A stretch of DNA of 64,000 bases from Arthrobacter sp. Leaf234 (lineage in GTDB: Bacteria > Actinomycetota > Actinomycetes > Actinomycetales > Micrococcaceae): NCBI RefSeq assembly GCF_001422665.1, contig NZ_LMLU01000005.1, positions 310,001 to 374,000 of the forward strand. Reading direction: 5' to 3'. The notes below the pieces were generated by a model. The model did not search any database and was not told the DNA's origin. It was given only the letters and a program-made list of their open reading frames with translations. A program made the translations under genes and the position numbers. Shown piece after piece: positions 1-64,000 of this stretch (within the stretch, counting starts at the first letter, position 1; each line of letters starts with the position of its first letter).

Positions 1-52
1 CGGCGATGGTCCAGCCGACGGGTCCTGCTCCGGTTACGACGTAGAGCGTCAT
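1..52 (-). CDS. NAD(P)-binding oxidoreductase, N-terminal fragment
   Basis: Only the first 17 codons are inside the window; the gene continues beyond position 1. The start MTLYVVTGAGPVGWTIA matches the first beta strand and glycine-rich loop (TGAGPVG) of an atypical short-chain dehydrogenase, epimerase or NmrA-type NAD(P)-binding fold. A second ATG lies six bases upstream at 58, but the AGGAAAGG ribosome-binding site is better spaced for 52. The gene is divergent from the TetR regulator at 182 and shares the operator-bearing region with it, so it is the likely regulatory target. Confidence 0.6.
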   Translation of the reverse strand, partial: MTLYVVTGAGPVGWTIA

Positions 53-76
53 GATCATGCCTTTCCTGAATGGAAG

Positions 77-160
77 TGAGAGCACTGCTCTCAGAACCAA
101 TGTGCGCGTCCTCCCCGTCGAGGTCAAGAGCACTGCTCTCATCAGTTGACGGTGCTCTCT
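77..160. promoter_or_regulatory. Palindromic operators between the oxidoreductase and TetR genes
   Basis: A perfect 17-bp palindrome, TGAGAGCACTGCTCTCA, lies at 77-93. The same sequence with only its first two bases changed lies at 125-141, and a lone half-site TGCTCTCT follows at 153-160. The two full copies are 48 bp apart. Repeated palindromes between a TetR-type gene and a divergent enzyme gene are the usual layout of an autoregulated repressor site. That the TetR protein binds them is inference from position and symmetry. Confidence 0.75.
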
Positions 161-181
161 CCCGCATGCAAGGCTGGCGCC

Positions 182-934
182 ATGCCAGGAACACCGAGGG
201 CCCGGGCCCGGGAGCAGACACTCGGGGACATCACCAGCATCGGGCGCCGCCACCTCGGCGAGGTCGGCGCCGCCGCGCTCTCCCTGCGCGCGGTGGCGCG
301 GGAGCTCGGCGTCGTCTCGTCCGCCGTCTACCGGTACGTGGCCAACCGTGACGAGTTGCTGACGCTCCTCGTCGTCGATGCCTACACCGAACTGGGGGAC
401 GAGGTCGACGCCGCGGTGGAGGCCGCGGGGACGGCCGCCGCCGACCGCTTCAGGGCGCTAACGCAGGCGGTGCGCGCCTGGGCCGTCCGCGAGCCGTCCC
501 GCTATGCGCTGCTCTACGGCAGTCCCGTCCCCGGGTACGCCGCTCCGGCCGAACGCACCACCGGCGAGGGCACGCGCGTGGTCACGCTGCTCGCTCTGAT
601 CATCGACGGTGCCTGGCGATCGGGGGAGCTCGACGACACGGCCGAACCCGTCGCGCCCGTGCTCGCACCGGATCTGCGGGCCATCCGCGACCAGCTCTCA
701 CTCGCCGTGCCGGACCGGGTGATCGCGGCAACGGTGCAGGCCTGGTCCGCCCTCTTCGGTGCCGTCTCCTTCGAGGTCTTCGGCCAGTACGGTCCCTCCA
801 CCTTCGCCGACCCGGCGGCGCTGTTCGACCTCGTGGTGGACCGGATCGCCGTCCAGCTCGGCCTCCGGCGGCTGACGCATCCCGCCCCCGCCGGGAGCAG
901 GCGGAAAGATTGGCGCACGCCGCGCACCGGGTGA
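182..934 (+). CDS. TetR/AcrR family transcriptional regulator
   Basis: This 250-aa protein has an N-terminal TetR helix-turn-helix (about residues 33-60, with AVARELGVVSSAVYRYVANR) and a C-terminal ligand/dimer domain of the type found in actinobacterial WHG-like TetR proteins. ATG 182 gives a normal N-terminus before the DNA-binding domain; an in-frame TTG at 146 would add 12 residues and run through the operator half-site. The protein probably represses the divergent oxidoreductase gene and itself through the palindromes at 77-160. The ligand cannot be told from sequence. Confidence 0.85.
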   Translation: MPGTPRARAREQTLGDITSIGRRHLGEVGAAALSLRAVARELGVVSSAVYRYVANRDELLTLLVVDAYTELGDEVDAAVEAAGTAAADRFRALTQAVRAWAVREPSRYALLYGSPVPGYAAPAERTTGEGTRVVTLLALIIDGAWRSGELDDTAEPVAPVLAPDLRAIRDQLSLAVPDRVIAATVQAWSALFGAVSFEVFGQYGPSTFADPAALFDLVVDRIAVQLGLRRLTHPAPAGSRRKDWRTPRTG

Positions 935-976
935 GAGACTGGCCGCTGCCGCCACCACCCCGACCAGGAGCAACCC

Positions 977-2236
977 GTGCGCATCCGCCTGCCCCGCCCG
1001 GAGACCCGGAACACCGCCCGCTCGGTCTGGCTGTTCTTCGCGGTCATCCACGCGGGCTTCCTGGCCCGGCTGCTGCCGTTCATCATCGGCGGGGGAGTGC
1101 TCAGTGACATCCGCTTCTACCGCGAATGGGCCTACAGCGCACTGAACGACGGCGTCTGGGAAGGCATCGACACGGCGTGGGTGTACCCCGTGGGGGCGCT
1201 CGCGACCATGGTGCTCGCCGCGGCCTTCGGTCCGTTCCTCTACCAGCTGGCCTGGTTCGCGCTCTTCGCCGGGCTCAACGCCCTGGGAACCGCCGCCCTG
1301 CTGCGACGCGGCACGCCGTCGTCGTTCACCGCCGCGTACTGGTGGCTGACCGCCACCGCGCTGCTCGGCCCCGTCGCCGTCGGCAGGATCGACGGGCTGA
1401 CGGCCCCGCTCGTCATCACAGGGCTCCTCGTCGTCGCCGCCCGCCCCTTCGTGGCCTCCCTGCTCCTCAGCGCCGCCACCTGGATGAAGGTGTGGCCCGC
1501 CGCCGTGGTGCTCGCGGCACTCGTGGTGGTCCGTGACGGCAGGCTGCGCATCGTGGGGGCCGGCCTCGCCCTCACCGCCGCGATCGCCGCAGCGGTCACG
1601 GCCTTCGGGGACGTCCGGAACCTCACCGGCTTCCTCAGTGCCCAGGGCGCCCGCGGCATGCAGCTCGAGGCCCCGCTCAGCACCCCCGGTGTCTGGCAGG
1701 CCATCACCGGTTCCTCGGGCGCCTACTTCTTCGAGGACGAGGTCATCAACACCATGGAGGTCCGGGGCGCGCTCAGCGGCGTGGTCGGCGACCTCATGAC
1801 ACCGCTGCTGGTCCTGACCGTGCTGGTGGTGGCTGCCGCCCTGGCCGTCGCCCTGCACCGCGGGGCCGCCGCCGGGAGCCTGCTCGCCACCGGTTCGCTC
1901 GCCCTCGTCGCCACGCTCGTGGTCTTCAACAAGGTCGGCTCGCCGCAGTTCATGCTGTGGATCGCGGCGGTGATCGCCGCAGGGCTGGTCCTGGACGGCG
2001 TGGCGGGCTGGCGGTACCCCGCCCTCGCGATGCTGGCCACGGCCGCCCTCACCACGCTGGTCTACCCGGTGTTCTACGACGCCCTGCGCTACGAGCTCAA
2101 CCCCGCTGTCGCCGTCCTGCTCACCCTGCGCAACCTGCTCGTCGTGAGTATCTTCGTCTGGTCCCTCGTGCGCCTCGGACGGCTCGCAGCCGGCATGCGC
2201 ACGGCGGGGCCCGCACCATCCGTCAGGGGTTCCTGA
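977..2236 (+). CDS. Polytopic membrane protein, GT87/DUF2029-like glycosyltransferase
   Basis: This 419-aa protein has about ten hydrophobic helices. Near the N-terminus it reads SDIRFYREWAYSAL, an acidic residue and aromatic pattern in the first external loop like that of GT-C polyprenol-phosphate-dependent glycosyltransferases (GT87, DUF2029). Such enzymes add mannose or related sugars to lipid or glycan acceptors on the outer face of the membrane. GTG 977 is preceded by AGGAG at 966-970. The last 14 bases overlap the 3' end of the convergent epimerase gene. The family call rests on topology and the first-loop pattern, so the substrate is unknown. Confidence 0.6.
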   Translation: MRIRLPRPETRNTARSVWLFFAVIHAGFLARLLPFIIGGGVLSDIRFYREWAYSALNDGVWEGIDTAWVYPVGALATMVLAAAFGPFLYQLAWFALFAGLNALGTAALLRRGTPSSFTAAYWWLTATALLGPVAVGRIDGLTAPLVITGLLVVAARPFVASLLLSAATWMKVWPAAVVLAALVVVRDGRLRIVGAGLALTAAIAAAVTAFGDVRNLTGFLSAQGARGMQLEAPLSTPGVWQAITGSSGAYFFEDEVINTMEVRGALSGVVGDLMTPLLVLTVLVVAAALAVALHRGAAAGSLLATGSLALVATLVVFNKVGSPQFMLWIAAVIAAGLVLDGVAGWRYPALAMLATAALTTLVYPVFYDALRYELNPAVAVLLTLRNLLVVSIFVWSLVRLGRLAAGMRTAGPAPSVRGS

Positions 2237-3074
2237 CGCCCTCCCCGGCGAGCACGGCTCGATACCCCTCACGGTAGGTCGGGTAGGTGAACGAGAAGCC
2301 CGACGCGCGCAGGCGCCTGCTGTCCACGCGGCGGGCCCCGCCCCGGACCGGACCGCCGGAGCCGTCGCCCGCCGGCGGCTCCGGGAGGGTGAGCTCGGCG
2401 GCGAGGAAGCGCAGCACCTCGCCGAGGTCGACGGGCAGTTCGTCGCTGCCGAGGTAGATCCGCTCCGGTTCCTCGACGTCCAGCACGAGGTGCACGATCG
2501 CGGCGGCGGCGTCGTCCCGGTGGATCCGGTTGGTCCACTGCACCTCCTGCGGCAGGACCGCGCTGCCGCCGGTCACCTGGTCGATGAGACGCGTGCGCCC
2601 CGGACCGTAGATACCCGAGAGGCGCAGCACCGTCCCGTGGTCGGTCCGTGCGAGGAGGACGTCCTCGGCCTCCTTCACGAGGCGCGCGGTCGGGGCGGTG
2701 CCCTCCGCGGGTGAGTCCTCCGAGACCCATCCACCGCCGAAATCCCCGTACACGGCGGTGGAGGAGACGAAGAGGACCCGGCGCGGGGTGACGCCGTCGC
2801 GCTCGAGGGCATCGAGCACATTGCCGGTCGCGTCCACGTAGGCGCTGCGGTACGCCTCCTGCGTCCTGCCGCCCGCCGCGGTGGCGATGACGACGACGTC
2901 GGTATCAGCCGGGACCGGGGGCAGCGGCTGCGTCAGGTCGGCGCGCACCCCCTCGATGCCGGCCGGCAGGCGCTCCGGCGAGCGGCGCCAGCCGACCACG
3001 CGCTCCCCCCGGGCGGCGAGCCGCAGCCCGACCTCCGTGCCCAGGTCCCCGCATCCCGCGATCAGTACCGTCAT
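2223..3074 (-). CDS. NAD-dependent epimerase/dehydratase (SDR family)
   Basis: The 283-aa protein opens with MTVLIAGCGDLGTEVG, a Rossmann-fold dinucleotide-binding loop. A VSSTAVYG segment near the middle corresponds to the Ser/Tyr region of extended SDR enzymes. It resembles short actinobacterial NAD(P)-dependent sugar-epimerase-like proteins such as YeeZ relatives. No substrate is evident. It is convergent with, and overlaps by 14 bp, the membrane protein gene ending at 2236. Confidence 0.75.
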   Translation of the reverse strand: MTVLIAGCGDLGTEVGLRLAARGERVVGWRRSPERLPAGIEGVRADLTQPLPPVPADTDVVVIATAAGGRTQEAYRSAYVDATGNVLDALERDGVTPRRVLFVSSTAVYGDFGGGWVSEDSPAEGTAPTARLVKEAEDVLLARTDHGTVLRLSGIYGPGRTRLIDQVTGGSAVLPQEVQWTNRIHRDDAAAAIVHLVLDVEEPERIYLGSDELPVDLGEVLRFLAAELTLPEPPAGDGSGGPVRGGARRVDSRRLRASGFSFTYPTYREGYRAVLAGEGVRNP

Positions 3075-3131
3075 GCGCCGTCCGTCCTTCCGTCACGGGC
3101 CTGGTTCGGCCATGTCCGACCGCCAGTCTAG

Positions 3132-3176
3132 GGCGGTGCCGACCGTGGCGGTGCCGGTCGGGGCGGTGCCGGTCGG
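3132..3176. repeat. Three tandem 15-bp units
   Basis: GGCGGTGCCGACCGT is followed by two copies of GGCGGTGCCGGTCGG without spacers. The array lies in the 202-bp region between the epimerase and SRPBCC start codons, so it sits upstream of both genes. Its length could vary by slippage and alter promoter spacing; no function can be assigned. Confidence 0.8.
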
Positions 3177-3276
3177 GACGCCGGCGGGGAGGGAAGGGGA
3201 GGCGCCGTAGACTGGCCCGCGGCGCCCCGCTCCCACCGGGCCGGTCCGGCCAGGTATCCGAGCGAGGGGGGAACGC

Positions 3277-3774
3277 ATGGGACGGGTGATCTCGGTCCAG
3301 GACAGCGTGGTGATCGCGCAGTCGCCGCAGGTGCTGTACGGCATGGTCAGCGACGTGGTGCGGATGGGCGAGTGGAGCCCGGAGAACAGGGGAGCGGTGC
3401 TCGCGGCACCGGGCGTGCCCATCGGGGTCGGGACGGTGTTCGACGGCGCCAACACGCGGGGACGGGTCAGCTGGACCACCCGCTGCACCGTGACGGCCGC
3501 GGAGCCGGGCCGGGAGTTCGCCTTCCGCGTCCATGCGATCGGCGGGCGGACGCGGCGGCTGCCCGCGAGGATCGCCGCATGGCGCTACACCTTCGAGGAG
3601 GGCGACGGCGGCACGCTCGTCACCGAGACCTGGACGGACGACCGACCCTGGCACGATGCCGCGGCACGCGCCTTCGACTATGTCGCGACGGGTGGCACGA
3701 CCTTCGCCGCCTTCCAGCGCGGCAACATCCGCCGGACCCTCAGGAACCTGAAGGCCGCGGCCGAGACCGTCTGA
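3277..3774 (+). CDS. SRPBCC family protein
   Basis: This 165-aa protein has the pattern of the START/SRPBCC fold. An N-terminal strand precedes the helix SPQVLYGMVSDVVRMGEWSP, and a C-terminal helix reads GNIRRTLRNLKAAAE. It is typical of the polyketide cyclase/dehydrase-like proteins that bind hydrophobic ligands. No catalytic residues are recognisable. It is a single gene followed by a strong terminator. Confidence 0.8.
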   Translation: MGRVISVQDSVVIAQSPQVLYGMVSDVVRMGEWSPENRGAVLAAPGVPIGVGTVFDGANTRGRVSWTTRCTVTAAEPGREFAFRVHAIGGRTRRLPARIAAWRYTFEEGDGGTLVTETWTDDRPWHDAAARAFDYVATGGTTFAAFQRGNIRRTLRNLKAAAETV

Positions 3775-3809
3775 GGTCCGCCGCATCCCGGGACGTCCCG
3801 GCATGCAGG

Positions 3810-3844
3810 AGGCAGGATCACCGTGACAGTGATCCTGCCTTTTT
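3810..3844. terminator. Rho-independent terminator
   Basis: A perfect 12-bp stem (AGGCAGGATCAC with GTGATCCTGCCT) closes a 7-nt loop and is followed by five T residues. It ends the SRPBCC transcript on the plus strand. The stem could also stop minus-strand transcripts from the glutaminase gene. Confidence 0.9.
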
Positions 3845-3856
3845 CGGAGCCAGTGC

Positions 3857-4018
3857 TCAGCGGCTGCTTCGCCTGGTCGCCGTCCGCAGCTGGATGATCC
3901 GCACCGCACCCACGAGCGCGACGATGGCCCCGCCGCCGACGGCGGCGATGAACAGAGCCAGGCCGAGGGCGATGGATCCCTCGAAGCCGAACGGCGCCAG
4001 GACGCAGGCCGGGTCGTC
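3857..4018 (-). other. Orphan reading frame for a membrane segment after glsA
   Basis: Immediately after the glutaminase stop codon, the minus strand holds an open frame of 53 codons that looks coding. Its core reads GSIALGLALFIAAVGGGAIV, a clear transmembrane segment, followed by a basic tail (LRTATRRSSR) and TGA at 3859-3857. The frame has no ATG, GTG or TTG upstream of the hydrophobic segment back to its previous in-frame stop at 4082-4084. It is in the +1 frame relative to the glutaminase gene. It could be a broken gene, a gene with a rare start such as CTG, or a frameshifted C-terminal extension of the glutaminase. Confidence 0.4.
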
Positions 4019-5831
4019 AGCCGCGGATGCGCACCGCGGTCTCCCGGAGGTAGAGGTCCACCCGTGTGTAGGCGTCCCGGGTCAGGGCCTTCCACAGTTC
4101 CACGGCGAGCGGCGGATCCTCCTTCTCGATGCTCCTGATGGCCTGCGCCGTGAGGACCTTCACATGGACGTCCTCGAGGGCCTTCACCGTGGTCTCCTGC
4201 CGGTCGTCGCTGCCGAGGGCCAGCTCCCCGAAGGTCATGCCGGCGCTCAGCGTGGTCAGCCTGAGCCGCTCGCCGGAAGGACCGGGTACCGACGTGGCGA
4301 TCTTCCCGGACAGGATGAAGAAGACGCCGCCGAAGCTCTGCCCGACGCGGCGCACCACGTGCCCCTTCTCGTAGGTCCTGTCCTCCATCCGCAGCGTCAG
4401 TGCCTCGACGGCCTCCTCGGACAGCGGGCTCAGGGCGGGGCACTGGGCCACCTCCACCCGTGCGGGCAGGACCAGATCGCCGCCGTAGCGGGTGATCAGC
4501 TCGTTCTCGCACCACTCCACGGCGGCCGTGCGCGTGTCGAAGGTCGGCACGGCCCGGTCGACGTCCTTGAAGGTCTCGGCGAGGGTGCTTTCGCCGTCGA
4601 TCAGCACCAGCTCGCAGTCCACCGCCTCAAGGTTCGCCCGGACCTCGCCGAGCAGGCGCAGCGACACGTCCGCCACCTCGTCGACGCGCCGCAGGTCGAG
4701 GATCACGACGTCGACGTCGTCGTCCAGCCCGCTGAGCTCGCGCACCATCGACTCGGTCCCCGCGAAGAGCAGGTCCCCGTTGAGCTCGATCACCATGGCG
4801 CGGTGGCCGTGGTCGCGGAGGACCTCCATGGCCTCGTCGGTCCTGCGGATACCCGACGGCGCCGCCGTGATGTCGTAGGTGGCCCGGATGGCCGAGCGCC
4901 CGGCGCGCGCGGCCCGGACGAAGTGCAGTTCCATGTCGCGGGAGAGCCGCTGGCTGGTGGCCATCCCGCGGACGCTGCTCCCGTGCTCGTCCAGGGGCGG
5001 GGAGTACACGGCGAGCCCCACCTGGCCGGGCAGGACGGCGATGGTGCCGCCGCCCACCCCGCTCTTCGCCGGCATGCCGACGGTGCTGATCCACGAACCG
5101 GCGTCGTCGTACATCCCGCACGTCGTCATCACCGAGAGGACGCGCTCGACGGCGAGGATGTCCATCGCCTCCACCCCGGTGAGCGGATTCCGGCCCGAAT
5201 TCGCGAGCGTCGCGGCCATGACGGAGAGGTCGACGCAGTTGACCATGACCGAGCACTGGCGGAAGTAGTCCTCGATGACCGGCGTCGGATCGTCCTCGAT
5301 GATGTCGAAGGAGCGCAGGAGGTAGGCGAGGGCGCGGTTCCGGTGCCCGTGTTCCAGCTCCGACCGGAAGATCTTCTGGTTCACGCCGAGCTGGCGGCCG
5401 GCGAACGCCGAATAGGCGTTCACGATCCGCTTGAACCGGGTGTTGCCGCCGCGCGACTGCACCAGCGACGTGGCCGTCAGGGCTCCGGCGTTGATCATCG
5501 CATTCGACGGGCGTCCCGTCCCGGGGGCGAGGGAGACCTCGTTGAAGGAATCCCCCGACGGCTCGACGTCCACCTTCGCGTCCACCGCCTCCATGCCGAG
5601 GTCCGCGAGGGCGAGCCCGTACGTGAAGGGCTTGGAGATCGACTGGATGGTGAACTCCTCGCGCGTGTCACCGACCTCGTACATGTAGCCGTCCACGGTG
5701 GTCAGGCAGATGCCGAAGTTGTCCGGATCGACGTTCGCCATGGCGGGGATGGTGCTGTACGGCTTGCCGTCCCGCAGCTCGGAGATCTCCCGGTGGATGG
5801 TCCTGAGGTACGTGTCGATCGGCGATTCCAT
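4017..5831 (-). CDS. glsA: Glutaminase with STAS and cyclic-nucleotide-binding-like domains
   Basis: The 604-aa protein hydrolyses glutamine to glutamate and ammonia in the cytoplasm. Residues 1 to about 310 form the serine-dependent, beta-lactamase-fold glutaminase domain with the SxxK motif in QSISKPFTYG. A STAS-like domain follows (about 325-430, DVDVVILDLRRVDEV). A cNMP-binding-like domain ends the protein (about 455-590) with a phosphate-binding-cassette-like FGELALGSDDRQETTV. This three-domain layout occurs in other actinobacterial glutaminases, where the extra domains are presumed regulatory. The ATG is at 5831. An orphan membrane frame follows the stop codon. Confidence 0.92.
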   Translation of the reverse strand: MESPIDTYLRTIHREISELRDGKPYSTIPAMANVDPDNFGICLTTVDGYMYEVGDTREEFTIQSISKPFTYGLALADLGMEAVDAKVDVEPSGDSFNEVSLAPGTGRPSNAMINAGALTATSLVQSRGGNTRFKRIVNAYSAFAGRQLGVNQKIFRSELEHGHRNRALAYLLRSFDIIEDDPTPVIEDYFRQCSVMVNCVDLSVMAATLANSGRNPLTGVEAMDILAVERVLSVMTTCGMYDDAGSWISTVGMPAKSGVGGGTIAVLPGQVGLAVYSPPLDEHGSSVRGMATSQRLSRDMELHFVRAARAGRSAIRATYDITAAPSGIRRTDEAMEVLRDHGHRAMVIELNGDLLFAGTESMVRELSGLDDDVDVVILDLRRVDEVADVSLRLLGEVRANLEAVDCELVLIDGESTLAETFKDVDRAVPTFDTRTAAVEWCENELITRYGGDLVLPARVEVAQCPALSPLSEEAVEALTLRMEDRTYEKGHVVRRVGQSFGGVFFILSGKIATSVPGPSGERLRLTTLSAGMTFGELALGSDDRQETTVKALEDVHVKVLTAQAIRSIEKEDPPLAVELWKALTRDAYTRVDLYLRETAVRIRG

Positions 5832-5876
5832 GCTTCCCAGCCTACGGGCGCGGCCGGTGGCGGACTGCCCGCCCGG

Positions 5877-6341
5877 TCAGCGCGTGCGCAGGGTGTGCCG
5901 GATGGAGAGGACGAAGAGCTGGGCGACGGCGGTCGCCAGGCCGAGGAGGATCAGCGGCGGGGCCGCCAGCACCGTGGTGTTGAACCAGGGGTTGACGTAC
6001 ATCCCGTTCGCCTGTCCGTTCATCATGGCTTCGTCGAAGGCCCTCTGGTACATGCTCGGCGCAGCGAAGAAGTACACCCCGAGCGCGGTGAGGACGGCGG
6101 CCGCCACCCAGATCCAGACGTCGAGAGGATTGCGGGGTCGTGGCTCCTCGGTCTCCCGCGCGGTGTCCGGTCCCACCTCGACGATCCCCGGGATGGCTGC
6201 CTCGTCGGGCGGGGCGACGGGAAGGGCGGGAGCGGGAGGGGCCTCGGAGGTCATCCGCGGCACCGCATCGGTGGCGCCGCCCCGCTGGTAGATGCCCTCG
6301 TAGCGGGGATCGTAGGTGCCCTGCAGCCGGTCCGTGCTCAT
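5877..6341 (-). CDS. Hypothetical membrane protein with two helices
   Basis: The 154-aa protein has a polar, proline-rich N-terminal half, then a helix at about residues 76-95 (VWIWVAAAVLTALGVYFFAA) and a second hydrophobic segment near the C-terminus. Between them is an Asn/Gly/Met-rich external loop. The ATG at 6341 has GGAGGAA directly upstream. No known domain was recognised. It is 45 bp upstream of glsA in the same direction and may be co-transcribed with it. Confidence 0.7.
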   Translation of the reverse strand: MSTDRLQGTYDPRYEGIYQRGGATDAVPRMTSEAPPAPALPVAPPDEAAIPGIVEVGPDTARETEEPRPRNPLDVWIWVAAAVLTALGVYFFAAPSMYQRAFDEAMMNGQANGMYVNPWFNTTVLAAPPLILLGLATAVAQLFVLSIRHTLRTR

Positions 6342-6411
6342 CGCTGTTCCTCCCCCTGGACTGCCGAATGCTGTCCAGTAAAGCACGGCGGCTGATCGTC
6401 GCGCCCCGCCC

Positions 6412-6558
6412 TCACCTGCGCGCGGCGAGCTCGTCGAGCAAGCGCTCCTCGGCGTCGTGCGGGGTGACGCAGAGGAGGACCGCGATCCAGCCGATGAGCG
6501 CGCCCCCGTTGCCCGCGCTGCCCGATCCGACACCGGCCCGTGATTGGATCAGGATCAC
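6412..6558 (-). CDS. Possible small membrane protein
   Basis: A 48-codon frame from GTG 6558 contains GGALIGWIAVLLCVTP followed by an amphipathic charged tail (DAEERLLDELAARR). This composition looks coding in the otherwise unexplained 250 bp between 6341 and 6598. No clear ribosome-binding site is present, so the gene may be spurious or leaderless. Confidence 0.3.
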   Translation of the reverse strand: MILIQSRAGVGSGSAGNGGALIGWIAVLLCVTPHDAEERLLDELAARR

Positions 6559-6597
6559 CTGCCCAGCCGGTGGAGCGGGTCAGGACCGGAAGGAACC

Positions 6598-7269
6598 ATG
6601 CCACCCCGATCAGCACGCACGTCGACCGAAGCCCCTCGCCTCGCCCTGCACGCACCGTCGAACCTCACGCGGGTCGATGCCCCCGTCCTCCTCGACGGCG
6701 AGCACCGGGAGGGCGAGTTCTACGCGCGCGCCGTCCTCGATGCGGGCGACCTCGCGGGCATCACGCTGCAGGAGTGCCTGCTGCAGAATGTCTCCCTCGA
6801 CGGGACGGAACTGCGGGGCGCGCGCTTCCTCGAGTGTTCCTTCGAGGATCTGTTCGCGCCGGTGTTCCGGGCCTCCCGCACCAGCTGGCGGGAGACGTCG
6901 CTGCGCGGTTCGCGCTGGGGATCCGCCGAGCTGTACGACAGCAGGTTCGACGCCGTGCACCTCGACGGCGGGAAGCTCGACTTCGTGAACCTGCGCGGTG
7001 CCCGTCTCACGGATGTCCTGATCAGCGGGTGCATCATCGGCGAACTGGACCTCACGGGCTGCACGGCCACGCGCGTGGCCCTGCAGGACTGCACCGTCGG
7101 CACACTCACGCTCGACGGCGCCCGGCTCAGGGACACGGATCTGCGGACGAGCAGCTTCCGCACCATCAACGGTATCGACGGGTTGCGGGGAGCGACCATC
7201 GACGACGGGCAGCTGCTCCTCCTCGCGCCGTTCCTCGCCGAGAGCATGGGTCTCCGGGTGGAGGGCTGA
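6598..7269 (+). CDS. Pentapeptide-repeat protein
   Basis: The 223-aa protein has degenerate A(D/N)LxX-type pentapeptide units from about residue 45 onward (for example LQNVSLDGTELRGARFLECS, FVNLRGARLTDVLISG and TLDGARLRDTDLRTSSF), predicting a right-handed quadrilateral beta-helix. Some such proteins mimic DNA and protect gyrase; many have no known role. ATG 6598 is preceded by AAGGAA. It stands alone between two minus-strand groups. Confidence 0.8.
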   Translation: MPPRSARTSTEAPRLALHAPSNLTRVDAPVLLDGEHREGEFYARAVLDAGDLAGITLQECLLQNVSLDGTELRGARFLECSFEDLFAPVFRASRTSWRETSLRGSRWGSAELYDSRFDAVHLDGGKLDFVNLRGARLTDVLISGCIIGELDLTGCTATRVALQDCTVGTLTLDGARLRDTDLRTSSFRTINGIDGLRGATIDDGQLLLLAPFLAESMGLRVEG

Positions 7270-7315
7270 CGCCGGTGCCGGAGGTGCCGGCGGGCGTCGT
7301 CAGGTAGGGGCGGCG

Positions 7316-7422
7316 CCGGGCTCGTCCCCGGACCGATGGCCGTCGTCCTGGGCCGGCGCCCGGCGTCGTGCCGGTGGGCGTCGCGGGGCAGGGTCAGCGT
7401 CCGGGCTCGTCCCCGGACCGAT
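7316..7422. repeat. Duplicated 3' tail of the CPBP gene
   Basis: The last coding bases of the CPBP protease gene recur 85 bp downstream of themselves. CCGGGCTCGTCCCCGGACCG at 7316-7335 equals 7401-7420, and the match extends to 32 bp with one mismatch. The frame in the outer copy would again encode an RSGDEPG-like tail. The offset is not a multiple of three, so the outer copy is not part of the gene. Confidence 0.75.
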
Positions 7423-8818
7423 CGCCGTCGTCGTCCCGGGCCTCCTGGCCGTCACCAGAGTCCGGGCGCGCCGCGGACGCGCCCGAGGTCGCCGCGGGGT
7501 AGCCGGGACCGGACGGGTAGGGCGTGCCGGCGGGGTAGCCCGGACCGCCGGGATGCGAGGGTCCGGACGGATGACGGTCGGCGGTGTAGTCGCGCCCCGG
7601 TGCGGGCTGCGCAGCGCCCGCCCGCGGGCGGTCGACGGGCGATCCGAACGGGTCCTGCCACACCGGGCGCTGCAGGGGTGCCGGCGTCGGCTCGGCCGGA
7701 TGCTGGACCAGCGGGGCGGCGGAGGGGGCAGTGATCGGGGCGTCGACGTGCCCGTCGGTCCCGTGCCGGCCCGTCCCGTACTGGGTCGGGTCCCAGGATC
7801 GGACCTGGGCCGGGACCCCGGCGACGGCGTGCATCCCCCCGGGGAAGCCGGGGTGTGCGTCCTGGCCGGCTCCCGCGGGTACGGGGTCGGGCCGGGCCGC
7901 CGTGGGACCGGCCGCACCGGGGCGTGTCCGTCCGATCCCGCGCCGGTTCGCCAGCCGCACGATCACGGCTGCCGTGACGGCCATGGTCGCCACCGAGACG
8001 ACCAGCCCGCCCACCGAGCCCTCGGTGTTGTTCACGTCCACCACCCCGACGGCGCCGAGGACGAAGATGGTCATGTTGTTGATCGCGTGGACGGCGATCG
8101 CCGCCTCCAGTCCGCCTGTACGCCAGGTGATCCACCCGGCGAAGAGGGCGAAGACCGCGACGTCGGCCTGGCCGAGGGGATCGTACCCGTGACCGAGCAC
8201 GAAGAGGGGGATGGGGAGGAGGATCGCGAACGCCGGATGCCGCAGCCAGCCACCGATCGCCTGCATCAGGTATCCACGGAACACGTACTCCTCGGCGGCT
8301 GCCTGGAACGGGACCGCGAGCAGGGAGAGCGCGAGCATGATCCAGAGGACCGACGTGTCCTGCTGAGCGGACGGCGCTGGGCCGTCCTCGGGGAACACCA
8401 CGGTGAGGAGGGCCGAGACGAGCAGGCTCGCGAGGAAGACGGCGATCGCCGTGACGACGCAGGTCACCAGCCAACGCCAGCGGATCCGCCCCGCCACGGA
8501 GGAGAGCAGGCCGATGGGCTTCGGGCCGATGATGAACGTCGCCATGCCCAGGGCGGGGATCATGAGGATCAGGGACACCAGGGTGAAGGCGAAGATCACC
8601 GGGTTGCTGAGATCGAGCGCCTCCGCAGCCTCCATGATCCGCTGCGTGTCGGCGGAGGTCGCGAGCGCCGCGACCACGCCGACGACGAGCAGCAGTACCG
8701 TGAGCGCGAGGTAGAAGGCCAGTCCGAGCAGCCCGGTCAGGAGCGGTTTCCACCACCGGTACTGCGGCCATGAACGGGCGAGGCGGTGGTAAGCGTAGTG
8801 CTGGTCGAGCTGATCCAT
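7394..8818 (-). CDS. CPBP family intramembrane protease homologue
   Basis: The 474-aa protein has about eight membrane helices and the CPBP (CAAX protease, bacteriocin-processing) motifs. AEEYVFRGYL supplies the EExxxR motif, a following FVLGHGYDP carries a histidine, and AIAVHAINN supplies the last histidine and asparagine. From about residue 310 the protein becomes a long disordered tail rich in Pro, Gly and Ala, with PxxPSGPGYPA-type repeats. That tail is much longer than the catalytic domain requires. Actinobacterial members are largely uncharacterised. The DUF1275 gene starts upstream and ends 4 bp before this start, so the two are probably an operon. Confidence 0.85.
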   Translation of the reverse strand: MDQLDQHYAYHRLARSWPQYRWWKPLLTGLLGLAFYLALTVLLLVVGVVAALATSADTQRIMEAAEALDLSNPVIFAFTLVSLILMIPALGMATFIIGPKPIGLLSSVAGRIRWRWLVTCVVTAIAVFLASLLVSALLTVVFPEDGPAPSAQQDTSVLWIMLALSLLAVPFQAAAEEYVFRGYLMQAIGGWLRHPAFAILLPIPLFVLGHGYDPLGQADVAVFALFAGWITWRTGGLEAAIAVHAINNMTIFVLGAVGVVDVNNTEGSVGGLVVSVATMAVTAAVIVRLANRRGIGRTRPGAAGPTAARPDPVPAGAGQDAHPGFPGGMHAVAGVPAQVRSWDPTQYGTGRHGTDGHVDAPITAPSAAPLVQHPAEPTPAPLQRPVWQDPFGSPVDRPRAGAAQPAPGRDYTADRHPSGPSHPGGPGYPAGTPYPSGPGYPAATSGASAARPDSGDGQEARDDDGDRSGDEPGR

Positions 8819-8822
8819 ACTC

Positions 8823-9563
8823 CTACCGTAATGCGGTTTCCTTGGCGTTCTCCGCCGTCGCCGAGCGGCGGTCCGTCCGATGGCGCAGGTGCCCCACCAG
8901 GGTCACGACGCCGGACAGCAGCGCGGACACGGCGATGCCCAGCCACAGGTCCACCGTCAGGGTGAGCGCCCCGACGACGGCACCGGCCATGATGAGCGCG
9001 ATGGCGGAGAAGCGGCGCGCCCAGAAGGGACTCCTGCCGCCGGCCAGCCGGGAGTCGGACGCGAGGCCCGTGATGGTGGAGGTGACGACGACGGTGGTGA
9101 TCTCGGCGACCTTGAGGCGTTTCGCCGTGGCGGCCTGGATGCCCATCGCGGTGGCGAGCACCGACGTCGTGATGCTGCCCAGGATCTCCGCGGCATGCAC
9201 GTTGACGAGGGCCACGTAAACGGCGAGCGCGGTGAGTCCGAGCGTCACCGTGAGCAGCGTGCTCGAGGTGCGCCCCGACCAGCCCTCCGGTCCCTTCCGC
9301 AGCACGCGCCCGGCCAGAGCCGCGCCGACCATGAAGAAGACGAGGGCGAGGGCGGGCCGGAGGATCGGGAGGTCCGCCCCGCCGGCGAAGGCCATCCCGA
9401 GGAGGACGACGTTTCCCGTCATGTTCCCGGTGAAGACGCGGTCGAGCCCGAGGTAGCCGACGGCGTCGATCACGCCCGTCGAGAAGGTGAGGACGAGCAT
9501 GAGCCACAGGTGCAGGCGGTCCGTCGCGACGCGCGGGTTCTTCTTCGCCTTCTTCTTCGCCAT
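8823..9563 (-). CDS. YoaK/DUF1275 family membrane protein
   Basis: The 246-aa protein begins with a lysine-rich segment, then has about six helices. It carries the family pattern GVIDAVGYLGLDRVFTGNMT, the characteristic F-T-G-N-M-T/S motif of DUF1275 near residue 45. Function is unknown; the family is sometimes described as transporter-like. It is the first gene of a two-gene minus-strand unit with the CPBP gene and is divergent from the peptide-transport operon at 9708. Confidence 0.85.
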   Translation of the reverse strand: MAKKKAKKNPRVATDRLHLWLMLVLTFSTGVIDAVGYLGLDRVFTGNMTGNVVLLGMAFAGGADLPILRPALALVFFMVGAALAGRVLRKGPEGWSGRTSSTLLTVTLGLTALAVYVALVNVHAAEILGSITTSVLATAMGIQAATAKRLKVAEITTVVVTSTITGLASDSRLAGGRSPFWARRFSAIALIMAGAVVGALTLTVDLWLGIAVSALLSGVVTLVGHLRHRTDRRSATAENAKETALR

Positions 9564-9583
9564 GAATTCCCTTGGTAACAGTC

Positions 9584-9635
9584 TTGAAACGAATGTATAC
9601 GAAGCTTATCGTCGTACGAGCGATTGTATTCAATC
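9584..9635 (+). promoter_or_regulatory. Probable promoter and operator of the peptide-import operon
   Basis: TTGAAA (9584-9589) and TATCGT (9607-9612) form a -35/-10 pair with a 17-bp spacer, in an AT-rich island unlike its surroundings. Overlapping symmetrical elements are GTATAC at 9595-9600, TCGTACGA at 9612-9619 and the inverted repeat GATTG-TATT-CAATC at 9622-9635. The last resembles the TTGTATACAA-like sites of FadR/FCD-type GntR regulators, and the operon ends in such a gene. Confidence 0.55.
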
Positions 9636-9707
9636 CTTTCGCCCGTGCAGAAGCTGTATCCCGCAGCGCAGCAGCAGTTCCGTCCCGTCCGTTCGTGAGG
9701 AACCCCC

Positions 9708-11399
9708 ATGCAGCACCAGAACCAGCACCTGCAGGCCCGCAGTGCGCGCGGCAGGAGGTCCGGCAGAGCCGCCGGACTCCTGGCCGCTGCCGCCATGGCG
9801 GTCACGGCCCTGACCGCCTGCCAACCGATCCAGCCCCTGCCGGCAGCGCCGGTCCGCGAGGACGTGACGGGCGTTCCCCTCGGGGATGCCATGGTCCGGG
9901 AGGGCGGTGACCTCGTGATGGCGCTCTCGGCCGAACCGGACCGCCTCGACCCGACGACGTCGTCCTCCCTCTACACGCGGTACGTCATGCAGACCATGTG
10001 CCAGAAGCTCTACGACATCGACGCCGAGGGGGAGATCGTCCCGCAGCTCGCCGCCGCGCTGCCGGAGGTCTCCGAGGACGGACTCACGGTCACCATCCCG
10101 GTCCGCACGGACGCCGTGTTCGCGGACGGCGTCCCGTTCGACGCCGAGGCCGTCCGGACCACGCTCGAACGCCACCTGACCCTCGAGGGCTCGACCCGCA
10201 AGAGTGAACTGGGCCCGATCACCGGGATCCGCGCGGTCGGCGAGGACCGCGTCGAGATCAGCTACGAGCGGCCGTTCGCTCCCCTGACCGCCGCGCTCGC
10301 CGACCGCGCCGGGATGATGCTCTCGCCGCAGGCCATCGCCGAGAACGGGGCGGACTTCGGCGTCAGCCCGGTCTGCGTGGGGCCGTTCAAGTTCGTGGAC
10401 CGCGTGCCCCAGACCTCGATCACCGTGGAGCGCGATCCGCTCTACTACGACGCCGAGGACGTCCACCTCGACACCATCACCTACCGCATCATCACGGACG
10501 CCAACATCAGGGCCGCGAACCTGCGCTCCGGCGACGTCCAGGTGGCGGACACCATCTCCCCGCAGGACGTCGACGCGCTGCTCAAGGAGGACGGCGTGGG
10601 CGTGCTCCAGGTCGGCTCCCTCGGCTACCAGGCCCTCACCGTGAACGTCGGTAACGTGGACGGGGCGGGGGAGCCGCCCGGCACCATCGACACGCCCATC
10701 GCCCAGGAGAGCGCCATCAGGATGGCGCTGTCCATGTCGATCGACCGTGAGGCACTGGTCAACACCGTGTTCAACAGCTGGTTCGAACCCGCCTGCTCCC
10801 CGGTGTCCCCGGACAGCCCGTACTCCTCCGCACTGAGCGAGGCCTGCCCACCCTACGACCCGGAGGGCGCGCGGCAGCTGCTCGAGGACGCCGGCGTCGA
10901 GACCCCGTACCCGCTGGAGATGCAGGTCACCAACACCCCGGACACCCTGCGCTTCGGCCAGGCCCTGCAGGCCGCGGTGGCGGACGGCGGCTTCGACCTC
11001 ACCGTGGTGCCCGTGGAGTACTCGACGCTCCTCGACGTGCAGTCGCAGGGCGATTTCGAGGCGCTGCAGCTCGGCTGGTCCGGGCGGATCGACCCGCACG
11101 GCAACATGTTCAACTTCCTCTCGACCGGTGGCGGCAACAACTACTCGGGCTACAGCAACCCGGAACTGGACGAGGTGCTCACGAGTGCGGCGCAGATCAA
11201 CGACGTCGAGGGCCGCGCGGAGCTCTACGGCAAGGCCGTCGAGCTCGTGCAGCGCGACAACCCGATCATCTACCTCTACCGCCAGCGGAACCTGACCGCC
11301 TACAGCACCGACGTCGTCGGCGTCGAGACCTTCACGGACGGCGTGGTCCACCTGAGCGACGCCGCGTTCATCGAGCCCACCGACGAGACGGAGAACTGA
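9708..11399 (+). CDS. Peptide ABC transporter substrate-binding lipoprotein
   Basis: The 563-aa protein is a family 5 solute-binding protein (DppA/OppA/NikA type). The signal peptide ends in a lipobox (VTALTAC, Cys about 38), so it is a lipoprotein outside the membrane. The core begins with the usual GGDLVMALSAEPDRLDPTTS. ATG 9708 has a GAGG site upstream. It is the first gene of an operon with two permeases, a gamma-glutamyltransferase, a double ATPase and a GntR regulator. That context suggests gamma-glutamyl peptides or glutathione as substrate. Confidence 0.92.
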   Translation: MQHQNQHLQARSARGRRSGRAAGLLAAAAMAVTALTACQPIQPLPAAPVREDVTGVPLGDAMVREGGDLVMALSAEPDRLDPTTSSSLYTRYVMQTMCQKLYDIDAEGEIVPQLAAALPEVSEDGLTVTIPVRTDAVFADGVPFDAEAVRTTLERHLTLEGSTRKSELGPITGIRAVGEDRVEISYERPFAPLTAALADRAGMMLSPQAIAENGADFGVSPVCVGPFKFVDRVPQTSITVERDPLYYDAEDVHLDTITYRIITDANIRAANLRSGDVQVADTISPQDVDALLKEDGVGVLQVGSLGYQALTVNVGNVDGAGEPPGTIDTPIAQESAIRMALSMSIDREALVNTVFNSWFEPACSPVSPDSPYSSALSEACPPYDPEGARQLLEDAGVETPYPLEMQVTNTPDTLRFGQALQAAVADGGFDLTVVPVEYSTLLDVQSQGDFEALQLGWSGRIDPHGNMFNFLSTGGGNNYSGYSNPELDEVLTSAAQINDVEGRAELYGKAVELVQRDNPIIYLYRQRNLTAYSTDVVGVETFTDGVVHLSDAAFIEPTDETEN

Positions 11400-11400
11400 C

Positions 11401-12354
11401 ATGGGCCGCTACCTCCTCACCCGGCTCTGGCAGTCGGTCGTCACCCTCGTCCTCGCCTCCCTCGTCGTCTTCATCGGCGTGCGCCAGCTGCCCGGGGACC
11501 CCGCCCTCGCCATGGCGGGGGAGGAGGCGACGCCGGAACAGCTCGCTGCCGTGCGCGCCGACATGGGACTCGACCAGCCGCTCGTGACCCAGTACCTGGC
11601 GTTCGTGCGCAACACGTTCAGCGGCGACTTCGGTGAATCGACCCGCACGGGGACCCCGGTCACCGAACTGATCGCCACCACGCTGCCCGTCACGCTGTGG
11701 CTCTCGGCCTACGCGATCGTGGTAGCCATCGTGATCGGCATCCTCTTCGGGGTGATCGCGGAGCGGTTCCGTGGCCGCTGGCCCGAGTGGGTCGCCAACG
11801 CCTTCGCCCTCGTCGGCCTGTCCGTGCCGAACTTCTGGCTCGGCATCCTCGCCATCCTCTACCTCGCGGTGACGCTCGGCTGGTTCCCCGCCTCCGGCTA
11901 CGTCGACGTGCTCTCGGATCCGCTGCGGGGGCTGTACTACCTGACCCTGCCCGCCCTGATCCTCGGCACGGGTCTCGCCGCGGTCATCATGCGCCAGACG
12001 AGGGCGTCGATGATCGAGACCATGACCACCGACTACGTGCGGACCGCGCGGGCCAAGGGGCTCGGCCGCGGGCGGGTCCTCGTGCGCTACGGCCTGCGGA
12101 ACTCCCTGATCGTCGTCGTGACCATCGTGGGTCTCCAGCTCGGCGGCCTCATCTCGGGCGCCGTCGTCACCGAGCGGATCTTCGCCCTGCCGGGCTTCGG
12201 CAAGCTCACGCTCGACGCCGTCTTCACCCGCGACTATCCCGTGATCCAGGCCGTGGTGCTCATCATCACCGTCAGCTACATCCTCATCAACCTCGCCGTG
12301 GACATCCTGTACTCGGTGGTCAATCCCAAGATCCGCGTCGGAGGAGCCAACTGA
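11401..12354 (+). CDS. Peptide ABC transporter permease, DppB type
   Basis: The 317-aa integral membrane protein has the BPD_transp_1 fold with six helices. The N-terminal region reads QLPGDPALAMAGEEATPEQL, typical of DppB/OppB/GsiC, and the EAA loop is seen in DYVRTARAKGLGRGRVLVRY. It starts one base after the stop of the binding-protein gene. It forms the channel with the next permease. Confidence 0.92.
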   Translation: MGRYLLTRLWQSVVTLVLASLVVFIGVRQLPGDPALAMAGEEATPEQLAAVRADMGLDQPLVTQYLAFVRNTFSGDFGESTRTGTPVTELIATTLPVTLWLSAYAIVVAIVIGILFGVIAERFRGRWPEWVANAFALVGLSVPNFWLGILAILYLAVTLGWFPASGYVDVLSDPLRGLYYLTLPALILGTGLAAVIMRQTRASMIETMTTDYVRTARAKGLGRGRVLVRYGLRNSLIVVVTIVGLQLGGLISGAVVTERIFALPGFGKLTLDAVFTRDYPVIQAVVLIITVSYILINLAVDILYSVVNPKIRVGGAN

Positions 12355-13244
12355 TGGCCGTCGAAACCCTGCCCCCGAAAGCGGGAGGCGCCGGCCTCGG
12401 CTCCGGCCGCGGCCGCATCCTGTCCTCCCTCCGGCACAACCCGCTGGGCATCACGGGCGGCATCATGCTCGTCGCCGTGGTGCTGGCCGGACTGCTCGCC
12501 CCGCTCCTCGCGCCTTACTCGCCGTCGGAGGTGCACTTCGACACACCCTTCCAGCGGCCGCTGACCGAGGGCTTCCCGCTCGGCACGGACGATCTCGGGC
12601 GGGACATCCTCTCGCGCCTGCTCTTCGGCATCCAGACCTCGCTGCAGGTCGGTGTGCTCTCGGTCCTCCTCGCCGTGGTCATCGGGACGCCCCTCGGCCT
12701 GCTCGCGGGCTACTCCCGCGGGTTCGACGCCGTGATCTCCCGTCTCACCGACGTCACCCTCGCCTTCCCGTTCCTCATCATCGCCGTCGGACTCGCCGCC
12801 ATCAGCGGGCCGAGCCTCGGCAATGCGGCGATCGCCCTCGGTATCGCCCAGATCCCCACCATGATCCGGGTGGTCCGTGGCGAGACGCTGCGCATCAAGG
12901 AGAGCGACTTCGTGCTCGGGGCCCGCACCATGGACGCCTCGCCCACCTGGATCATGCTGCGGCACGTGCTGCCCAACGCGACGTCCGCCATCATCGTCCA
13001 GGCCACGGTCATCATGCCCGTCGCCGTGATCGGGGAGGCACTCCTGTCCTTCCTGGGGCTCGGCATCCAGCCGCCCACGCCGAGCCTCGGCATCATGCTC
13101 TCCGACGCCCAGCAGTACATCTTCCGCGCGCCCAGCGCGGCGATCTTCCCGGGCATCGCGATCGCGCTGATCTGCCTGGCCTTCAATCTCTTCGGCGATG
13201 CCCTGCGCGACGCCTTCGACCCGACGAACACCACCCGGAAGTGA
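12354..13244 (+). CDS. Peptide ABC transporter permease, DppC type
   Basis: The 296-aa protein has the DppC/OppC/GsiD signature. An N-terminal helix is followed by the periplasmic-type segment FPLGTDDLGRDILSRLLFG, and the EAA loop reads RTMDASPTWIMLRHVLPNA. The ATG overlaps the preceding stop (TGATG), so translation is coupled. It pairs with the DppB-type permease. Confidence 0.92.
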   Translation: MAVETLPPKAGGAGLGSGRGRILSSLRHNPLGITGGIMLVAVVLAGLLAPLLAPYSPSEVHFDTPFQRPLTEGFPLGTDDLGRDILSRLLFGIQTSLQVGVLSVLLAVVIGTPLGLLAGYSRGFDAVISRLTDVTLAFPFLIIAVGLAAISGPSLGNAAIALGIAQIPTMIRVVRGETLRIKESDFVLGARTMDASPTWIMLRHVLPNATSAIIVQATVIMPVAVIGEALLSFLGLGIQPPTPSLGIMLSDAQQYIFRAPSAAIFPGIAIALICLAFNLFGDALRDAFDPTNTTRK

Positions 13245-13249
13245 CCACG

Positions 13250-15058
13250 ATGACGTACACACCCCCTCCCTCCTTCACCACCCGGCCCACCCTGCAGGGG
13301 ACGTTCGGCATGACCGCCTCGACGCACTGGCTCGCCACCGCATCAGCCCAGGCCGTGCTCGAGCGCGGCGGCAACGCCTTCGACGCCGCCGTGGCCGGGG
13401 CGTTCGTCCTGCACGTCGTTGAGCCGCACCTCAACGGCCCCGGCGGGGACATGACGGGGGTGTTCGCGACCGCGGCGGAACCCGGCAGGCCCGTGGTCCT
13501 CATGGGCCAGGGCCCCGCACCCGCGGCCGCGACCCGTGAGCACTACCTCTCCGAAGGCCTCGAACTCGTCCCCGGCGCCGGGGCGCTCGCCGCTGCGGTC
13601 CCCGCCGCCGTCGACGCCTGGCTGGTCCTGCTCCGCGACCACGGGACCTGGGAACTGGAGGACGTCCTGGCCTTCGCCGTCGGGTACGCGCGTGACGGCC
13701 ACCCGATCGTCGGGCGCGTCGGCGCGACCATCGCCGCCGTCGCCGACCTCTTCACCGAGCACTGGCCCACTTCGGCCGCGCTGTGGATGCCCGAGGGCCG
13801 GCCGCCACGGGAGGGCGAGGTCATCCGCAACGAGGCCTACGCCCGCGTGCTCGGGTCACTGGTCGCTGCGGCGGCCGACGGCGGGACGCGCGAGGAGCGC
13901 ATCGACGCGGCCCGGCTCGAGTGGCGGACCGGCCTCGTGGCTCAGGCCGCCGCGGAGTTCGTGCGGACGCCGCACCGGCACTCCTCCGGACTCGACCACG
14001 CCGGAGTAATCACCGTGGAGGACTTCGCAGGCTTCGAGGCGGGCTACGAGGAGGCGACCACCCTCGAGTTCCGCGGGCACACCATCGCGAAGACCGGGCC
14101 CTGGGGCCAGGGCCCGGCCCTGCTGCAGACCCTCGCGATCCTCGACGGATTCGACGACGAGCGCCTGGACCCCTCGACGGCGATCGGTGTCCACACCATC
14201 CTCGAGGCGCAGAAGCTCGCGATCGCCGACCGTGAGGCGTACTACGGTGACGCCGACGTGCCCATGGAGTACCTGCTCTCGGCGGAGTACGCCGCCGAAC
14301 GCCGCGCGCTCATCACCGACGAGGCCTCCCGGGAGTTCCGGCCGGGCACGGTCCCGGGCGTCGAGCCCTTCACGCCACCGCTCCGCACGGGCTACACGCC
14401 GCCGGCGCTGGCCGACGGCAGCGGCTTCGCCGGGGTCGGGGAGCCGACGGTGTCGCGCAGCGGCGAGACCCGCGGGGACACCTGCCACATCGACGTCGTC
14501 GACGCGCACGGCAACATGGTCTCCGCGACACCGAGCGGCGGCTGGCTGCAGTCCTCGCCGGCCATCCCCGAGCTCGGCTTCTGCCTGGGTTCGCGCCTGC
14601 AGATGACCTGGCTCGAGGAGGGCGGCCCGTCCACGCTGCAGGCCGGGAAGCGGCCCCGCACCACGCTCACCCCGACCCTCGTCCTGAAGGACGGACGGCC
14701 CGTGGTCGCCCTCGGGTCCCCGGGCGGGGACCAGCAGGACCAGTGGCAGCTGCTGTACCTCCTGCGGACGATCGTCGGCGGGTACTCGCCCCAGCAGGCC
14801 GTCGACGCGCCGTCCCTGCACACCACATCCATCCCCGGGTCCTTCTGGCCCCGGACCTGGGAGCCGGGCGGCGCCGTGGTCGAGGACCGGCTCGGCGAGG
14901 ACGTGATCGCGGACCTCGAACGCCGCGGCCATGTCGTCACGCGCGCAGGGGACTGGTCGCTCGGCCGCCTCTCCTCCGTCACCAAGGACCACGCGACCGG
15001 CGTGCTGTCCGCCTCCGCCAACCCCCGAGGAGCACAGGGCTATGCTGCAGGACGCTGA
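13250..15058 (+). CDS. Gamma-glutamyltransferase family protein
   Basis: The 602-aa N-terminal-nucleophile hydrolase cleaves or transfers gamma-glutamyl groups. GNAFDAAVAGAF and HLNGPGGDMTGVF mark the large-subunit region. SGETRGDTCHIDVVD contains the expected autoprocessing and catalytic threonine in GDT, and a later SGGWL and LGSPGGDQQDQ segment matches the small subunit. There is no signal peptide, so the enzyme should act in the cytoplasm on imported substrate, unlike secreted GGTs. ATG 13250 is chosen over GTG 13241 because GGAAG is well spaced for it. It sits inside the peptide-import operon. Confidence 0.88.
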   Translation: MTYTPPPSFTTRPTLQGTFGMTASTHWLATASAQAVLERGGNAFDAAVAGAFVLHVVEPHLNGPGGDMTGVFATAAEPGRPVVLMGQGPAPAAATREHYLSEGLELVPGAGALAAAVPAAVDAWLVLLRDHGTWELEDVLAFAVGYARDGHPIVGRVGATIAAVADLFTEHWPTSAALWMPEGRPPREGEVIRNEAYARVLGSLVAAAADGGTREERIDAARLEWRTGLVAQAAAEFVRTPHRHSSGLDHAGVITVEDFAGFEAGYEEATTLEFRGHTIAKTGPWGQGPALLQTLAILDGFDDERLDPSTAIGVHTILEAQKLAIADREAYYGDADVPMEYLLSAEYAAERRALITDEASREFRPGTVPGVEPFTPPLRTGYTPPALADGSGFAGVGEPTVSRSGETRGDTCHIDVVDAHGNMVSATPSGGWLQSSPAIPELGFCLGSRLQMTWLEEGGPSTLQAGKRPRTTLTPTLVLKDGRPVVALGSPGGDQQDQWQLLYLLRTIVGGYSPQQAVDAPSLHTTSIPGSFWPRTWEPGGAVVEDRLGEDVIADLERRGHVVTRAGDWSLGRLSSVTKDHATGVLSASANPRGAQGYAAGR

Positions 15059-16700
15059 GAACATCCTGGAGGTCTCCGACCTCGACGTCACCTTCGGCGG
15101 GACCCCCGTGCTGCACCGCATCGGGTTCTCGATGCGGCGCGGGGAGCGCGTGGCGATCGTCGGCCAGTCCGGTTCGGGCAAGTCGACGGCCATCGGCGCG
15201 ATCCTCCGCCTGCTGCCCGGGAGCGGACGCATCACCCACGGGTCGATCATCCTCGGCGCCGGACGGACGCGCGGTGGAGTCGAGGATCTGGCGACGGCGA
15301 CCGAGCCGGTCATGCGGAGCATCCGGGGCCAGCGCGTCGGACTCGTGCCCCAGGACCCCATGTCCAACCTCAACCCGGCCATGAAGATCGGTCCGCAGGT
15401 CGCCGACGCCCTCGTCGCCAGCCGCCGCGATCTCGGGGCCGAGGGGAAGCTGGACCGCGGCGAGGTGAAGAGGCGTGCGGTCGCCCTCCTCACGGAGGCG
15501 GGCATCCCCGACGCCGAGCGGCGGTACGGCCAGTACCCGCACGAGTTCTCGGGCGGCATGCGCCAGCGCGTCCTCATCGCCATCGCCCTCGCGGGCGAGC
15601 CCGAGCTGCTGATCGCCGACGAGCCGACCTCGGCCCTGGACGTCACGGTGCAGCGCCAGATCCTCAACCACCTGCAGTCGCTCGTGGACGCGCGCGGCAC
15701 CTCCCTGCTGTTCATCACGCACGATCTCGGGCTCGCCGCGGACCGCACCGACCGCATTATCGTCATGTCCGAGGGCCGGATCGTGGAGGTCGGGACGCCC
15801 CGGCAGATCCTCCTCGACCCGCAGGAGGAGTACACGAGGCAGCTGGTCGCGGCTGCCCCCTCGGTCGCGGCGGCGCTCGACGCCGACCCCCTCGCCGAGA
15901 CTCCGGCCGCACGGAGCGAACCCATCCTGGTGGTGCGCAACCTCGTGAAGGAGTTCGCCCTGCGCGGGCAGCGCGGCGGGACGGTGCGTGCCGTGAACGA
16001 CGTCTCCTTCCAGGTGGAGCGCGGCACCACCACGGCGGTGGTGGGCGAGTCCGGTTCGGGCAAGACCACGGTGGCGCGCATCATCCTCGGGCTGGAGTCG
16101 GCGTCCTCCGGGGAGGCCCTGATCGACGGCGCGTCGCTCACCACCACGCGGGGCGCACAACGGCGCGCGCTGCGCCGCACGGTGCAGCCCGTGTTCCAGG
16201 ACCCCTACGGATCGCTCGATCCGACCTACAGCATCGAGCGGCTCATCGACGAGCCGCTGCGCATCTTCGGCGTCGGGGACCGGGAAAGCAGGCGCGAGCG
16301 GGTCGCGGAACTCCTGGACCAGGTGGCGCTGCCGCGCGGGGTGGCCCAGCGCCGCCCGAACGAGCTCTCCGGAGGCCAGCGGCAGCGCGTCGCGATCGCC
16401 CGGGCCCTCGCGCTCGAACCCGAGCTCCTCATCTGCGACGAGGCGGTCTCGGCGCTCGACGTCCTCGTCCAGGACCAGATCCTCACGCTGCTCGCCGACC
16501 TGCAGGACCGGCTCGGCCTGACCTACCTGTTCATCACGCACGATCTCTCGGTGGTGCGGCAGATCGCCCACGACGTCGTCGTCATGAGATCGGGTGACGT
16601 GGTGGAGAGCGGTACCGTGGACGAGGTCTTCAACCGCCCTCGGGCGGACTACACGAAGGAGCTTCTTGGAGCCATCCCGGGCGCGGCGTTTGCGGCCTGA
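15042..16700 (+). CDS. Peptide ABC transporter, fused double ATP-binding protein
   Basis: The 552-aa protein contains two complete ABC ATPase domains, equivalent to DppD plus DppF or to GsiA. Domain 1 has Walker A GQSGSGKST, signature FSGGMRQRV and Walker B LLIADEPTSALD. Domain 2 begins at about residue 300 and has GESGSGKTT, LSGGQRQRV and LLICDEAVSALD. ATG 15042 has GAGGAG upstream and overlaps the 3' end of the gamma-glutamyltransferase gene by 17 bp, showing tight co-translation. It powers the two permeases. Confidence 0.93.
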   Translation: MLQDAENILEVSDLDVTFGGTPVLHRIGFSMRRGERVAIVGQSGSGKSTAIGAILRLLPGSGRITHGSIILGAGRTRGGVEDLATATEPVMRSIRGQRVGLVPQDPMSNLNPAMKIGPQVADALVASRRDLGAEGKLDRGEVKRRAVALLTEAGIPDAERRYGQYPHEFSGGMRQRVLIAIALAGEPELLIADEPTSALDVTVQRQILNHLQSLVDARGTSLLFITHDLGLAADRTDRIIVMSEGRIVEVGTPRQILLDPQEEYTRQLVAAAPSVAAALDADPLAETPAARSEPILVVRNLVKEFALRGQRGGTVRAVNDVSFQVERGTTTAVVGESGSGKTTVARIILGLESASSGEALIDGASLTTTRGAQRRALRRTVQPVFQDPYGSLDPTYSIERLIDEPLRIFGVGDRESRRERVAELLDQVALPRGVAQRRPNELSGGQRQRVAIARALALEPELLICDEAVSALDVLVQDQILTLLADLQDRLGLTYLFITHDLSVVRQIAHDVVVMRSGDVVESGTVDEVFNRPRADYTKELLGAIPGAAFAA

Positions 16701-17406
16701 GCAGGATGCCGCGGCCCCGCAGCGCGTCCTCGACGCGATCCGCCGCGACATCATCTTCGGGACGCTCCTGCCCGGCGTCCGGGTGACGGAGGCGGCTCTG
16801 GCCACGAAGTACGGTGTCTCTCGCGTCCCCGTCCGCGAGGCGCTGCGGGCCCTGGAGGCCGAAGGCTTCGTGGAGTCGAAGCCCTATGCGGGGTCCACGG
16901 TCGCGGAGATCCCGCTCGACGACGCCGAGGACCTCTTCGCGGTGCGCGGCGTCATCGAGTCCACCATCGCGCGCCGGGCGGCGCGCCGCGCGGCCGCGCA
17001 GTTCGCCGCGGACGCGCCCAGCACGCAGTGGTGGTCGGCGCGCCGGGCCCTTGCCGACATCCTCGACGACGGCGACCGCGCGGTGGCCGCCGATGCCCTC
17101 GCGGACCTCCCCGAACTCAACATCCGCTTCCACCTGGGCGTCGCGGAACTCAGCGGCAGTGCCTCGCTCGCGGCCCTGCTGCGCCAGATCTCGGGGAAGA
17201 TCGAGTGGCTGTACGCGGCGGACGTGGACAACCGCGGCAAGCAGTCCTGGGGTGAGCACCGGCTGATCATGGCGGCCATCGACGCGGGCAGCGAGGCGGA
17301 GGCCGAACGCCTGATGGCCGGCCACGTGGGCTCCTCGCACCGCGGGTACATGGAGCGGTTCGCCGCGCCGCGGGACGCGGACGGCGGGACCGCCCACCGG
17401 GGCTGA
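16666..17406 (+). CDS. GntR family regulator (FCD subfamily)
   Basis: The 246-aa protein has a winged-helix GntR domain (about residues 18-80: VLDAIRRDIIFGTLLPGVRV, LATKYGVSRVPVREALRALE) and an all-helical FCD effector domain, often metal-dependent. The TTG start at 16666 follows AAGGAG and overlaps the ATPase gene by 35 bp, making it the last gene of the peptide-import operon. It probably controls this operon through the symmetrical sites near 9595-9635; that link is inference. Confidence 0.85.
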   Translation: MEPSRARRLRPEQDAAAPQRVLDAIRRDIIFGTLLPGVRVTEAALATKYGVSRVPVREALRALEAEGFVESKPYAGSTVAEIPLDDAEDLFAVRGVIESTIARRAARRAAAQFAADAPSTQWWSARRALADILDDGDRAVAADALADLPELNIRFHLGVAELSGSASLAALLRQISGKIEWLYAADVDNRGKQSWGEHRLIMAAIDAGSEAEAERLMAGHVGSSHRGYMERFAAPRDADGGTAHRG

Positions 17407-17450
17407 GGCCGCGCCGCGCCGCGACGCGGGAAGCCCCGCGGGTGCTCCGG

Positions 17451-18707
17451 CTACAGGAACGGGCGCAGCGGCGCGAGGATCGCCTCGCTCACGCGGGCCA
17501 CGAGGTGCCGGCTGTCCCATTCCTCCTTGCTGAGCACGCGGCTGTTGGAGGTGTCCACCTCGAAGATCCGCTCCATGGTCGCGGCGAGGGCGCGGTCGAA
17601 GATCTCGAGGTTGATCTCGTAGTTGCCCGTCAGGCTCAGGCGGTCGATGTTGGCGGTACCGACGGTGCTCCACTCGCCGTCGATCGTCGCGGTCTTCGCG
17701 TGGATCATGGAGTTCTGGTACAGCAGGATCTGGACGCCCGCGTCGATCAGGGAGGAGTAGAACCCGCGCGAGAGCCAGTCCGAGACCACGTGGTTGGAGT
17801 CCTCGGGCAGGATCACGCGGACGTCCACGCCCCGGCGGCTGGCCCGCAGCAGGGCGTCGAGGATCTGCCGGTCCGGGATGAAGTAGGCCGTCGTGATGAA
17901 GATGTGGTGCCGCGCCCGGTTGATCGCGTCCAGGTAGATCCCCCGGATGGGGAACACGAGGTTCGCGGGGATGTTGTTCACGGCGCGGATGCGCGGCTCC
18001 CAGAAGGATGCACTGAGATCGGGGAGCTCGGGCCTGCGCGGGATGGCCCGCAGGTTCCAGAACCCGACGAAGGCCTCGCGGAGCTCCCAGACCGAGGGGC
18101 CGCGGATCTCCAGGTGCGTGTCCCGCCATTTGGTGGCGTAGAGGGAGCCGATGTTGTAGCCGCCCACGAAGCCCACCTCGTCGTCGACCACCAGGACCTT
18201 GCGGTGGTCCAGCCCGGTGCCACGGATGTTCGTGAAGACGATGGAGGGCCGGAGCACGGGGAAGCGGTAGGCATTGACGCGTGGATGCCAGGCGTAGAAG
18301 AACGGGTTGACCACGAGGTTCGCGAACCCGTCGTAGATCACGAAGACCTTCACTCCGCGCTCCGCAGCGCGGTTCACGGCGTCGCGGAAGCGCGCACCGA
18401 CCTCGTCACCCTTCCAGATGTACGTCTCGAGGAGTACCTGGTGCTCGGCCCGGTCGATCGCGGCGATCATCGCGTCGAAGAGGTCCTCGCCGTACGTGTA
18501 GACCGTGGTGTCCGTGTCGGCGATCCTCGTGTGGAACGTCCCCGGTTGCGGGAAGCCCGGCCGCTTGCGGCGCTGGCGCTTCTGGTAGGTGTCCACGGCG
18601 ACCAGGCCCGCGATCACCACCGCCTGCGCCGAGAACAGGCCGAGAGCGGCCCGCTTCATCGTGACCCGGGCGAAGCCCATCACCGTCTTCTGCTTGAACC
18701 AGCCCAT
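17451..18707 (-). CDS. Phospholipase D superfamily protein, cardiolipin synthase-like
   Basis: The 418-aa protein has one N-terminal membrane helix (about residues 18-38) and two HKD motifs, LDHRKVLVVDD and MIHAKTATIDG, each with a downstream GG or GTAN segment (GFVGGYNIG, STVGTANID). This is the arrangement of bacterial cardiolipin synthases, which join phosphatidylglycerol molecules at the membrane. Only one membrane helix is seen, fewer than in ClsA, so ClsB-like or other phospholipid transfer is possible. The ATG at 18707 removes a poorly supported upstream extension. It is convergent with the GntR gene. Confidence 0.85.
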   Translation of the reverse strand: MGWFKQKTVMGFARVTMKRAALGLFSAQAVVIAGLVAVDTYQKRQRRKRPGFPQPGTFHTRIADTDTTVYTYGEDLFDAMIAAIDRAEHQVLLETYIWKGDEVGARFRDAVNRAAERGVKVFVIYDGFANLVVNPFFYAWHPRVNAYRFPVLRPSIVFTNIRGTGLDHRKVLVVDDEVGFVGGYNIGSLYATKWRDTHLEIRGPSVWELREAFVGFWNLRAIPRRPELPDLSASFWEPRIRAVNNIPANLVFPIRGIYLDAINRARHHIFITTAYFIPDRQILDALLRASRRGVDVRVILPEDSNHVVSDWLSRGFYSSLIDAGVQILLYQNSMIHAKTATIDGEWSTVGTANIDRLSLTGNYEINLEIFDRALAATMERIFEVDTSNSRVLSKEEWDSRHLVARVSEAILAPLRPFL

Positions 18708-18756
18708 ACATCCAGCGTATCGCCTCGTCGGTACCGGCCCGCCGGGGGCGGCCGGA

Positions 18757-19500
18757 TCAGTGCCCGCCGACCTCGAGGGCCTGCGCGACGGCGGTGTCGA
18801 CGCCCGCACGCCAGGGGAAGCCGTGCCCCGGGAGCACCGTCCTCGCCGCAGTGGCCCGCAGCGCCTCCAGCGACCGCAGCGCCGTGGCGGTGTCCGCGGT
18901 CGCCGCGCGCGCGACCACCTGCGGTCCGGGGTGGCCGGTGTACGGATCGAGCGTCACGAGGGCATCACCGCTGATCACGGCGTCGCGGTCGGAGAAGTGG
19001 AGCCCGCAGTGACCCTTCGTGTGACCGGGCGTCGGCACGAGCAGCGGCGCGCCGGGCAGCGCCGCGGCCGCCTCGGGGGTGAGTGGGAGGGTGTCCGCCA
19101 CGCCCTCGACCATCAGGGCGCCGGCCGCGGTCATCCGGGCGAGGCCGGGGACGGCGCGGGGATACCGGAGCGGATACAGGAAGGGCGTGCGCTCGCGCTC
19201 GTAGCTGTAGGGGTGCGCCGCGATGCGGGCGTCGTCGGGATGGCAGTACACGGGGATCCCGTAGCGCGACCTCAGGTGCTCGGCGGTGCCCACGTGGTCG
19301 AAGTGCCCGTGGGTCAGGACGATCGCCCGGAGGTCCCCGACGGGACGGCCGATCCGCTCCATCGCCTCCAGCAGCAGGCCCTTCGAGCGCGGCAGGCCCG
19401 TGTCCACGAGCAGCACGCCGTCGTCGTCCTCCACGAGGTAGACGTTCGTCCTCGCGTGCTCGAGGTAGTGGATCCCCGGGGCGATGTCCGTCCTGATCAT
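18757..19500 (-). CDS. MBL-fold metallo-hydrolase
   Basis: The 247-aa protein carries the metallo-beta-lactamase-fold metal motif LTHGHFDHVG (HxHxDH), a following PTPGHTKGHC histidine and an SGDALVTLD aspartate, enough for a dinuclear zinc site. It resembles glyoxalase II-like and general hydrolases of the superfamily. The substrate is not evident. The start at 19500 (MIRTDIAPGIHYLE) fits the usual first strand of the fold. Confidence 0.85.
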   Translation of the reverse strand: MIRTDIAPGIHYLEHARTNVYLVEDDDGVLLVDTGLPRSKGLLLEAMERIGRPVGDLRAIVLTHGHFDHVGTAEHLRSRYGIPVYCHPDDARIAAHPYSYERERTPFLYPLRYPRAVPGLARMTAAGALMVEGVADTLPLTPEAAAALPGAPLLVPTPGHTKGHCGLHFSDRDAVISGDALVTLDPYTGHPGPQVVARAATADTATALRSLEALRATAARTVLPGHGFPWRAGVDTAVAQALEVGGH

Positions 19501-19709
19501 GCTGTGCCTCACTCGTGCTCGTGGTGTGCCGGTCCCTGGTTCCGACCCTAGGCAGGCGGTGGCGTGGCGACAAGGAGGACGATGCGGCGCTGCCGGGGTT
19601 TCCATCGGCGCCCGCAGTGGCTACCTTGGGGACAGCAGGACGGGCACGGCACCCGAGCGCGGCAGCGGCGCGACCGAGGGCCGGGAGGCCGATCCTCGGG
19701 AGGCACAGG

Positions 19710-19988
19710 ATGACGACGGGCATGAGCCAGCAGGAGCAGCAGCGCCTGACGTGCGCCGCTTTCCGCTCGACCGCGCTGTCGACGTACGACCTGTGGCTGC
19801 GGTACTTCAGCCTCGGCGGCAACGCCGGTGAGGAGGAGGTGGACGCCTACCTCTACAGCTCCCTGTTGCTCCCGCCCTTCGAGCGGGACGTCCTCGCGCT
19901 CGCCGTCAACGAATTCATCGCCGACCAGCCCCCGGCGCCCCCGGGCGCCGGCGGCATGGAGGGCCCGACGGCGCCCGCCGCCGGCTAG
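19710..19988 (+). CDS. Hypothetical 92-aa protein
   Basis: A short acidic protein begins MTTGMSQQEQQRLTCAAFRS, with a helical, aromatic-rich middle and a Pro/Gly/Ala tail. A GGGAGG site precedes the ATG. The pattern (AFRSTALSTYDLWLRYFSLGG) recurs in small actinobacterial proteins of unknown role as far as can be judged by eye. Its stop overlaps the 3' end of the convergent SRAP gene. Confidence 0.65.
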   Translation: MTTGMSQQEQQRLTCAAFRSTALSTYDLWLRYFSLGGNAGEEEVDAYLYSSLLLPPFERDVLALAVNEFIADQPPAPPGAGGMEGPTAPAAG

Positions 19989-20740
19989 AGCAGGGTCTGC
20001 TGTTCGGCGTCCGCCGTCACGTCCCCCGGCAGCGGGTCGATGAGATCGGGGCCGTTGTTGCGCACGGAGCCGACGCGGGATCCCACGAGCCGGGGCAGCA
20101 GGTGCGGGTCGGGGATGGCGTCCAGCAGTTGCTGCACCGCGGGGCGCGCATCATTCCGGGGGTCGAGCCAGTCGCCGCGCAGGTCGGCGGGGACGATCAC
20201 CGGGGTGCGGTCGTGGATCTCACCCAGGGCGTCGCTCGCCGGTCGGGTGATGATGCTGCAGCTGACCACCCAGGTGCCCTTCGGGTGTTCCTCGGACGCC
20301 GTCGCCGGGTCACGCCAGAACTCGTACAGGCCGGCGAATCCGAGGTGCCCGCCGTCCGGGCCGTGCAGGTAGATGGGGGTCTTGGTGCCGTCGTCGTTCT
20401 TCCGCCACTCGTAGTAGCCGTCCGCCGGGACGATCCCGCGGCGCTTGAGGGCCGCGGCGCGGAAGGAGGGCTTCTCGAGGAGGGTCTCGCTGCGGGCGTT
20501 GATCATGCGCGAGCCCACGGACGCGGACTTCGACCAGGACGGGATGAGTCCCCACCGGGCCGGTTCCAGCCATCGGGTCAGTTCACCCGTCTCCGGGTCG
20601 AGGCGTTCGACGACGAGCTGCACGGTGTCGGTGGGAGCCACGTTCCAGGACGGCTCGATCTCGCCCTCGACCGCCTCGTCCACCTCGAAGGCGTCGATGA
20701 GGTCGGCCTTGTTGCCGGCGATCACGAATCGTCCGCACAT
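19985..20740 (-). CDS. SOS response-associated peptidase family protein (SRAP/YedK)
   Basis: The 251-aa protein starts MCGRFV, with the family's invariant Cys2 exposed after methionine removal. It also carries the conserved acidic residue in DGYYEWRKN and a histidine in EIHDRTPVIV. YedK/HMCES proteins form a thiazolidine crosslink with abasic sites in single-stranded DNA and shield them during replication. The ATG at 20740 is fixed by the Cys2 requirement. No SOS box was recognised nearby. Confidence 0.93.
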   Translation of the reverse strand: MCGRFVIAGNKADLIDAFEVDEAVEGEIEPSWNVAPTDTVQLVVERLDPETGELTRWLEPARWGLIPSWSKSASVGSRMINARSETLLEKPSFRAAALKRRGIVPADGYYEWRKNDDGTKTPIYLHGPDGGHLGFAGLYEFWRDPATASEEHPKGTWVVSCSIITRPASDALGEIHDRTPVIVPADLRGDWLDPRNDARPAVQQLLDAIPDPHLLPRLVGSRVGSVRNNGPDLIDPLPGDVTADAEQQTLL

Positions 20741-20768
20741 GGCGCCCGGGTCCTTCCGTCGTCTGCCA

Positions 20769-20803
20769 CGCCGGTGGCCCCGCGGGTGAGCGGGCCACCG
20801 GCG
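20769..20803 (-). terminator. GC-rich hairpin terminator after the DoxX gene
   Basis: A perfect 12-bp stem (CGCCGGTGGCCC with GGGCCACCGGCG) with an 11-nt loop lies between the DoxX stop and the SRAP start. It has no T tract, as is usual for many high-GC actinobacterial terminators. Confidence 0.55.
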
Positions 20804-20810
20804 GGGGTGC

Positions 20811-21221
20811 CTACTTCTTCTTGCGGTCCAGCAGCAGTGCGAGGGCGATCCCGACCATCCAGATGTCCTTCGCGACGGACGTGCCGTCCTGCGTGGGACG
20901 GACACCGTCCTCCTGCGTGAGCTCCGGGGTGCGGAAGTACATGGTCATCATGCCGGCCGAGAAGGCCAGGAGCCCGACGCCCGCGAGCCGGCTGGGGATG
21001 AACGGTGCCAGCAGCGCCGAGCCGACGGCGATCTCCGAGGCGGCGAGGACCTTGCCGAACTGCTGGGCCTCGAGCTGGCTGAACTGCGGGAAGGCCTTCG
21101 ACGCCATGGCCTGCAGGTAGCCGGCCGAGCCCTCGTCGAGGCTCGTCTTGCCCAGGCCGGAGTTGAGGATGAAGGCGCCGGTGGTGAGGCGGAGCGGTAC
21201 GTGGCTGGGGCGGAAACCCAT
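20811..21221 (-). CDS. DoxX-like membrane protein
   Basis: The 136-aa protein has four hydrophobic stretches and a DoxX-like layout: TTGAFILNSGLGKTSLD at the start, then LAASEIAVGSALLAPF and LLAFSAGMMTMYFR, and a lysine-rich end. DoxX-family proteins are small membrane proteins, some linked to thiol or oxidative-stress complexes. The start at 21221 excludes a 12-residue extension lacking a ribosome site. It is a single gene. Confidence 0.7.
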   Translation of the reverse strand: MGFRPSHVPLRLTTGAFILNSGLGKTSLDEGSAGYLQAMASKAFPQFSQLEAQQFGKVLAASEIAVGSALLAPFIPSRLAGVGLLAFSAGMMTMYFRTPELTQEDGVRPTQDGTSVAKDIWMVGIALALLLDRKKK

Positions 21222-21296
21222 GGTGGTGCCTTTCGTCGGAGGGGAGTTCGGGAGCATGGTCCGCCTGTGAGCCTACGGCCGCTACGGTCGGGGCCG

Positions 21297-21695
21297 CTAG
21301 TCCTGTCCGGGGGGTCCGGCGACACCACCGGCCCCAGGGGTGCCCGCGACGTCGGGGAGGTCCGCACCGGCCATGAAGGCGCAGAGCTGGACGCGCACTT
21401 CCGCACCCTCCGCCCGGTCACCGAGGGCGTGCCGGACGGCGGTCGCGACGCGCCGCACGAGCGCAGGGCCCGGATACTCGGACAGCCCGGCGAAGCGGAT
21501 GTGCACCACGAGGGTGCCGGCCTCCTCCCGGAGTCCCACGAGTCCCTCCCCGTCCGTGGCGGCCACCGTGCGGGCACGGCCCGCCTCGAGGATGGTGCGG
21601 AGGGCGGAGTGCGGGGGATAGAGGCCCGCGACACCCTCGGTCGCCATGACCTGCGCCTCGATCGCGCGGGCGAGGTCCGGGAGGTCGGTGGTCAT
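21297..21695 (-). CDS. Small Asp23/Gls24-like protein
   Basis: The 132-aa protein lacks membrane segments. An Asp23-like strand-helix pattern is seen in RAIEAQVMATEGVAGLYPPH, and GTLVVHIRFAGLSEYPGPAL matches the family's regularly alternating strand and helix. Its ATG overlaps the stop of the zinc-finger/Asp23 gene (ATGA), so it is the third gene of the sigma-factor operon. It probably works with that protein at the envelope. The relationship is by eye, so the family call is moderate. Confidence 0.6.
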   Translation of the reverse strand: MTTDLPDLARAIEAQVMATEGVAGLYPPHSALRTILEAGRARTVAATDGEGLVGLREEAGTLVVHIRFAGLSEYPGPALVRRVATAVRHALGDRAEGAEVRVQLCAFMAGADLPDVAGTPGAGGVAGPPGQD

Positions 21696-22303
21696 GGCTG
21701 GTCCTCTCCGGCGCCATCGGTCCCGAACAGGTCGGTGACCGTGATGTCCACTCCCTGGAGATCGAGCTCGGTGTGGGTGGTGAGCGCCTCGGCGACGGCG
21801 GAGCGCAGCGCGTCCACGAGGGTGGGGAGGCGATACCCGTGCAGGGCCGTGACACTGAGCTCCACGCGGGTCTGCGCACCGGGCTCGGTGATGTCGCCGT
21901 GCAGGCGGCACTTGCCGATGGTCACGCCGTCGATGCCGTCGCCGGTCCGCCGGATGAGGGCGACGACGGCACCCTCTGTCTCCGAGAGGCCGTCATCGGG
22001 ATCGTCCGAGGCGACCGGGATGGAGCGGCCGGCACGGGTCTCCAGCCGGAGGTTGGAGAGGATGTCCTGCAGCCAGCCGTCGGACTCGGCGGCGATGCGG
22101 GCGTCGTCCTCCGCGAGCGACCGCGTCAGGTCCCCGAGCGAGCGGAGGCTCGCGAGGCCCGACTGGCACTGGGGACACTGCCGGTAGTGCCCCTCGTAGG
22201 GCGAGCTGCCGGTGGCCAGGTAGTCGGCGAGCTCGTCGATGGAGTGGCCGCAGTCGTCCGCGGGGGAGTGATCGCCGACCCCGCGCGTGTCGTCCTCGCT
22301 CAT
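21692..22303 (-). CDS. Zinc-finger (anti-sigma-like) protein fused to an Asp23/Gls24 domain
   Basis: The 203-aa protein has an N-terminal zinc-binding motif, YEGHYRQCPQCQ (HxxxCxxC) after a Cys-His-containing segment, as in zf-HC2 anti-sigma factors. Its C-terminal half (about 100-200, TEGAVVALIRRTGDGIDGVT, RVELSVTALHGYRLP) reads like an Asp23/Gls24 envelope-stress domain. The ATG overlaps the sigma factor stop (ATGA) and has GGAGG upstream. It probably binds the sigma factor encoded just before it. No membrane helix is present, so it would be a cytoplasmic antagonist. Confidence 0.75.
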   Translation of the reverse strand: MSEDDTRGVGDHSPADDCGHSIDELADYLATGSSPYEGHYRQCPQCQSGLASLRSLGDLTRSLAEDDARIAAESDGWLQDILSNLRLETRAGRSIPVASDDPDDGLSETEGAVVALIRRTGDGIDGVTIGKCRLHGDITEPGAQTRVELSVTALHGYRLPTLVDALRSAVAEALTTHTELDLQGVDITVTDLFGTDGAGEDQP

Positions 22304-22875
22304 CGCCACCCCTCCATGTCCCTCATCAGCCTAGCGCGGGCCCGGGCGAGGCGTCCTCGGACGCTCTCGCTGGTCAGGCCGAGCTGCTCCGCGATCTCGT
22401 CGTAGGAGAGACCGCCCATCTCCTTGAGGACCCAGCACTGGCGCTGCTCGGCGGGCAGTGCCTCGAGGGAGCGGGCGAGGGCGTCGAGCCCCGACCCGGA
22501 GATCGTGGCGCTCTCGGGGGTGGGGGAGCTGTCCGAGACCTCGGCGAGGGAATCGGCGTCGGCGTGCTCGCGCCGGCGCCGCACGATGTCGATGCTCCGC
22601 CTGCCGCAGATCCGCATGAGCCAGGACTTGACCACGGAGCCGTCGCGGAGTTCCCCGAGGTGGTCCCACGCGTGGATCAGGGTCTCCTGGACGGCGTCGT
22701 CCGCGTCCGCCGTCGAACCGGTCAGGCGGACCGCGTAGCCGCGCATCATCGGACCGTAGCGGCGCGCGAGCACCTCGAACGCGGCGGTGTCGCCGTCGGT
22801 CGCGCGTTCACACAGCACCACGTCGGGCAGTGCGTCCAGCTGGATGTTCCGTTCAGGAGGTGTCACCCTCGGCAT
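22300..22875 (-). CDS. RNA polymerase sigma-70 family (ECF) factor
   Basis: The 191-aa protein has sigma region 2 (about residues 20-90: AAFEVLARRYGPMMRGYAVR, DADDAVQETLIHAW) and region 4 (about 130-185: LPAEQRQCWVLKEMGGLSYD, AEQLGLTSESVRGRLARARA), with no region 3. This is the ECF layout. ATG 22875 overlaps a GAGGGAG that is slightly close to it; GTG 22866 is an alternative. It heads a three-gene operon with overlapping stop-start pairs and its likely zinc-finger antagonist. Confidence 0.88.
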   Translation of the reverse strand: MPRVTPPERNIQLDALPDVVLCERATDGDTAAFEVLARRYGPMMRGYAVRLTGSTADADDAVQETLIHAWDHLGELRDGSVVKSWLMRICGRRSIDIVRRRREHADADSLAEVSDSSPTPESATISGSGLDALARSLEALPAEQRQCWVLKEMGGLSYDEIAEQLGLTSESVRGRLARARARLMRDMEGWR

Positions 22876-23067
22876 CTCCCTCGACCTCGATATGCCCCTC
22901 CTGCCCAGTGAACCGCACTTCGGTTGAAGCTCAAACTCACCGGGCCGGATCGATGCAAGTTTCCACAATGTTTCTCGACCTGCCGCGCTGAGTTCACGAT
23001 CTTCGCCGGCGGCTCTGCTTTGATGACAAGCAGCGAGCGAGACCCATCGGCTATCGGAGTAGGTTTC

Positions 23068-23988
23068 ATGGTCCCCCGGACTGCAGAACACCCCCGGCAT
23101 CAGCACTTCATCCTCCACATGAGCGACACGCACCTGCTCGGGGGTGATGCGCCCCTCTACGGCGCGGTGGACAGCGAACTCCGGCTCCGCGAGGTCTTCG
23201 AGGACCTCGAGCAGTCAGGGGCACGGCCGCAGGCCATCGTGTTCACGGGGGACCTCGCGGACAAGGGCGAGCCGGGCGCCTACGCGAAGCTCCGCGCCAT
23301 CGTCGATCCAGCAGCCGCCCGCCTCGGCGCCACGGTCATCTGGGCGATGGGGAACCACGACGACCGCGCGGCCTTCCGCCGGGGGCTGCTCGACGAGGAA
23401 CCCTCGGCCGGGGCGGGGGCACCCGTGGACGCGGTGCACTTCATCGACGGGCTCCGCATCATCACGATGGACTCCACCGTCCCCGGTCACCACCACGGCG
23501 AGTTCAGCCACGAGCAGCTCCGCTGGCTCGCGCGCGAGCTCGTGGTACCTGCTCCGCACGGCACCATCCTGGCCCTCCACCATCCGCCTGTCCCGAGCGT
23601 GCAGGATCTCGCGGTGCTCGTGGAGCTCCGGGACCAGCGTTCGCTCGCGGAGGTGGTCCGCGGCTCGGATGTCCGCACCATCCTCGCCGGGCACCTGCAC
23701 TACTCGACCACGGCGATGTTCGCCGGCGTGCCGGTCTCGGTGGCCAGTGCCACCTGCTACACCCAGGACCTGCTGTTCGACGGCGGCGGATCGCGCGGGC
23801 GGGACGGCGCCCAGTCCTACAACCTCGTGCACGTGTACGAGGAGACGATCGTCCACTCGGTGGTGCCCGCGGGCCGCCACGCCTCCGTCGGTGAGGTGGT
23901 CCCCCGCGAGGAGACACGACGGCGGCTCGAGGCGCACGGCGTGGTCATCGCCGAGGGCGGCCGCACCCGGCACCTCACCTCCGCCTGA
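23068..23988 (+). CDS. Metallophosphoesterase, cAMP phosphodiesterase-like
   Basis: The 306-aa protein has the calcineurin-like motifs in order: SDTH (about residue 19), GDLAD, GNHDDR, a pair of histidines in ALHHPPVP, and GHLHYS. This is the signature of CpdA-type class III 3',5'-cyclic nucleotide phosphodiesterases, which act with two metal ions. The ATG at 23068 follows GGAGTAGG. It is divergent from the sigma-factor operon. The glutaminase in this window also has a cyclic-nucleotide-binding-like domain; no direct link is shown. Confidence 0.85.
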
Positions 23989-24072
23989 CCGGCGGCGTGC
24001 GCGGCCGTCTGCCCGGGTGGCCGTCCCGGCGAGCGCCCAGCCGATGACTCGACCAGCAGGCCGGCCGTCGGC

Positions 24073-24870
24073 TCAGCCCAGCGAGGCAGGAAGACCCACA
24101 CTGAACAGGGTCCTGGGGTCCTGCAGCAGCGCGGGCGGTTCGATGTCCGAGCGGCGCAGCCAGCCGCTGAGCCGGGCGGCACGGATCAGCCCGTCCTCGT
24201 GCATGAGCACGGGGCCCACGTGCCCCGTCCGGAAGTGCTCGCCGTCCGGGTCGGCGATCGCCACGGCGTCGCCGTCCTCCACCGCCTCCTCGAAGGTGTG
24301 GAGCTGGCGCTCCCATTTCGGCGCAGCCCGTCCGCCCGGGGGATCGGGCGGCATGAGCAGGGTCGCATCACCCTCCGGCGGGTGGGACGCCGCCCGCCAG
24401 ACCCACAGCCGCCGGCCCTCGGGTTCGGTGGGGATGCGTTCCACGTCAGGTTCCGGCCACAGGTACGGGAGGTCCTCCGGAGTGCCGGGGAACCGGCTGC
24501 GGTAGATCTCCGGGGCCTTCTGGATCAGGTTGGAGCGGTGGCTCACGTGGAGTGCGGCTTCACCCAGCCAGGGAGGCATCGGCACGTCGGGGTCCTCGAG
24601 CACGTGCGGCGCGAACTCCAGGATCAGGCGGTGCGTGGAGTCCGCGTGGCCGCGGGAGACCCATTCGGACACCATCGCGAGCCCGTACAGCGTGAGGGCA
24701 GGCACGTGCCCCATCCACATCCGGATGGCGGGATGCCGACGCCACCCGTAGTCGGGGATCACGAGGGCGCGGAGGGCCTGCAGGGTCTCGACCCGCTGCT
24801 TGCCGAGCCTCGCCTGGTCGAGGACCCGTGCGCTCGCCCCGAAGTCCGGATACGGCAGGAAGGTCTGCAT
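24073..24870 (-). CDS. MSMEG_6728 family protein, pyrimidine-dimer glycosylase-like
   Basis: The 265-aa protein begins MQTFLPYPDFGASARVLDQA, then carries ARLGKQRVETLQAL and WRRHPAIRMWMGHVPALT. These are the conserved features of a family related to T4 endonuclease V (pyrimidine dimer DNA glycosylase), with the expected arginine- and histidine-rich N-terminus. Its function in actinobacteria is not established. It is a single gene between the phosphodiesterase and Stealth genes, in the same direction as the Stealth gene. Confidence 0.75.
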   Translation of the reverse strand: MQTFLPYPDFGASARVLDQARLGKQRVETLQALRALVIPDYGWRRHPAIRMWMGHVPALTLYGLAMVSEWVSRGHADSTHRLILEFAPHVLEDPDVPMPPWLGEAALHVSHRSNLIQKAPEIYRSRFPGTPEDLPYLWPEPDVERIPTEPEGRRLWVWRAASHPPEGDATLLMPPDPPGGRAAPKWERQLHTFEEAVEDGDAVAIADPDGEHFRTGHVGPVLMHEDGLIRAARLSGWLRRSDIEPPALLQDPRTLFSVGLPASLG

Positions 24871-24912
24871 GGCGCCAGTGTTCCACGCGGCAGAGGCGCC
24901 CTGCCCGGAGGA

Positions 24913-26538
24913 CTAGATCTCCCAGGGAGCCTTGACCGGGAAGTACTTCTCGAGGAAGTCCGTGACCAGATGGGCACGTTCCTCCGCCTCGACCTCGGGG
25001 AAACTGCCGTCGTTCAGGCAGAAGAAGTCGTGGTTGCGCTTGTCGAGCATCTTGTTCAGGCTCTTCAGCCCGGAGCGCTGCGTGGTGTCCACGTAGAGGA
25101 CGCGGGCCAGCTCCTGCGTGACGGCACGGCCCGTGAGCAGCGCGTAGTAGTGGTAGAGCGAGTTGGTGACGGAGATGTTGTCCTTGGCGCGGAACCGGGA
25201 CGCCGCCGTCGCCTCGAACTCCGCGGCGAATTCCGTCTCCATCTCCAGGAGGACGCTCTTGCGCAGCGGCGCGGCGGTGTGTTCGAGGTGGCGCGTCGTG
25301 ATCCGGCCGAAGCGCTCGTGCAGCAGGCGCCGGTTGACCCGGGCGGCGTTCTCGAAGCCGCTGCGTTCGGCGTCGTTCTCGCCGAGGCCGATCCTCGTGT
25401 CCGCCTCGATGAACTTGGTGACACCGCCGGGGGAGAAGAACATGTCCGGTGCCACGGGCCGGCCGAAGAACATGTCGTCGTTGGAGTAGAGGAAGTACTC
25501 CGAGAGGCCCGGGATGTGCTGCAACTGGGCCTCGACGGCCTGCGAGTTGTGGGTGGGGAGGACCGAGGGGTCCTTGAAGTGCTCTTCCGAGCGGACGAGC
25601 GTCACCGAGGGATGGTCGGCGAGCCACGCGGGCCGGTCCGAGTCCGTCGCGATGAAGATCCGCCGCACCCACGGCGCGAACATGTAGACCGACCGGAGCG
25701 CGTACTTCAGCTCGTCGATCTGGCGGAAGCGGGCCTCGTGGTCGTCGCCCTCACCCACCACGACCCCCTGCATGCGCGCTGCCCGGGCGGCCCGGTACTC
25801 GGGGCTGCTGCCGTCCACCCAGGAGAAGACGAGGTCGACGTCGAAGTCGATGTCCGTGGCGTGATCGGCGAACATGTTGTCGATGGTCGGCCAGGTGTGG
25901 CCGTGGCGCTCCACCTCGCCGCGCACCACCTCGGCCGCAGGCAGGGTCCGGCGGGTCAGGGAGTTCTCCACGGGCAGTTCGATTGCGGTCTCGCCGAGCG
26001 CCCACAGTTCGATCTGCACGCCGGCGGAGGGGCCGTAGGCGAGCCCGCCGAGCGGTTCGATCCGGGGGCGGAAGAGGCGGAAGATCCGGGCCTTGCCGCT
26101 CTTGGAGAGCTCGCCGTCACTCACCAGGAGCGTGGTGCGGCGCTTGGTGTCCACGGTGCGCGAGTAGAAGGGCTCGTCGCGGCACGCCTCGACCAGGGCC
26201 GCGCGCAGTCGCTCCCGGTCGGCGAGGTCGACGGCGATGACGGGCCGCTGGTCGTTGCCCCGGACGAGGAGGAACCCGATGCCGGCGTCGTCGAGTGCGG
26301 CGCGGATGAAGAGGAGGTCCTCGACCATGGCCTGGTGCGGTGTCCGGTCCTGGTTGATGAGGGTGAAGCGCCGCTTGATGGTGGTGATGTCCGAGCGGCC
26401 CTCGAAGCGGGCCACCGCCGCGCGAGACGCCGATTCGAGGATCTCGGCTTCATTCTCCGGTTCGGGTGCACCGAAGTAGATGTCGTGTTGGGCAGCGATG
26501 TCGGTAATCGGATCCTCCTGGAGTGGGTTCGCTCCCAT
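24913..26538 (-). CDS. Stealth family sugar-phosphate transferase
   Basis: The 541-aa protein (from ATG 26538) carries the four Stealth conserved regions. CR1 reads DVDLVFSWVDGSSPEY, CR2 reads IDELKYALRSVYMFAPWVRR, CR3 includes YFLYSNDDMFFGRP, and CR4 is near the C-terminus (LNDGSFPEVEAEERA). Stealth enzymes are hexose-1-phosphoryltransferases that build phosphoglycan capsules or cell-wall polymers. No capsule cluster surrounds it here. A perfect AGGAGG (26519-26514) lies five bases before an in-frame ATT at 26508, so the real start may be that rare codon, giving 531 aa. Confidence 0.9.
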   Translation of the reverse strand: MGANPLQEDPITDIAAQHDIYFGAPEPENEAEILESASRAAVARFEGRSDITTIKRRFTLINQDRTPHQAMVEDLLFIRAALDDAGIGFLLVRGNDQRPVIAVDLADRERLRAALVEACRDEPFYSRTVDTKRRTTLLVSDGELSKSGKARIFRLFRPRIEPLGGLAYGPSAGVQIELWALGETAIELPVENSLTRRTLPAAEVVRGEVERHGHTWPTIDNMFADHATDIDFDVDLVFSWVDGSSPEYRAARAARMQGVVVGEGDDHEARFRQIDELKYALRSVYMFAPWVRRIFIATDSDRPAWLADHPSVTLVRSEEHFKDPSVLPTHNSQAVEAQLQHIPGLSEYFLYSNDDMFFGRPVAPDMFFSPGGVTKFIEADTRIGLGENDAERSGFENAARVNRRLLHERFGRITTRHLEHTAAPLRKSVLLEMETEFAAEFEATAASRFRAKDNISVTNSLYHYYALLTGRAVTQELARVLYVDTTQRSGLKSLNKMLDKRNHDFFCLNDGSFPEVEAEERAHLVTDFLEKYFPVKAPWEI

Positions 26539-26726
26539 GATAGGGCCTGACGGCAGGGCCTGGATGCGGATGGGCACCCTACCCCTCCCGGGAGGCGCAG
26601 TCCAGCCTTCTGCGCCGGGTCCGCCTGCTCGCCCCACTCCTTCGACGTATGTCCCCGGTGCGATCCGTGCCCCGGGTGGCGCGCGACGGTGTCGATCCGG
26701 ACGCCGACGCCGGCGCGGGGGAACCG

Positions 26727-27362
26727 TCAGGAGGCGCGGTAGAGCTCGCCCACCGGCACGTCGTCCGTCAGCCGGTTGTCCGGCCCGGGCAGTGGACAGG
26801 CCCAGGCCTCGTCGTAGGCGCACGAGGGGTTGTAGGCGAAGTTGAGATCCACCACGAGGCTGCCCGGAGTGCGTCCCTCGCCGAGGTGCGCACCCTTGAC
26901 CGTGTCGAGGACGTAGCGCCCGCCGCCGTAGGTGCCGCCGGGCCTGCCCGCCGTACCGTCGCGCAGGGGGAGGAAGAGTCCGCCGCCGTAGGAGGCGAGC
27001 TTCCACAGGGCCAGCCGGCCGAGGCCTGGCAGGGTCAGCGTCCCGAGACGGCGGAAGGGGACGACGCCGTCGGTACCGGTCGCCACGTCCATGACCTCGC
27101 CCGCGCCGTCGTCGTCCACGGGCGCCTCGAACCGGAACGCCGGGTCGTAGGGCGCGATCTCGAGTCCCGGAAAGGACTCCTTCGCGGACGCCGAGAGCGC
27201 CGACGCGGGGTGGTCCCGGAACAGGACGTCGCGGCCCATCCGCCACAGCGTGTGCGCCGCCTCGGGGGACTCCGTCGCGGCGCGTTCCCGGACGTCGTCG
27301 TAGAGGCCGAAGACGCGGCGGCGCCAGTCCGCCGTCGCGAGGGCCGTGGTGAGAGCCGTCAT
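26727..27362 (-). CDS. DUF1684 domain-containing protein
   Basis: The 211-aa protein has the DUF1684 core, with LASYGGGLFLPLRDG and the C-terminal LNFAYNPSCAYDEAWACPLP, the Cys/aromatic segment typical of the family. Function is unknown. It is divergent from the TauE/SafE transporter gene at 27421, only 58 bp away, and the two may share a promoter region. Confidence 0.85.
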   Translation of the reverse strand: MTALTTALATADWRRRVFGLYDDVRERAATESPEAAHTLWRMGRDVLFRDHPASALSASAKESFPGLEIAPYDPAFRFEAPVDDDGAGEVMDVATGTDGVVPFRRLGTLTLPGLGRLALWKLASYGGGLFLPLRDGTAGRPGGTYGGGRYVLDTVKGAHLGEGRTPGSLVVDLNFAYNPSCAYDEAWACPLPGPDNRLTDDVPVGELYRAS

Positions 27363-27420
27363 GCCCTCAGGCTACCCCCGGCAGCGCGGCCCTTGGTTGC
27401 CCCGGCGTACTGTAACTGGG

Positions 27421-28173
27421 GTGACTCTCGGCATCTTCTTCATCGTGCTCGCCTCCATCCTCGTGGGGGCCGTGGCGCAGCGCATCGCCGGACTCGGGTT
27501 CGCCCTCCTGATCGCCCCGTTCCTCGTCATCATCCTGGGACCGCACGCGGGCGTCCTGCTGGTGAACATCTGCGGAGTGGTGTCCTCCGCGATCATCGTG
27601 GGCCGCGTGTGGAGGGACATCGACTGGAGCATGTTCCGCTGGCTCGTCGTCCCCTCGCTCTTCGGATCCGTCCCCGGGTCCTTCCTCGCCGTCGCCGTCC
27701 CCTCGGCGCCCCTGTCCGTCACCGTGGGCGCGGTGGTGCTCGTGGCACTGACCATCTCGCTGGTGCTGCAGCGTTCCGACGTGGTGGTGCGCGGCAACCC
27801 CCCGAAGGTCGTCGCCGGTTTCACCGCAGGCCTCACCAACTCGATGGCGGGCGTCGGCGGCCCGGCGGTCAGTGCCTACGCCCTGCTGTCGCGGTGGCCG
27901 CAGCGGCAGTTCGCAGCGACGCTCCAGCCGTTCTTCGTGTGCATCGGCACCGTCACGCTCGTCGCCAAGCTGCTGCTCGATCCGTCCCAGGCGCCCGTGC
28001 TGGCGCCCTGGATGTGGATCGCTATCGGGGTGGTGATCGTGGCGGGCATCTTCACGGGGGAGAAGCTCGCCCGGTTCGTCCGCGACGATCAGGCCCGGCT
28101 CTTCGTCGTCGTCATCGCCTTCATCGGCGCGGGCCTCGCCGTCATCAAGGGGCTCGCGGACATCCTCGGCTGA
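27421..28173 (+). CDS. Sulfite exporter TauE/SafE family (TSUP) protein
   Basis: The 250-aa protein has eight predicted helices with the TSUP glycine-rich repeats. AQRIAGLGFALLIAPF sits in the first half and GLTNSMAGVGGPAVSAYALL in the second. Members carry sulfite, organosulfur or other small anions across the membrane. The substrate here is unknown. GTG 27421 is preceded by a TACTGT element at 27408-27413, suggesting a leaderless transcript. Confidence 0.85.
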   Translation: MTLGIFFIVLASILVGAVAQRIAGLGFALLIAPFLVIILGPHAGVLLVNICGVVSSAIIVGRVWRDIDWSMFRWLVVPSLFGSVPGSFLAVAVPSAPLSVTVGAVVLVALTISLVLQRSDVVVRGNPPKVVAGFTAGLTNSMAGVGGPAVSAYALLSRWPQRQFAATLQPFFVCIGTVTLVAKLLLDPSQAPVLAPWMWIAIGVVIVAGIFTGEKLARFVRDDQARLFVVVIAFIGAGLAVIKGLADILG

Positions 28174-28263
28174 GGCACGGGCCCGCCTGCCGGCCCGTGC
28201 AACCCCGGACCGCTCCGCGTCGCTCGCCGGCCGCGACACCCGCCGGTGGCACCATTGGAGGTG

Positions 28264-29544
28264 ATGAAACTCCCCACCAAACCCCGTGCCCTTCCCATGC
28301 CCCTGTGGCTGCAGGGAGTGTTCGAGCTCGGGCAGGCCGCCGTGATCTCGGCCCTGCTCGTCGTGCTCCCGGTCGCCGCGGTGTGGCTGACCGGGGGCTT
28401 CGCGGACCGCAGCCCCGAATCCGCCGCGCGGCTCGCCGGCCAGGGCTGGCTCGTGATGCACGGGGTGCCCCTGGTCCTGCAGTTCCCGGCCGGCGTCGCG
28501 GGGGACCGGGCGATGGCGGGACTGCTGCACGTGGTGCCGCTCGGGCTCGTCCTCATCCCCCTGCTGCTGGCCTGGCGGGCCGGGCGCCGGCTCGCCCGCG
28601 CCTCCTACACGGACCAGCTCTGGCAGGCACTGCTCGGTGCGCTCCTCACCTACGCGGCCATCGGGGCCGGTGTGGCGTACCTGTCCACCACCCCTGATGC
28701 CGCCGCGCCACTGGCTGCCGGCGCGCTGATCCCCCCGGTCGCCGCAGGGATCGGGCTGATCACGGGCGCCTACCGCGAGGCGGGGGCCTGGAGCCGCCTC
28801 GTGGGGGTGGACTTCGCCGCCTGGGTCGGGCGGACGAGCCAGCACTCCCGCTGGGCCGGTTCCTACGCCTGGTCGGTCCTCCGCTCCGGGTTCCTGGCCG
28901 TGCTGGTGGCCCTGTCCCTCTCCGCGACACTCCTCGCGGTGGCGATCGGCCTCAGCTGGGCGGGCATCGCGGCCGTCTACGAACGGCTCGACGGCGGGAT
29001 CGCCGGCGCCTCCGTGGTGACCCTGTTCCAGCTCGGGCTCCTGCCCAACCTCGCTGTCTGGACCATGTCCTGGTCCACGGGGGCAGGATTCGCCCTCGGC
29101 ACGGGCAGCTCCCTCACGCCGCTCGGCAGCGCTGTCGGGCCGCTGCCCGCCCTGCCGATCCTGGGGGCACTGCCGGCCGGAACGCTCGAGTACGGCTACG
29201 CGGCCCTCGCGATCCCCGTCCTCGCAGGACTCCTCGCGGGATGGTGGTTCTTCCGGGAAGGCGAGAACCACTTCGACGAATGGCTCGTCCTCCACAGTCC
29301 CCGCCGCTGGCTCACCGCGACGGCGTCCACCCTGGCGCTCGCGGTGCTGATCGGCATCACCGCGGGTCTTGGTGGTGCGGTCGTGGCGCTGCTGTCGCGG
29401 GCCTCGCTCGGGCTCGGGCGGTTCACGGACCTCGGCCCGGACCCGCTCGTCGTCGGTCTGTGGCTGGCCGCCGAGGTGGCGGTGGGAGCGCTTCTGGGCC
29501 ACGCCGTCGGGCCCCTGCTCGAGCGGGAACCGCGCCGCCGCTGA
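28264..29544 (+). CDS. perM: PerM-like membrane protein (DUF6350)
   Basis: The 426-aa integral membrane protein has about ten helices. Its placement just upstream of purN, with purH further on, matches the mycobacterial perM-purN-purH order, and its length and topology fit the PerM/DUF6350 family. PerM in mycobacteria helps divisome stability and cell division under low magnesium, and a CorA magnesium transporter lies two genes downstream here. A GTG start at 28246 is possible; ATG 28264 is used. Naming by synteny and topology only. Confidence 0.75.
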   Translation: MKLPTKPRALPMPLWLQGVFELGQAAVISALLVVLPVAAVWLTGGFADRSPESAARLAGQGWLVMHGVPLVLQFPAGVAGDRAMAGLLHVVPLGLVLIPLLLAWRAGRRLARASYTDQLWQALLGALLTYAAIGAGVAYLSTTPDAAAPLAAGALIPPVAAGIGLITGAYREAGAWSRLVGVDFAAWVGRTSQHSRWAGSYAWSVLRSGFLAVLVALSLSATLLAVAIGLSWAGIAAVYERLDGGIAGASVVTLFQLGLLPNLAVWTMSWSTGAGFALGTGSSLTPLGSAVGPLPALPILGALPAGTLEYGYAALAIPVLAGLLAGWWFFREGENHFDEWLVLHSPRRWLTATASTLALAVLIGITAGLGGAVVALLSRASLGLGRFTDLGPDPLVVGLWLAAEVAVGALLGHAVGPLLEREPRRR

Positions 29545-29556
29545 GCCCGCCCGTGC

Positions 29557-29994
29557 TCAGCCCAGGCCGTCGAGCCGCTGCAGCCCGTCCTGGCATTCCT
29601 CCTGGGCCTGCAGGGTGAGGGCGCGCGCCATGCAGTCCTCGTAGGTCCTGGTCACGGACCAGAGCAGTACCGAGGCGGCTGTGCCCGCGGCGAGGAAGAG
29701 CGCGGCTGCGAGCCCCATCGAGGTGGCGAGGACCACGAGCCTCGGCAGCTTGAGCCTGATCGCCTTGACGAGCGCGACGACGCCGGCCGCCAGCGCGAAG
29801 AGCGAGAGCACGAGCGTGAGGACCTTCCACGGCAGCACGAGGCTGCTGGTCAGCACGCCGAGGAGGAGGGCCAGCAGGAAGAGCCGGAGCCAGAGCCGGG
29901 CGGACGCCATGGCACCGGCCGCGCCGCCGTCGTGCCCCGTCCCCCCGGTTCCCGACGGGCCCGCGCCCCGCTGTCCCGTGCCGTGCTGCGTCAT
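29557..29994 (-). CDS. Hypothetical membrane protein
   Basis: The 145-aa protein has a glycine- and threonine-rich N-terminal tail, then three hydrophobic helices (from about residue 35) and a charged C-terminus with a cysteine pair (YEDCMARALTLQAQEECQDG). ATG 29994 is preceded by GGAG. It lies between perM and purN on the opposite strand. No family was recognised. Confidence 0.7.
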   Translation of the reverse strand: MTQHGTGQRGAGPSGTGGTGHDGGAAGAMASARLWLRLFLLALLLGVLTSSLVLPWKVLTLVLSLFALAAGVVALVKAIRLKLPRLVVLATSMGLAAALFLAAGTAASVLLWSVTRTYEDCMARALTLQAQEECQDGLQRLDGLG

Positions 29995-30050
29995 CGTCGC
30001 TCCGTTGCCATGGTTCAACCCTAGGCGAGGCCAGACCCTAAGGTTGAGCC

Positions 30051-30656
30051 ATGCGCATCGTCGTCCTCGTCTCCGGCACCGGATCGAACCTGCAAGCCGT
30101 CATCGACGCCGTCCGGGCCGGATCCCTGGACATCACCATCGCCGCCGTGGGTGCCGATCGTCCCGGCACGGGCGGGGTGCGACGGGCAGCCGACGCCGGC
30201 ATCCCCACCTTCGAGGTGGACTTCCGGAGCCACGCCGAACGGTCCGGCTGGAACCGGGCGCTGACTGAGGCCGTCGCGGCCCACGAGCCGGACTACGTGG
30301 TGTCCTCGGGCTTCATGCGGATCGTCGACCAGTATTTCCTCGACCGCTTCCCGAACCGCTACCTGAACACGCACCCCGCACTCCTGCCGAGCTTCCCCGG
30401 TGCCCACGGCGTGCGCGACGCGCTCGCCTACGGGGTCAAGGTCACGGGCTGCACGGTCATGATCGCGGACGCCGGCGTGGACACGGGACCCATCCTGGCC
30501 CAGACCGCCGTCCCCGTCCTGCCCGGTGACACCGAGGAGACCCTGCACGAGCGCATCAAGGTGGAGGAGCGCGCGCTGCTGATCGAGACGCTGCGCTCGC
30601 TCGCCGCCGACGCCGACACCGGAGGACCGGCCTCCGACGACACGGTGGGTGCCTGA
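30051..30656 (+). CDS. purN: Phosphoribosylglycinamide formyltransferase
   Basis: The 201-aa enzyme transfers the formyl group of 10-formyl-THF to GAR, the third step of purine synthesis. LVSGTGSNLQAVIDAV is the N-terminal substrate-binding loop. The catalytic residues are Asn106 and His108 in YLNTHPALLPSFPGAHG and Asp144 in IADAGVDTGPIL. Length is normal. Its stop lies one base before the GTG of the corA-like gene, so the two are probably co-transcribed. Confidence 0.95.
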   Translation: MRIVVLVSGTGSNLQAVIDAVRAGSLDITIAAVGADRPGTGGVRRAADAGIPTFEVDFRSHAERSGWNRALTEAVAAHEPDYVVSSGFMRIVDQYFLDRFPNRYLNTHPALLPSFPGAHGVRDALAYGVKVTGCTVMIADAGVDTGPILAQTAVPVLPGDTEETLHERIKVEERALLIETLRSLAADADTGGPASDDTVGA

Positions 30657-30657
30657 G

Positions 30658-31674
30658 GTGCCACTCGTTGCCAACGCCGTCTACGTCGACGGCCGGAAGC
30701 GCATCAACCCCGAGACCCTCGACCAGACGTTCGAGCTCATGCGGGACAGCGGCGGTATGGGCTGGATCGGCCTCTACCGTCCCGAGGCCGCGGAGATCAG
30801 CGCTGTGGCCGCCGAGTTCGGCCTGCACCCGCTGGCCGTCGAGGACGCCACCAACGGCCACCAGCGCGCCAAGCTCGAACGCTACGAGGACACCCTGTTC
30901 GTCGTCCTCCGGCCGGCCCGCTACCTCGACGCGGAGGAGAAGGTGGAGTTCGGCGAACTGCACGTCTTCATCGGCCGCGACTTCGTGGTGACGATCCGCC
31001 ACGCCGAATCGCCGGACCTCGGGATCGTGCGCCGCCGCCTCGAAGCGGACCCCGAACTCCTCGGAACCGGCCCCCAGGCCGTGCTCTACGCCCTGCTGGA
31101 CCAGGTGGTGGACGAGTACGAGCCGGTGGTACTGGGTCTGGAGAACGACATCGACGAGATCGAGAACGAGCTGTTCGGGGGAGCGCCGGACGTGTCACGG
31201 CGCATCTACGAGCTGCACCGCGAGGTGATCCTCTTCCAGCGTGCCGCGCAACCGCTGCAGAGCATGATGGACCTGCTGCTCCGGGGCTCGGACAAGTACC
31301 AGATGGACGCCGAGCTCAGCCGCAACCTGCGCGACGTGCAGGACCACGTGATCCGCGTCGTCGAGCGCATCAACACCTTCCGGACGCTGCTGCAGAATGC
31401 GCTGACCGTCCACTCCACACTCGTGGCGCAGCGCCAGAACGAGGAGATGACCCGGCTCACGGAGACCTCCCTCACCCAGGGCGAGGAGGTCAAGCGCATC
31501 TCCTCCTGGGCGGCCATCCTCTTCGCGCCGACCCTGATCGCCTCGATCTACGGCATGAACTTCGACGTCATGCCCGAGCTGCACTGGCTGCTCGGCTACC
31601 CCTTTGCCCTCCTGCTGATGGCGGCGATGGGCGTAGGACTGTGGTGGACCTTCAAGCGGAACGACTGGCTCTAG
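30658..31674 (+). CDS. corA: CorA family magnesium/cobalt transporter
   Basis: The 338-aa protein has a large cytoplasmic N-terminal domain with a long helical stalk (about 190-280) and two C-terminal membrane helices joined by the CorA signature YGMNFDVMPEL (GMN). It imports Mg2+ as a pentamer. GTG 30658 directly follows purN; GTG 30649 would overlap it. Pairing with purN and perM gives a magnesium theme to the locus, though the link is inference. Confidence 0.92.
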   Translation: MPLVANAVYVDGRKRINPETLDQTFELMRDSGGMGWIGLYRPEAAEISAVAAEFGLHPLAVEDATNGHQRAKLERYEDTLFVVLRPARYLDAEEKVEFGELHVFIGRDFVVTIRHAESPDLGIVRRRLEADPELLGTGPQAVLYALLDQVVDEYEPVVLGLENDIDEIENELFGGAPDVSRRIYELHREVILFQRAAQPLQSMMDLLLRGSDKYQMDAELSRNLRDVQDHVIRVVERINTFRTLLQNALTVHSTLVAQRQNEEMTRLTETSLTQGEEVKRISSWAAILFAPTLIASIYGMNFDVMPELHWLLGYPFALLLMAAMGVGLWWTFKRNDWL

Positions 31675-31979
31675 GACACCCCGGGGCCACCGCCCGATCG
31701 GCCTCCTGCTGCCTGCGCGCCAGGTCGGCGGGTACACCGGGACGCTCCGGCAGGAGCTCCTCGGGCCACCGCTTCAGGTGCCGCTCGGAGCCGACGGTTC
31801 GCCGTGTCCGCCGGCACGCCGGGTTCGACGCGGCCGTGTTCCACCTGCGGGCCGCGAGCCCGAGCCGCTCGTCGTCGGGCACCCCGTTCGGGAAGGCCCC
31901 CCGAGGGAGGGCGTCGGTGCACACGGGGACGGCCGGGACCCGAGGGCCCCGGCCGTGCTCCTGCCGCCGTGCGGGACGG
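31675..31979. other. 305-bp intergenic region with a hairpin and a possible coding remnant
   Basis: No clear gene is seen. On the minus strand a frame of 83-90 codons (from about 31924 to 31652) would encode an Arg/Glu-rich stretch (RHLKRWPEELLPERPGVPAD) but has no start support, overlaps corA, and could be a decayed remnant. A stem of ACGGCCGGG with CCCGGCCGT spans 31929-31956 and could terminate the amylase transcript, although it has no T tract. Confidence 0.35.
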
Positions 31980-34694
31980 TCAGCGCGTGCCGATCACCTT
32001 GCTCCGGTGGTCGTAGACGAAGGTGACCGGACCGCCCGGGTGCGTGAGGGCGATGTTGGCGCCGTCGAAGGCTCCGCCGGCGCCGTAGTTCTCGGTCCAG
32101 CTCCGATCGAGTGCCGCCTTGTACTCGTAGGACGCGGCCGGCAGGTCTGCGACCTCGAGGACCCAGGTCTGCGTGGCGTCGTCGAACGTCATCTGCGCCT
32201 CGTCGCAGGCGGGATCCCAGTCGTTCCCGCAGCCGAGCTCGGAGTCGAGGCTGCCGGCGACCGCCACGGTGCCCGGCTGGTCCACCAGGGAGCCAACGGT
32301 CACGGTCCTGACGTCACTCACCGACGTGCCGAGCACCGCCCGGTACTGCACCTGGGTGCCCTCCGCGAGGTCCAGTGCGGCGAGATCGTCGACCGCGGTG
32401 TAGGTCGGTGACGAGTCATCGGTGCCGATCGCTGCCCAGTCCCCGCCCGCGATGCTGCGTTCGAGCGTCACGGCGTAGTCGGAGTTCTCCGGGCTCGCGG
32501 TGGCGGTCACCTCGACGTCACCCTGTACCTGTGCGCCCTCGGCGGGCAGGCCCATCGTCAGCCGCGGCTGCGGCACGGTGGCCGGCGCCGTCGTCGAGGT
32601 CCGGGTGTGGCGTGCGTTGTCGAGGACCACGGCGCGGTACTCCACGGCCGATCCTGCGGGCAGGGCGCTCGTGTCGTGGTAGACGCTGTAGGGCGCGTTG
32701 TCGTCCGTGCCGATGTTCGTCCAGCCCGATCCTGGTGTCCGCGCCTCGAAGGTGACCTCGTAGAACGAGGAACCGGCGACGTCGGCGGCCACCCTCATGC
32801 GGCCGTTGTCCTCGGCGGCGGGTGCCGGCTGCTGCAGTCTGATGGCCGGCGCGGCCTTGGAGTTCGGGATCTTCCCCGAGAGCTCGTAGACCACGGAAGA
32901 CAGCGCGGGGACGGTGACGCTGAGGGTGCCGTCAGCGGCGGACCGCACGCGCTTCGCCGCGTCGCCGTAGACGAGGCCGAAGGAGCGCTTGCCCGCGTAG
33001 GTGGGGATCGCGGCCGTCTTCGGCTCGGTGCTGTTGTTCAGTGCCACCACGTACTCGCGCTGGTCCGTCGCATCGGTGCGGGAGAACGCGTAGATACCCG
33101 GGCCGTCCGAGGCGTACCGGTGCTGGTGGGCGCCGTCGCGCAGGGCCGGATGCTCCGCCGTCACATCGGCCAGCGCCGCGATGCCCCGGTAGAGCGGATG
33201 GGTGGTGTCGAAGTTGTCGGTCGCGTGGGTGGCGTCGGTGCCGAGGAGGTCGTCGTCGAGGTACTCGCCGACCTGGCTCGCGAACAGCGTCTGGCGGGCG
33301 TCCTGGTCGCCACCCGGTCCGGTGAAGCCCTGCTCGTCGCCGTAGTAGATCACCGGGTTGCCGCGGGAGAAGTACATCAGTTCGTGGGCGAGTGTGTCCC
33401 GTGCCAGCAGCTCGTCCTCGGCGGCGCCCGGGTTGTCGGCCGCGATGAAGCCGCCGATCCGCCCCATGTCGTGGTTGCCGAGGAAGGTGGGCAGGCTGTA
33501 CGCGTTGGAGTCGGCGTCGGTGTACCAGTCGTCGCCCCCGAAGAAGGTCTCGAGGTCTGATGCCGGGGCACCCTGCGATGCGTAGCCGCGGGCTGCCGCC
33601 TGGAAGGGGAAATCGAGGACGGACTGCATCCTGTTGCGCGTGGTGAACTGCGAGGTGAAGGACTTGGTGGTGTCGAAGACCTCGCCGAACATGAAGAACT
33701 CGTCCTTGCCCTGCTCCTGGGCGTAGGTGAGCACCTCGGGGCCGAAGGCCTGCCAGAACTCGTTGTTGACGTGCTTCATGGTGTCGATCCGGAACCCGTC
33801 GACGCCGAAGTCCGCGATCCAGGTCTTGTAGATGTCGATCATGCCGTCGACCACGCGCGGGTTCTCGGTGGCGAGGTCGTCGAGGCCGAAGAAGTCGCCG
33901 TAGAAGGAGTCCTCACCGGCGAAGGTCGTGTCGCCACGGTTGTGGTAGAGCGTCGTGTCGTTGAGCCATGCGGGTACCTTGAGGTCCTTGTCGGCCTCGG
34001 GGACCACCGGGACGTAGGGGAAGGAGGTTGCCGGGTCGAGCTCCGGGAACGTGTCGGTACCGGCATAGTCGCGGTCGTCGAACGCGTTGCCCTCGGCGTC
34101 GCGGTAGGGCACCTCGTCCTTCGAGACGTAGGGCGCCCGTTCGCCGGCGTCGTACGCGATCACGTCCGCGGTGTGGTTGGTGATGATGTCGAAGTAGACC
34201 TTCATCCCGCGCTGGTGGGCGGCGTCGATGAGGGCCTTGAGGTCCTCGTTGGAGCCGAGGTGCGGGTCGATCTGCGTGAAGTCGGTGATCCAGTAGCCGT
34301 GGTAGCCCGCGGAGTTGTCCTCGGGCTGGACAGCACGGTTCTTGAAGCTCGGGGTGAGCCAGATGGACGTGGTGCCCATGCCCTGGATGTAGTCGAGCTC
34401 CTGGAGCAGGCCCTGGAGGTCTCCGCCGTTGTAGTAGCCCTTGCGGCTGGGGTCGAAGCCGGACACCGACGGATCGGCTCCCAGCCCGCCGTCGTCGTTG
34501 GCTGTGCTGCCGTTCTGGAACCGGTCGGCCATGACGAAGTAGAAGTTCTCGTCGGTGACGGCGGTGCGGAGGGAGTGCTGGGCGGTGACCGGGGGATTCC
34601 CGGGCTCCTTCGGGGCGGCGGCGGCGGGCAGTGTCGTGATCGAACCGGCGACGAGGGCGGTCAGCACGACGACGGTGGCGTGGCGGGGTCTCAC
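31980..34694 (-). CDS. Secreted alpha-amylase family glycoside hydrolase (GH13)
   Basis: The 904-aa protein has a signal peptide (cleavage near AAA-APKEPG, residue 26). The catalytic (beta/alpha)8 barrel carries GH13 regions YFDIITNHTADV, GFRIDTMKHVN (nucleophile Asp), FMFGEVFDT (acid Glu) and TFLGNHDMGR (Asp). C-terminal modules follow: two immunoglobulin-like segments with related SSFYEVTFEAR- and DYAVTLERSI-type strands, then a pullulanase X25/starch-binding-like domain (AGSLDSELGCGNDWDPACDE and FVYDHRSKVIGTR). It should degrade starch or glycogen outside the cell. GTG 34694 follows GAAGGAG. A 20-bp inverted repeat lies in its leader. Confidence 0.9.
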   Translation of the reverse strand: MRPRHATVVVLTALVAGSITTLPAAAAPKEPGNPPVTAQHSLRTAVTDENFYFVMADRFQNGSTANDDGGLGADPSVSGFDPSRKGYYNGGDLQGLLQELDYIQGMGTTSIWLTPSFKNRAVQPEDNSAGYHGYWITDFTQIDPHLGSNEDLKALIDAAHQRGMKVYFDIITNHTADVIAYDAGERAPYVSKDEVPYRDAEGNAFDDRDYAGTDTFPELDPATSFPYVPVVPEADKDLKVPAWLNDTTLYHNRGDTTFAGEDSFYGDFFGLDDLATENPRVVDGMIDIYKTWIADFGVDGFRIDTMKHVNNEFWQAFGPEVLTYAQEQGKDEFFMFGEVFDTTKSFTSQFTTRNRMQSVLDFPFQAAARGYASQGAPASDLETFFGGDDWYTDADSNAYSLPTFLGNHDMGRIGGFIAADNPGAAEDELLARDTLAHELMYFSRGNPVIYYGDEQGFTGPGGDQDARQTLFASQVGEYLDDDLLGTDATHATDNFDTTHPLYRGIAALADVTAEHPALRDGAHQHRYASDGPGIYAFSRTDATDQREYVVALNNSTEPKTAAIPTYAGKRSFGLVYGDAAKRVRSAADGTLSVTVPALSSVVYELSGKIPNSKAAPAIRLQQPAPAAEDNGRMRVAADVAGSSFYEVTFEARTPGSGWTNIGTDDNAPYSVYHDTSALPAGSAVEYRAVVLDNARHTRTSTTAPATVPQPRLTMGLPAEGAQVQGDVEVTATASPENSDYAVTLERSIAGGDWAAIGTDDSSPTYTAVDDLAALDLAEGTQVQYRAVLGTSVSDVRTVTVGSLVDQPGTVAVAGSLDSELGCGNDWDPACDEAQMTFDDATQTWVLEVADLPAASYEYKAALDRSWTENYGAGGAFDGANIALTHPGGPVTFVYDHRSKVIGTR

Positions 34695-34711
34695 AGGGTC
34701 TCCTTCGTGGG

Positions 34712-34731
34712 GTGGGACCAGCGTGTCCCAC
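34712..34731. promoter_or_regulatory. Inverted repeat in the leader of the amylase gene
   Basis: GTGGGAC-N6-GTCCCAC is perfectly symmetrical and lies about 17 bp upstream of the amylase GTG, between it and the putative promoter. It may be a repressor operator or an mRNA hairpin near the ribosome-binding site. A second, longer-spaced repeat, CTTATC (34773-34778) and GATAAG (34794-34799), is further upstream. Confidence 0.45.
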
Positions 34732-34836
34732 GTCACAGGGGGAGTCAATCCTTGGGCGCAAATTACGTGAAACTTATCTCCAGCGCTGCGCGCGATAAGG
34801 TGCCTAAGGCTACTTTCCCCTTTCGACAGGACCATC

Positions 34837-35439
34837 ATGAACAGCACGCGCCGCACCGTGGCCGCAGCCATCACCCTGCTCGCCCTCACCGGGTGCGCCG
34901 GAACCGCCGAGCAGGCACCCGCCGCCTCCGCGGACACCCGCCCCTCGCCGGCCAGCTCCTCCGCGGCCGCCGTCAACATCGAGCGGCCAGCGACGAACGA
35001 CCTGGTGGGGGAGCCCACCGCCGACGGCGCCCGTGCGTTCCTCTACTACTACTTCGACCTGAAGGCCTACGTCCTGCAGACCGGGGACGCCGCGGCGATG
35101 CTCGAGCAGCTCGACGGCGCCGCCTCCGAGCAGGCGGAGGCGGAGCGGCTGCAGGGCGTGTACGACGACGGCGGCTGGGTCCTCGGTGGCCAGCCCAAGG
35201 TCGAGAACGTCCTCCTCACCACGCCCGAGGAGGAGGTCGTCGAAGGAGCGGAGGTCACCGCCCTGATCCCGGTGAACCCCGACGCCTACACCGAGTTCGC
35301 CGAGGACGGCTCCGTCGCCGAGCAGCGCCCCTTCACGCCGGAGGGCACCATCTACACGGCGACCGTCCGGTTCGACGACGGCGCGTGGAAGGTCGCGTCG
35401 CTCGAGGAGACGCCGGACGCGGAACTGCCCGAGGCCTGA
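34837..35439 (+). CDS. Secreted lipoprotein, DUF6318-like
   Basis: The 200-aa protein has a lipoprotein signal peptide with lipobox ALTGC (Cys about 20), a Ser/Pro/Ala-rich linker, and a globular domain beginning ADGARAFLYYYFDLKAYVLQ, with an acidic C-terminus. This is the pattern of the actinobacterial DUF6318 lipoproteins, of unknown function. It is divergent from the amylase gene and may share its control region. A perfect GC-rich terminator follows. Confidence 0.7.
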   Translation: MNSTRRTVAAAITLLALTGCAGTAEQAPAASADTRPSPASSSAAAVNIERPATNDLVGEPTADGARAFLYYYFDLKAYVLQTGDAAAMLEQLDGAASEQAEAERLQGVYDDGGWVLGGQPKVENVLLTTPEEEVVEGAEVTALIPVNPDAYTEFAEDGSVAEQRPFTPEGTIYTATVRFDDGAWKVASLEETPDAELPEA

Positions 35440-35450
35440 TCACGACGACG

Positions 35451-35482
35451 GGAGGCTGCCACCCGCGCGGGTGGCAGCCTCC
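35451..35482. terminator. Palindromic terminator hairpin
   Basis: A 32-bp perfect palindrome (GGAGGCTGCCACCCGC and its complement) with a minimal loop follows the DUF6318-like gene by 11 bp. It faces the converging MFS gene and could end both transcripts. No run of T residues follows. Confidence 0.75.
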
Positions 35483-35504
35483 TGCCTGTAAGGATCGGCC
35501 GCCC

Positions 35505-35581
35505 GTCAGGGAAGTGTGGCGTCGCGGGTCTCGGGGGCGTTGGACGCCATGGAGAGGACGGCCAGCAGTATCGGGCGACCA
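35505..35581 (-). pseudogene. Tail duplicate of the MFS gene (77-bp repeat)
   Basis: Just beyond the MFS stop codon the last 77 bp of that gene are repeated: over the 64 bp compared only four bases differ. The copy would encode LTGRPILLAVLSMASNAPET followed by RDATLP and a TGA, against LTGGLVLLAVLFMAFNAPET and RAATLS in the gene. A further start of the unit (TGACGGGCGGCC) recurs beyond the copy. It is a decayed tandem repeat or the remnant of a second MFS gene. Confidence 0.8.
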
Positions 35582-35582
35582 G

Positions 35583-36935
35583 TCAGGAAAGTGTGGCGGC
35601 GCGGGTCTCGGGGGCGTTGAACGCCATGAAGAGGACGGCCAGCAGCACCAGGCCGCCCGTCAGCGCGAAGGTGAGCGGCAGGCCGAGGTAGGGCCAGAGG
35701 AGGCTCCCGAAGATCAGCGGGACCAGACCGGCCCCGATGCGCGAGATGGTCGAGGCCCAGCCGAACCCGCTGCCCCGCAGGTCGGTCGGATACAGCTCCG
35801 ACACGTACGTGTAGAGCACGGGGATGGCCACCTGCACCACGAAGCCGAAGGCCAGCAGCCATGCTGTCGCGACCGCGGGCAGGTCGAGCGTGAGCGCGAA
35901 CACCACGAGGAGCGCCGCGGACCCGGGGCCCGTGATCGCGAGCAGCCACTTGCGGCCCACACGCTCCACCAGCAGCGCGGCCGCGATCACGCCGAGGAAG
36001 CCGACTCCGGTCATGAACGTGGTGGTGATGAAGGCGACGGACTGTGCGTAGCCGGAGGCGATGAGGATGCGCGGCATCCAGGTCAGTGCGCCGTAGTACA
36101 CCAGCAGGATCGTGAGGAAGAGGCTCCAGGCGGTCAGGGTGATGCGCCAGTTGTACCGCCACAGGCCGGTCAGCTGCCCGGAGATGCTGCCGATCGAGAG
36201 CTTCGGTGTCTCCTCGGGCTCGGGCAGGCGCCACTCGCGCTGCCCGCCTCCCGTCCGGGCCACGAGCTCGTCGATGACGGCCCGCGCCTCCTCGCGCCGT
36301 CCCCGCTGGACAAGATAGAGAGGGGATTCGGGTACCCCGCGCCGTACCCAGAACACGAGGAGGGCGGGGAGCACCATGACGAGCATCGCGTAGCGCCACT
36401 CACCCGTCTGCGCCACGACCGCCGTCGTCACCACGCCGCAGAGGAAGGCGCCGATGGGCCACCAGGCGTCCATCGCCGTCAGGACGCGCCCGCGCTGGCG
36501 CCGCGGCGTGAACTCCCCGACCAGCGCGTAGTCCACCGGGATGCAGCCGCCCAGGCCGAACCCGGCGAGGAACCGGAAGATGCAGAACCACACGATGTCC
36601 GGGGAGAAGGCACCGAGGACGGTGAAGACCGAGAAGACGAGCAGCGTCAGGGTGAAGGCCCGCTTCCGGCCGATGAGGTCGGCCACCGACCCCCACGCGA
36701 AAGCGCCGACGGCCATCCCGATCAGGTTCGAGGTGGCGATCCACGCCGACTGGCCGGACGTCAGGCCCCAGTCGCCGATCAGCAGGGGGATCAGATAGGC
36801 GTTGAGGGTCACGTCCCACGCGTCGAACATGAAGCCGAGGCCGCCGATGAGGAAGATCTTCCCCTGGACCTTCCAGCGCCAGGGAAGATCCTGCACCACC
36901 TGGTCGCCGGTGGGGAGCTGCGTATTGATGCTCAT
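35583..36935 (-). CDS. MFS transporter, metabolite:H+ symporter type
   Basis: The 450-aa protein has twelve predicted helices and the MFS signature GSVADLIGRKRAF between helices 2 and 3 (loop RKR). MFDAWDVTLNAYLIPLLIG at the N-terminus matches the aromatic-acid/organic-cation symporter subfamily. The substrate is not identifiable. ATG 36935 follows GAAGG. It is divergent from the DUF559 gene, and the promoter region between them contains the hairpin repeats. Confidence 0.85.
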   Translation of the reverse strand: MSINTQLPTGDQVVQDLPWRWKVQGKIFLIGGLGFMFDAWDVTLNAYLIPLLIGDWGLTSGQSAWIATSNLIGMAVGAFAWGSVADLIGRKRAFTLTLLVFSVFTVLGAFSPDIVWFCIFRFLAGFGLGGCIPVDYALVGEFTPRRQRGRVLTAMDAWWPIGAFLCGVVTTAVVAQTGEWRYAMLVMVLPALLVFWVRRGVPESPLYLVQRGRREEARAVIDELVARTGGGQREWRLPEPEETPKLSIGSISGQLTGLWRYNWRITLTAWSLFLTILLVYYGALTWMPRILIASGYAQSVAFITTTFMTGVGFLGVIAAALLVERVGRKWLLAITGPGSAALLVVFALTLDLPAVATAWLLAFGFVVQVAIPVLYTYVSELYPTDLRGSGFGWASTISRIGAGLVPLIFGSLLWPYLGLPLTFALTGGLVLLAVLFMAFNAPETRAATLS

Positions 36936-37057
36936 GATGCCTTCGTGGAGGGGCCGGATACTGCAGAAACTGTACCGCCGCCGGTGGGAGCGGGCCGCCG
37001 GATGGCCGACGTCGTTCCTTGCCCGGGGCCGGTGCTGTCCGGGCCCGCGGCTGGGCC

Positions 37058-37112
37058 GAGAAGACAGACGTGACCGCCAATGACCCCTTGTGCCGGTCAT
37101 GTCTGCCCTCTC
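37058..37112. repeat. Hairpin element, copy A
   Basis: The arms GAGAAGACAGACGTGACCG (37058-37076) and CGGTCATGTCTGCCCTCTC (37094-37112) pair at 16 Watson-Crick positions plus one G-U of 19, around a 16-nt loop. It lies between two divergent genes, so it is not an ordinary terminator of either. Confidence 0.85.
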
Positions 37113-37201
37113 GACGATGGCCGACGTCGTTCCTTGCCCAGCGCCGTTCCTTGCCCGGCGCCGTTCCTTGCGCCGGTGCTGTCCGGGCCCGCGGCTGGGC
37201 C

Positions 37202-37256
37202 GAGAAGACAGACGTGACCGCCAATGACCCCTTGTGCCGGTCATGTCTGCCCTCTC
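37202..37256. repeat. Hairpin element, copy B
   Basis: This is an exact second copy of copy A, 144 bp further on (arms 37202-37220 and 37238-37256). It is the nearer of the two to the DUF559 start. Confidence 0.85.
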
Positions 37257-37325
37257 GACGGGCGATCACTGGGCCGACCCTGTGGAGAACGTCGATGCTC
37301 CGATGCGCGGGCGCACTATGGGGCG

Positions 37326-38270
37326 ATGCCGACAGATCCTTACGCAACGGCCCTGCTGAACCTGACCTCGACGCGGTGCTTCTCGGTGGAGGCTGCCCGC
37401 GACCTCGGGATCCCCGCCAGTGTGCTCCGCCGCTCCCACTACCGGCGCACGACACGGAGCCTCCGTGTTCTCGATGCTGCACCCGCCGATCTGTCCGACG
37501 TCGTCGCCTGCCTCGCAGCGCTGACGCCGGGCACGGTCGCGAGCCACCAGACGGCTGCGGTCCTGTGGGGGCTGCCGCTTCCACGCCGATCGGTGGATGG
37601 ACTCCTGCATCTCACCCGATCGACGGGGTGCTCGCGGCCGCGCAGGTCCGGCGTCGTGGGTCACGTCGCGAGGCTGGGCCCGGGCGACGTCGCCACGGCG
37701 TACGGGGTGCCGCTCACCTCGCCCGAACGCACCTGGTGCGACCTGGCCGCGACACTTCCAGTTCCGGAACTCGTCGCACTGGGTGACGCGCTGCTTCGCC
37801 GATGGGATGCTCCGCGGCGGCCCGCAGCCATCAACGCACCGGACCCTCTCAGCAGCGTCGAGGCGCTGGCGGCAGTCCTTGCCCGGCGATCGGGCGCGCG
37901 GGGACTGGCTACCGCGCGAAAGGCGCTGCCGCTCCTCCGATCGGGAGTCGACTCCGCGCCGGAGAGCCTGCTCCGGTTGCTCATCACCGACGCAGGACTA
38001 CCCGAACCAGAGGTGAACCAGTGGATCCTGGACAGCGCTGGGCGGCGCGTGTCGCGACCGGATCTGCAGTACCGCGCGCGGTGCATCGCCCTCGAGTACG
38101 AAGGGGAACACCACCTCACCGACCCTCGCCAATGGGCGCGGGACATCGAGCGTGACGACCGCCTGCGGGCACTCGGATGGATCGTGCTGCGCTTCACGAA
38201 GAGACATCTAGGCGCCGGCCGCGACGACGGGCTGGAGCGGATCCGGCAGGCGCTGGCGCTGCGAGCGTGA
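37326..38270 (+). CDS. DUF559 protein with an AbiEi-like N-terminus
   Basis: The 314-aa protein has an N-terminal winged-helix-like region resembling AbiEi-type antitoxin proteins (CFSVEAARDLGIPASVLRRS and TPGTVASHQTAAVLWGLPLP). Its C-terminal DUF559 domain is related to Vsr/PD-(D/E)xK nucleases: Glu in ESLLRLLI, Asp in RPDLQY, acidic ALEYEGEHH, and a final FTKRHL. The lysine of a classical ExK is absent in the visible motif. Such genes are frequent in Arthrobacter-type genomes and their role is unknown. A CACTAT at 37314-37319 precedes the ATG at 37326, so the mRNA may be leaderless. Hairpin repeats lie on both sides. Confidence 0.75.
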   Translation: MPTDPYATALLNLTSTRCFSVEAARDLGIPASVLRRSHYRRTTRSLRVLDAAPADLSDVVACLAALTPGTVASHQTAAVLWGLPLPRRSVDGLLHLTRSTGCSRPRRSGVVGHVARLGPGDVATAYGVPLTSPERTWCDLAATLPVPELVALGDALLRRWDAPRRPAAINAPDPLSSVEALAAVLARRSGARGLATARKALPLLRSGVDSAPESLLRLLITDAGLPEPEVNQWILDSAGRRVSRPDLQYRARCIALEYEGEHHLTDPRQWARDIERDDRLRALGWIVLRFTKRHLGAGRDDGLERIRQALALRA

Positions 38271-38327
38271 CCCGCGGCACCGACGCCGGCGATTTCCGTG
38301 TGGCTCCCTTACGACGTTCGCCAGGAC

Positions 38328-38382
38328 GAGAGGACAGAAAAGACCGGGGGACGACGTATTCATCGGTCTTTTCTGCCCTCTC
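38328..38382. repeat. Hairpin element, copy C
   Basis: The arms GAGAGGACAGAAAAGACCG (38328-38346) and CGGTCTTTTCTGCCCTCTC (38364-38382) pair at 18 of 19 positions around a 17-nt loop. Copy C shares the outer arm GAGA-RGACAGA and TCTGCCCTCTCGACG with copies A and B; two inner base pairs have changed on both strands. It lies 58 bp past the DUF559 stop and upstream of purH. The rest of the 273-bp gap contains only the likely purH promoter. Confidence 0.85.
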
Positions 38383-38543
38383 GACGCGAGACCCGGTGAG
38401 AGAAGCCCGGCGCGAGACCCGCACCTTGACGCTCACCGCCGGCAGGCCAGGAACGCTGCCGCGGCCCCTTCCATTCGACGCCGGGAGCGGCACCTATACA
38501 CTTGTGGGCGACCCCCCAGCGAAGCAATGTGACGGAGATCTGC

Positions 38544-40148
38544 GTGAGCCTGACCCACCTCGACCGTGTCCCCATCCGCCGAGCACTGATCTCGGTGTTC
38601 GACAAGACCGGTCTGGAGGAGCTGGCGCAGGGCCTGCACCGCGCCGGCGTCGCCATCGTCTCGACCGGCTCGACGGCGCAGCGCATCGCCGCAGCGGGCG
38701 TGCCCGTGACCGAGGTGTCCGAGGTCACCGGTTTCCAGGAGACGCTCGACGGCCGGGTTAAGACCCTCCACCCGAAGGTGCACGCCGGGATCCTCGCCGA
38801 TCGTCGCCGCCAGGAGCACATCGACCAGCTCGCCGAGCTCGACATCGAGGCGTTCGACCTCGTCGTCGTCAACCTCTACCCCTTCGTCGAGACCGTGCGG
38901 TCCGGCGCTGAGCCGGACGCCGTCGTCGAGCAGATCGACATCGGCGGACCCGCCATGGTCCGCTCCGCGGCGAAGAACCACCCCTCGGTCGCGATCGTCG
39001 TGGACCCCGCGCGGTATGCGGACGTCGTCACGGCCGCCGGTGAGGGCGGCTTCGATCTCACGGCACGACGCCGGCTGGCCGCGCTCGCCTTCGCCCACAC
39101 CGCGGCCTACGACACCGCCGTCGCGTCCTGGACGGCCGAGCAGTTCGACACGGACGAGGAAGCCTTCACCTTCCCGGGGTACGCCGGTCTCGCCCTCGAG
39201 CGGTCCGAGGTACTGCGCTACGGCGAGAACCCGCACCAGCAGGCCGCGCTGTACGTCGAGAAGGGAGCCACGCCCGGCATCGCCCAGGCCGACCAGCTCC
39301 ACGGCAAGGCCATGAGCTACAACAACTTCGTCGATGCCGACGCCGCGCTGCGCGCCGCCTTCGACTTCGACGAGCCCGCCGTCGCGATCATCAAGCACGC
39401 CAACCCGTGCGGTGTGGCCGTCGGGAGCGCAGACGCGGAGGATCCGATCGCGGACGCCCATGCCAAGGCGCACGCCTGCGACCCCGTGTCGGCGTTCGGT
39501 GGTGTGATCGCCGCGAACCGCGAGGTGACCGCGCGCATGGCCGCCACCGTGAAGGACATCTTCACCGAGGTCGTCATCGCTCCTTCCTTCTCCGGGGAAG
39601 CCGTGGAGATCCTCTCGCAGAAGAAGAACATCCGCCTCCTGACGCTGCCCGACGGCTACGGCCGCAATCCGGTCGAGTTCCGTCAGGTGTCCGGGGGAGT
39701 GCTCATGCAGGTCGCGGACACGCTCGACGCCGACGGCGACGACCCCGCACGCTGGACGCTCGTCGCCGGTGAGGCTGCCGACCCGGCGACCCTCGCGGAC
39801 CTCGCCTTCGCCTGGAAGGCCTGCCGCGCCGCGAAGTCGAACGCCATCCTGCTCGCGTCCGACGGCGCGTCCGTCGGAGTGGGCATGGGGCAGGTCAATC
39901 GTGTGGACTCCTGCCGCCTCGCCGTCGAGCGGGCCAATTCCCTCGCCGGGACCGCGCGGGCCCGCGGGTCAGTCGCCGCGTCCGACGCTTTCTTCCCCTT
40001 CGCCGACGGATTGCAGATCCTGCTCGACGCCGGCGTCCGCGCCGTGGTCCAGCCGGGCGGCTCGGTGCGCGACCAGGAGGTCATCGACGCGGCGAACGCG
40101 GCCGGGGTCACGCTGTACCTGACCGGAGCCCGTCACTTCTTCCACTGA
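38544..40148 (+). CDS. purH: Bifunctional AICAR formyltransferase / IMP cyclohydrolase
   Basis: The 534-aa enzyme catalyses the last two steps of IMP synthesis. The N-terminal IMP cyclohydrolase domain (MGS-like fold, about residues 10-145) opens [20 protein letters not shown]. The AICAR transformylase domain (about 145-534) includes the catalytic [11 protein letters not shown]. Formyl-THF is the donor. GTG 38544 follows GGAGAT. Length matches other PurH proteins. It is separated from purN by about 8 kb here. Confidence 0.95.
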
Positions 40149-40156
40149 CGCCTCAA

Positions 40157-40192
40157 CGGGTCGCCGGGCGGACACCACCGCGCGGCGACCCG
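40157..40192. terminator. Hairpin after purH
   Basis: The arms CGGGTCGCCG (40157-40166) and CGGCGACCCG (40183-40192) form a perfect 10-bp stem with a 16-nt loop, 8 bp after the purH stop. No T tract follows. It is probably a purH terminator. Confidence 0.5.
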
Positions 40193-40235
40193 CGCCCGTC
40201 AACGCCGCCGTTCCGGGGCGCATACCGTTAGGTGA

Positions 40236-42542
<2,307 letters not shown>

Positions 42543-42562
42543 CACCCCACCGAGGGATCGAC

Positions 42563-42598
42563 AGCCGGTGGTCCGCTTGTGCGGACCACCGGCTTCTT
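42563..42598 (+). terminator. Rho-independent terminator after icd
   Basis: A perfect 14-bp stem (AGCCGGTGGTCCGC with GCGGACCACCGGCT) around TTGT is followed by TTCTTC. Confidence 0.9.
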
Positions 42599-42676
42599 CG
42601 TGAAACCCGTCATTTACAGGCCGCACTCCGCGGGTCTATGGTTGCACCACGGTCTCAGCCTGGGGGTGCATGTGCG

Positions 42677-43750
42677 ATGAAGATGCGGAAGCGTCGGTCT
42701 CTCGCCACCTCTGTGCGCCTCTCACTCCTCGTCGGCGCCGGTGCCCTCGGATGGATGGCCCTCGGTGCGTCGGGCGCCTCCGCCGCCGACCTCCCCGCCG
42801 AGCGCGGCCTGCTCGGGTCCGTGACGGACGTCGTCGAAACGACGGCGGCTCCCGCCCTCGCTGCTGTCACAGAGCCCGCTGCCCCGCTGGTGGCCGCGAC
42901 AGGTCTGCAGCAGACACCCGTGCTTCCGCTCGTCAGTGACGTCGCCGCCCGCGTGCCCCAGCTTCTCTCGGAGCCTGTCGGCTCGGTGCTGTCACCCGTG
43001 ACGACGACGGTGGACCGGACCCTTGCGCAGGTGCCCGTCGTCGGACAGATCGTTCCGACGGGAACGGTCACCGGGATCACCACGCCGGTGACCGGCATCG
43101 TGGACGGCGCCGTCGGTGGCGTCGTCGAGCCCGTACTCGGGGTCGTTGCTCCCGTGACCGATATCGTGGCCCCCGTGGTCGAGGCGCTGCCCGTGCCAGT
43201 GGCCGTACCGCCGGTCGCCGTGCTGCCGTCCCCGGTGGTGACCGCTCCTGTCGCCGTCGTGCCGCAGGCGCCCGTCCCCGCCGAACCGGTTGAAGCCGTC
43301 GCAGTTCCGGAGCCGGCCGTGCCGACTGCCGGCTCCGCGCAGACTCCGGTCACCAGGGACGCCTCGGCCGATCCCGCGCAGGCGGCGAGCCGGATCGCGA
43401 CCCCTGCGGCGATCGGAGCGATTGGCTCTCTTCCCGCTGACCTCGTTCCCTCGGCCCCGGTATCGACCGTTCTCGAGCGTCTGGTCGAGCCACTCACCAG
43501 CGTTGCGGGCGCGACCCTGACCGCCTGGGTCGCCTCGACCGACGAAACGTCCGGGGCCCTCCCGACCGTCCTGTCGTCCTTCTCGGGCGGGACGTCGTCC
43601 ATGACGGGTGCGGGTTCGGCGGCACCGCTCGCGGCACTCGCTGCAGCCGCATTCCTCGTCGTCCTCCTGCTGACCGGACGGCGCGGTCACCCCGCGAACG
43701 CTGACCTTCCGTCCGGCCCCAGTTTCGATCCCGGCTCTTCTCCCGATTAG
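42677..43750 (+). CDS. Secreted Val/Pro/Ala-rich surface protein
   Basis: The 357-aa protein has a signal peptide (about residues 1-36, ending SGASA-ADLP). It is composed mostly of V, P, A and T, with imperfect repeats such as TTPVTGIVDGAVGGVVEPVL and VLGVVAPVTDIVAPVVEALP. A C-terminal membrane helix (PLAALAAAAFLVVLLLTG) and a short tail end it; no LPxTG-type motif is obvious before the helix. It is next to the chaplin-like protein and shares the AADL sequence after the signal peptide. Function is unknown. Confidence 0.7.
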   Translation: MKMRKRRSLATSVRLSLLVGAGALGWMALGASGASAADLPAERGLLGSVTDVVETTAAPALAAVTEPAAPLVAATGLQQTPVLPLVSDVAARVPQLLSEPVGSVLSPVTTTVDRTLAQVPVVGQIVPTGTVTGITTPVTGIVDGAVGGVVEPVLGVVAPVTDIVAPVVEALPVPVAVPPVAVLPSPVVTAPVAVVPQAPVPAEPVEAVAVPEPAVPTAGSAQTPVTRDASADPAQAASRIATPAAIGAIGSLPADLVPSAPVSTVLERLVEPLTSVAGATLTAWVASTDETSGALPTVLSSFSGGTSSMTGAGSAAPLAALAAAAFLVVLLLTGRRGHPANADLPSGPSFDPGSSPD

Positions 43751-43836
43751 TGGTGGCCTCGCCGTGCTCTCGCGCGGCTGACGGCTCACGGTGCCACACG
43801 CACCTCCACACCACTTTCATCACCAGGGAGAACATC

Positions 43837-45852
43837 ATGCGTACATGCGTGCAGCGAGGCCTCTACGGAGTCCTCCTAGCCGGGGGTGTCGTCGTCCTCG
43901 GAGCAGGAGCAGCGACAGCTGCGGACCTGTCATCATCGTCGACGACATCACTGACGGCGCCAACCACCGGGATATTCACAGCGGGGGCGGAGGCAGGCCT
44001 TGCCGCCGCCATCGTTGCGCCACTGCAGGCGGGTACGACCAGCGGGGCGATCATCGACATCACCGCGGTGGCCCTCGGCGCCTCATCCGGCGCCTCTCCA
44101 GGCCTCGCGGGCTCATCCGACGGTCTGTTGGACGGCGGCCTCCTCAATGGGGGCCTGCTGAACGGGAACGTGGTCTCTCCGGAGGTCGTGGTACCCGTGA
44201 ACGTGTCGGGAAATTCGCTGTCGGTGGTCGGGGATTCATCGTCGACCGGGACGTCGGGTTCGACCGGTTCGACCAGCGGTTCTGCCCCGGTGCCTGCCCC
44301 GGCCCCAGTCGGGAACAGCCTCCTCGGCGGGGGTCTGCTGGATGGGAACGTGATCTCTCCTGAGATCGTGGTGCCCGTGAACGTGTCGGGGAATTCGGTG
44401 TCGGTGGTCGGGGATTCATCGTCGACCGGGACGTCGGGTTCGACCGGTACCGGAGGCACGGGTGGGACCGTGGGGGGTCCGACCGGTGGGTTCGTCGACG
44501 GCGGGATCCTCGACGGCGGGATCCTCGACGGCGGGATCCTCGACGGTAATGTCATCGCACCTGTGGTCACTGTTCCGGTGAATGTCAGCTGCAATGGCGT
44601 GACCCTGATCGGTGACAGCTCCTCGCATTGCACCACCGGCTCGGCCGGGGGCACGACGGGTGGCAGCACGGGTGGGACCGTGGGGGGTCCGACCGGTGAG
44701 CTCGTCGACGGCGGGATCCTCGACGGGAATGTCATCGCACCTGTGGTCACTGTTCCGGTGAATGTCAGCTGTAATGGCGTGAGCCTGATCGGTGACAGTT
44801 CCTCGGATTGCACCACCGGCTCGGCCGGGGGCACGACGGGTGGCAGCACGGGTGGGACCGTGGGGGGTCCGACCGGTGAGTACGTCGACGGCGGGATCCT
44901 CGACGGGAATGTCATCGCTCCAGTGGTCACTGTTCCGGTGAATATCAGCTGCAATGACGTGACCCTGATCGGTGACAGCTCCTCGGATTGCACCACCGGC
45001 TCAGCCGGGGGCGCGACGGGTGGCAGCACCGGCGGAAACACCGGCGGGAACACCGGCGGTGGCATCCTGGACGGCGGGATCCTCGACGGGAATGTGATCG
45101 CTCCTGTGGTCACCGTTCCGGTGAATGTCAGCTGCAATGGCGTGAGCCTGATCGGTGACAGCTCCTCGGATTGCACCACCGGCTCGACCGGGGGCACGAC
45201 GGGTGGAAACACCGGTGGAAACACCGGCGGAAACACCGGCGGGGGCATCCTGGACGGCGGGATCCTCGACGGGAACGTCATCACACCGGTGATCACCGTG
45301 CCGGTCGTGATCGGATGCAACGGACTCACCCTGATTGGGGATAGCAACACCGAGTGCGGGACGGGCTCAACCACGCCGACGACGCCGACGACGCCGACGA
45401 CTCCGACGACGCCGACGGCGCCGACGACGCCGACCACCCCGACGACGCCGACCACCCCGACGACGCCGACGACTCCGACGACTCCGACGACTCCGACCAC
45501 GCCGACGACCCCGGCCAGTCCGACGACGCCGACCACCCCGACCGATCCCGCAGATCCGGGTACCGGCGGGGCCCCCACGGGCCCCACGACCCCCGGATCA
45601 GTCCCCACGGGAACAGGTACACCTGCACCGGGCACCGTCTCGGTCGCCAGCGGCACCGTGAAGGTCACCGCTGCGGCCGCGTCGCTGTCACCCGGCAAGA
45701 CAGCCGGCCAGGCGGCGGGGGCAGTCACCGCCCCGACGGCGCTGGCTTCGACGGGCTTCGCCGAGCAGCACATCGTCCTGTTCGGCTCGCTCCTGGTGCT
45801 CGGTGGCCTGGGTGGGCTGGTGCTCGCGCGCCGCGGCAGGGCATCCGTCTAG
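43837..45852 (+). CDS. Chaplin-like repeat protein with LAxTG sorting signal
   Basis: The 671-aa secreted protein has a signal peptide ending near GAATA-ADLS. Seven repeats of the type GNVIAPVVTVPVNVSCNGVS followed by LIGDSSSDC occur between about residues 105 and 505. Repeats 1 and 2 lack cysteines; repeats 3-7 each have a pair. This pattern resembles the chaplin domain (GNVxxxPVxxPVNVCGNxxxVxG...C). Gly/Thr/Ser linkers join them, then come 19 Xxx-Xxx-Pro triplets (mostly TTP). The C-terminus is TALASTGFAEQHIVLFGS, then a helix and RRGRASV: a LAxTG signal for a class E-type sortase. ATG 43837 follows GGGAG. Confidence 0.8.
   Translation: MRTCVQRGLYGVLLAGGVVVLGAGAATAADLSSSSTTSLTAPTTGIFTAGAEAGLAAAIVAPLQAGTTSGAIIDITAVALGASSGASPGLAGSSDGLLDGGLLNGGLLNGNVVSPEVVVPVNVSGNSLSVVGDSSSTGTSGSTGSTSGSAPVPAPAPVGNSLLGGGLLDGNVISPEIVVPVNVSGNSVSVVGDSSSTGTSGSTGTGGTGGTVGGPTGGFVDGGILDGGILDGGILDGNVIAPVVTVPVNVSCNGVTLIGDSSSHCTTGSAGGTTGGSTGGTVGGPTGELVDGGILDGNVIAPVVTVPVNVSCNGVSLIGDSSSDCTTGSAGGTTGGSTGGTVGGPTGEYVDGGILDGNVIAPVVTVPVNISCNDVTLIGDSSSDCTTGSAGGATGGSTGGNTGGNTGGGILDGGILDGNVIAPVVTVPVNVSCNGVSLIGDSSSDCTTGSTGGTTGGNTGGNTGGNTGGGILDGGILDGNVITPVITVPVVIGCNGLTLIGDSNTECGTGSTTPTTPTTPTTPTTPTAPTTPTTPTTPTTPTTPTTPTTPTTPTTPTTPASPTTPTTPTDPADPGTGGAPTGPTTPGSVPTGTGTPAPGTVSVASGTVKVTAAAASLSPGKTAGQAAGAVTAPTALASTGFAEQHIVLFGSLLVLGGLGGLVLARRGRASV
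44641..45000 (+). repeat. Tandem 180-bp repeats inside the chaplin-like gene
   Basis: The blocks 44641-44820 and 44821-45000 differ at only nine positions by direct comparison. They encode the linker plus one chaplin-like repeat. The near identity suggests recent in-frame duplication. Confidence 0.85.
45370..45540 (+). repeat. Low-complexity (TTP)n coding tract
   Basis: 171 bp of ACNCCGACN-type units encode 19 successive triplets ending in proline, mostly Thr-Thr-Pro. The unit is 9 bp, so slippage would change the length of the wall-spanning linker without shifting the frame. Confidence 0.9.
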
Positions 45853-45874
45853 GCGGATCTGACGGGACGAACGA

Positions 45875-45916
45875 AAGGACGGGCCCCGGCAGCAGTGGCT
45901 GCGGGGGCCCGTCCTT
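45875..45916. terminator. Bidirectional terminator between the chaplin-like and dehydrogenase genes
   Basis: A 13-bp perfect stem (AAGGACGGGCCCC with GGGGCCCGTCCTT), with a further GCAGC/GCTGC stem inside the loop, lies 23 bp past the chaplin-like stop codon. It separates the two convergent genes. Confidence 0.8.
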
Positions 45917-45932
45917 CGGCGCGCCGGTTGGC

Positions 45933-47012
45933 TCAGGCGTCGTCGTTGGCGTACCGGAGCCCGATCTGCGCCCGGACGTCATCCAGCAGGTGCATGGTCC
46001 TGAGAGTGTCACTGATCGGCATCGTCGGGCTCTCCGTCAGGCCCTCCTGGATGCAGCGGGTCACCTCGCGCAGCTCGTAGGTGTACCCGGCGCCCACCTG
46101 CTCGAAGTGCTCCACGCGGACCTTGTCGGGCCCTGCATTGATCGTCAGTTCCCGGGGGTTGTGCAGCGGTCCGCCGCCGGTCTTCAGCCAGCCCTCGGAC
46201 CCGCAGACGGTGGCCTGACCCGGGCAGGACGCGATGAACGACGACGACAGCTGCGCATAGGCTCCGTTCCCATAGCTGAGCGTGACCGCAGCCTGCAGGT
46301 CGACGCCGTCGTCGTTGAGGGTGCCCACCGCAGACACGGAATCGGGGAAGCCGAGCGAGCCGAGCGCCCAGGTCAGCGGGTACACGGTGAGGTCGAGGAG
46401 GGCGCCGCCTCCGGCCTTCGGATCCCACAGCCGGCTCGTCGGATCCTCCGGCGCCGCGAAGCCCAGATCGCCCTGCACCCACCGGATGTCACCGAGCTCG
46501 CCGGCGTGGATGATCTCCCAGGCGCGGTTCACGCTCGGCAGGAAGCGGGTCCACACCGCTTCCATCATGAACAGTCCGCGCTCGGCGGCGAGGGCGGCGA
46601 GTTCCTCGGCCTCGACGGCATTGATCGTGAAGGGCTTCTCGCACAGGACGTGCTTGCCGCCGGTCAGTGCAGCCTTCGCAACGTCGTAGTGCTGCCCGTG
46701 CGGCGTGGTGATGTAGACGACGTCGACGTCGGGGTCATCCACGAGGCGCTGGTAGCCGGCCACGTCGCCGTCGTTGCCGTAGCTGGTGGCGAAGCCGAAG
46801 CGCTCGGCGAAGGCTGCTGCGCTCTCGGCACTGCGGGAGCTGACCGCGTGGAGCACGGCATCCTCGAGCAGGGCGATGTCCGCCGTGACCTTGGAGGCGA
46901 TGCCGCCGGTGGCGATGACGCCCCACTTCAGGGGTCGGCCCGTCGCCGTGATCGGGCTGGGGGCGCCTGCTTCCGCGCAGGGGGGAACGGCGATTCTGGT
47001 CTGAGGGTTCAT
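45933..47012 (-). CDS. Gfo/Idh/MocA family oxidoreductase
   Basis: The 359-aa protein has an N-terminal Rossmann domain (LKWGVIATGGIASKV) and a C-terminal beta-sheet domain. CEKPF at about residue 123 is the family's EKP motif. It oxidises a sugar, cyclitol or related alcohol with NAD(P); trans-dihydrodiol and inositol dehydrogenases are relatives. The ATG at 47012 has AAGGATAGG upstream. It is near the multiple-sugar transporter but separated by a terminator, so common use is suggestion only. Confidence 0.88.
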   Translation of the reverse strand: MNPQTRIAVPPCAEAGAPSPITATGRPLKWGVIATGGIASKVTADIALLEDAVLHAVSSRSAESAAAFAERFGFATSYGNDGDVAGYQRLVDDPDVDVVYITTPHGQHYDVAKAALTGGKHVLCEKPFTINAVEAEELAALAAERGLFMMEAVWTRFLPSVNRAWEIIHAGELGDIRWVQGDLGFAAPEDPTSRLWDPKAGGGALLDLTVYPLTWALGSLGFPDSVSAVGTLNDDGVDLQAAVTLSYGNGAYAQLSSSFIASCPGQATVCGSEGWLKTGGGPLHNPRELTINAGPDKVRVEHFEQVGAGYTYELREVTRCIQEGLTESPTMPISDTLRTMHLLDDVRAQIGLRYANDDA

Positions 47013-47115
47013 GGACCTATCCTTGCCGCTGACGGGTGCCGCGTCCATCGGCCTGCGCCGGATGGGCGAGGAACCGCACTCGCGTGCATCCTTCCCTCCG
47101 GCCGGTGCACGAAAA

Positions 47116-47141
47116 GATGCCCCGGCCGAAGCCGGGGCATC
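47116..47141 (-). terminator. Rho-independent terminator of the sugar-transport operon
   Basis: On the minus strand an 11-bp stem (GATGCCCCGGC and complement) closes a TTCG tetraloop and is followed by TTTTC. It lies 31 bp downstream of the chvE-like stop codon. Confidence 0.9.
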
Positions 47142-47171
47142 TCCTCAAAACTGCTGTCGCTCGAACCTGGA

Positions 47172-48275
47172 CTACGGGTTCGTGATCGCCGACAGCGTGG
47201 GGTCGTCGGCGTAGGCGTCCGCCGCGTTGTCCTTGGTGACGATCTGCGGCTCGAGGAGGAATGCGGGAACGGTCTTCACGCCGTTCTCGTAGGAGTCGGG
47301 ATCGTTGATCTCGGGCTCCTCGCCGGCCTGGAGGTTGCCGACCATGGTGATCGACTGCTCCACGAGTGCGCGGGTGTCCTTGTTGATGGTGGAGTACTGC
47401 TTGCCCTCCATGATGGACTTCACGGACTCGACCTCGGAGTCCTGGCCCGTGACGACCGGCAGGGTCTTGCCGGCACCTTCCACGGAGGTCAGGATCGCAC
47501 GGGCGAGCGTGTCGTTGGGGGAGAGGACGCCGTCGAGCTCGGTGGAGCCGTAGCTGCCGGAGAGCAGCGTGTCCGCACGCTTCTGGGCGTTCTCGGCCTT
47601 CCAGCCCTGGGTGACAGCCTGCTCGAAGGTCGTCTGCCCGGAGGCGACGACGAGGTTGCCGTTGTCGATCTCGGGCTGGAGGATGCTCATGGCGCCGTCG
47701 AAGAAGACCTTCGCGTTGGCGTCGTCGGGTGATCCGGCGAAGAGCTCGATGTTGTAGGGGCCTTCGGGCTTGGCGGCCTTCATGCCGTCGAGGAGGGCCT
47801 GGCCCTGCAGCTCGCCGACCTTGAAGTTGTCGTAGGCAACGTAGTAGTCGACCGCGTCGGTGTTCAGGAGCAGGCGGTCGTAGGCGATGACCGTGATGCC
47901 GGCCTCCTTGGCCTGCGCGAGCTGGGTGCCGAGCTGGGCGCCGTCGATGGCACCGACGATCAGGACCTTCACACCGTTGGTGATCATGGAGCTGATCTGG
48001 TTCTGCTGCTCGGAGACACCGCCGTTGGCGAACTGCACGTCCGGCTCGTAGCCGGCCTCGGTCAGGCCGTCGTTGAACAGCTTCTCCGCGAGGACCCAGT
48101 TCTCCGAGGTCTTCTGGGGCAGTGCGACGCCGATGGAGGAACCTGCCTCGAAGCCCGTCGCAGCGGCGGATTCTCCGCCTTCCGTGGCCGGGGCCGCTTC
48201 TTCGCGACCGCAGCCGGTCAGCGCCAGTGCTGAAATCGCAGCGATCGCTGCGAAGGACTTTGCGAACTTACGCAT
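47172..48275 (-). CDS. chvE: Multiple-sugar-binding lipoprotein (ChvE family)
   Basis: The 367-aa periplasmic-type binding protein has lipobox LALTGC (Cys about 22) and the two-lobe fold of Peripla_BP_4. It shows the ChvE-like sequence GVALPQKTSENWVLAEKLFN, NQISSMITNGVKVLIVGAID and SPNDTLARAILTSVEG. It delivers monosaccharides to the MmsAB transporter. ATG 48275 follows AAAGAGAAAG. It is the last gene of the operon. Confidence 0.9.
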   Translation of the reverse strand: MRKFAKSFAAIAAISALALTGCGREEAAPATEGGESAAATGFEAGSSIGVALPQKTSENWVLAEKLFNDGLTEAGYEPDVQFANGGVSEQQNQISSMITNGVKVLIVGAIDGAQLGTQLAQAKEAGITVIAYDRLLLNTDAVDYYVAYDNFKVGELQGQALLDGMKAAKPEGPYNIELFAGSPDDANAKVFFDGAMSILQPEIDNGNLVVASGQTTFEQAVTQGWKAENAQKRADTLLSGSYGSTELDGVLSPNDTLARAILTSVEGAGKTLPVVTGQDSEVESVKSIMEGKQYSTINKDTRALVEQSITMVGNLQAGEEPEINDPDSYENGVKTVPAFLLEPQIVTKDNAADAYADDPTLSAITNP

Positions 48276-48351
48276 TGCTTTCTCTTTCTGTTGCTCGTGC
48301 TCTGGTGGACGGGTGGAGCATTGGGTCCGGGTGCCCGGTAGTGGCGGGCGC

Positions 48352-49653
48352 CTAGACGTCGTGGGAGATGACTTCCTTCGTTCCGACGGCCTGCTCCGTG
48401 GGAGCGGGTTTCGGGGCTTCGGCGTCGGCCTTTCGGCTGCCGCCACCTCCGCCGAAGTTCCTGGTGAGCAGGCCGATGATCGACGGCTTGCCCTGGCTCT
48501 TGTTGTAGACGTCGAAGGCGACCGCGACGAGGAGGACGATGCCCTTGATGATCTGGGTGTCGTCGGCGCCGGCTCCGAGCAGCTGCAGGCCGTTGTTGAG
48601 GACGGCCATCACGAGTCCGCCGATGATCGAACCGACCACGGTGCCGACGCCGCCGGTCACGGCCGCGCCACCGATGAAGACCGCCGCGATGGCGTCCAGT
48701 TCCCATCCGACGCCGTCGGACGGCCCGGATGCCGTGGACCGGCCCACGAAGATCATCCCGGCGAGCGCCGCGAGGATCGACATGTTCATCATGACCATGA
48801 AGTTCACGCGCTTGCTCTGCACGCCGGACAGCTCGGCGGCGTGACGGTTGCCGCCGACGGCGTAGACGTGGCGGCCGAGGATGGTCTTGTTCGAGATGAA
48901 CGCGTAGATGATGACCAGGACGCCGAGGATCAGGCCGGGGACGGGGAAGGAGGTGCCCGGACGGCCCGTCGCGAAGAGGTACGTCGCGTACAGGATGACG
49001 GCGGAGAGCAGGACGACCTTCACGATGGGCACCCAGGTGGGGGGCACCGTCGCGCCGATCTTCTCGAGCTTGCGACGGCCGCGGACTTCGCTGTAGACGA
49101 CGAACGCGACGAGTGCGAAGCCGATCAGCAGGGTCAGGTTGTTGTAGCCGAGATCCGGTCCCACCTCGGGGAGGTAGCCCGCACCGAGGTAGCGGAAGCC
49201 CTCGGGCACCGGCACGGTGAGGGAGTTGCCGACCGACTGGTTGGCACCCCGGAACAGGAGCATCCCCGCGAGGGTCACGATGAAGGCCGGGATGCCGACG
49301 TAGGCCACCCAGAAGCCCTGCCAGATGCCGATGACCGCACCGAGCACGAGGCCGAGGAGGACGCCGAGGTACCAGGGGATACCCCAGTCACGCATCGCGA
49401 TGGCGACGACGATGCCGACGAAGGCCGCGATGGAGCCCACCGAGAGGTCGATGTGCCCGGCGATGATGACGAGCACCATGCCGATGGCGAGGATCAGGAT
49501 GTAGGAGTTGCCGTTGAACAGGTTCATCATGTTCACGGACGTGAGTGTCTTGCCGCCGGTCTGCCACTGGAAGAACACGACCAGCGCGACCAGGGCGAAG
49601 ATCATCCCGAACTGGCGGGTGTTCCCGCCGAAGATTTGTTTGAAGGAATTCAT
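48352..49653 (-). CDS. mmsB: Multiple-monosaccharide ABC transporter permease
   Basis: The 433-aa BPD_transp_2 permease has about ten helices and the conserved LVIIAGHIDLSVGSIAAFVG and AAVFIGGAAVTGGVGTVVGS. Length and homology pattern match MmsB/GguB of the multiple-sugar system rather than RbsC. It carries an extra Gly/Lys/Pro-rich C-terminal tail. It lies between mmsA and chvE with short spacers. Confidence 0.9.
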   Translation of the reverse strand: MNSFKQIFGGNTRQFGMIFALVALVVFFQWQTGGKTLTSVNMMNLFNGNSYILILAIGMVLVIIAGHIDLSVGSIAAFVGIVVAIAMRDWGIPWYLGVLLGLVLGAVIGIWQGFWVAYVGIPAFIVTLAGMLLFRGANQSVGNSLTVPVPEGFRYLGAGYLPEVGPDLGYNNLTLLIGFALVAFVVYSEVRGRRKLEKIGATVPPTWVPIVKVVLLSAVILYATYLFATGRPGTSFPVPGLILGVLVIIYAFISNKTILGRHVYAVGGNRHAAELSGVQSKRVNFMVMMNMSILAALAGMIFVGRSTASGPSDGVGWELDAIAAVFIGGAAVTGGVGTVVGSIIGGLVMAVLNNGLQLLGAGADDTQIIKGIVLLVAVAFDVYNKSQGKPSIIGLLTRNFGGGGGSRKADAEAPKPAPTEQAVGTKEVISHDV

Positions 49654-49678
49654 GGTGTGTCTTTCCTAGGAGCGTCGG

Positions 49679-51217
49679 TCAGGCAGCGGTTCGGCTGGCG
49701 GTCATGCGTTTCATCAGGGACTCCTGATTGGCGTCCTCGCGGGTCAGTTCCCCGGTGATGGCGCCTTCGAAGATCGTGTAGATGCGGTCGGAGAGGCCGA
49801 GCAGTTCAGGCAGTTCGGAGGAGATGACGATGACGCCCTTCCCCTGGTCCGCCAGTTTCTGGATGATGCCGTAGATCTCGTACTTCGCACCGACGTCGAT
49901 CCCGCGCGTGGGCTCGTCGAGGATGAGCAGATCGGGGTCGGTGAACATCCATTTCGCGAGGACCACCTTCTGCTGGTTCCCGCCGGACAGCTTGGCCACA
50001 CCCTCGTTGACGCTCGGCGTCTTGGTGCGCAGCGACTTCCGGTATTCCTCGGCGACGCGGAACTCCTCGTCCTTGTCGACGACGAGGCCGTGCGTGATGC
50101 GCTGCAGGTCGGCCGAGACCGTGGTGGTCTTGATGTCGTCCAGGAGGTTCAGTCCCAGCGACTTGCGGTCCTCGGTGACATAGGCGAGGCCGGCCTTGAT
50201 GGCCTGGGGCACCGAGCGCAGCGTCACCTCCTTGCCGTCGATGAGGATCTGCCCGGACTTGAAGTTCCCGTAGGAGCGGCCGAAGACCGAACGCACCAGC
50301 TCGGTCCGCCCGGCGCCCATCAGCCCGGCGAAGCCGACGATCTCGCCACGTCGGACGTGGAAGCTCGAGTTCTTGCAGACGAGGCGGTCCGCCACGGTGG
50401 GGTGGGCCACGGTCCAGCCGCGCACCTCGAAGAACGTCTCGCCGATGTTGGGCGTGTGGTCGGGGAACCTCGACTCGAGCGAGCGGCCCACCATGCCTCG
50501 GATGATGCGGTCCTCGTCGACGCCGTCGTCCTTGACGTGAAGCGTCTCGATCGACTTGCCGTCGCGGATGATGGTGATCGAGTCGGCGATCTGCTCGATC
50601 TCGTTGAGCTTGTGCGAGATCATGATGCAGGAGATCCCCTTGGACCGCAGGCCCGACATGAGGTCCAGCAGGTGCTGGGAGTCCGATTCGTTGAGGGCCG
50701 CCGTCGGCTCGTCGAGGATGAGCAGCTTCACGGACTTGTTGAGTGCCTTCGCGATCTCGACGAGCTGCTGCTTGCCCACCCCGATGTCCTTGACCTTCGT
50801 GATCGGGTCCTCGCGGAGCCCCACGCGGGCCATCAGCTCGAGAGTGGTCCGGTTCACGTAGTCCCAGTCGATCACGCCGAACCGGGTGGGCTCGTTCCCG
50901 AGGAAGATGTTCTCGGCGATGGACAGCTCGGGGATCAGCGCGAGTTCCTGGTGGATGATCACGATCCCGGCCGCTTCGCTGGAGCGGATGTCCTTGAACT
51001 GGACCTCCTGGCCCTGGAACACGATGTCGCCGGAGTAGTCGCCGTAGGGGTAGAGGCCCGAGAGCACCTTCATGAGGGTGGACTTCCCGGCACCGTTCTC
51101 GCCGCAGATGGCGTGGATCTCGCCGGCCCGGACCTCGAGCGAGACGTCGGAGAGGGCTTTGACTCCCGGGAACTCCTTGGTGATGGAGCGCATCTCCAGG
51201 ATGGTGTGGTTGTTCAT
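49679..51217 (-). CDS. mmsA: Multiple-monosaccharide ABC transporter ATP-binding protein
   Basis: The 512-aa protein has two ABC domains. Domain 1 has Walker [10 protein letters not shown] and Walker [16 protein letters not shown]; a canonical LSGG is not obvious in this half, with [14 protein letters not shown] in its place. Domain 2 has the degenerate P-loop GLMGAGRTE, signature LSGGNQQKV and DEPTRGID. This is the MmsA/GguA/RbsA pattern for sugar import. ATG 51217 follows GGGAGG. It starts the mmsA-mmsB-chvE unit downstream of a ROK regulator. Confidence 0.92.
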
Positions 51218-51284
51218 GGGGCCTCCCGCGGCGACGGCGTTGTCTTGGTGCAGGCCAACCTCGACCCGAAAGAATTGAACACGC

Positions 51285-51314
51285 TGGTATGCCTTGTCGT
51301 CAACTGTTGAACAC
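51285..51314. promoter_or_regulatory. Candidate ROK operator upstream of mmsA
   Basis: TTGAACAC occurs twice as a direct repeat (51285-51292 and 51307-51314), 22 bp apart, and TCAACTGTTGA (51300-51310) is an 11-bp perfect palindrome overlapping the second copy. This AT-richer stretch lies 68-97 bp upstream of the mmsA ATG. That the ROK protein binds it is inferred from location. Confidence 0.5.
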
Positions 51315-51341
51315 AAAGCACGGAGAAAACAGAGGAAAACT

Positions 51342-52565
51342 TCAGGCTGAGCTGGCGAGCGCGGGAGCGAGCCCCTGCTGTGCCAGGACGACGGCGGCCG
51401 CTCCGAGGGCTTCGGCGCGATCGCCGAGCGAGGACATGCAGACGTTCGTCGTGTCACCGATGATCGGCACGGCGTGCCGGGCGAGGCCACGCCGCACGGG
51501 CTCCAGCAGGATCTCCCCGAGACCGGTCAGGGGCCCCCCGATGACGATCGTCTCGGGGTTGATGAGGTTCGCCATGTGCGCGAGTGCGCGGCCGATGGCC
51601 ACGCCGGCGTCGTCGATCACGCGCAGCGCCGCGGTATCACCGGCGAGCACCCAGTCGATGATCCGCTGCGTGTCCACCGTCTCGTTGCTGCCCCGGCCGA
51701 GGAGTTCGATCATGGTGGACGTCGATGCCACCGTCTCGAGGCAGCCGCGGTTGCCGCACCGGCAGATGACACCCTGTTCGTTGATGGTCGTGTGGCCCAG
51801 CTCGCCGGTCACCCCGACGTTGCCGTAGTACAGCGAGCCGTTCAGCACCAGCCCGGCACCGATGCCCGATCCCACCTTCATGAACATCAGGTTGTCGACA
51901 GCACTGTGTGGGCCCCAGGTCACCTGTGCCAGGGCGCCGAGGTTCGCGTCGTTGTCGATGAAGACGGGAACCCGCAGTCGTTCGCTGAAGGTCTCGTGGA
52001 TGTTGATGCCGACCCACTCCGGCAGGATGGCGCCCTGCACCACGGTTCCGGTGCGCCTGTCGATCGGCCCGGGGATGCCGATCCCGGCACCGAGGAGCGC
52101 GCGGCGGCGGATGCCCCCGTTCTCCAGGAGGGAATCCAGGAGGTCGGACGCCGCGGTCAGTCCGTCGACTGCACTGTGCCCGAGGGGGAGCGCGACGGAC
52201 GCCTCCTGCAGCACGCGGTAGTTCGGGCTGGCGAGGACCACCCGGAGGTGGCGGCGCCCGATGTCGATCCCCGCGGCGACCTGCCCGTTGTCGTTGAGGA
52301 TCACCGAGAGGGCGCGGCGGCCGGAACTCGTGGTGGGTGCGGTACTGACGATGCCGGTCGCCGCCATCACCTTGACGATGTTGGAGACCGTCGCCGTCGA
52401 GAGGCCGGTCTGCCGGGAGAGTTCGGCCTGGGTCTGCGGCCCGCCGCTCATCAGTGCCGCGATGACGCGCTGCTGGTTCTGCTCGCGCAGTGCGGACTGG
52501 GAGCCCGGCTTGGGAAGCGGGGCGCTCAGGCTTGTCCTCGCCGTCGAGGGGGAGTCTGCGGGCAT
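51342..52565 (-). CDS. ROK family transcriptional regulator
   Basis: The 407-aa protein has an N-terminal winged helix (about residues 30-85: [36 protein letters not shown]) and a ROK sugar-kinase-like domain with ATP-site pieces [14 protein letters not shown] and [10 protein letters not shown] zinc motif [10 protein letters not shown] is present, as in XylR/NagC-type repressors. It precedes the mmsA-mmsB-chvE genes in the same direction and probably senses a sugar for that operon. ATG 52565 is chosen over a TTG at 52601. Confidence 0.88.
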
Positions 52566-52597
52566 GATCCCAAGGGTGCCGTAGCTCCCGCTTGTAG

Positions 52598-53116
52598 TCA
52601 AGAAGTTAACGCTTGGCGGTACTCATGGGCGAGAAGCCTGTAGTCGGCAGCGTTCGCTCGGACGCCGTCCACCTCGCCGTCGTCCAGCGTCCGGCGCACC
52701 TTCGCGGGGACACCGGCGACCAGGGAGCGGGGCGGGACCACCGTGCCCTCGAGCACGACGGCGCCGGCCGCCACGAGGGAGCCGGTACCGATGACGGCGC
52801 CGTTCATGACGGTCGCGCTCATGCCGATCAGGCAGTCGTCCTCGATGGTGCAGCCGTGCACCACGGCACTGTGGCCGACACTGACGCGGTCGCCGATGCG
52901 CGCCGGGAAACCCGGATCGGCATGCACCACCACATTGTCCTGGAGGTTCGTCCCCTCCCCGACGCTGATGGAGGAGGTGTCCGCGCGCAGGGTGGCGCCG
53001 AAGAACACGCTCGCGTGCCCGCCGATCGTCACCTCCCCGATGAGGGAGGCGGTGGGGGCGACGAAGGCGGAGTCGGAGACGCGGGGAGTCCTGCCGCGGA
53101 AGGTGTGGTTGGCCAT
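52598..53116 (-). CDS. Gamma carbonic anhydrase-like protein
   Basis: The 172-aa protein is a left-handed beta-helix with hexapeptide repeats (VGEGTNLQDNVVVHA, IGDRVSVGHSAVVHGCTI, LIGMSATVMNGAVIG). It carries the metal-ligand histidines in VVVHADPG and GHSAVVHGC, as in gamma carbonic anhydrases and YrdA-type proteins. It acts in the cytoplasm, probably as a trimer; enzymatic activity is not certain. It is downstream of purU in the same direction, 40 bp away. Confidence 0.9.
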   Translation of the reverse strand: MANHTFRGRTPRVSDSAFVAPTASLIGEVTIGGHASVFFGATLRADTSSISVGEGTNLQDNVVVHADPGFPARIGDRVSVGHSAVVHGCTIEDDCLIGMSATVMNGAVIGTGSLVAAGAVVLEGTVVPPRSLVAGVPAKVRRTLDDGEVDGVRANAADYRLLAHEYRQALTS

Positions 53117-53156
53117 GCCGCCAGCCTAGGCGACCCCTCCCGCGGCGGCGGGACGA

Positions 53157-54026
53157 TCAGTTGAAGACGATGGTCCTGCGGCCGTCGAGGAGGACGCGCC
53201 GTTCCGCGTGCCACTGCACGGCCTGCACCAGGGCGCGGCCCTCGAGTTCCCGGCCGATCGCGGTGAGCTGCTCGGCCGTCCGCGCGTGGTCCACGCGGAT
53301 GACCTCCTGTTCGATGATCGGGCCCTCGTCCAGGGCACCCGTGACGTAGTGGGCTGTCGCACCGATGAGCTTGACGCCGCGGGCATGGGCCTGGTGGTAG
53401 GGCCGTGCCCCCTTGAAGGACGGCAGGAACGAGTGGTGGATGTTGATCGCCCTGCCCAGGAGGTCCCCGCAGAGCCGGTCACTGAGGATCTGCATGTACC
53501 GCGCCAGGACCACCAGTTCGATGTCGTGCTGCCGCATCAGCGCACGCAGTGCGTCCTCCGCCTCGTCCTTGGTCTCCGGCGTGACCGGGATGTGGTGGAA
53601 CTCGATGCCGTAGAAGGCGGCGAGGTCCTCGAGGTCCCGGTGGTTCGACACGATGACGGGGATGTCGATGGCGAGGGTGCCCGAGCGGTGCTGGAAGAGG
53701 AGGTCGTTGAGGCAGTGCGCTGCTTTCGAGACCATGATGAGGGTCCGGGTCCGGCGGGAGGCCTCGTTGAGCGACCACTCCATGCCGAACTCGCGGGCCA
53801 CCGGTTCCAGGGCGGTGCGGAGCGCGTCCGCGGACGCCTCCGTGGTCAGGGCGACGCGCATGAAGAACGTGCCCGTCTCCGGGCTGCCGTACTGCTGGGA
53901 TTCCGTGATGTTCGCGCCGAGTCCCACGAGGGCGCCGGAGACGCCGTGGACGATTCCCGGCCTGTCGGGGCAGGAGAGCGTCAGGGAGTAGGACGAGGGC
54001 GGACGGGAGGTCTCGGGGGAGGTCAC
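53157..54026 (-). CDS. purU: Formyltetrahydrofolate deformylase
   Basis: The 289-aa enzyme hydrolyses 10-formyl-THF to THF and formate. An N-terminal ACT domain (about 10-90, LTLSCPDRPGIVHGVSGALV) precedes a formyltransferase-like domain with the catalytic segments INIHHSFLPSFKGA and GALDEGPIIEQ. GTG 54026 lies directly after the stop of the upstream flavoprotein gene, so they are co-transcribed. PurU balances the 10-formyl-THF/THF pool fed by the divergent glyA-folD genes. Confidence 0.92.
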   Translation of the reverse strand: MTSPETSRPPSSYSLTLSCPDRPGIVHGVSGALVGLGANITESQQYGSPETGTFFMRVALTTEASADALRTALEPVAREFGMEWSLNEASRRTRTLIMVSKAAHCLNDLLFQHRSGTLAIDIPVIVSNHRDLEDLAAFYGIEFHHIPVTPETKDEAEDALRALMRQHDIELVVLARYMQILSDRLCGDLLGRAINIHHSFLPSFKGARPYHQAHARGVKLIGATAHYVTGALDEGPIIEQEVIRVDHARTAEQLTAIGRELEGRALVQAVQWHAERRVLLDGRRTIVFN

Positions 54027-55196
54027 CTACGCCAGATTACCGGCCACTGCCCGCCCGGCGCCCGCGCGGAGCCGTGTGACGGCGGCGACCGCCGCCGCGC
54101 GTCCGGCGCGGGAGGCCCCGAGGGTCGAGGCGGACGCACCGTAGCCCACGAGCAGGAGTCGGGGCTCCTTCGCCACATGGACCCCGTCCATCTGGATGCC
54201 GCCCCCGGGTTCGCGGAGGCGCAGCGGTGCGAGATGGTCCAGGGCGGCGCGGAACCCGGTGGCCCACAGGACGGCGTCGACGGGTTCCACCGACCCGTCC
54301 GCGAAGACTGCCGAATGCTCGCGGAGTTCGGCGAGGGGCCCGCGGGAGACCAGGATCCCGGCGTCGATCCCGGCCCGGTACTGCGCCGTGAGCGACAGCC
54401 CGGTGACGGAGACGACGCTGGCGGGCGGCAGCCCCGCGGCGGTCCGTGCGTTGACCGCCGCCTCGACCTCGCGACCCCACTCCGGATCGAAGGCGCGGCG
54501 CGTGAACGACGGCGGTCGGCGTGTCGACCAGACGGGTGCAGCTCCGGCCTCGTGGAGCTGCAGGACGAACTGCACCGCGGACGTACCGCCGCCGACGACC
54601 AGCACGCGCTGTCCCTCGAACTCCGCTGCCGAGCGGTAGTCGTGCGTGTGGAGCTGCCGGCCCGCGAAGACGTCCCGGCCGCGGTAGTAGGGCCAGTACG
54701 GGCGGTCCCAGGTACCGGTCGCACTGATGACGACGTCGGCGATCCATGTGCCCGCCGTCGTCGTGATGCGCAGCGGTCCGTCTCCGTGGCCGGACGAACC
54801 GGCCGGCCCGTCCTCCGGCTCCACCGCCAGGACGGAGACGGGACGGTGCACGGGGAGGTGGAAGGTCCGCTCGTACGCGCCGTAGTAGCGGGACACGACA
54901 TCGGCCGCCGGTTCCTTCGGGTCCGGTGTTCCGAGCGGCAGGCCGGGCAGGTCGTGGAGCGCGTGGGCGGCGTCGAAGGTGAGGGCGGGCCAGCGGTGCA
55001 GCCAGGCGCCACCGGGCGCCGGATTCGCATCGAGGACGACGACGTCGCGCTCTGCCTCCAGCCCCCGGCGCAGGAGGTGGTAGGCACTGCTGAGGCCGGC
55101 CTGGCCGGCGCCGATGACGAGGACGCGCACGCGCCCGGCGCCACCGGTCCCTGCGCCCGCCTGCACCGGCGTATCACCGGGGGTTGTCCGGTCCAT
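54027..55196 (-). CDS. FAD-dependent NAD(P)-binding oxidoreductase
   Basis: The 389-aa flavoprotein has an FAD-binding GxGxxG (VIGAGQAGLSSAYHLL, about residues 25-40) and a second NAD(P) site (VLVVGGGTSAVQ). A WATGF-type segment near the C-terminus (VLWATGFRAALDH) is typical of flavin monooxygenase and YUCCA/CzcO-like families. The substrate is unknown. The ATG at 55196 follows GAGAGGTGGG. It directly precedes purU and runs away from glyA. Confidence 0.78.
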   Translation of the reverse strand: MDRTTPGDTPVQAGAGTGGAGRVRVLVIGAGQAGLSSAYHLLRRGLEAERDVVVLDANPAPGGAWLHRWPALTFDAAHALHDLPGLPLGTPDPKEPAADVVSRYYGAYERTFHLPVHRPVSVLAVEPEDGPAGSSGHGDGPLRITTTAGTWIADVVISATGTWDRPYWPYYRGRDVFAGRQLHTHDYRSAAEFEGQRVLVVGGGTSAVQFVLQLHEAGAAPVWSTRRPPSFTRRAFDPEWGREVEAAVNARTAAGLPPASVVSVTGLSLTAQYRAGIDAGILVSRGPLAELREHSAVFADGSVEPVDAVLWATGFRAALDHLAPLRLREPGGGIQMDGVHVAKEPRLLLVGYGASASTLGASRAGRAAAVAAVTRLRAGAGRAVAGNLA

Positions 55197-55322
55197 CGCG
55201 TCCCACCTCTCCTGGCGGTCCCGGTCTCCGGGCCCGCTCACTCTCAGCGAACGGCCGGGCAGTGGTGACTATTCCGGGCTCCGCGTCATCGCGTGGCGGT
55301 CGCCGCTCGGGAGCGGCTAGCA

Positions 55323-55441
55323 TGGGAGCGTCGCGACTGGCGTAGGGTGGGCAACCACCAGGAAGCGGCGTGGAGCTGCCGCCGTCCTCCGGGCGCGGCG
55401 CGGACTTCCAGTGCAGACCACGGATCGCACGCCTGGGCCGC
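55323..55441 (+). promoter_or_regulatory. ZTP (pfl) riboswitch upstream of glyA
   Basis: The leader has the pfl-motif layout. GCGTCGCGACTGGCG (55328-55342) and GGTGGGCAACCACC (55346-55359) form the first subdomain. A paired region GCGGCG...CGCCG is followed by the conserved second half CGCACGCCTGGGCCG (about 55426-55440). ZTP riboswitches sense ZMP/ZTP and commonly precede glyA and folD in Actinobacteria. TAGCAT at 55318-55323 is a plausible -10. The glyA ATG is 99 bp downstream. In the rest of the 343-bp gap 55197-55539 nothing else was recognised. Confidence 0.88.
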
Positions 55442-55539
55442 GGGTCACGTTTCATGAGCGGCCGGGGCACGGACCAGCGGTCCGACGCCCGCCCGCGACT
55501 CAAGCTGACCTCGTGCGAGACCCAGAGAAGGATCAACCG

Positions 55540-56847
55540 ATGACCACGTCGCCCATGGCCCCGTCCCACTCCGCAGCGGATACCGTCACCAACGCGCCCC
55601 TGTCCGAGGTGGATCCCGAGATCGCCGCCGTCCTCCGGGACGAGCTCGCGCGTCAGCGCGACACCCTCGAGATGATCGCGTCGGAGAATTTCGCTCCGCG
55701 CGCGGTCCTCGAGGCCCAGGGCAGTGTCCTCACGAACAAGTACGCCGAAGGGTACCCGGGACGTCGCTACTACGGCGGCTGCGAGCACGTCGACGTCGCC
55801 GAGAACCTCGCGATCGAGCGCGTCAAGGCGCTCTTCGGTGCAGAGTTCGCGAACGTCCAGCCCCACTCCGGCGCCCAGGCGAATGCCGCCGCACTCTCCG
55901 CGATGATCAAGCCCGGTGACAAGATCATGGGCCTCTCCCTCGCCCACGGCGGACACCTCACGCACGGCATGAAGCTCAACTTCTCCGGGAAGCTCTACGA
56001 GGTCGCGGCGTACGGCGTCGAGGAGGACACCCACCGCCTGGACATGGACCGCGTGCGGGCCCAGGCGGTCGCCGAGAAGCCGCAGGTGCTGATCGCCGGC
56101 TGGTCGGCCTACCCGCGGCAGCTCGACTTCGCCGCCTTCCGCTCCATCGCCGACGAGGTCGGCGCTCTCCTCTGGACCGACATGGCCCACTTCGCCGGAC
56201 TCGTCGCGGCCGGCGTCCACCCCAGCCCGGTGCCCTACTCCGACGTCGTCACCTCCACGGTGCACAAGACGCTGGCCGGTCCCCGCTCCGGGGTCATCCT
56301 GGCCAAGCAGGAATGGGCCAAGAAGCTCAACTCCAACGTCTTCCCGGGACAGCAGGGCGGTCCGCTCATGCACGTGATCGCGGGCAAGGCCACGGCCTTC
56401 AAGATCGCCGGATCGCCCGAATTTCGTGAGCGCCAGGAGCGTGTCCTCGAGGGCGCTCGCATCATCGCCGAGCGCCTCACCGGGTCCGACGTCGCCGAGC
56501 ACGGCGTCTCGGTCCTCACCGGTGGAACCGACGTCCACCTCGTCCTCGTGGACCTCCGCAACTCCTCGCTCGACGGGCAGCAGGCCGAGGACGTTTTGCA
56601 CTCCGTCGGCATCACGGTCAATCGCAACGCCGTGCCGTTCGATCCCCGCCCGCCCATGGTGACCTCCGGCCTCCGCATCGGCACGCCGGCCCTCGCGACC
56701 CGCGGCTTCGGCGCCGCCGAGTTCACCGAGGTCGGGGAGATCATCGCGGCCGCCCTGAAGCCGTCGCCCGACGTCGTGGCACTGCGCGCGCGCGTCTCCG
56801 CGCTCGCGGCGGACTTCCCGCTCTACCCGGGCCAGGAGGAGTGGTAG
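55540..56847 (+). CDS. glyA: Serine hydroxymethyltransferase
   Basis: The 435-aa PLP enzyme interconverts serine and glycine and makes 5,10-methylene-THF. The signature [16 protein letters not shown] has the PLP lysine at about residue 243. [11 protein letters not shown] and [20 protein letters not shown] are conserved N-terminal motifs. The N-terminus has about 20 extra residues before the usual start. ATG 55540 follows AGAAGGA. The leader carries a ZTP riboswitch, and folD follows. Confidence 0.96.
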
Positions 56848-56849
56848 AT

Positions 56850-57000
56850 CCGATCCCACGCGCCGCCCTCTCCTCGAGGGCGGCTGCGTCACCGGACTTC
56901 GACATCCCCGCCGCGGAATGCTGCTTCACCGGCTGCTGCGACCGCGGCAAGGCATTCCTGCTCGAACAGCTGGACGAGCGACCAGAGAAGGATCCCTCCC
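56850..57000 (+). promoter_or_regulatory. Structured spacer between glyA and folD
   Basis: The 153-bp spacer holds a 9-bp stem (GCCGCCCTC, 56862-56870, with GAGGGCGGC, 56876-56884) and a long-range GGAATGC/GCATTCC pair (56915-56921 and 56952-56958). Before the folD ATG is CCAGAGAAGGATC (56982-56994), which also precedes the glyA ATG at 55522-55534. It may attenuate or regulate folD translation; there is no recognised riboswitch. Confidence 0.4.
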
Positions 57001-57891
57001 ATGAACAACGCCCGCATCCTTGACGGCAAGGCGACCGCCGCACGCATCAAGGAGGAACTGACCGAGCGCGTGAGCGCCCTGCGCGAGCGTGGGGTGACCC
57101 CCGGGCTCGGCACCGTCCTCGTCGGCGACGATCCCGGAAGCCACTCCTATGTCGCGGGCAAGCACCGCGACTGCGCCCAGGTCGGCATCACCTCGGTCCG
57201 GCGCGACCTGCCGGACACCATCACCCAGGAGGAACTCGAGGCAGTCCTCGACGAGCTGAACGCCGACGACGCCACGACCGGCTACATCGTCCAGCTGCCG
57301 CTTCCCGCCCATATCGACACCAACGCCATCCTCGAACGCATCGATCCGGCGAAGGACGCGGACGGCCTGCACCCGACCAACCTCGGGAAGCTGGTCCTCA
57401 ACGTCAACGCGCCGATGGACTCACCCTTGCCGTGCACCCCGCACGGCATCGTCGAGCTCCTGCTCCGCCACGACGTCGAACTGAAGGGCCTCGACGTGCT
57501 CGTCGTCGGCCGTGGTGTGACGGTCGGCCGCCCGCTCGGACTGCTGCTCACCCGGAAGCAGATCAACGCGACGGTGACGCTGGCGCACACCGGGACGGCC
57601 GACCTCGCCGATCATCTCGGACGGGCCGACGTCGTCGTCGCCGCGGCAGGGATCCCGCACATGATCGGCGCGGACCAGGTGAAGCCCGGGGCGATCGTCC
57701 TGGATGTCGGCGTGAGCCGGGTGGAGGACCCGGAGACGGGCAGGGCGAAGCTCACGGGCGACGTCGATCCCGCCGTCGCCTCGGTGGCGAGCTGGCTGTC
57801 GCCGAATCCCGGGGGAGTGGGGCCCATGACCCGTGCCATGCTGCTGACCAACGTCGTCGAGGCGGCGGAGCGTTCGGCTGCCGGCAGCTAG
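57001..57891 (+). CDS. folD: Bifunctional methylene-THF dehydrogenase / methenyl-THF cyclohydrolase
   Basis: The 296-aa enzyme makes 10-formyl-THF from methylene-THF with NADP+. The catalytic Tyr50 and Lys54 are in [12 protein letters not shown], followed by [19 protein letters not shown], the conserved folate-site segment. [16 protein letters not shown] holds the nucleotide loop, and [12 protein letters not shown] ends the signature. It follows glyA and supplies the formyl donor for PurN and PurH. Confidence 0.95.
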
Positions 57892-57902
57892 TCCGCGCAA
57901 CA

Positions 57903-57924
57903 CCCATTGGCTTCTACCAATGGG
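57903..57924. promoter_or_regulatory. Inverted repeat CCCATTGG-N6-CCAATGGG
   Basis: A perfect 8-bp inverted repeat lies 11 bp after the folD stop and 22 bp before the GTG of the ABC transporter gene. Because TAGGCT at 57935-57940 is a likely -10 for a leaderless start at 57947, the repeat covers the -35 area. It could be the operator of a regulator not in this window, or a folD terminator without a T tract. Confidence 0.5.
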
Positions 57925-57946
57925 AGTTCTCGCCTAGGCTGGGCGA

Positions 57947-58888
57947 GTGCCCACACTCTCCGCCGGTCCGCCGGTCATCTCCGCCCGTCAGCTGAGCAAG
58001 CACTACGGTGACTTCAAGGCCGTCGACGGCATCTCCTTCGAGGTCCCCGCGGGGGAGTCCTTCGGTCTGCTCGGGCCCAACGGTGCCGGTAAGTCGACGA
58101 CCATGCGCATGATCGGCGGGGTGTCACAGCGGACCTCCGGAGACCTCACCATCATGGGGCTCGATCCCGAAGAGCACGGCCCGGAGGTGAGGGCGCACCT
58201 CGGGGTGGTGCCGCAGCAGGACAACCTCGACGAGGAACTCAGGGTCCGCGACAACCTCCTCGTCTACGGCCGCTACTTCGGTCTGCCCATGAGCTACCTG
58301 AGACCGAAGGCGGACGAGCTCCTGGAGTTCGCGCAGCTCACGGAGAAGGCGTCCGCGAAGGTGGACGCGCTCTCGGGCGGGATGAAGCGCCGCCTGACCA
58401 TCGCGCGGTCGCTCATCAACGAGCCGAAGATCCTGCTGCTCGACGAACCCACCACCGGGCTCGACCCGCAGGCCCGGCACATCCTCTGGGACCGGCTCTT
58501 CCGCCTCAAGGAATCCGGCGTGACCCTGATCCTCACCACGCACTACATGGACGAGGCGGAGCAGCTCTGCGACCGGCTGGTGGTCGTCGACAAGGGCCGG
58601 ATCATGGCGGAGGGATCCCCTGCTCAGCTCATCCGCGAGCACTCGACGCGGGAGGTGCTCGAGCTGCGCTTCGGCTCGGAACGCAACACGACCGTCGCCG
58701 CCGAACTGCAGGGCATCGGTGCCCGGCTCGAGCCGCTGCCCGACCGCGTCCTCATCTACGCCCAGGACGGCGAAGCCGCCCTCGAGCAGGTCATCTCGCG
58801 GGGCCTCCGTCCGATCACCTCCCTGGTCCGCCGCTCCTCGCTCGAGGACGTCTTCCTGCGCCTGACGGGGAGGAGCCTCGTTGACTGA
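57947..58888 (+). CDS. ABC transporter ATP-binding protein, DrrA type
   Basis: The 313-aa protein has one ABC domain with Walker A GPNGAGKST, signature LSGGMKRRL and Walker B ILLLDEPTTGLD, plus the C-terminal extension of DrrA/NodI-type exporters (to about residue 313). It powers the two ABC-2 permeases encoded directly downstream. GTG 57947 appears to be leaderless. The substrate is unknown; the family exports drugs, lipids or polysaccharides. Confidence 0.9.
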   Translation: MPTLSAGPPVISARQLSKHYGDFKAVDGISFEVPAGESFGLLGPNGAGKSTTMRMIGGVSQRTSGDLTIMGLDPEEHGPEVRAHLGVVPQQDNLDEELRVRDNLLVYGRYFGLPMSYLRPKADELLEFAQLTEKASAKVDALSGGMKRRLTIARSLINEPKILLLDEPTTGLDPQARHILWDRLFRLKESGVTLILTTHYMDEAEQLCDRLVVVDKGRIMAEGSPAQLIREHSTREVLELRFGSERNTTVAAELQGIGARLEPLPDRVLIYAQDGEAALEQVISRGLRPITSLVRRSSLEDVFLRLTGRSLVD

Positions 58889-59753
58889 GCGGGTGCCCAC
58901 CACCGACGGCGCGGTGACGGCTCCGCCGTACCGGCTGCACGCCCACAAGCCGGAGGTCTCGGCGTCCCGGGCGCGCGCGTTCGGCTCCTGGTACTACGCC
59001 GAGCACGTCCTGCGGTCCATGAACAGTTACCGGTGGACCCTCCTCGCCTCGAGCATCGGGACGCCGGTGATGTACCTCTTCGCCATGGGGATCGGCCTCG
59101 CGACCCTCGTCGACCGGAACTCGGCCGGCGCCTTCGGCGAGGTCAGCTACCTCGCCTTCATCGCCCCGGCCCTCCTGGCCTCCGCGACGATCATGACCGC
59201 GGCCACCGAGTTCACCTATCCCGTGATGGACGGCTTCAAGTGGCGGCGCGTCTACTACGGCCCGCACGCTTCGCCCCTGAACACCGACCAGATCGTGCAG
59301 GGCCACATCATCGCCGTCACCGTCCGGCTGACGGTCACCACCATCATCTACTTCGTCATCGTCGCGGCGTTCGGAGCCTCACCGTCCGCCGCCGGCCCCG
59401 TGGCCATCCTCGTCGCGGTGCTGAGCGGCCTCGCCTTCGGGCTCCCGCTCATGGCCTACTCGGCCCGGATCGAAGAGGACAAGGGGCAGTTCGCGCTCGT
59501 CATGCGGTTCATCGTCACGCCGCTGTTCCTGTTCTCCGGGACCTTCTTCCCGCTCGACACCCTGCCGGTGTTCCTCCGCTGGATCGGCTGGATCTCGCCG
59601 TTGTGGCACGGCACCGAGCTGGGCCGGGCGCTGACCTACGGCTACGAACTCCCCCTCTGGCTCGCCGCGGTGCACGTGCTGTACCTCGTGGTGCTCGCCG
59701 TTGTCGGACTGAAGCTGGCCCGCGCGGTGTACGCGAGGAGGCTGGGGAAATGA
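58881..59753 (+). CDS. ABC-2 type transporter permease
   Basis: The 290-aa protein has six helices and the ABC-2 pattern (LFAMGIGLATLV, PALLASATIMTAATEFTYPV, TPLFLFSGTFFPLDTLP). TTG 58881 follows AGGAG and overlaps the ATPase gene by 8 bp. It probably forms a heterodimer with the next permease. Confidence 0.9.
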   Translation: MTERVPTTDGAVTAPPYRLHAHKPEVSASRARAFGSWYYAEHVLRSMNSYRWTLLASSIGTPVMYLFAMGIGLATLVDRNSAGAFGEVSYLAFIAPALLASATIMTAATEFTYPVMDGFKWRRVYYGPHASPLNTDQIVQGHIIAVTVRLTVTTIIYFVIVAAFGASPSAAGPVAILVAVLSGLAFGLPLMAYSARIEEDKGQFALVMRFIVTPLFLFSGTFFPLDTLPVFLRWIGWISPLWHGTELGRALTYGYELPLWLAAVHVLYLVVLAVVGLKLARAVYARRLGK

Positions 59754-60583
59754 GCGTGCACCTCACCGCGCAGGACTACGCGCTGGAAGGGTCCAGGCGA
59801 CCGCTGGCGGCGCTCTACTCCCGTAACGCCCGGGCCGTGATCGCGCGCGGACTGCTCGCCACGCGCAGCAGCAACTGGCTGGTCATGGTCTCCGGGTTCT
59901 TCGAACCCGTGCTCTACCTCGTGTCCATGGGGGTGGGACTGGGAGCGCTCGTCGGGTCGGTCGAGGGCCCCAACGGTGAGCCGATCAGCTATGCCGCCTA
60001 CATCGCGCCGGCACTCCTCGCGGTGTCCGCCATGAACGGGGCGGTCTACGACAGCACGTGGAACGTGTTCTTCAAGATGAACTTCGCCAAGCTCTACCAG
60101 GGCATGCTCTACACGTCGTTGGGTCCGCTGGACGTCGCGATCGGGGAGATCTTCCTGGCCCTCCTGCGCGGCGCCATGTATGCCACCGGCTTCACCGCGG
60201 TCATGGCGCTCATGGGCCTCATCACCACACCGGTGGCGTTGCTCATGATCCCGGCGTCCGTCGTGATCGCCTTCGGCTTCGCGTCCTTCGGAATGGGTAT
60301 CACGAGCTTCATGAAGACCTTCCAGCAGATGGAGTGGGTCAACTTCGTGATGCTGCCGATGTTCCTGTTCTCGGCCACCTTCTATCCGCTGAGCGTCTAC
60401 CCGCAGGGAGTCCAGTGGTTCATCCAGGCCCTGCCGCTGTGGCACGGCGTGGAACTGCTGCGTCAGATCAGCATCGCCTCCTTCACCCCTGCCGCGGCGG
60501 TCCACCTGAGCTACTTCCTGGTGATGATCGCCGTCGGCATGCTGCTCACCACCCTCAGGCTGCGGAAGCTGTTCCTCAAGTAG
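59750..60583 (+). CDS. ABC-2 type transporter permease
   Basis: The 277-aa protein has six helices and the same overall pattern as its neighbour (LYLVSMGVGLGALVGS, PMFLFSATFYPLSVYPQGVQ, LPLWHGVELLRQIS). Its ATG overlaps the previous stop (ATGA). Together with the ATPase and the first permease it completes an export complex of unknown substrate. Confidence 0.9.
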   Translation: MSVHLTAQDYALEGSRRPLAALYSRNARAVIARGLLATRSSNWLVMVSGFFEPVLYLVSMGVGLGALVGSVEGPNGEPISYAAYIAPALLAVSAMNGAVYDSTWNVFFKMNFAKLYQGMLYTSLGPLDVAIGEIFLALLRGAMYATGFTAVMALMGLITTPVALLMIPASVVIAFGFASFGMGITSFMKTFQQMEWVNFVMLPMFLFSATFYPLSVYPQGVQWFIQALPLWHGVELLRQISIASFTPAAAVHLSYFLVMIAVGMLLTTLRLRKLFLK

Positions 60584-60664
60584 GTCCGGCGGTCTGCGGT
60601 CAGGACGCCCGGGACGCAGGACGTGGGACACCGTATCGATCCGGAGTCCTGCCTTGGACGACGG

Positions 60665-60692
60665 CGGCGGCGGGGCTGTGGCCCCGCCGCCG
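60665..60692. terminator. GC-rich terminator between the exporter and sortase genes
   Basis: A 12-bp stem (CGGCGGCGGGGC with GCCCCGCCGCCG) with loop TGTG lies between the two convergent units. No T tract follows. Confidence 0.65.
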
Positions 60693-60727
60693 GTCGGAGC
60701 GTCCTGATGCCGCCCGGGTAGCCGGCC

Positions 60728-61432
60728 CTAGAGAACCAGGGTGGCGTACACCACGTAGTTGTCGTCGAACTCGCCCGTGTCGGGGTTGTAGCCGTCGCAC
60801 GTGATCAGCCTGAGCTCAGAGCCGGGCGTGTTCCCGTACACCGTGAGGGTCGGGAAGTCGTTCTTCTGGTACGCCTCGCCGCGCTGGAACTCGAACACCG
60901 CGGTCGTCCCGTCCTCGCGGACCACGGTGATCCGATCGCCGGCCTTGAGGGCGCGGAGATCGGCGAAGACACCCTTGCCACCGTCGGTCGCGTTGACATG
61001 GCCGAGCATGACGGCCGGTCCGCGGTCGCCCGGGGTGGGCGACTGGTCGTACCAGCTCGCGGGTGCTCCGGGTCCGTCAGGTGGCACCTCGAGACTGTTG
61101 TTCTCGCGGAGGCCCAGGGCCAGCAGGTCGGTGCGGACACCGATCGAGGGGATCTCCAGCGTGACCGGGGCGGAGGCGGGAAGGACGTCGGGACCTTCGG
61201 ATGCGACCGGGGCGGGTGCCGCAGCGGGCGCGGAGGACGGAGCGGCAGTGGGCACGGCCGTGGGCGCGGGGCTCGGTGCCTCGATCGGTGCCGCGCTCGT
61301 CACCGCGGAGGACGACGACGGGGCCGGCGTCGAAGCGGGAGCATCGGCCGATCCGCAGCCGGCGAGGAGAAAGAGGGCGGCCACCGCCGGGGCCGTGAAG
61401 CCCCAGCGATGGCCGGTGTTCCTACTGATCAT
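60728..61432 (-). CDS. Class F-type sortase, lipoprotein-like N-terminus
   Basis: The 234-aa protein has a signal with lipobox FLLAGC (Cys about 26), then a Ser/Ala/Pro-rich linker (about 30-80) and a sortase domain. Catalytic His lies in VMLGHVNA and Cys in LRLITCDGYNPDTGEFDDNY. In aligned sortases an Arg stands where this sequence has Asn (TCDGYN...DDN), so the usual catalytic arginine seems absent. It is 13 bp downstream of the CHRD surface protein, its likely substrate, on the same strand. Confidence 0.75.
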   Translation of the reverse strand: MISRNTGHRWGFTAPAVAALFLLAGCGSADAPASTPAPSSSSAVTSAAPIEAPSPAPTAVPTAAPSSAPAAAPAPVASEGPDVLPASAPVTLEIPSIGVRTDLLALGLRENNSLEVPPDGPGAPASWYDQSPTPGDRGPAVMLGHVNATDGGKGVFADLRALKAGDRITVVREDGTTAVFEFQRGEAYQKNDFPTLTVYGNTPGSELRLITCDGYNPDTGEFDDNYVVYATLVL

Positions 61433-61445
61433 GTGGGATCAGGGA

Positions 61446-62225
61446 TTATGCGTTGTGTGCTGCGCGGCGGCGCACTGCGAAGGTTCCACCGGCTGCTGCC
61501 GCGAGGACCAGGCCGCCACCGAGGGCGATCATGCCCGCGGAGTTGGAGGAGGACTCGGTAGCGACACCCGTGTCGGCTCCGCCGGCAGGCATGGCGCCCA
61601 TCTGCGTCTTCACGAGCGTTCCACACAGGGCGGGGGAGGTCGCGCCGAGGGGGAGCTCGGGTGCGATCTCGGACGGGCTGCCGAAGACCTCGGAGGAGAC
61701 GCCGGCGGTCGCCGGGTCCAGGCCGTGCACGACGACGACGGCTACGCCGGCCTCGAGCGACTTCTGGGTATCGGCGTCCAGGGTGATGGTGCGCTGGATC
61801 GAGTACGTTCCACCCTGGCCACCGAGCTGGAGGTTCAGGCCCTCTGCCGGAGTGGTGGCACCCGACGTGGTCAGCGTGGTCTGGATGGCGCCGTATCCGG
61901 GTACACCCTCGGCGACGTTGACGATGCCGTCGCCATTGGCGTCATCGGCGGGCGTGGGGCACTTGCCTGCCGCACCGCCGTGGATGTGCTGGACGTGGGG
62001 GTACGGGGCGTCCATGAAGGTCTGGGCGAGGCCCGAGACCTGCAGGTTGACCGTGGCCTGATCGCCCACGACGTCGAGGGTGATGGTGCCGGTGCCGGTC
62101 GTGCCGTTCAGCTGGCCGAGGGTCGAGGAGTAGGAGCCGTCAGCGGCCATCGCGGGGGAGCCCGCGAGAGCGACTGCGCCGATGGCGAGGGCCGGTACTG
62201 CGAGGAAGCGCATCTTCTTGTTCAT
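61446..62225 (-). CDS. CHRD domain surface protein
   Basis: The 259-aa protein has a signal peptide (ends SPAMA-ADGS) and a CHRD-type beta-sandwich (about 30-190) with PHVQHIHGGAAGK, the HIHxG motif. The C-terminus has a PAGGADTGVA stretch, then a membrane helix and a basic tail (VRRRAAHNA), so it may be anchored by the adjacent sortase. CHRD domains may bind copper or act in adhesion; the function is unknown. ATG 62225 follows GGAGG. Confidence 0.78.
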   Translation of the reverse strand: MNKKMRFLAVPALAIGAVALAGSPAMAADGSYSSTLGQLNGTTGTGTITLDVVGDQATVNLQVSGLAQTFMDAPYPHVQHIHGGAAGKCPTPADDANGDGIVNVAEGVPGYGAIQTTLTTSGATTPAEGLNLQLGGQGGTYSIQRTITLDADTQKSLEAGVAVVVVHGLDPATAGVSSEVFGSPSEIAPELPLGATSPALCGTLVKTQMGAMPAGGADTGVATESSSNSAGMIALGGGLVLAAAAGGTFAVRRRAAHNA

Positions 62226-62286
62226 GGGAAAGTCCTCCATAGTGCGAATGAGGCGCACCGTGGGGCGCGCACGACTGTACTTCGGG

Positions 62287-62300
62287 GTGATCCCGATCAC
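62287..62300. promoter_or_regulatory. CRP/GlxR-like palindrome upstream of the CHRD gene
   Basis: GTGATC-CC-GATCAC is a perfect palindrome whose core GTGA-N6-TCAC fits CRP/GlxR-type sites. It lies 62-75 bp upstream of the CHRD start codon, between it and the divergent membrane protein gene. Binding is not shown. Confidence 0.4.
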
Positions 62301-62396
62301 GGATGGGAGCGGATGGGAAAAAACTTCGAAACCCCTGTGAGTTCGCCTGCGGTGGAAGACCGGGGGGTCGGTCGGCCGATGCGGGAGAATGGCCTG

Positions 62397-62885
62397 ATGC
62401 AGTCTCTTGGAAGCAATGGGCGGCCTCAGGGCCGGGGTGTGAGCATGCGCATGGGCACGGCCGGGATGGCCGTCATGGTGGTCGTGTTCCTCGTGGCGGT
62501 CGTCTTCGCGGCCAACCAGAACGATGTGATCGGCTGGTTGGTCGCCATCATCTCCCTGGGCTGGCTCCTGATCTTCAGCTACGTGGTGCTGAGTCTCCGC
62601 TCCGCGGCACGGAAGGCCGCGGACCGGATCCAGGCGCACGGCGGGTTCGGCGGTGCCGGTGCGTCACCCGCGGGTCCGGTGGCCGTCGACAGGGCGAGGG
62701 ACCTGAAGCTCGACCACAGCTTCAAGATCGTCCAGGTGCAGGTGGGCGTCGTGCGCGAGTACCTCGGCAAGGACGAGGGCATGGTGGAACGTGCACTCGA
62801 GACCATCGAGATCACCTCGCACAACGCGAGGTCCATGATGAAGGGCTCCACCGAGGGTCCGGTGGAGGGCACGGTCGTCGACTGA
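62397..62885 (+). CDS. Hypothetical membrane protein
   Basis: The 162-aa protein has two helices (about residues 22-42 and 46-70) and a C-terminal soluble part (KLDHSFKIVQVQVGVVREYL, YLGKDEGMVERALETIEITS). No family is recognised. The ATG at 62397 is used; an ATG six codons upstream is possible. It is divergent from the CHRD-sortase unit and upstream of xth. Confidence 0.65.
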   Translation: MQSLGSNGRPQGRGVSMRMGTAGMAVMVVVFLVAVVFAANQNDVIGWLVAIISLGWLLIFSYVVLSLRSAARKAADRIQAHGGFGGAGASPAGPVAVDRARDLKLDHSFKIVQVQVGVVREYLGKDEGMVERALETIEITSHNARSMMKGSTEGPVEGTVVD

Positions 62886-62937
62886 GCACCTCCCGACCGA
62901 GGTGAAGGGACACACCCTCCGGGGTAAGGTTGATCGA

Positions 62938-63789
62938 GTGAGTCCGGCATCGAACCCCCTGCAGGAACCCCTGCGTATCGCGTCCGTGAACGTCAACGGG
63001 ATCCGCGCCGCCTACAAGCGCGGCATGCAGAAATGGCTGGACGGACGGGATGTCGACATCCTCTGCCTGCAGGAGGTACGGGCTCCCGACGCCGTGGTGC
63101 GGAGCCTCCTCGGCGAGGGCTGGTTCATCCTCCACACCGAGGCCGAGGCCAAGGGGCGGGCGGGGGTCGCGATAGCGTCCCGCCAGGAGCCTTCCGCCAC
63201 CCGCACGACCATCGGTGACAGCTACTTCGACACGTCCGGTCGTTGGGTCGAAGCCGATTTCGAGGTGGGGGGATCGATCCTCACCGTCGTGAGCGCCTAC
63301 GTCCATTCGGGCGAGGTCGGGACCCCGAAGCAGGATGACAAATACCGGTTCCTCGAGGCGATGGTCGCACGCCTGCCACAGCTCCGAGACGCAGCCGACC
63401 ATGCCGTGGTCATGGGCGACCTCAACGTGGGTCATACGCAGCTCGATATCAGGAACTGGAAGGGCAACGTGAAGAACGCGGGCTTCCTTCCCGAGGAACG
63501 CGCGTACTTCGATCGTTTCTTCTCCGACGAATGCGGCTTCGTGGATGTCGCCCGGAACCTCGCGGGCGAGGTCGACGGGCCGTACACCTGGTGGTCCTGG
63601 CGGGGCAAGGCGTTCGACAACGACACGGGCTGGCGGATCGACTACCAGCTGGCCACCGAGGCGCTCGCGCAGAGTGCAGCCACCGCCGACGTCGATCGGG
63701 CACCGAGCTGGGATACCAGGTTCTCCGACCATGCCCCGCTCGTCGTCGACTACCGGATCCAACCCTCCAGGAACTCCTCTGATGACTGA
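62938..63789 (+). CDS. xth: Exodeoxyribonuclease III
   Basis: The 283-aa enzyme is a metal-dependent AP endonuclease/3'-exonuclease of base excision repair. The conserved segments are [28 protein letters not shown] (metal Glu), [39 protein letters not shown] and [10 protein letters not shown] (catalytic Asp-His). GTG 62938 is seven bases after TAAGGT, suggesting a leaderless mRNA. Its stop overlaps the trpS start. Confidence 0.95.
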
Positions 63790-64000
63790 ACAGCACCACA
63801 CGCCCGCCCCCGCCCGGCGGCAACGGATCCTCTCCGGCATGCAGCCGTCGGCAGGATCCTTGCACCTCGGCAACTACCTCGGTGCGCTCGTGCACTGGGT
63901 GCGCCTGCAGGAAACCCACGACGCGGTGTTCTTCATCCCCGACCTGCATGCGATCACGGTCCCGCAGGACCCGGCGGAGCTCATGCAGCGCACGCGGACG
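63782..64000 (+). CDS. trpS: Tryptophanyl-tRNA synthetase, N-terminal part
   Basis: The gene runs off the window after 73 codons. [20 protein letters not shown] is the class I TrpRS N-terminal signature including the HIGH-like site, followed by [10 protein letters not shown]. It charges tRNA-Trp with tryptophan. ATG 63782 overlaps the xth stop codon region by 8 bp. Confidence 0.95.

Follow-up and report, generated by a model that had tools for sequence, protein, structure and literature searches.

As outlined in the accounts of PMC8266576 and PMC3733652, a REPtron consists of the gene of a DNA-cutting enzyme flanked by cognate palindromes, dispersed copies of which co-evolve with the enzyme. 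A comparable layout surrounds a gene of the little-studied DUF559 family in Arthrobacter sp. Leaf234, located in a window of 64,000 nucleotides (the whole stretch of DNA that was analysed) (Table 1). The gene is flanked by long palindromes with shared arms, the arm sequences are lineage-specific and track the protein, gene and palindromes are jointly present or absent at the purH locus, and further copies are dispersed in the genomes. This layout hints at an enzyme type not recognised so far, one that acts on such repeats or propagates them.

Table 1. Features of the DUF559 locus (window coordinates).
Feature	Position	Strand	Remarks
MFS transporter gene	35583..36938	-	left neighbour at filled and most empty loci
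Tandem direct repeat with hairpins A and B	37017..37260	.	100-nt copies 37017-37116 / 37161-37260, 95% alike
Hairpin A, 57-bp palindrome	37057..37113	.	upstream flank of DUF559 gene; covariance model R2 68.5 bits
Hairpin B, exact duplicate of A	37201..37257	.	68 bp 5' of DUF559 start; R2 68.4 bits
DUF559 gene, 314 aa	37326..38270	+	Pfam DUF559 21.6 bits (cut-off 20.6); MTES_1575 25.8 bits (below cut-off 38.2)
AbiEi-antitoxin-like region, residues 4-205	37335..37940	+	PADLOC AbiEi profiles; 6y8q Z 11.9
Vsr/I-Bth0305I-like nuclease domain, residues 208-314	37947..38267	+	3r3p Z 12.6; 1cw0 Z 10.8
Hairpin C	38327..38383	.	downstream flank of DUF559 gene; 1 mismatch in 20 pairs; R2 70.5 bits
purH	38544..40148	+	right neighbour at filled and empty loci

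Hairpins of the locus and their pairing

Hairpins A, B and C each comprise 57 nt, composed of two 20-nt arms and a 17-nt loop; a first-pass annotation of this DNA had recognised all three, with loops of 16-17 nt and arms set at 19 nt. B follows A at an offset of 144 bp, and since the two are identical duplicates, the three hairpins amount to just two independent sequences. Three imperfect pairs are present in A and in B. In a scan with a strong mismatch penalty, C ranks first among the inverted repeats of the whole window, and A and B stay below the threshold. Compared with shuffled sequences, A and C fold on either strand with z-scores of -4.3 to -6.7, none of 200 shuffles being as good in any case. 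The pair differences between A/B and C listed in the annotation (T-A to A-T, C-G to A-T, G-T to A-T) are correct. The hairpins end in CGAGA...TCTCG, the GTAG tag is absent, and inspection of the sequence revealed no T-run behind A, B or C. Integron attC sites carry the boxes RYYYAAC/GTTRRRY, none of which were seen in the hairpin consensus. Short tandem units of 17 bp, of the CGTTCCTTGCCC type, lie between A and B (window 37116-37172).

The annotation had read two of the differences as compensatory changes that keep the paired shape. Part of this apparent covariation goes back to a genome-specific arm motif and not to pairing. By a stricter test within genomes, the two arms of an Arthrobacter element still match one another more closely than they match arms elsewhere in that genome (960, against 911.6 expected, reached in 0 of 3000 derangements); shuffling chosen positions within genomes, a cruder approach, yielded p 0.03. 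Genome G167 shows no excess of arm covariation (124 vs 129 expected; 55 vs 54.7), so that pairing is backed in Arthrobacter, not everywhere. The annotation's alternative, a family of RNA hairpins bound by a protein, was dropped because the mismatches show no clear RNA-type wobble bias. On the sense strand of 25 hairpins oriented by their neighbouring genes, 13 G.U face 25 A.C mismatches; 34 other hairpins hold 38 A.C and 35 G.U, and 54 elements of another family, taken in arbitrary orientation, 55 G.U and 40 A.C. In the first two sets A.C is as frequent as G.U, and the pairing is therefore not RNA-like.

Predicted structure of the DUF559 protein

The Pfam DUF559 match, just over the cut-off, corresponds to the C-terminus of the 314-aa protein. 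The AlphaFold2 model (mean pLDDT 88.8) retrieved nothing at E <= 0.001 in a Foldseek search, the best match being Rv2827c (E 1.1e-3). In structure comparisons, residues 208-314 matched the catalytic domain of I-Bth0305I (3r3p, Z 12.6), NGO0050 (3hrl, Z 11.9) and Vsr (1cw0, Z 10.8, 26% identity), and residues 4-205 matched the AbiEi antitoxin (6y8q, Z 11.9), in agreement with PADLOC AbiEi profiles; TnsA (Z 6.8) is among the weaker fold matches of the protein. All 18 homologs compared keep E213, D246 and H263, presumably the counterparts of the Vsr active-site residues. The nuclease-like domain postulated in the annotation thereby takes shape as a Vsr/EDxHD-type fold, matched by the C-terminal domain (Z 10.8-12.6), and the protein is predicted to combine an AbiEi-like region with a Vsr/I-Bth0305I-type nuclease. 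No AbiEii toxin partner adjoins the gene in the window, its neighbours being the MFS transporter gene and purH. No function for the AbiEi-like plus Vsr-like DUF559 architecture was found in the libraries and open-licence PMC literature searched, and no link of DUF559, MTES_1575, AbiEi or Vsr to palindromic repeats in the open-licence PMC literature (mostly titles and abstracts).

The hairpin family across Arthrobacter

The whole host genome contains ACAGANNNGACCG five times, confined to four hairpins: besides A, B and C, one that separates a desaturase gene from an SRPBCC gene. When the spacer was left free (8 to 26), the motif was present in 12 of 38 genus genomes; 16 of the 20 distinct elements have a spacer of exactly 17, hence hairpin length is largely fixed. 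The covariance-model search of host and relatives that the annotation had proposed was run as model R2 and matched 33 of the 38 genomes (E<=0.05); counting both strands, a genome has between 0 and 36 matches. The host's 12 R2 matches correspond to about 6 elements, five of which were placed. Family matches include Arthrobacter bussei, A. echini and A. agilis, and the common arm motif of the family is CGAGANNRCAGAAATGACCG.

Among 59 elements on 41 stretches, 19 have convergent, 21 tandem and 19 divergent neighbours (rough gene calls), the divergent count being inflated because the gene caller missed the DUF559 gene. Many elements lie 4-42 nt past a stop codon. Direct repeats of 5, 6, 8 or 9 bp flank none of the 59 elements; flanks sharing 4 bp were found at two, 3 bp at two and 2 bp at 15 of them.

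Some positions recur from species to species. A hairpin is located 66-84 bp 5' of pta in ten genomes (L181-L183, L188, L189, L196-L199, L203), and another, in four genomes (L074, L079, L100, L104), separates rho from prfA, 41-42 bp upstream of the prfA start. The pta and rho-prfA hairpins are kept at orthologous sites across species, and therefore look more like long residence or a host role than like active movement. At the 3' end of the desaturase gene, inspected by eye, G000, G040 and G006 carry the element and lack the GC-rich hairpin of other genomes, and G044 and G020 carry both together. As the SRPBCC-ArsR genes lie between hairpins, hairpins were also considered as boundaries of any gene cassette; the pta locus rules this out, with SRPBCC-ArsR but no model match in G003, G023, G019, G046 and G012, and hairpins but no SRPBCC-ArsR in G038, G001 and G017.

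Several single observations were made at these and other sites. In G020 (L192) a decayed hairpin relic is discernible by eye upstream of pta, and G044 holds a tandem hairpin duplicate, 114 bp apart (L199:3176-3354), like A/B of the window. A hairpin is also situated between the isocitrate lyase and malate synthase genes (L073, L106, L095). In one genome a 301-aa protein with no Pfam match at E 1e-4 replaces SRPBCC beside ArsR between two hairpins (L089:13254-14159).

Filled and empty loci at purH

purH was located in 36 of 38 genus genomes, and 30 loci were examined. DUF559 lies beside purH in nine of them, with R2 matches on both sides in eight, i.e. eight genomes carry the hairpin-DUF559-hairpin arrangement whole at the home locus. 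In the ninth (G042) the protein is 60% identical, no R2 match is present and a differently spelled palindrome is located on one side. Of the 21 loci without DUF559, two (L177, L174) show one weak R2 match each. Empty-site alleles, which the annotation had suggested looking for in relatives, do exist: the unit is absent in ten relatives measured, where MFS and purH are 126-210 bp apart. When the span between the outer hairpin ends is subtracted from the filled loci (seven of the eight), 124, 145, 153, 157, 176, 197 and 278 bp remain, the last being the host value. Since filled-minus-unit spacing (124-278 bp) resembles the empty spacing, the whole unit appears to be gained or lost together.

In a tree of purH and pta from 28 genomes, whose backbone is weakly supported, the eight DUF559-bearing, hairpin-rich genomes form three separate clades, each adjoining DUF559-less, hairpin-poor genomes; one of these clades also holds G011, which is without DUF559, and G042 stands apart. 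Every one of the 8 genomes whose ortholog reaches 66% identity has at least 12 R2 matches, as have 4 of the 30 other genomes (Fisher p 1e-5, uncorrected for relatedness). The four exceptions are G003, G011, G042 and G048. G003 and G011, hairpin-rich without an ortholog, count against a cognate relationship of gene and hairpins (in G048, which is 83% complete, purH was not located).

DUF559 flanks and dispersed copies across the class

DUF559 homologs are common in actinomycetes, being present in 139 of 196 class genomes sampled, some genomes having at least 12 matches. A flank scan of 30 genus homologs found a palindrome on one or both sides of most; the arm sequence varies by DUF559 lineage, and where both sides carry one, the two are often alike. 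In the class, the upstream and downstream flanks have a segment in common (score at least 16) at 68 of 87 homologs, against 11 of 696 when the flanks are mismatched; for the genus the figures are 23 of 30 and 7 of 240. The 19 and 7 homologs, respectively, that stay below 16 speak against a cognate pair. With a score of at least 18 and 2-kb flanks, 45 of 59 homologs share a segment, compared with none of 92 pairs of neighbouring windows. Cross-pairs of same-genome paralogs do so in 5 of 88 cases. At one locus (L138) the DUF559 flanks share an unusually long segment (score 101.5); this locus holds runs of N.

Long hairpins (score at least 11) were found upstream of 86 and downstream of 72 out of 116 homologs. 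Control rates are 16 in 177 for neighbouring windows and 1 in 116 for shuffled upstream flanks. Under a strict test, in which palindromes must match on both sides, 49 of 116 homologs are positive, as are 11 of 928 mismatched pairs; that just 49 pass weighs against the cognate pair. At these 49 genes, 78 of the 98 palindromes are 54-75 nt long, and the downstream one starts at the stop codon itself in 11. Typically, the upstream palindrome starts about 100-250 bp before the coding match and the downstream one within 80 bp past the stop. The more alike two proteins are, the more alike are their hairpins (Mantel r 0.272, against at most 0.169 in 999 permutations), with matching hairpins in all 16 closest protein pairs and in none of the 233 most distant. 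DUF559 paralogs sampled within one genome mostly differ, 1 of 44 aligned pairs being >90% identical. The annotation's idea of a REP-like palindrome tied to the DUF559 protein is supported well past this locus by the repeats that match between the two flanks (68 of 87 homologs in the class), by the joint presence or absence at the home locus, by arms that track the protein and by the copies dispersed in the genomes.

Of nine named loci inspected, four (Arthrobacter sp. StoSoilB13, Arthrobacter sp. ERGS1:01 and two of Tsukamurella tyrosinosolvens) are bracketed by matching hairpins; the other five, with one hairpin or none, argue against a cognate pair. In one T. tyrosinosolvens record (L348) the DUF559 gene with its matching hairpins has a phosphoribosylaminoimidazolesuccinocarboxamide synthase gene on one side and purB on the other, purine genes once more. 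A match in Agromyces (L145) lacks the outer arm motif and was left out of the counts. The phage collection yielded one putative record, with one hairpin on one side.

Dispersed copies are numerous in some genomes. In 11 of the 22 genomes searched, the arm type TTGATCWTGGAG is present with 2 to 124 copies; the reversed pattern gave none. The copies read comprise 54 distinct sequences of 58-59 or 67-70 nt. The palindromes of two named Arthrobacter genes recur at 13 and 9 places, exclusively in records of the respective strain, numbers that include the flanking copies and may count one palindrome once per strand. The annotation had suggested testing whether copies cluster beside DUF559 genes; they do flank these genes, but solo copies need not be near one, the 20 examined in G167 all being farther than 600 bp from any DUF559 homolog. 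Copy number and homolog strength are at odds with a cognate pair in two genomes, G202 having a strong homolog and 2 motif copies, G167 weak homologs and 97 copies.

Proposed function and alternatives

The AbiEi-like/Vsr-like DUF559 genes and the long palindromes of fixed length probably represent a cognate pair, in which the protein would bind and nick the palindrome and move, copy or maintain it. According to this proposal, the protein would bind the palindrome in the shape of a folded single strand or a cruciform, the AbiEi-like region may recognise the folded form and the Vsr-like domain may nick it. Nicking could then lead to movement, copying or maintenance of the palindrome, by analogy with what is thought of TnpA-REP and REPs. 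Extended to the whole group, the evidence leaves the odds about even that DUF559 proteins with an AbiEi-like region are palindrome-dedicated, non-HUH nucleases, widespread in actinomycetes, which recognise and spread or guard their own hairpins and co-evolve with them lineage by lineage.

The two leading alternatives are a role as operators of a regulon and an autonomous insertion sequence. AbiEi autoregulation acts via inverted repeats, and the AbiEi-like region could similarly bind the palindromes as double-stranded operators, serving autoregulation and a regulon, the nuclease acting elsewhere. This fits the AbiEi antitoxin fold of the N-terminal region, the pairing that is not RNA-like (A.C as frequent as G.U) and the steady distances upstream of pta and prfA, but it does not account for a second copy downstream of the gene (at the stop codon in 11 of 49), for the many copies between convergent genes or for the arms of one Arthrobacter element agreeing beyond the genome motif, and is considered improbable. 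A similarly low probability is assigned to an insertion sequence with hairpins as ends, DUF559 as transposase and solo hairpins as miniature derivatives. The unit is wholly present or absent at purH, its ends match and TnsA is among the weaker fold matches, yet sampled same-genome paralogs mostly differ, one locus is kept in distant species including G042, and flanking direct repeats of 5, 6, 8 or 9 bp are absent from all 59 elements; a typical insertion sequence is disfavoured because of this long residence, the divergent paralogs and the lack of such repeats.

That the hairpins are ordinary or bidirectional transcription terminators is very unlikely, even though many copies lie 4-42 nt past stop codons or between convergent genes and, by eye, the hairpin stands without the usual GC-rich one at the desaturase 3' end in G000, G040 and G006. 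In G044 and G020 both coexist; moreover, the arms contain a conserved 20-nt motif, arm identity is specific to the DUF559 lineage and copies occupy divergent promoter regions (A, B, upstream of pta). As the annotation had held, A and B in their divergent region differ from ordinary terminators, a view to which the missing T-run (also behind C) and the fixed 57-nt length contribute. Least credible, with hardly any probability left, is a classical REP/RAYT system: the layout and genomic placement are like those of REPtrons as described in PMC3733652, but Y1 (RAYT-type) transposases (PF01797) are found in 0 of 38 Arthrobacter genomes, the GTAG tag is absent and the DUF559 protein has another fold.

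The reading as a cognate pair provides each DUF559 protein with a specific, testable substrate, its own palindrome. Confirmation would place a second, unrelated class of enzymes for dispersed palindromes beside the RAYTs, with a bearing on the origin of such repeats and on orphan palindrome families lacking a known enzyme.

Comparison with known systems

Two components of the DUF559 unit have counterparts outside repeat biology. With the AbiE toxin-antitoxin system (AbiEi, 6y8q) it shares the AbiEi-like N-terminal region, but differs in the fused nuclease domain, the flanking and dispersed palindromes and the lack of an adjoining AbiEii in the window. The predicted fold of the C-terminal domain resembles Vsr and the homing endonuclease I-Bth0305I, from which it is set apart by its junction to an AbiEi-like region and its association with palindromes.

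Among palindrome-based systems, the CGTC REPs, as presented in PMC3733652, are likewise palindromes without a known dedicated transposase, but have stems of 8-9 bp and loops of 4-5 nt and occur mainly in alpha-Proteobacteria, compared with 20-nt arms and a 17-nt loop here; that relatives of the nuclease are the missing partner of such orphan palindromes is speculation. TIRtrons, with their enzymes, the TIRYTs, are described in the same source as genes flanked by long inverted repeats, some self-complementary and some forming repeat families, which resembles the DUF559 unit, but TIRYTs keep the HUH motif and the catalytic tyrosine. Closest are the REPtrons (RAYT/TnpA-REP with GTAG REPs). In the descriptions of PMC3733652 and PMC8266576, they too have a nuclease-type gene between cognate palindromes, dispersed solo copies downstream of or between genes, some tandem pairs, and lineage-specific repeats co-evolving with the enzyme. 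They encode an HUH/Y1 enzyme and their repeats bear the GTAG tag, whereas the unit described here encodes a DUF559 protein with a predicted Vsr-like nuclease domain, and its palindromes are untagged, mostly 54-75 nt long and long-armed. The DUF559 unit would thus work like a REPtron yet is none, because its enzyme is unrelated to HUH proteins and the 38 genomes of the genus yielded no Y1 transposase.
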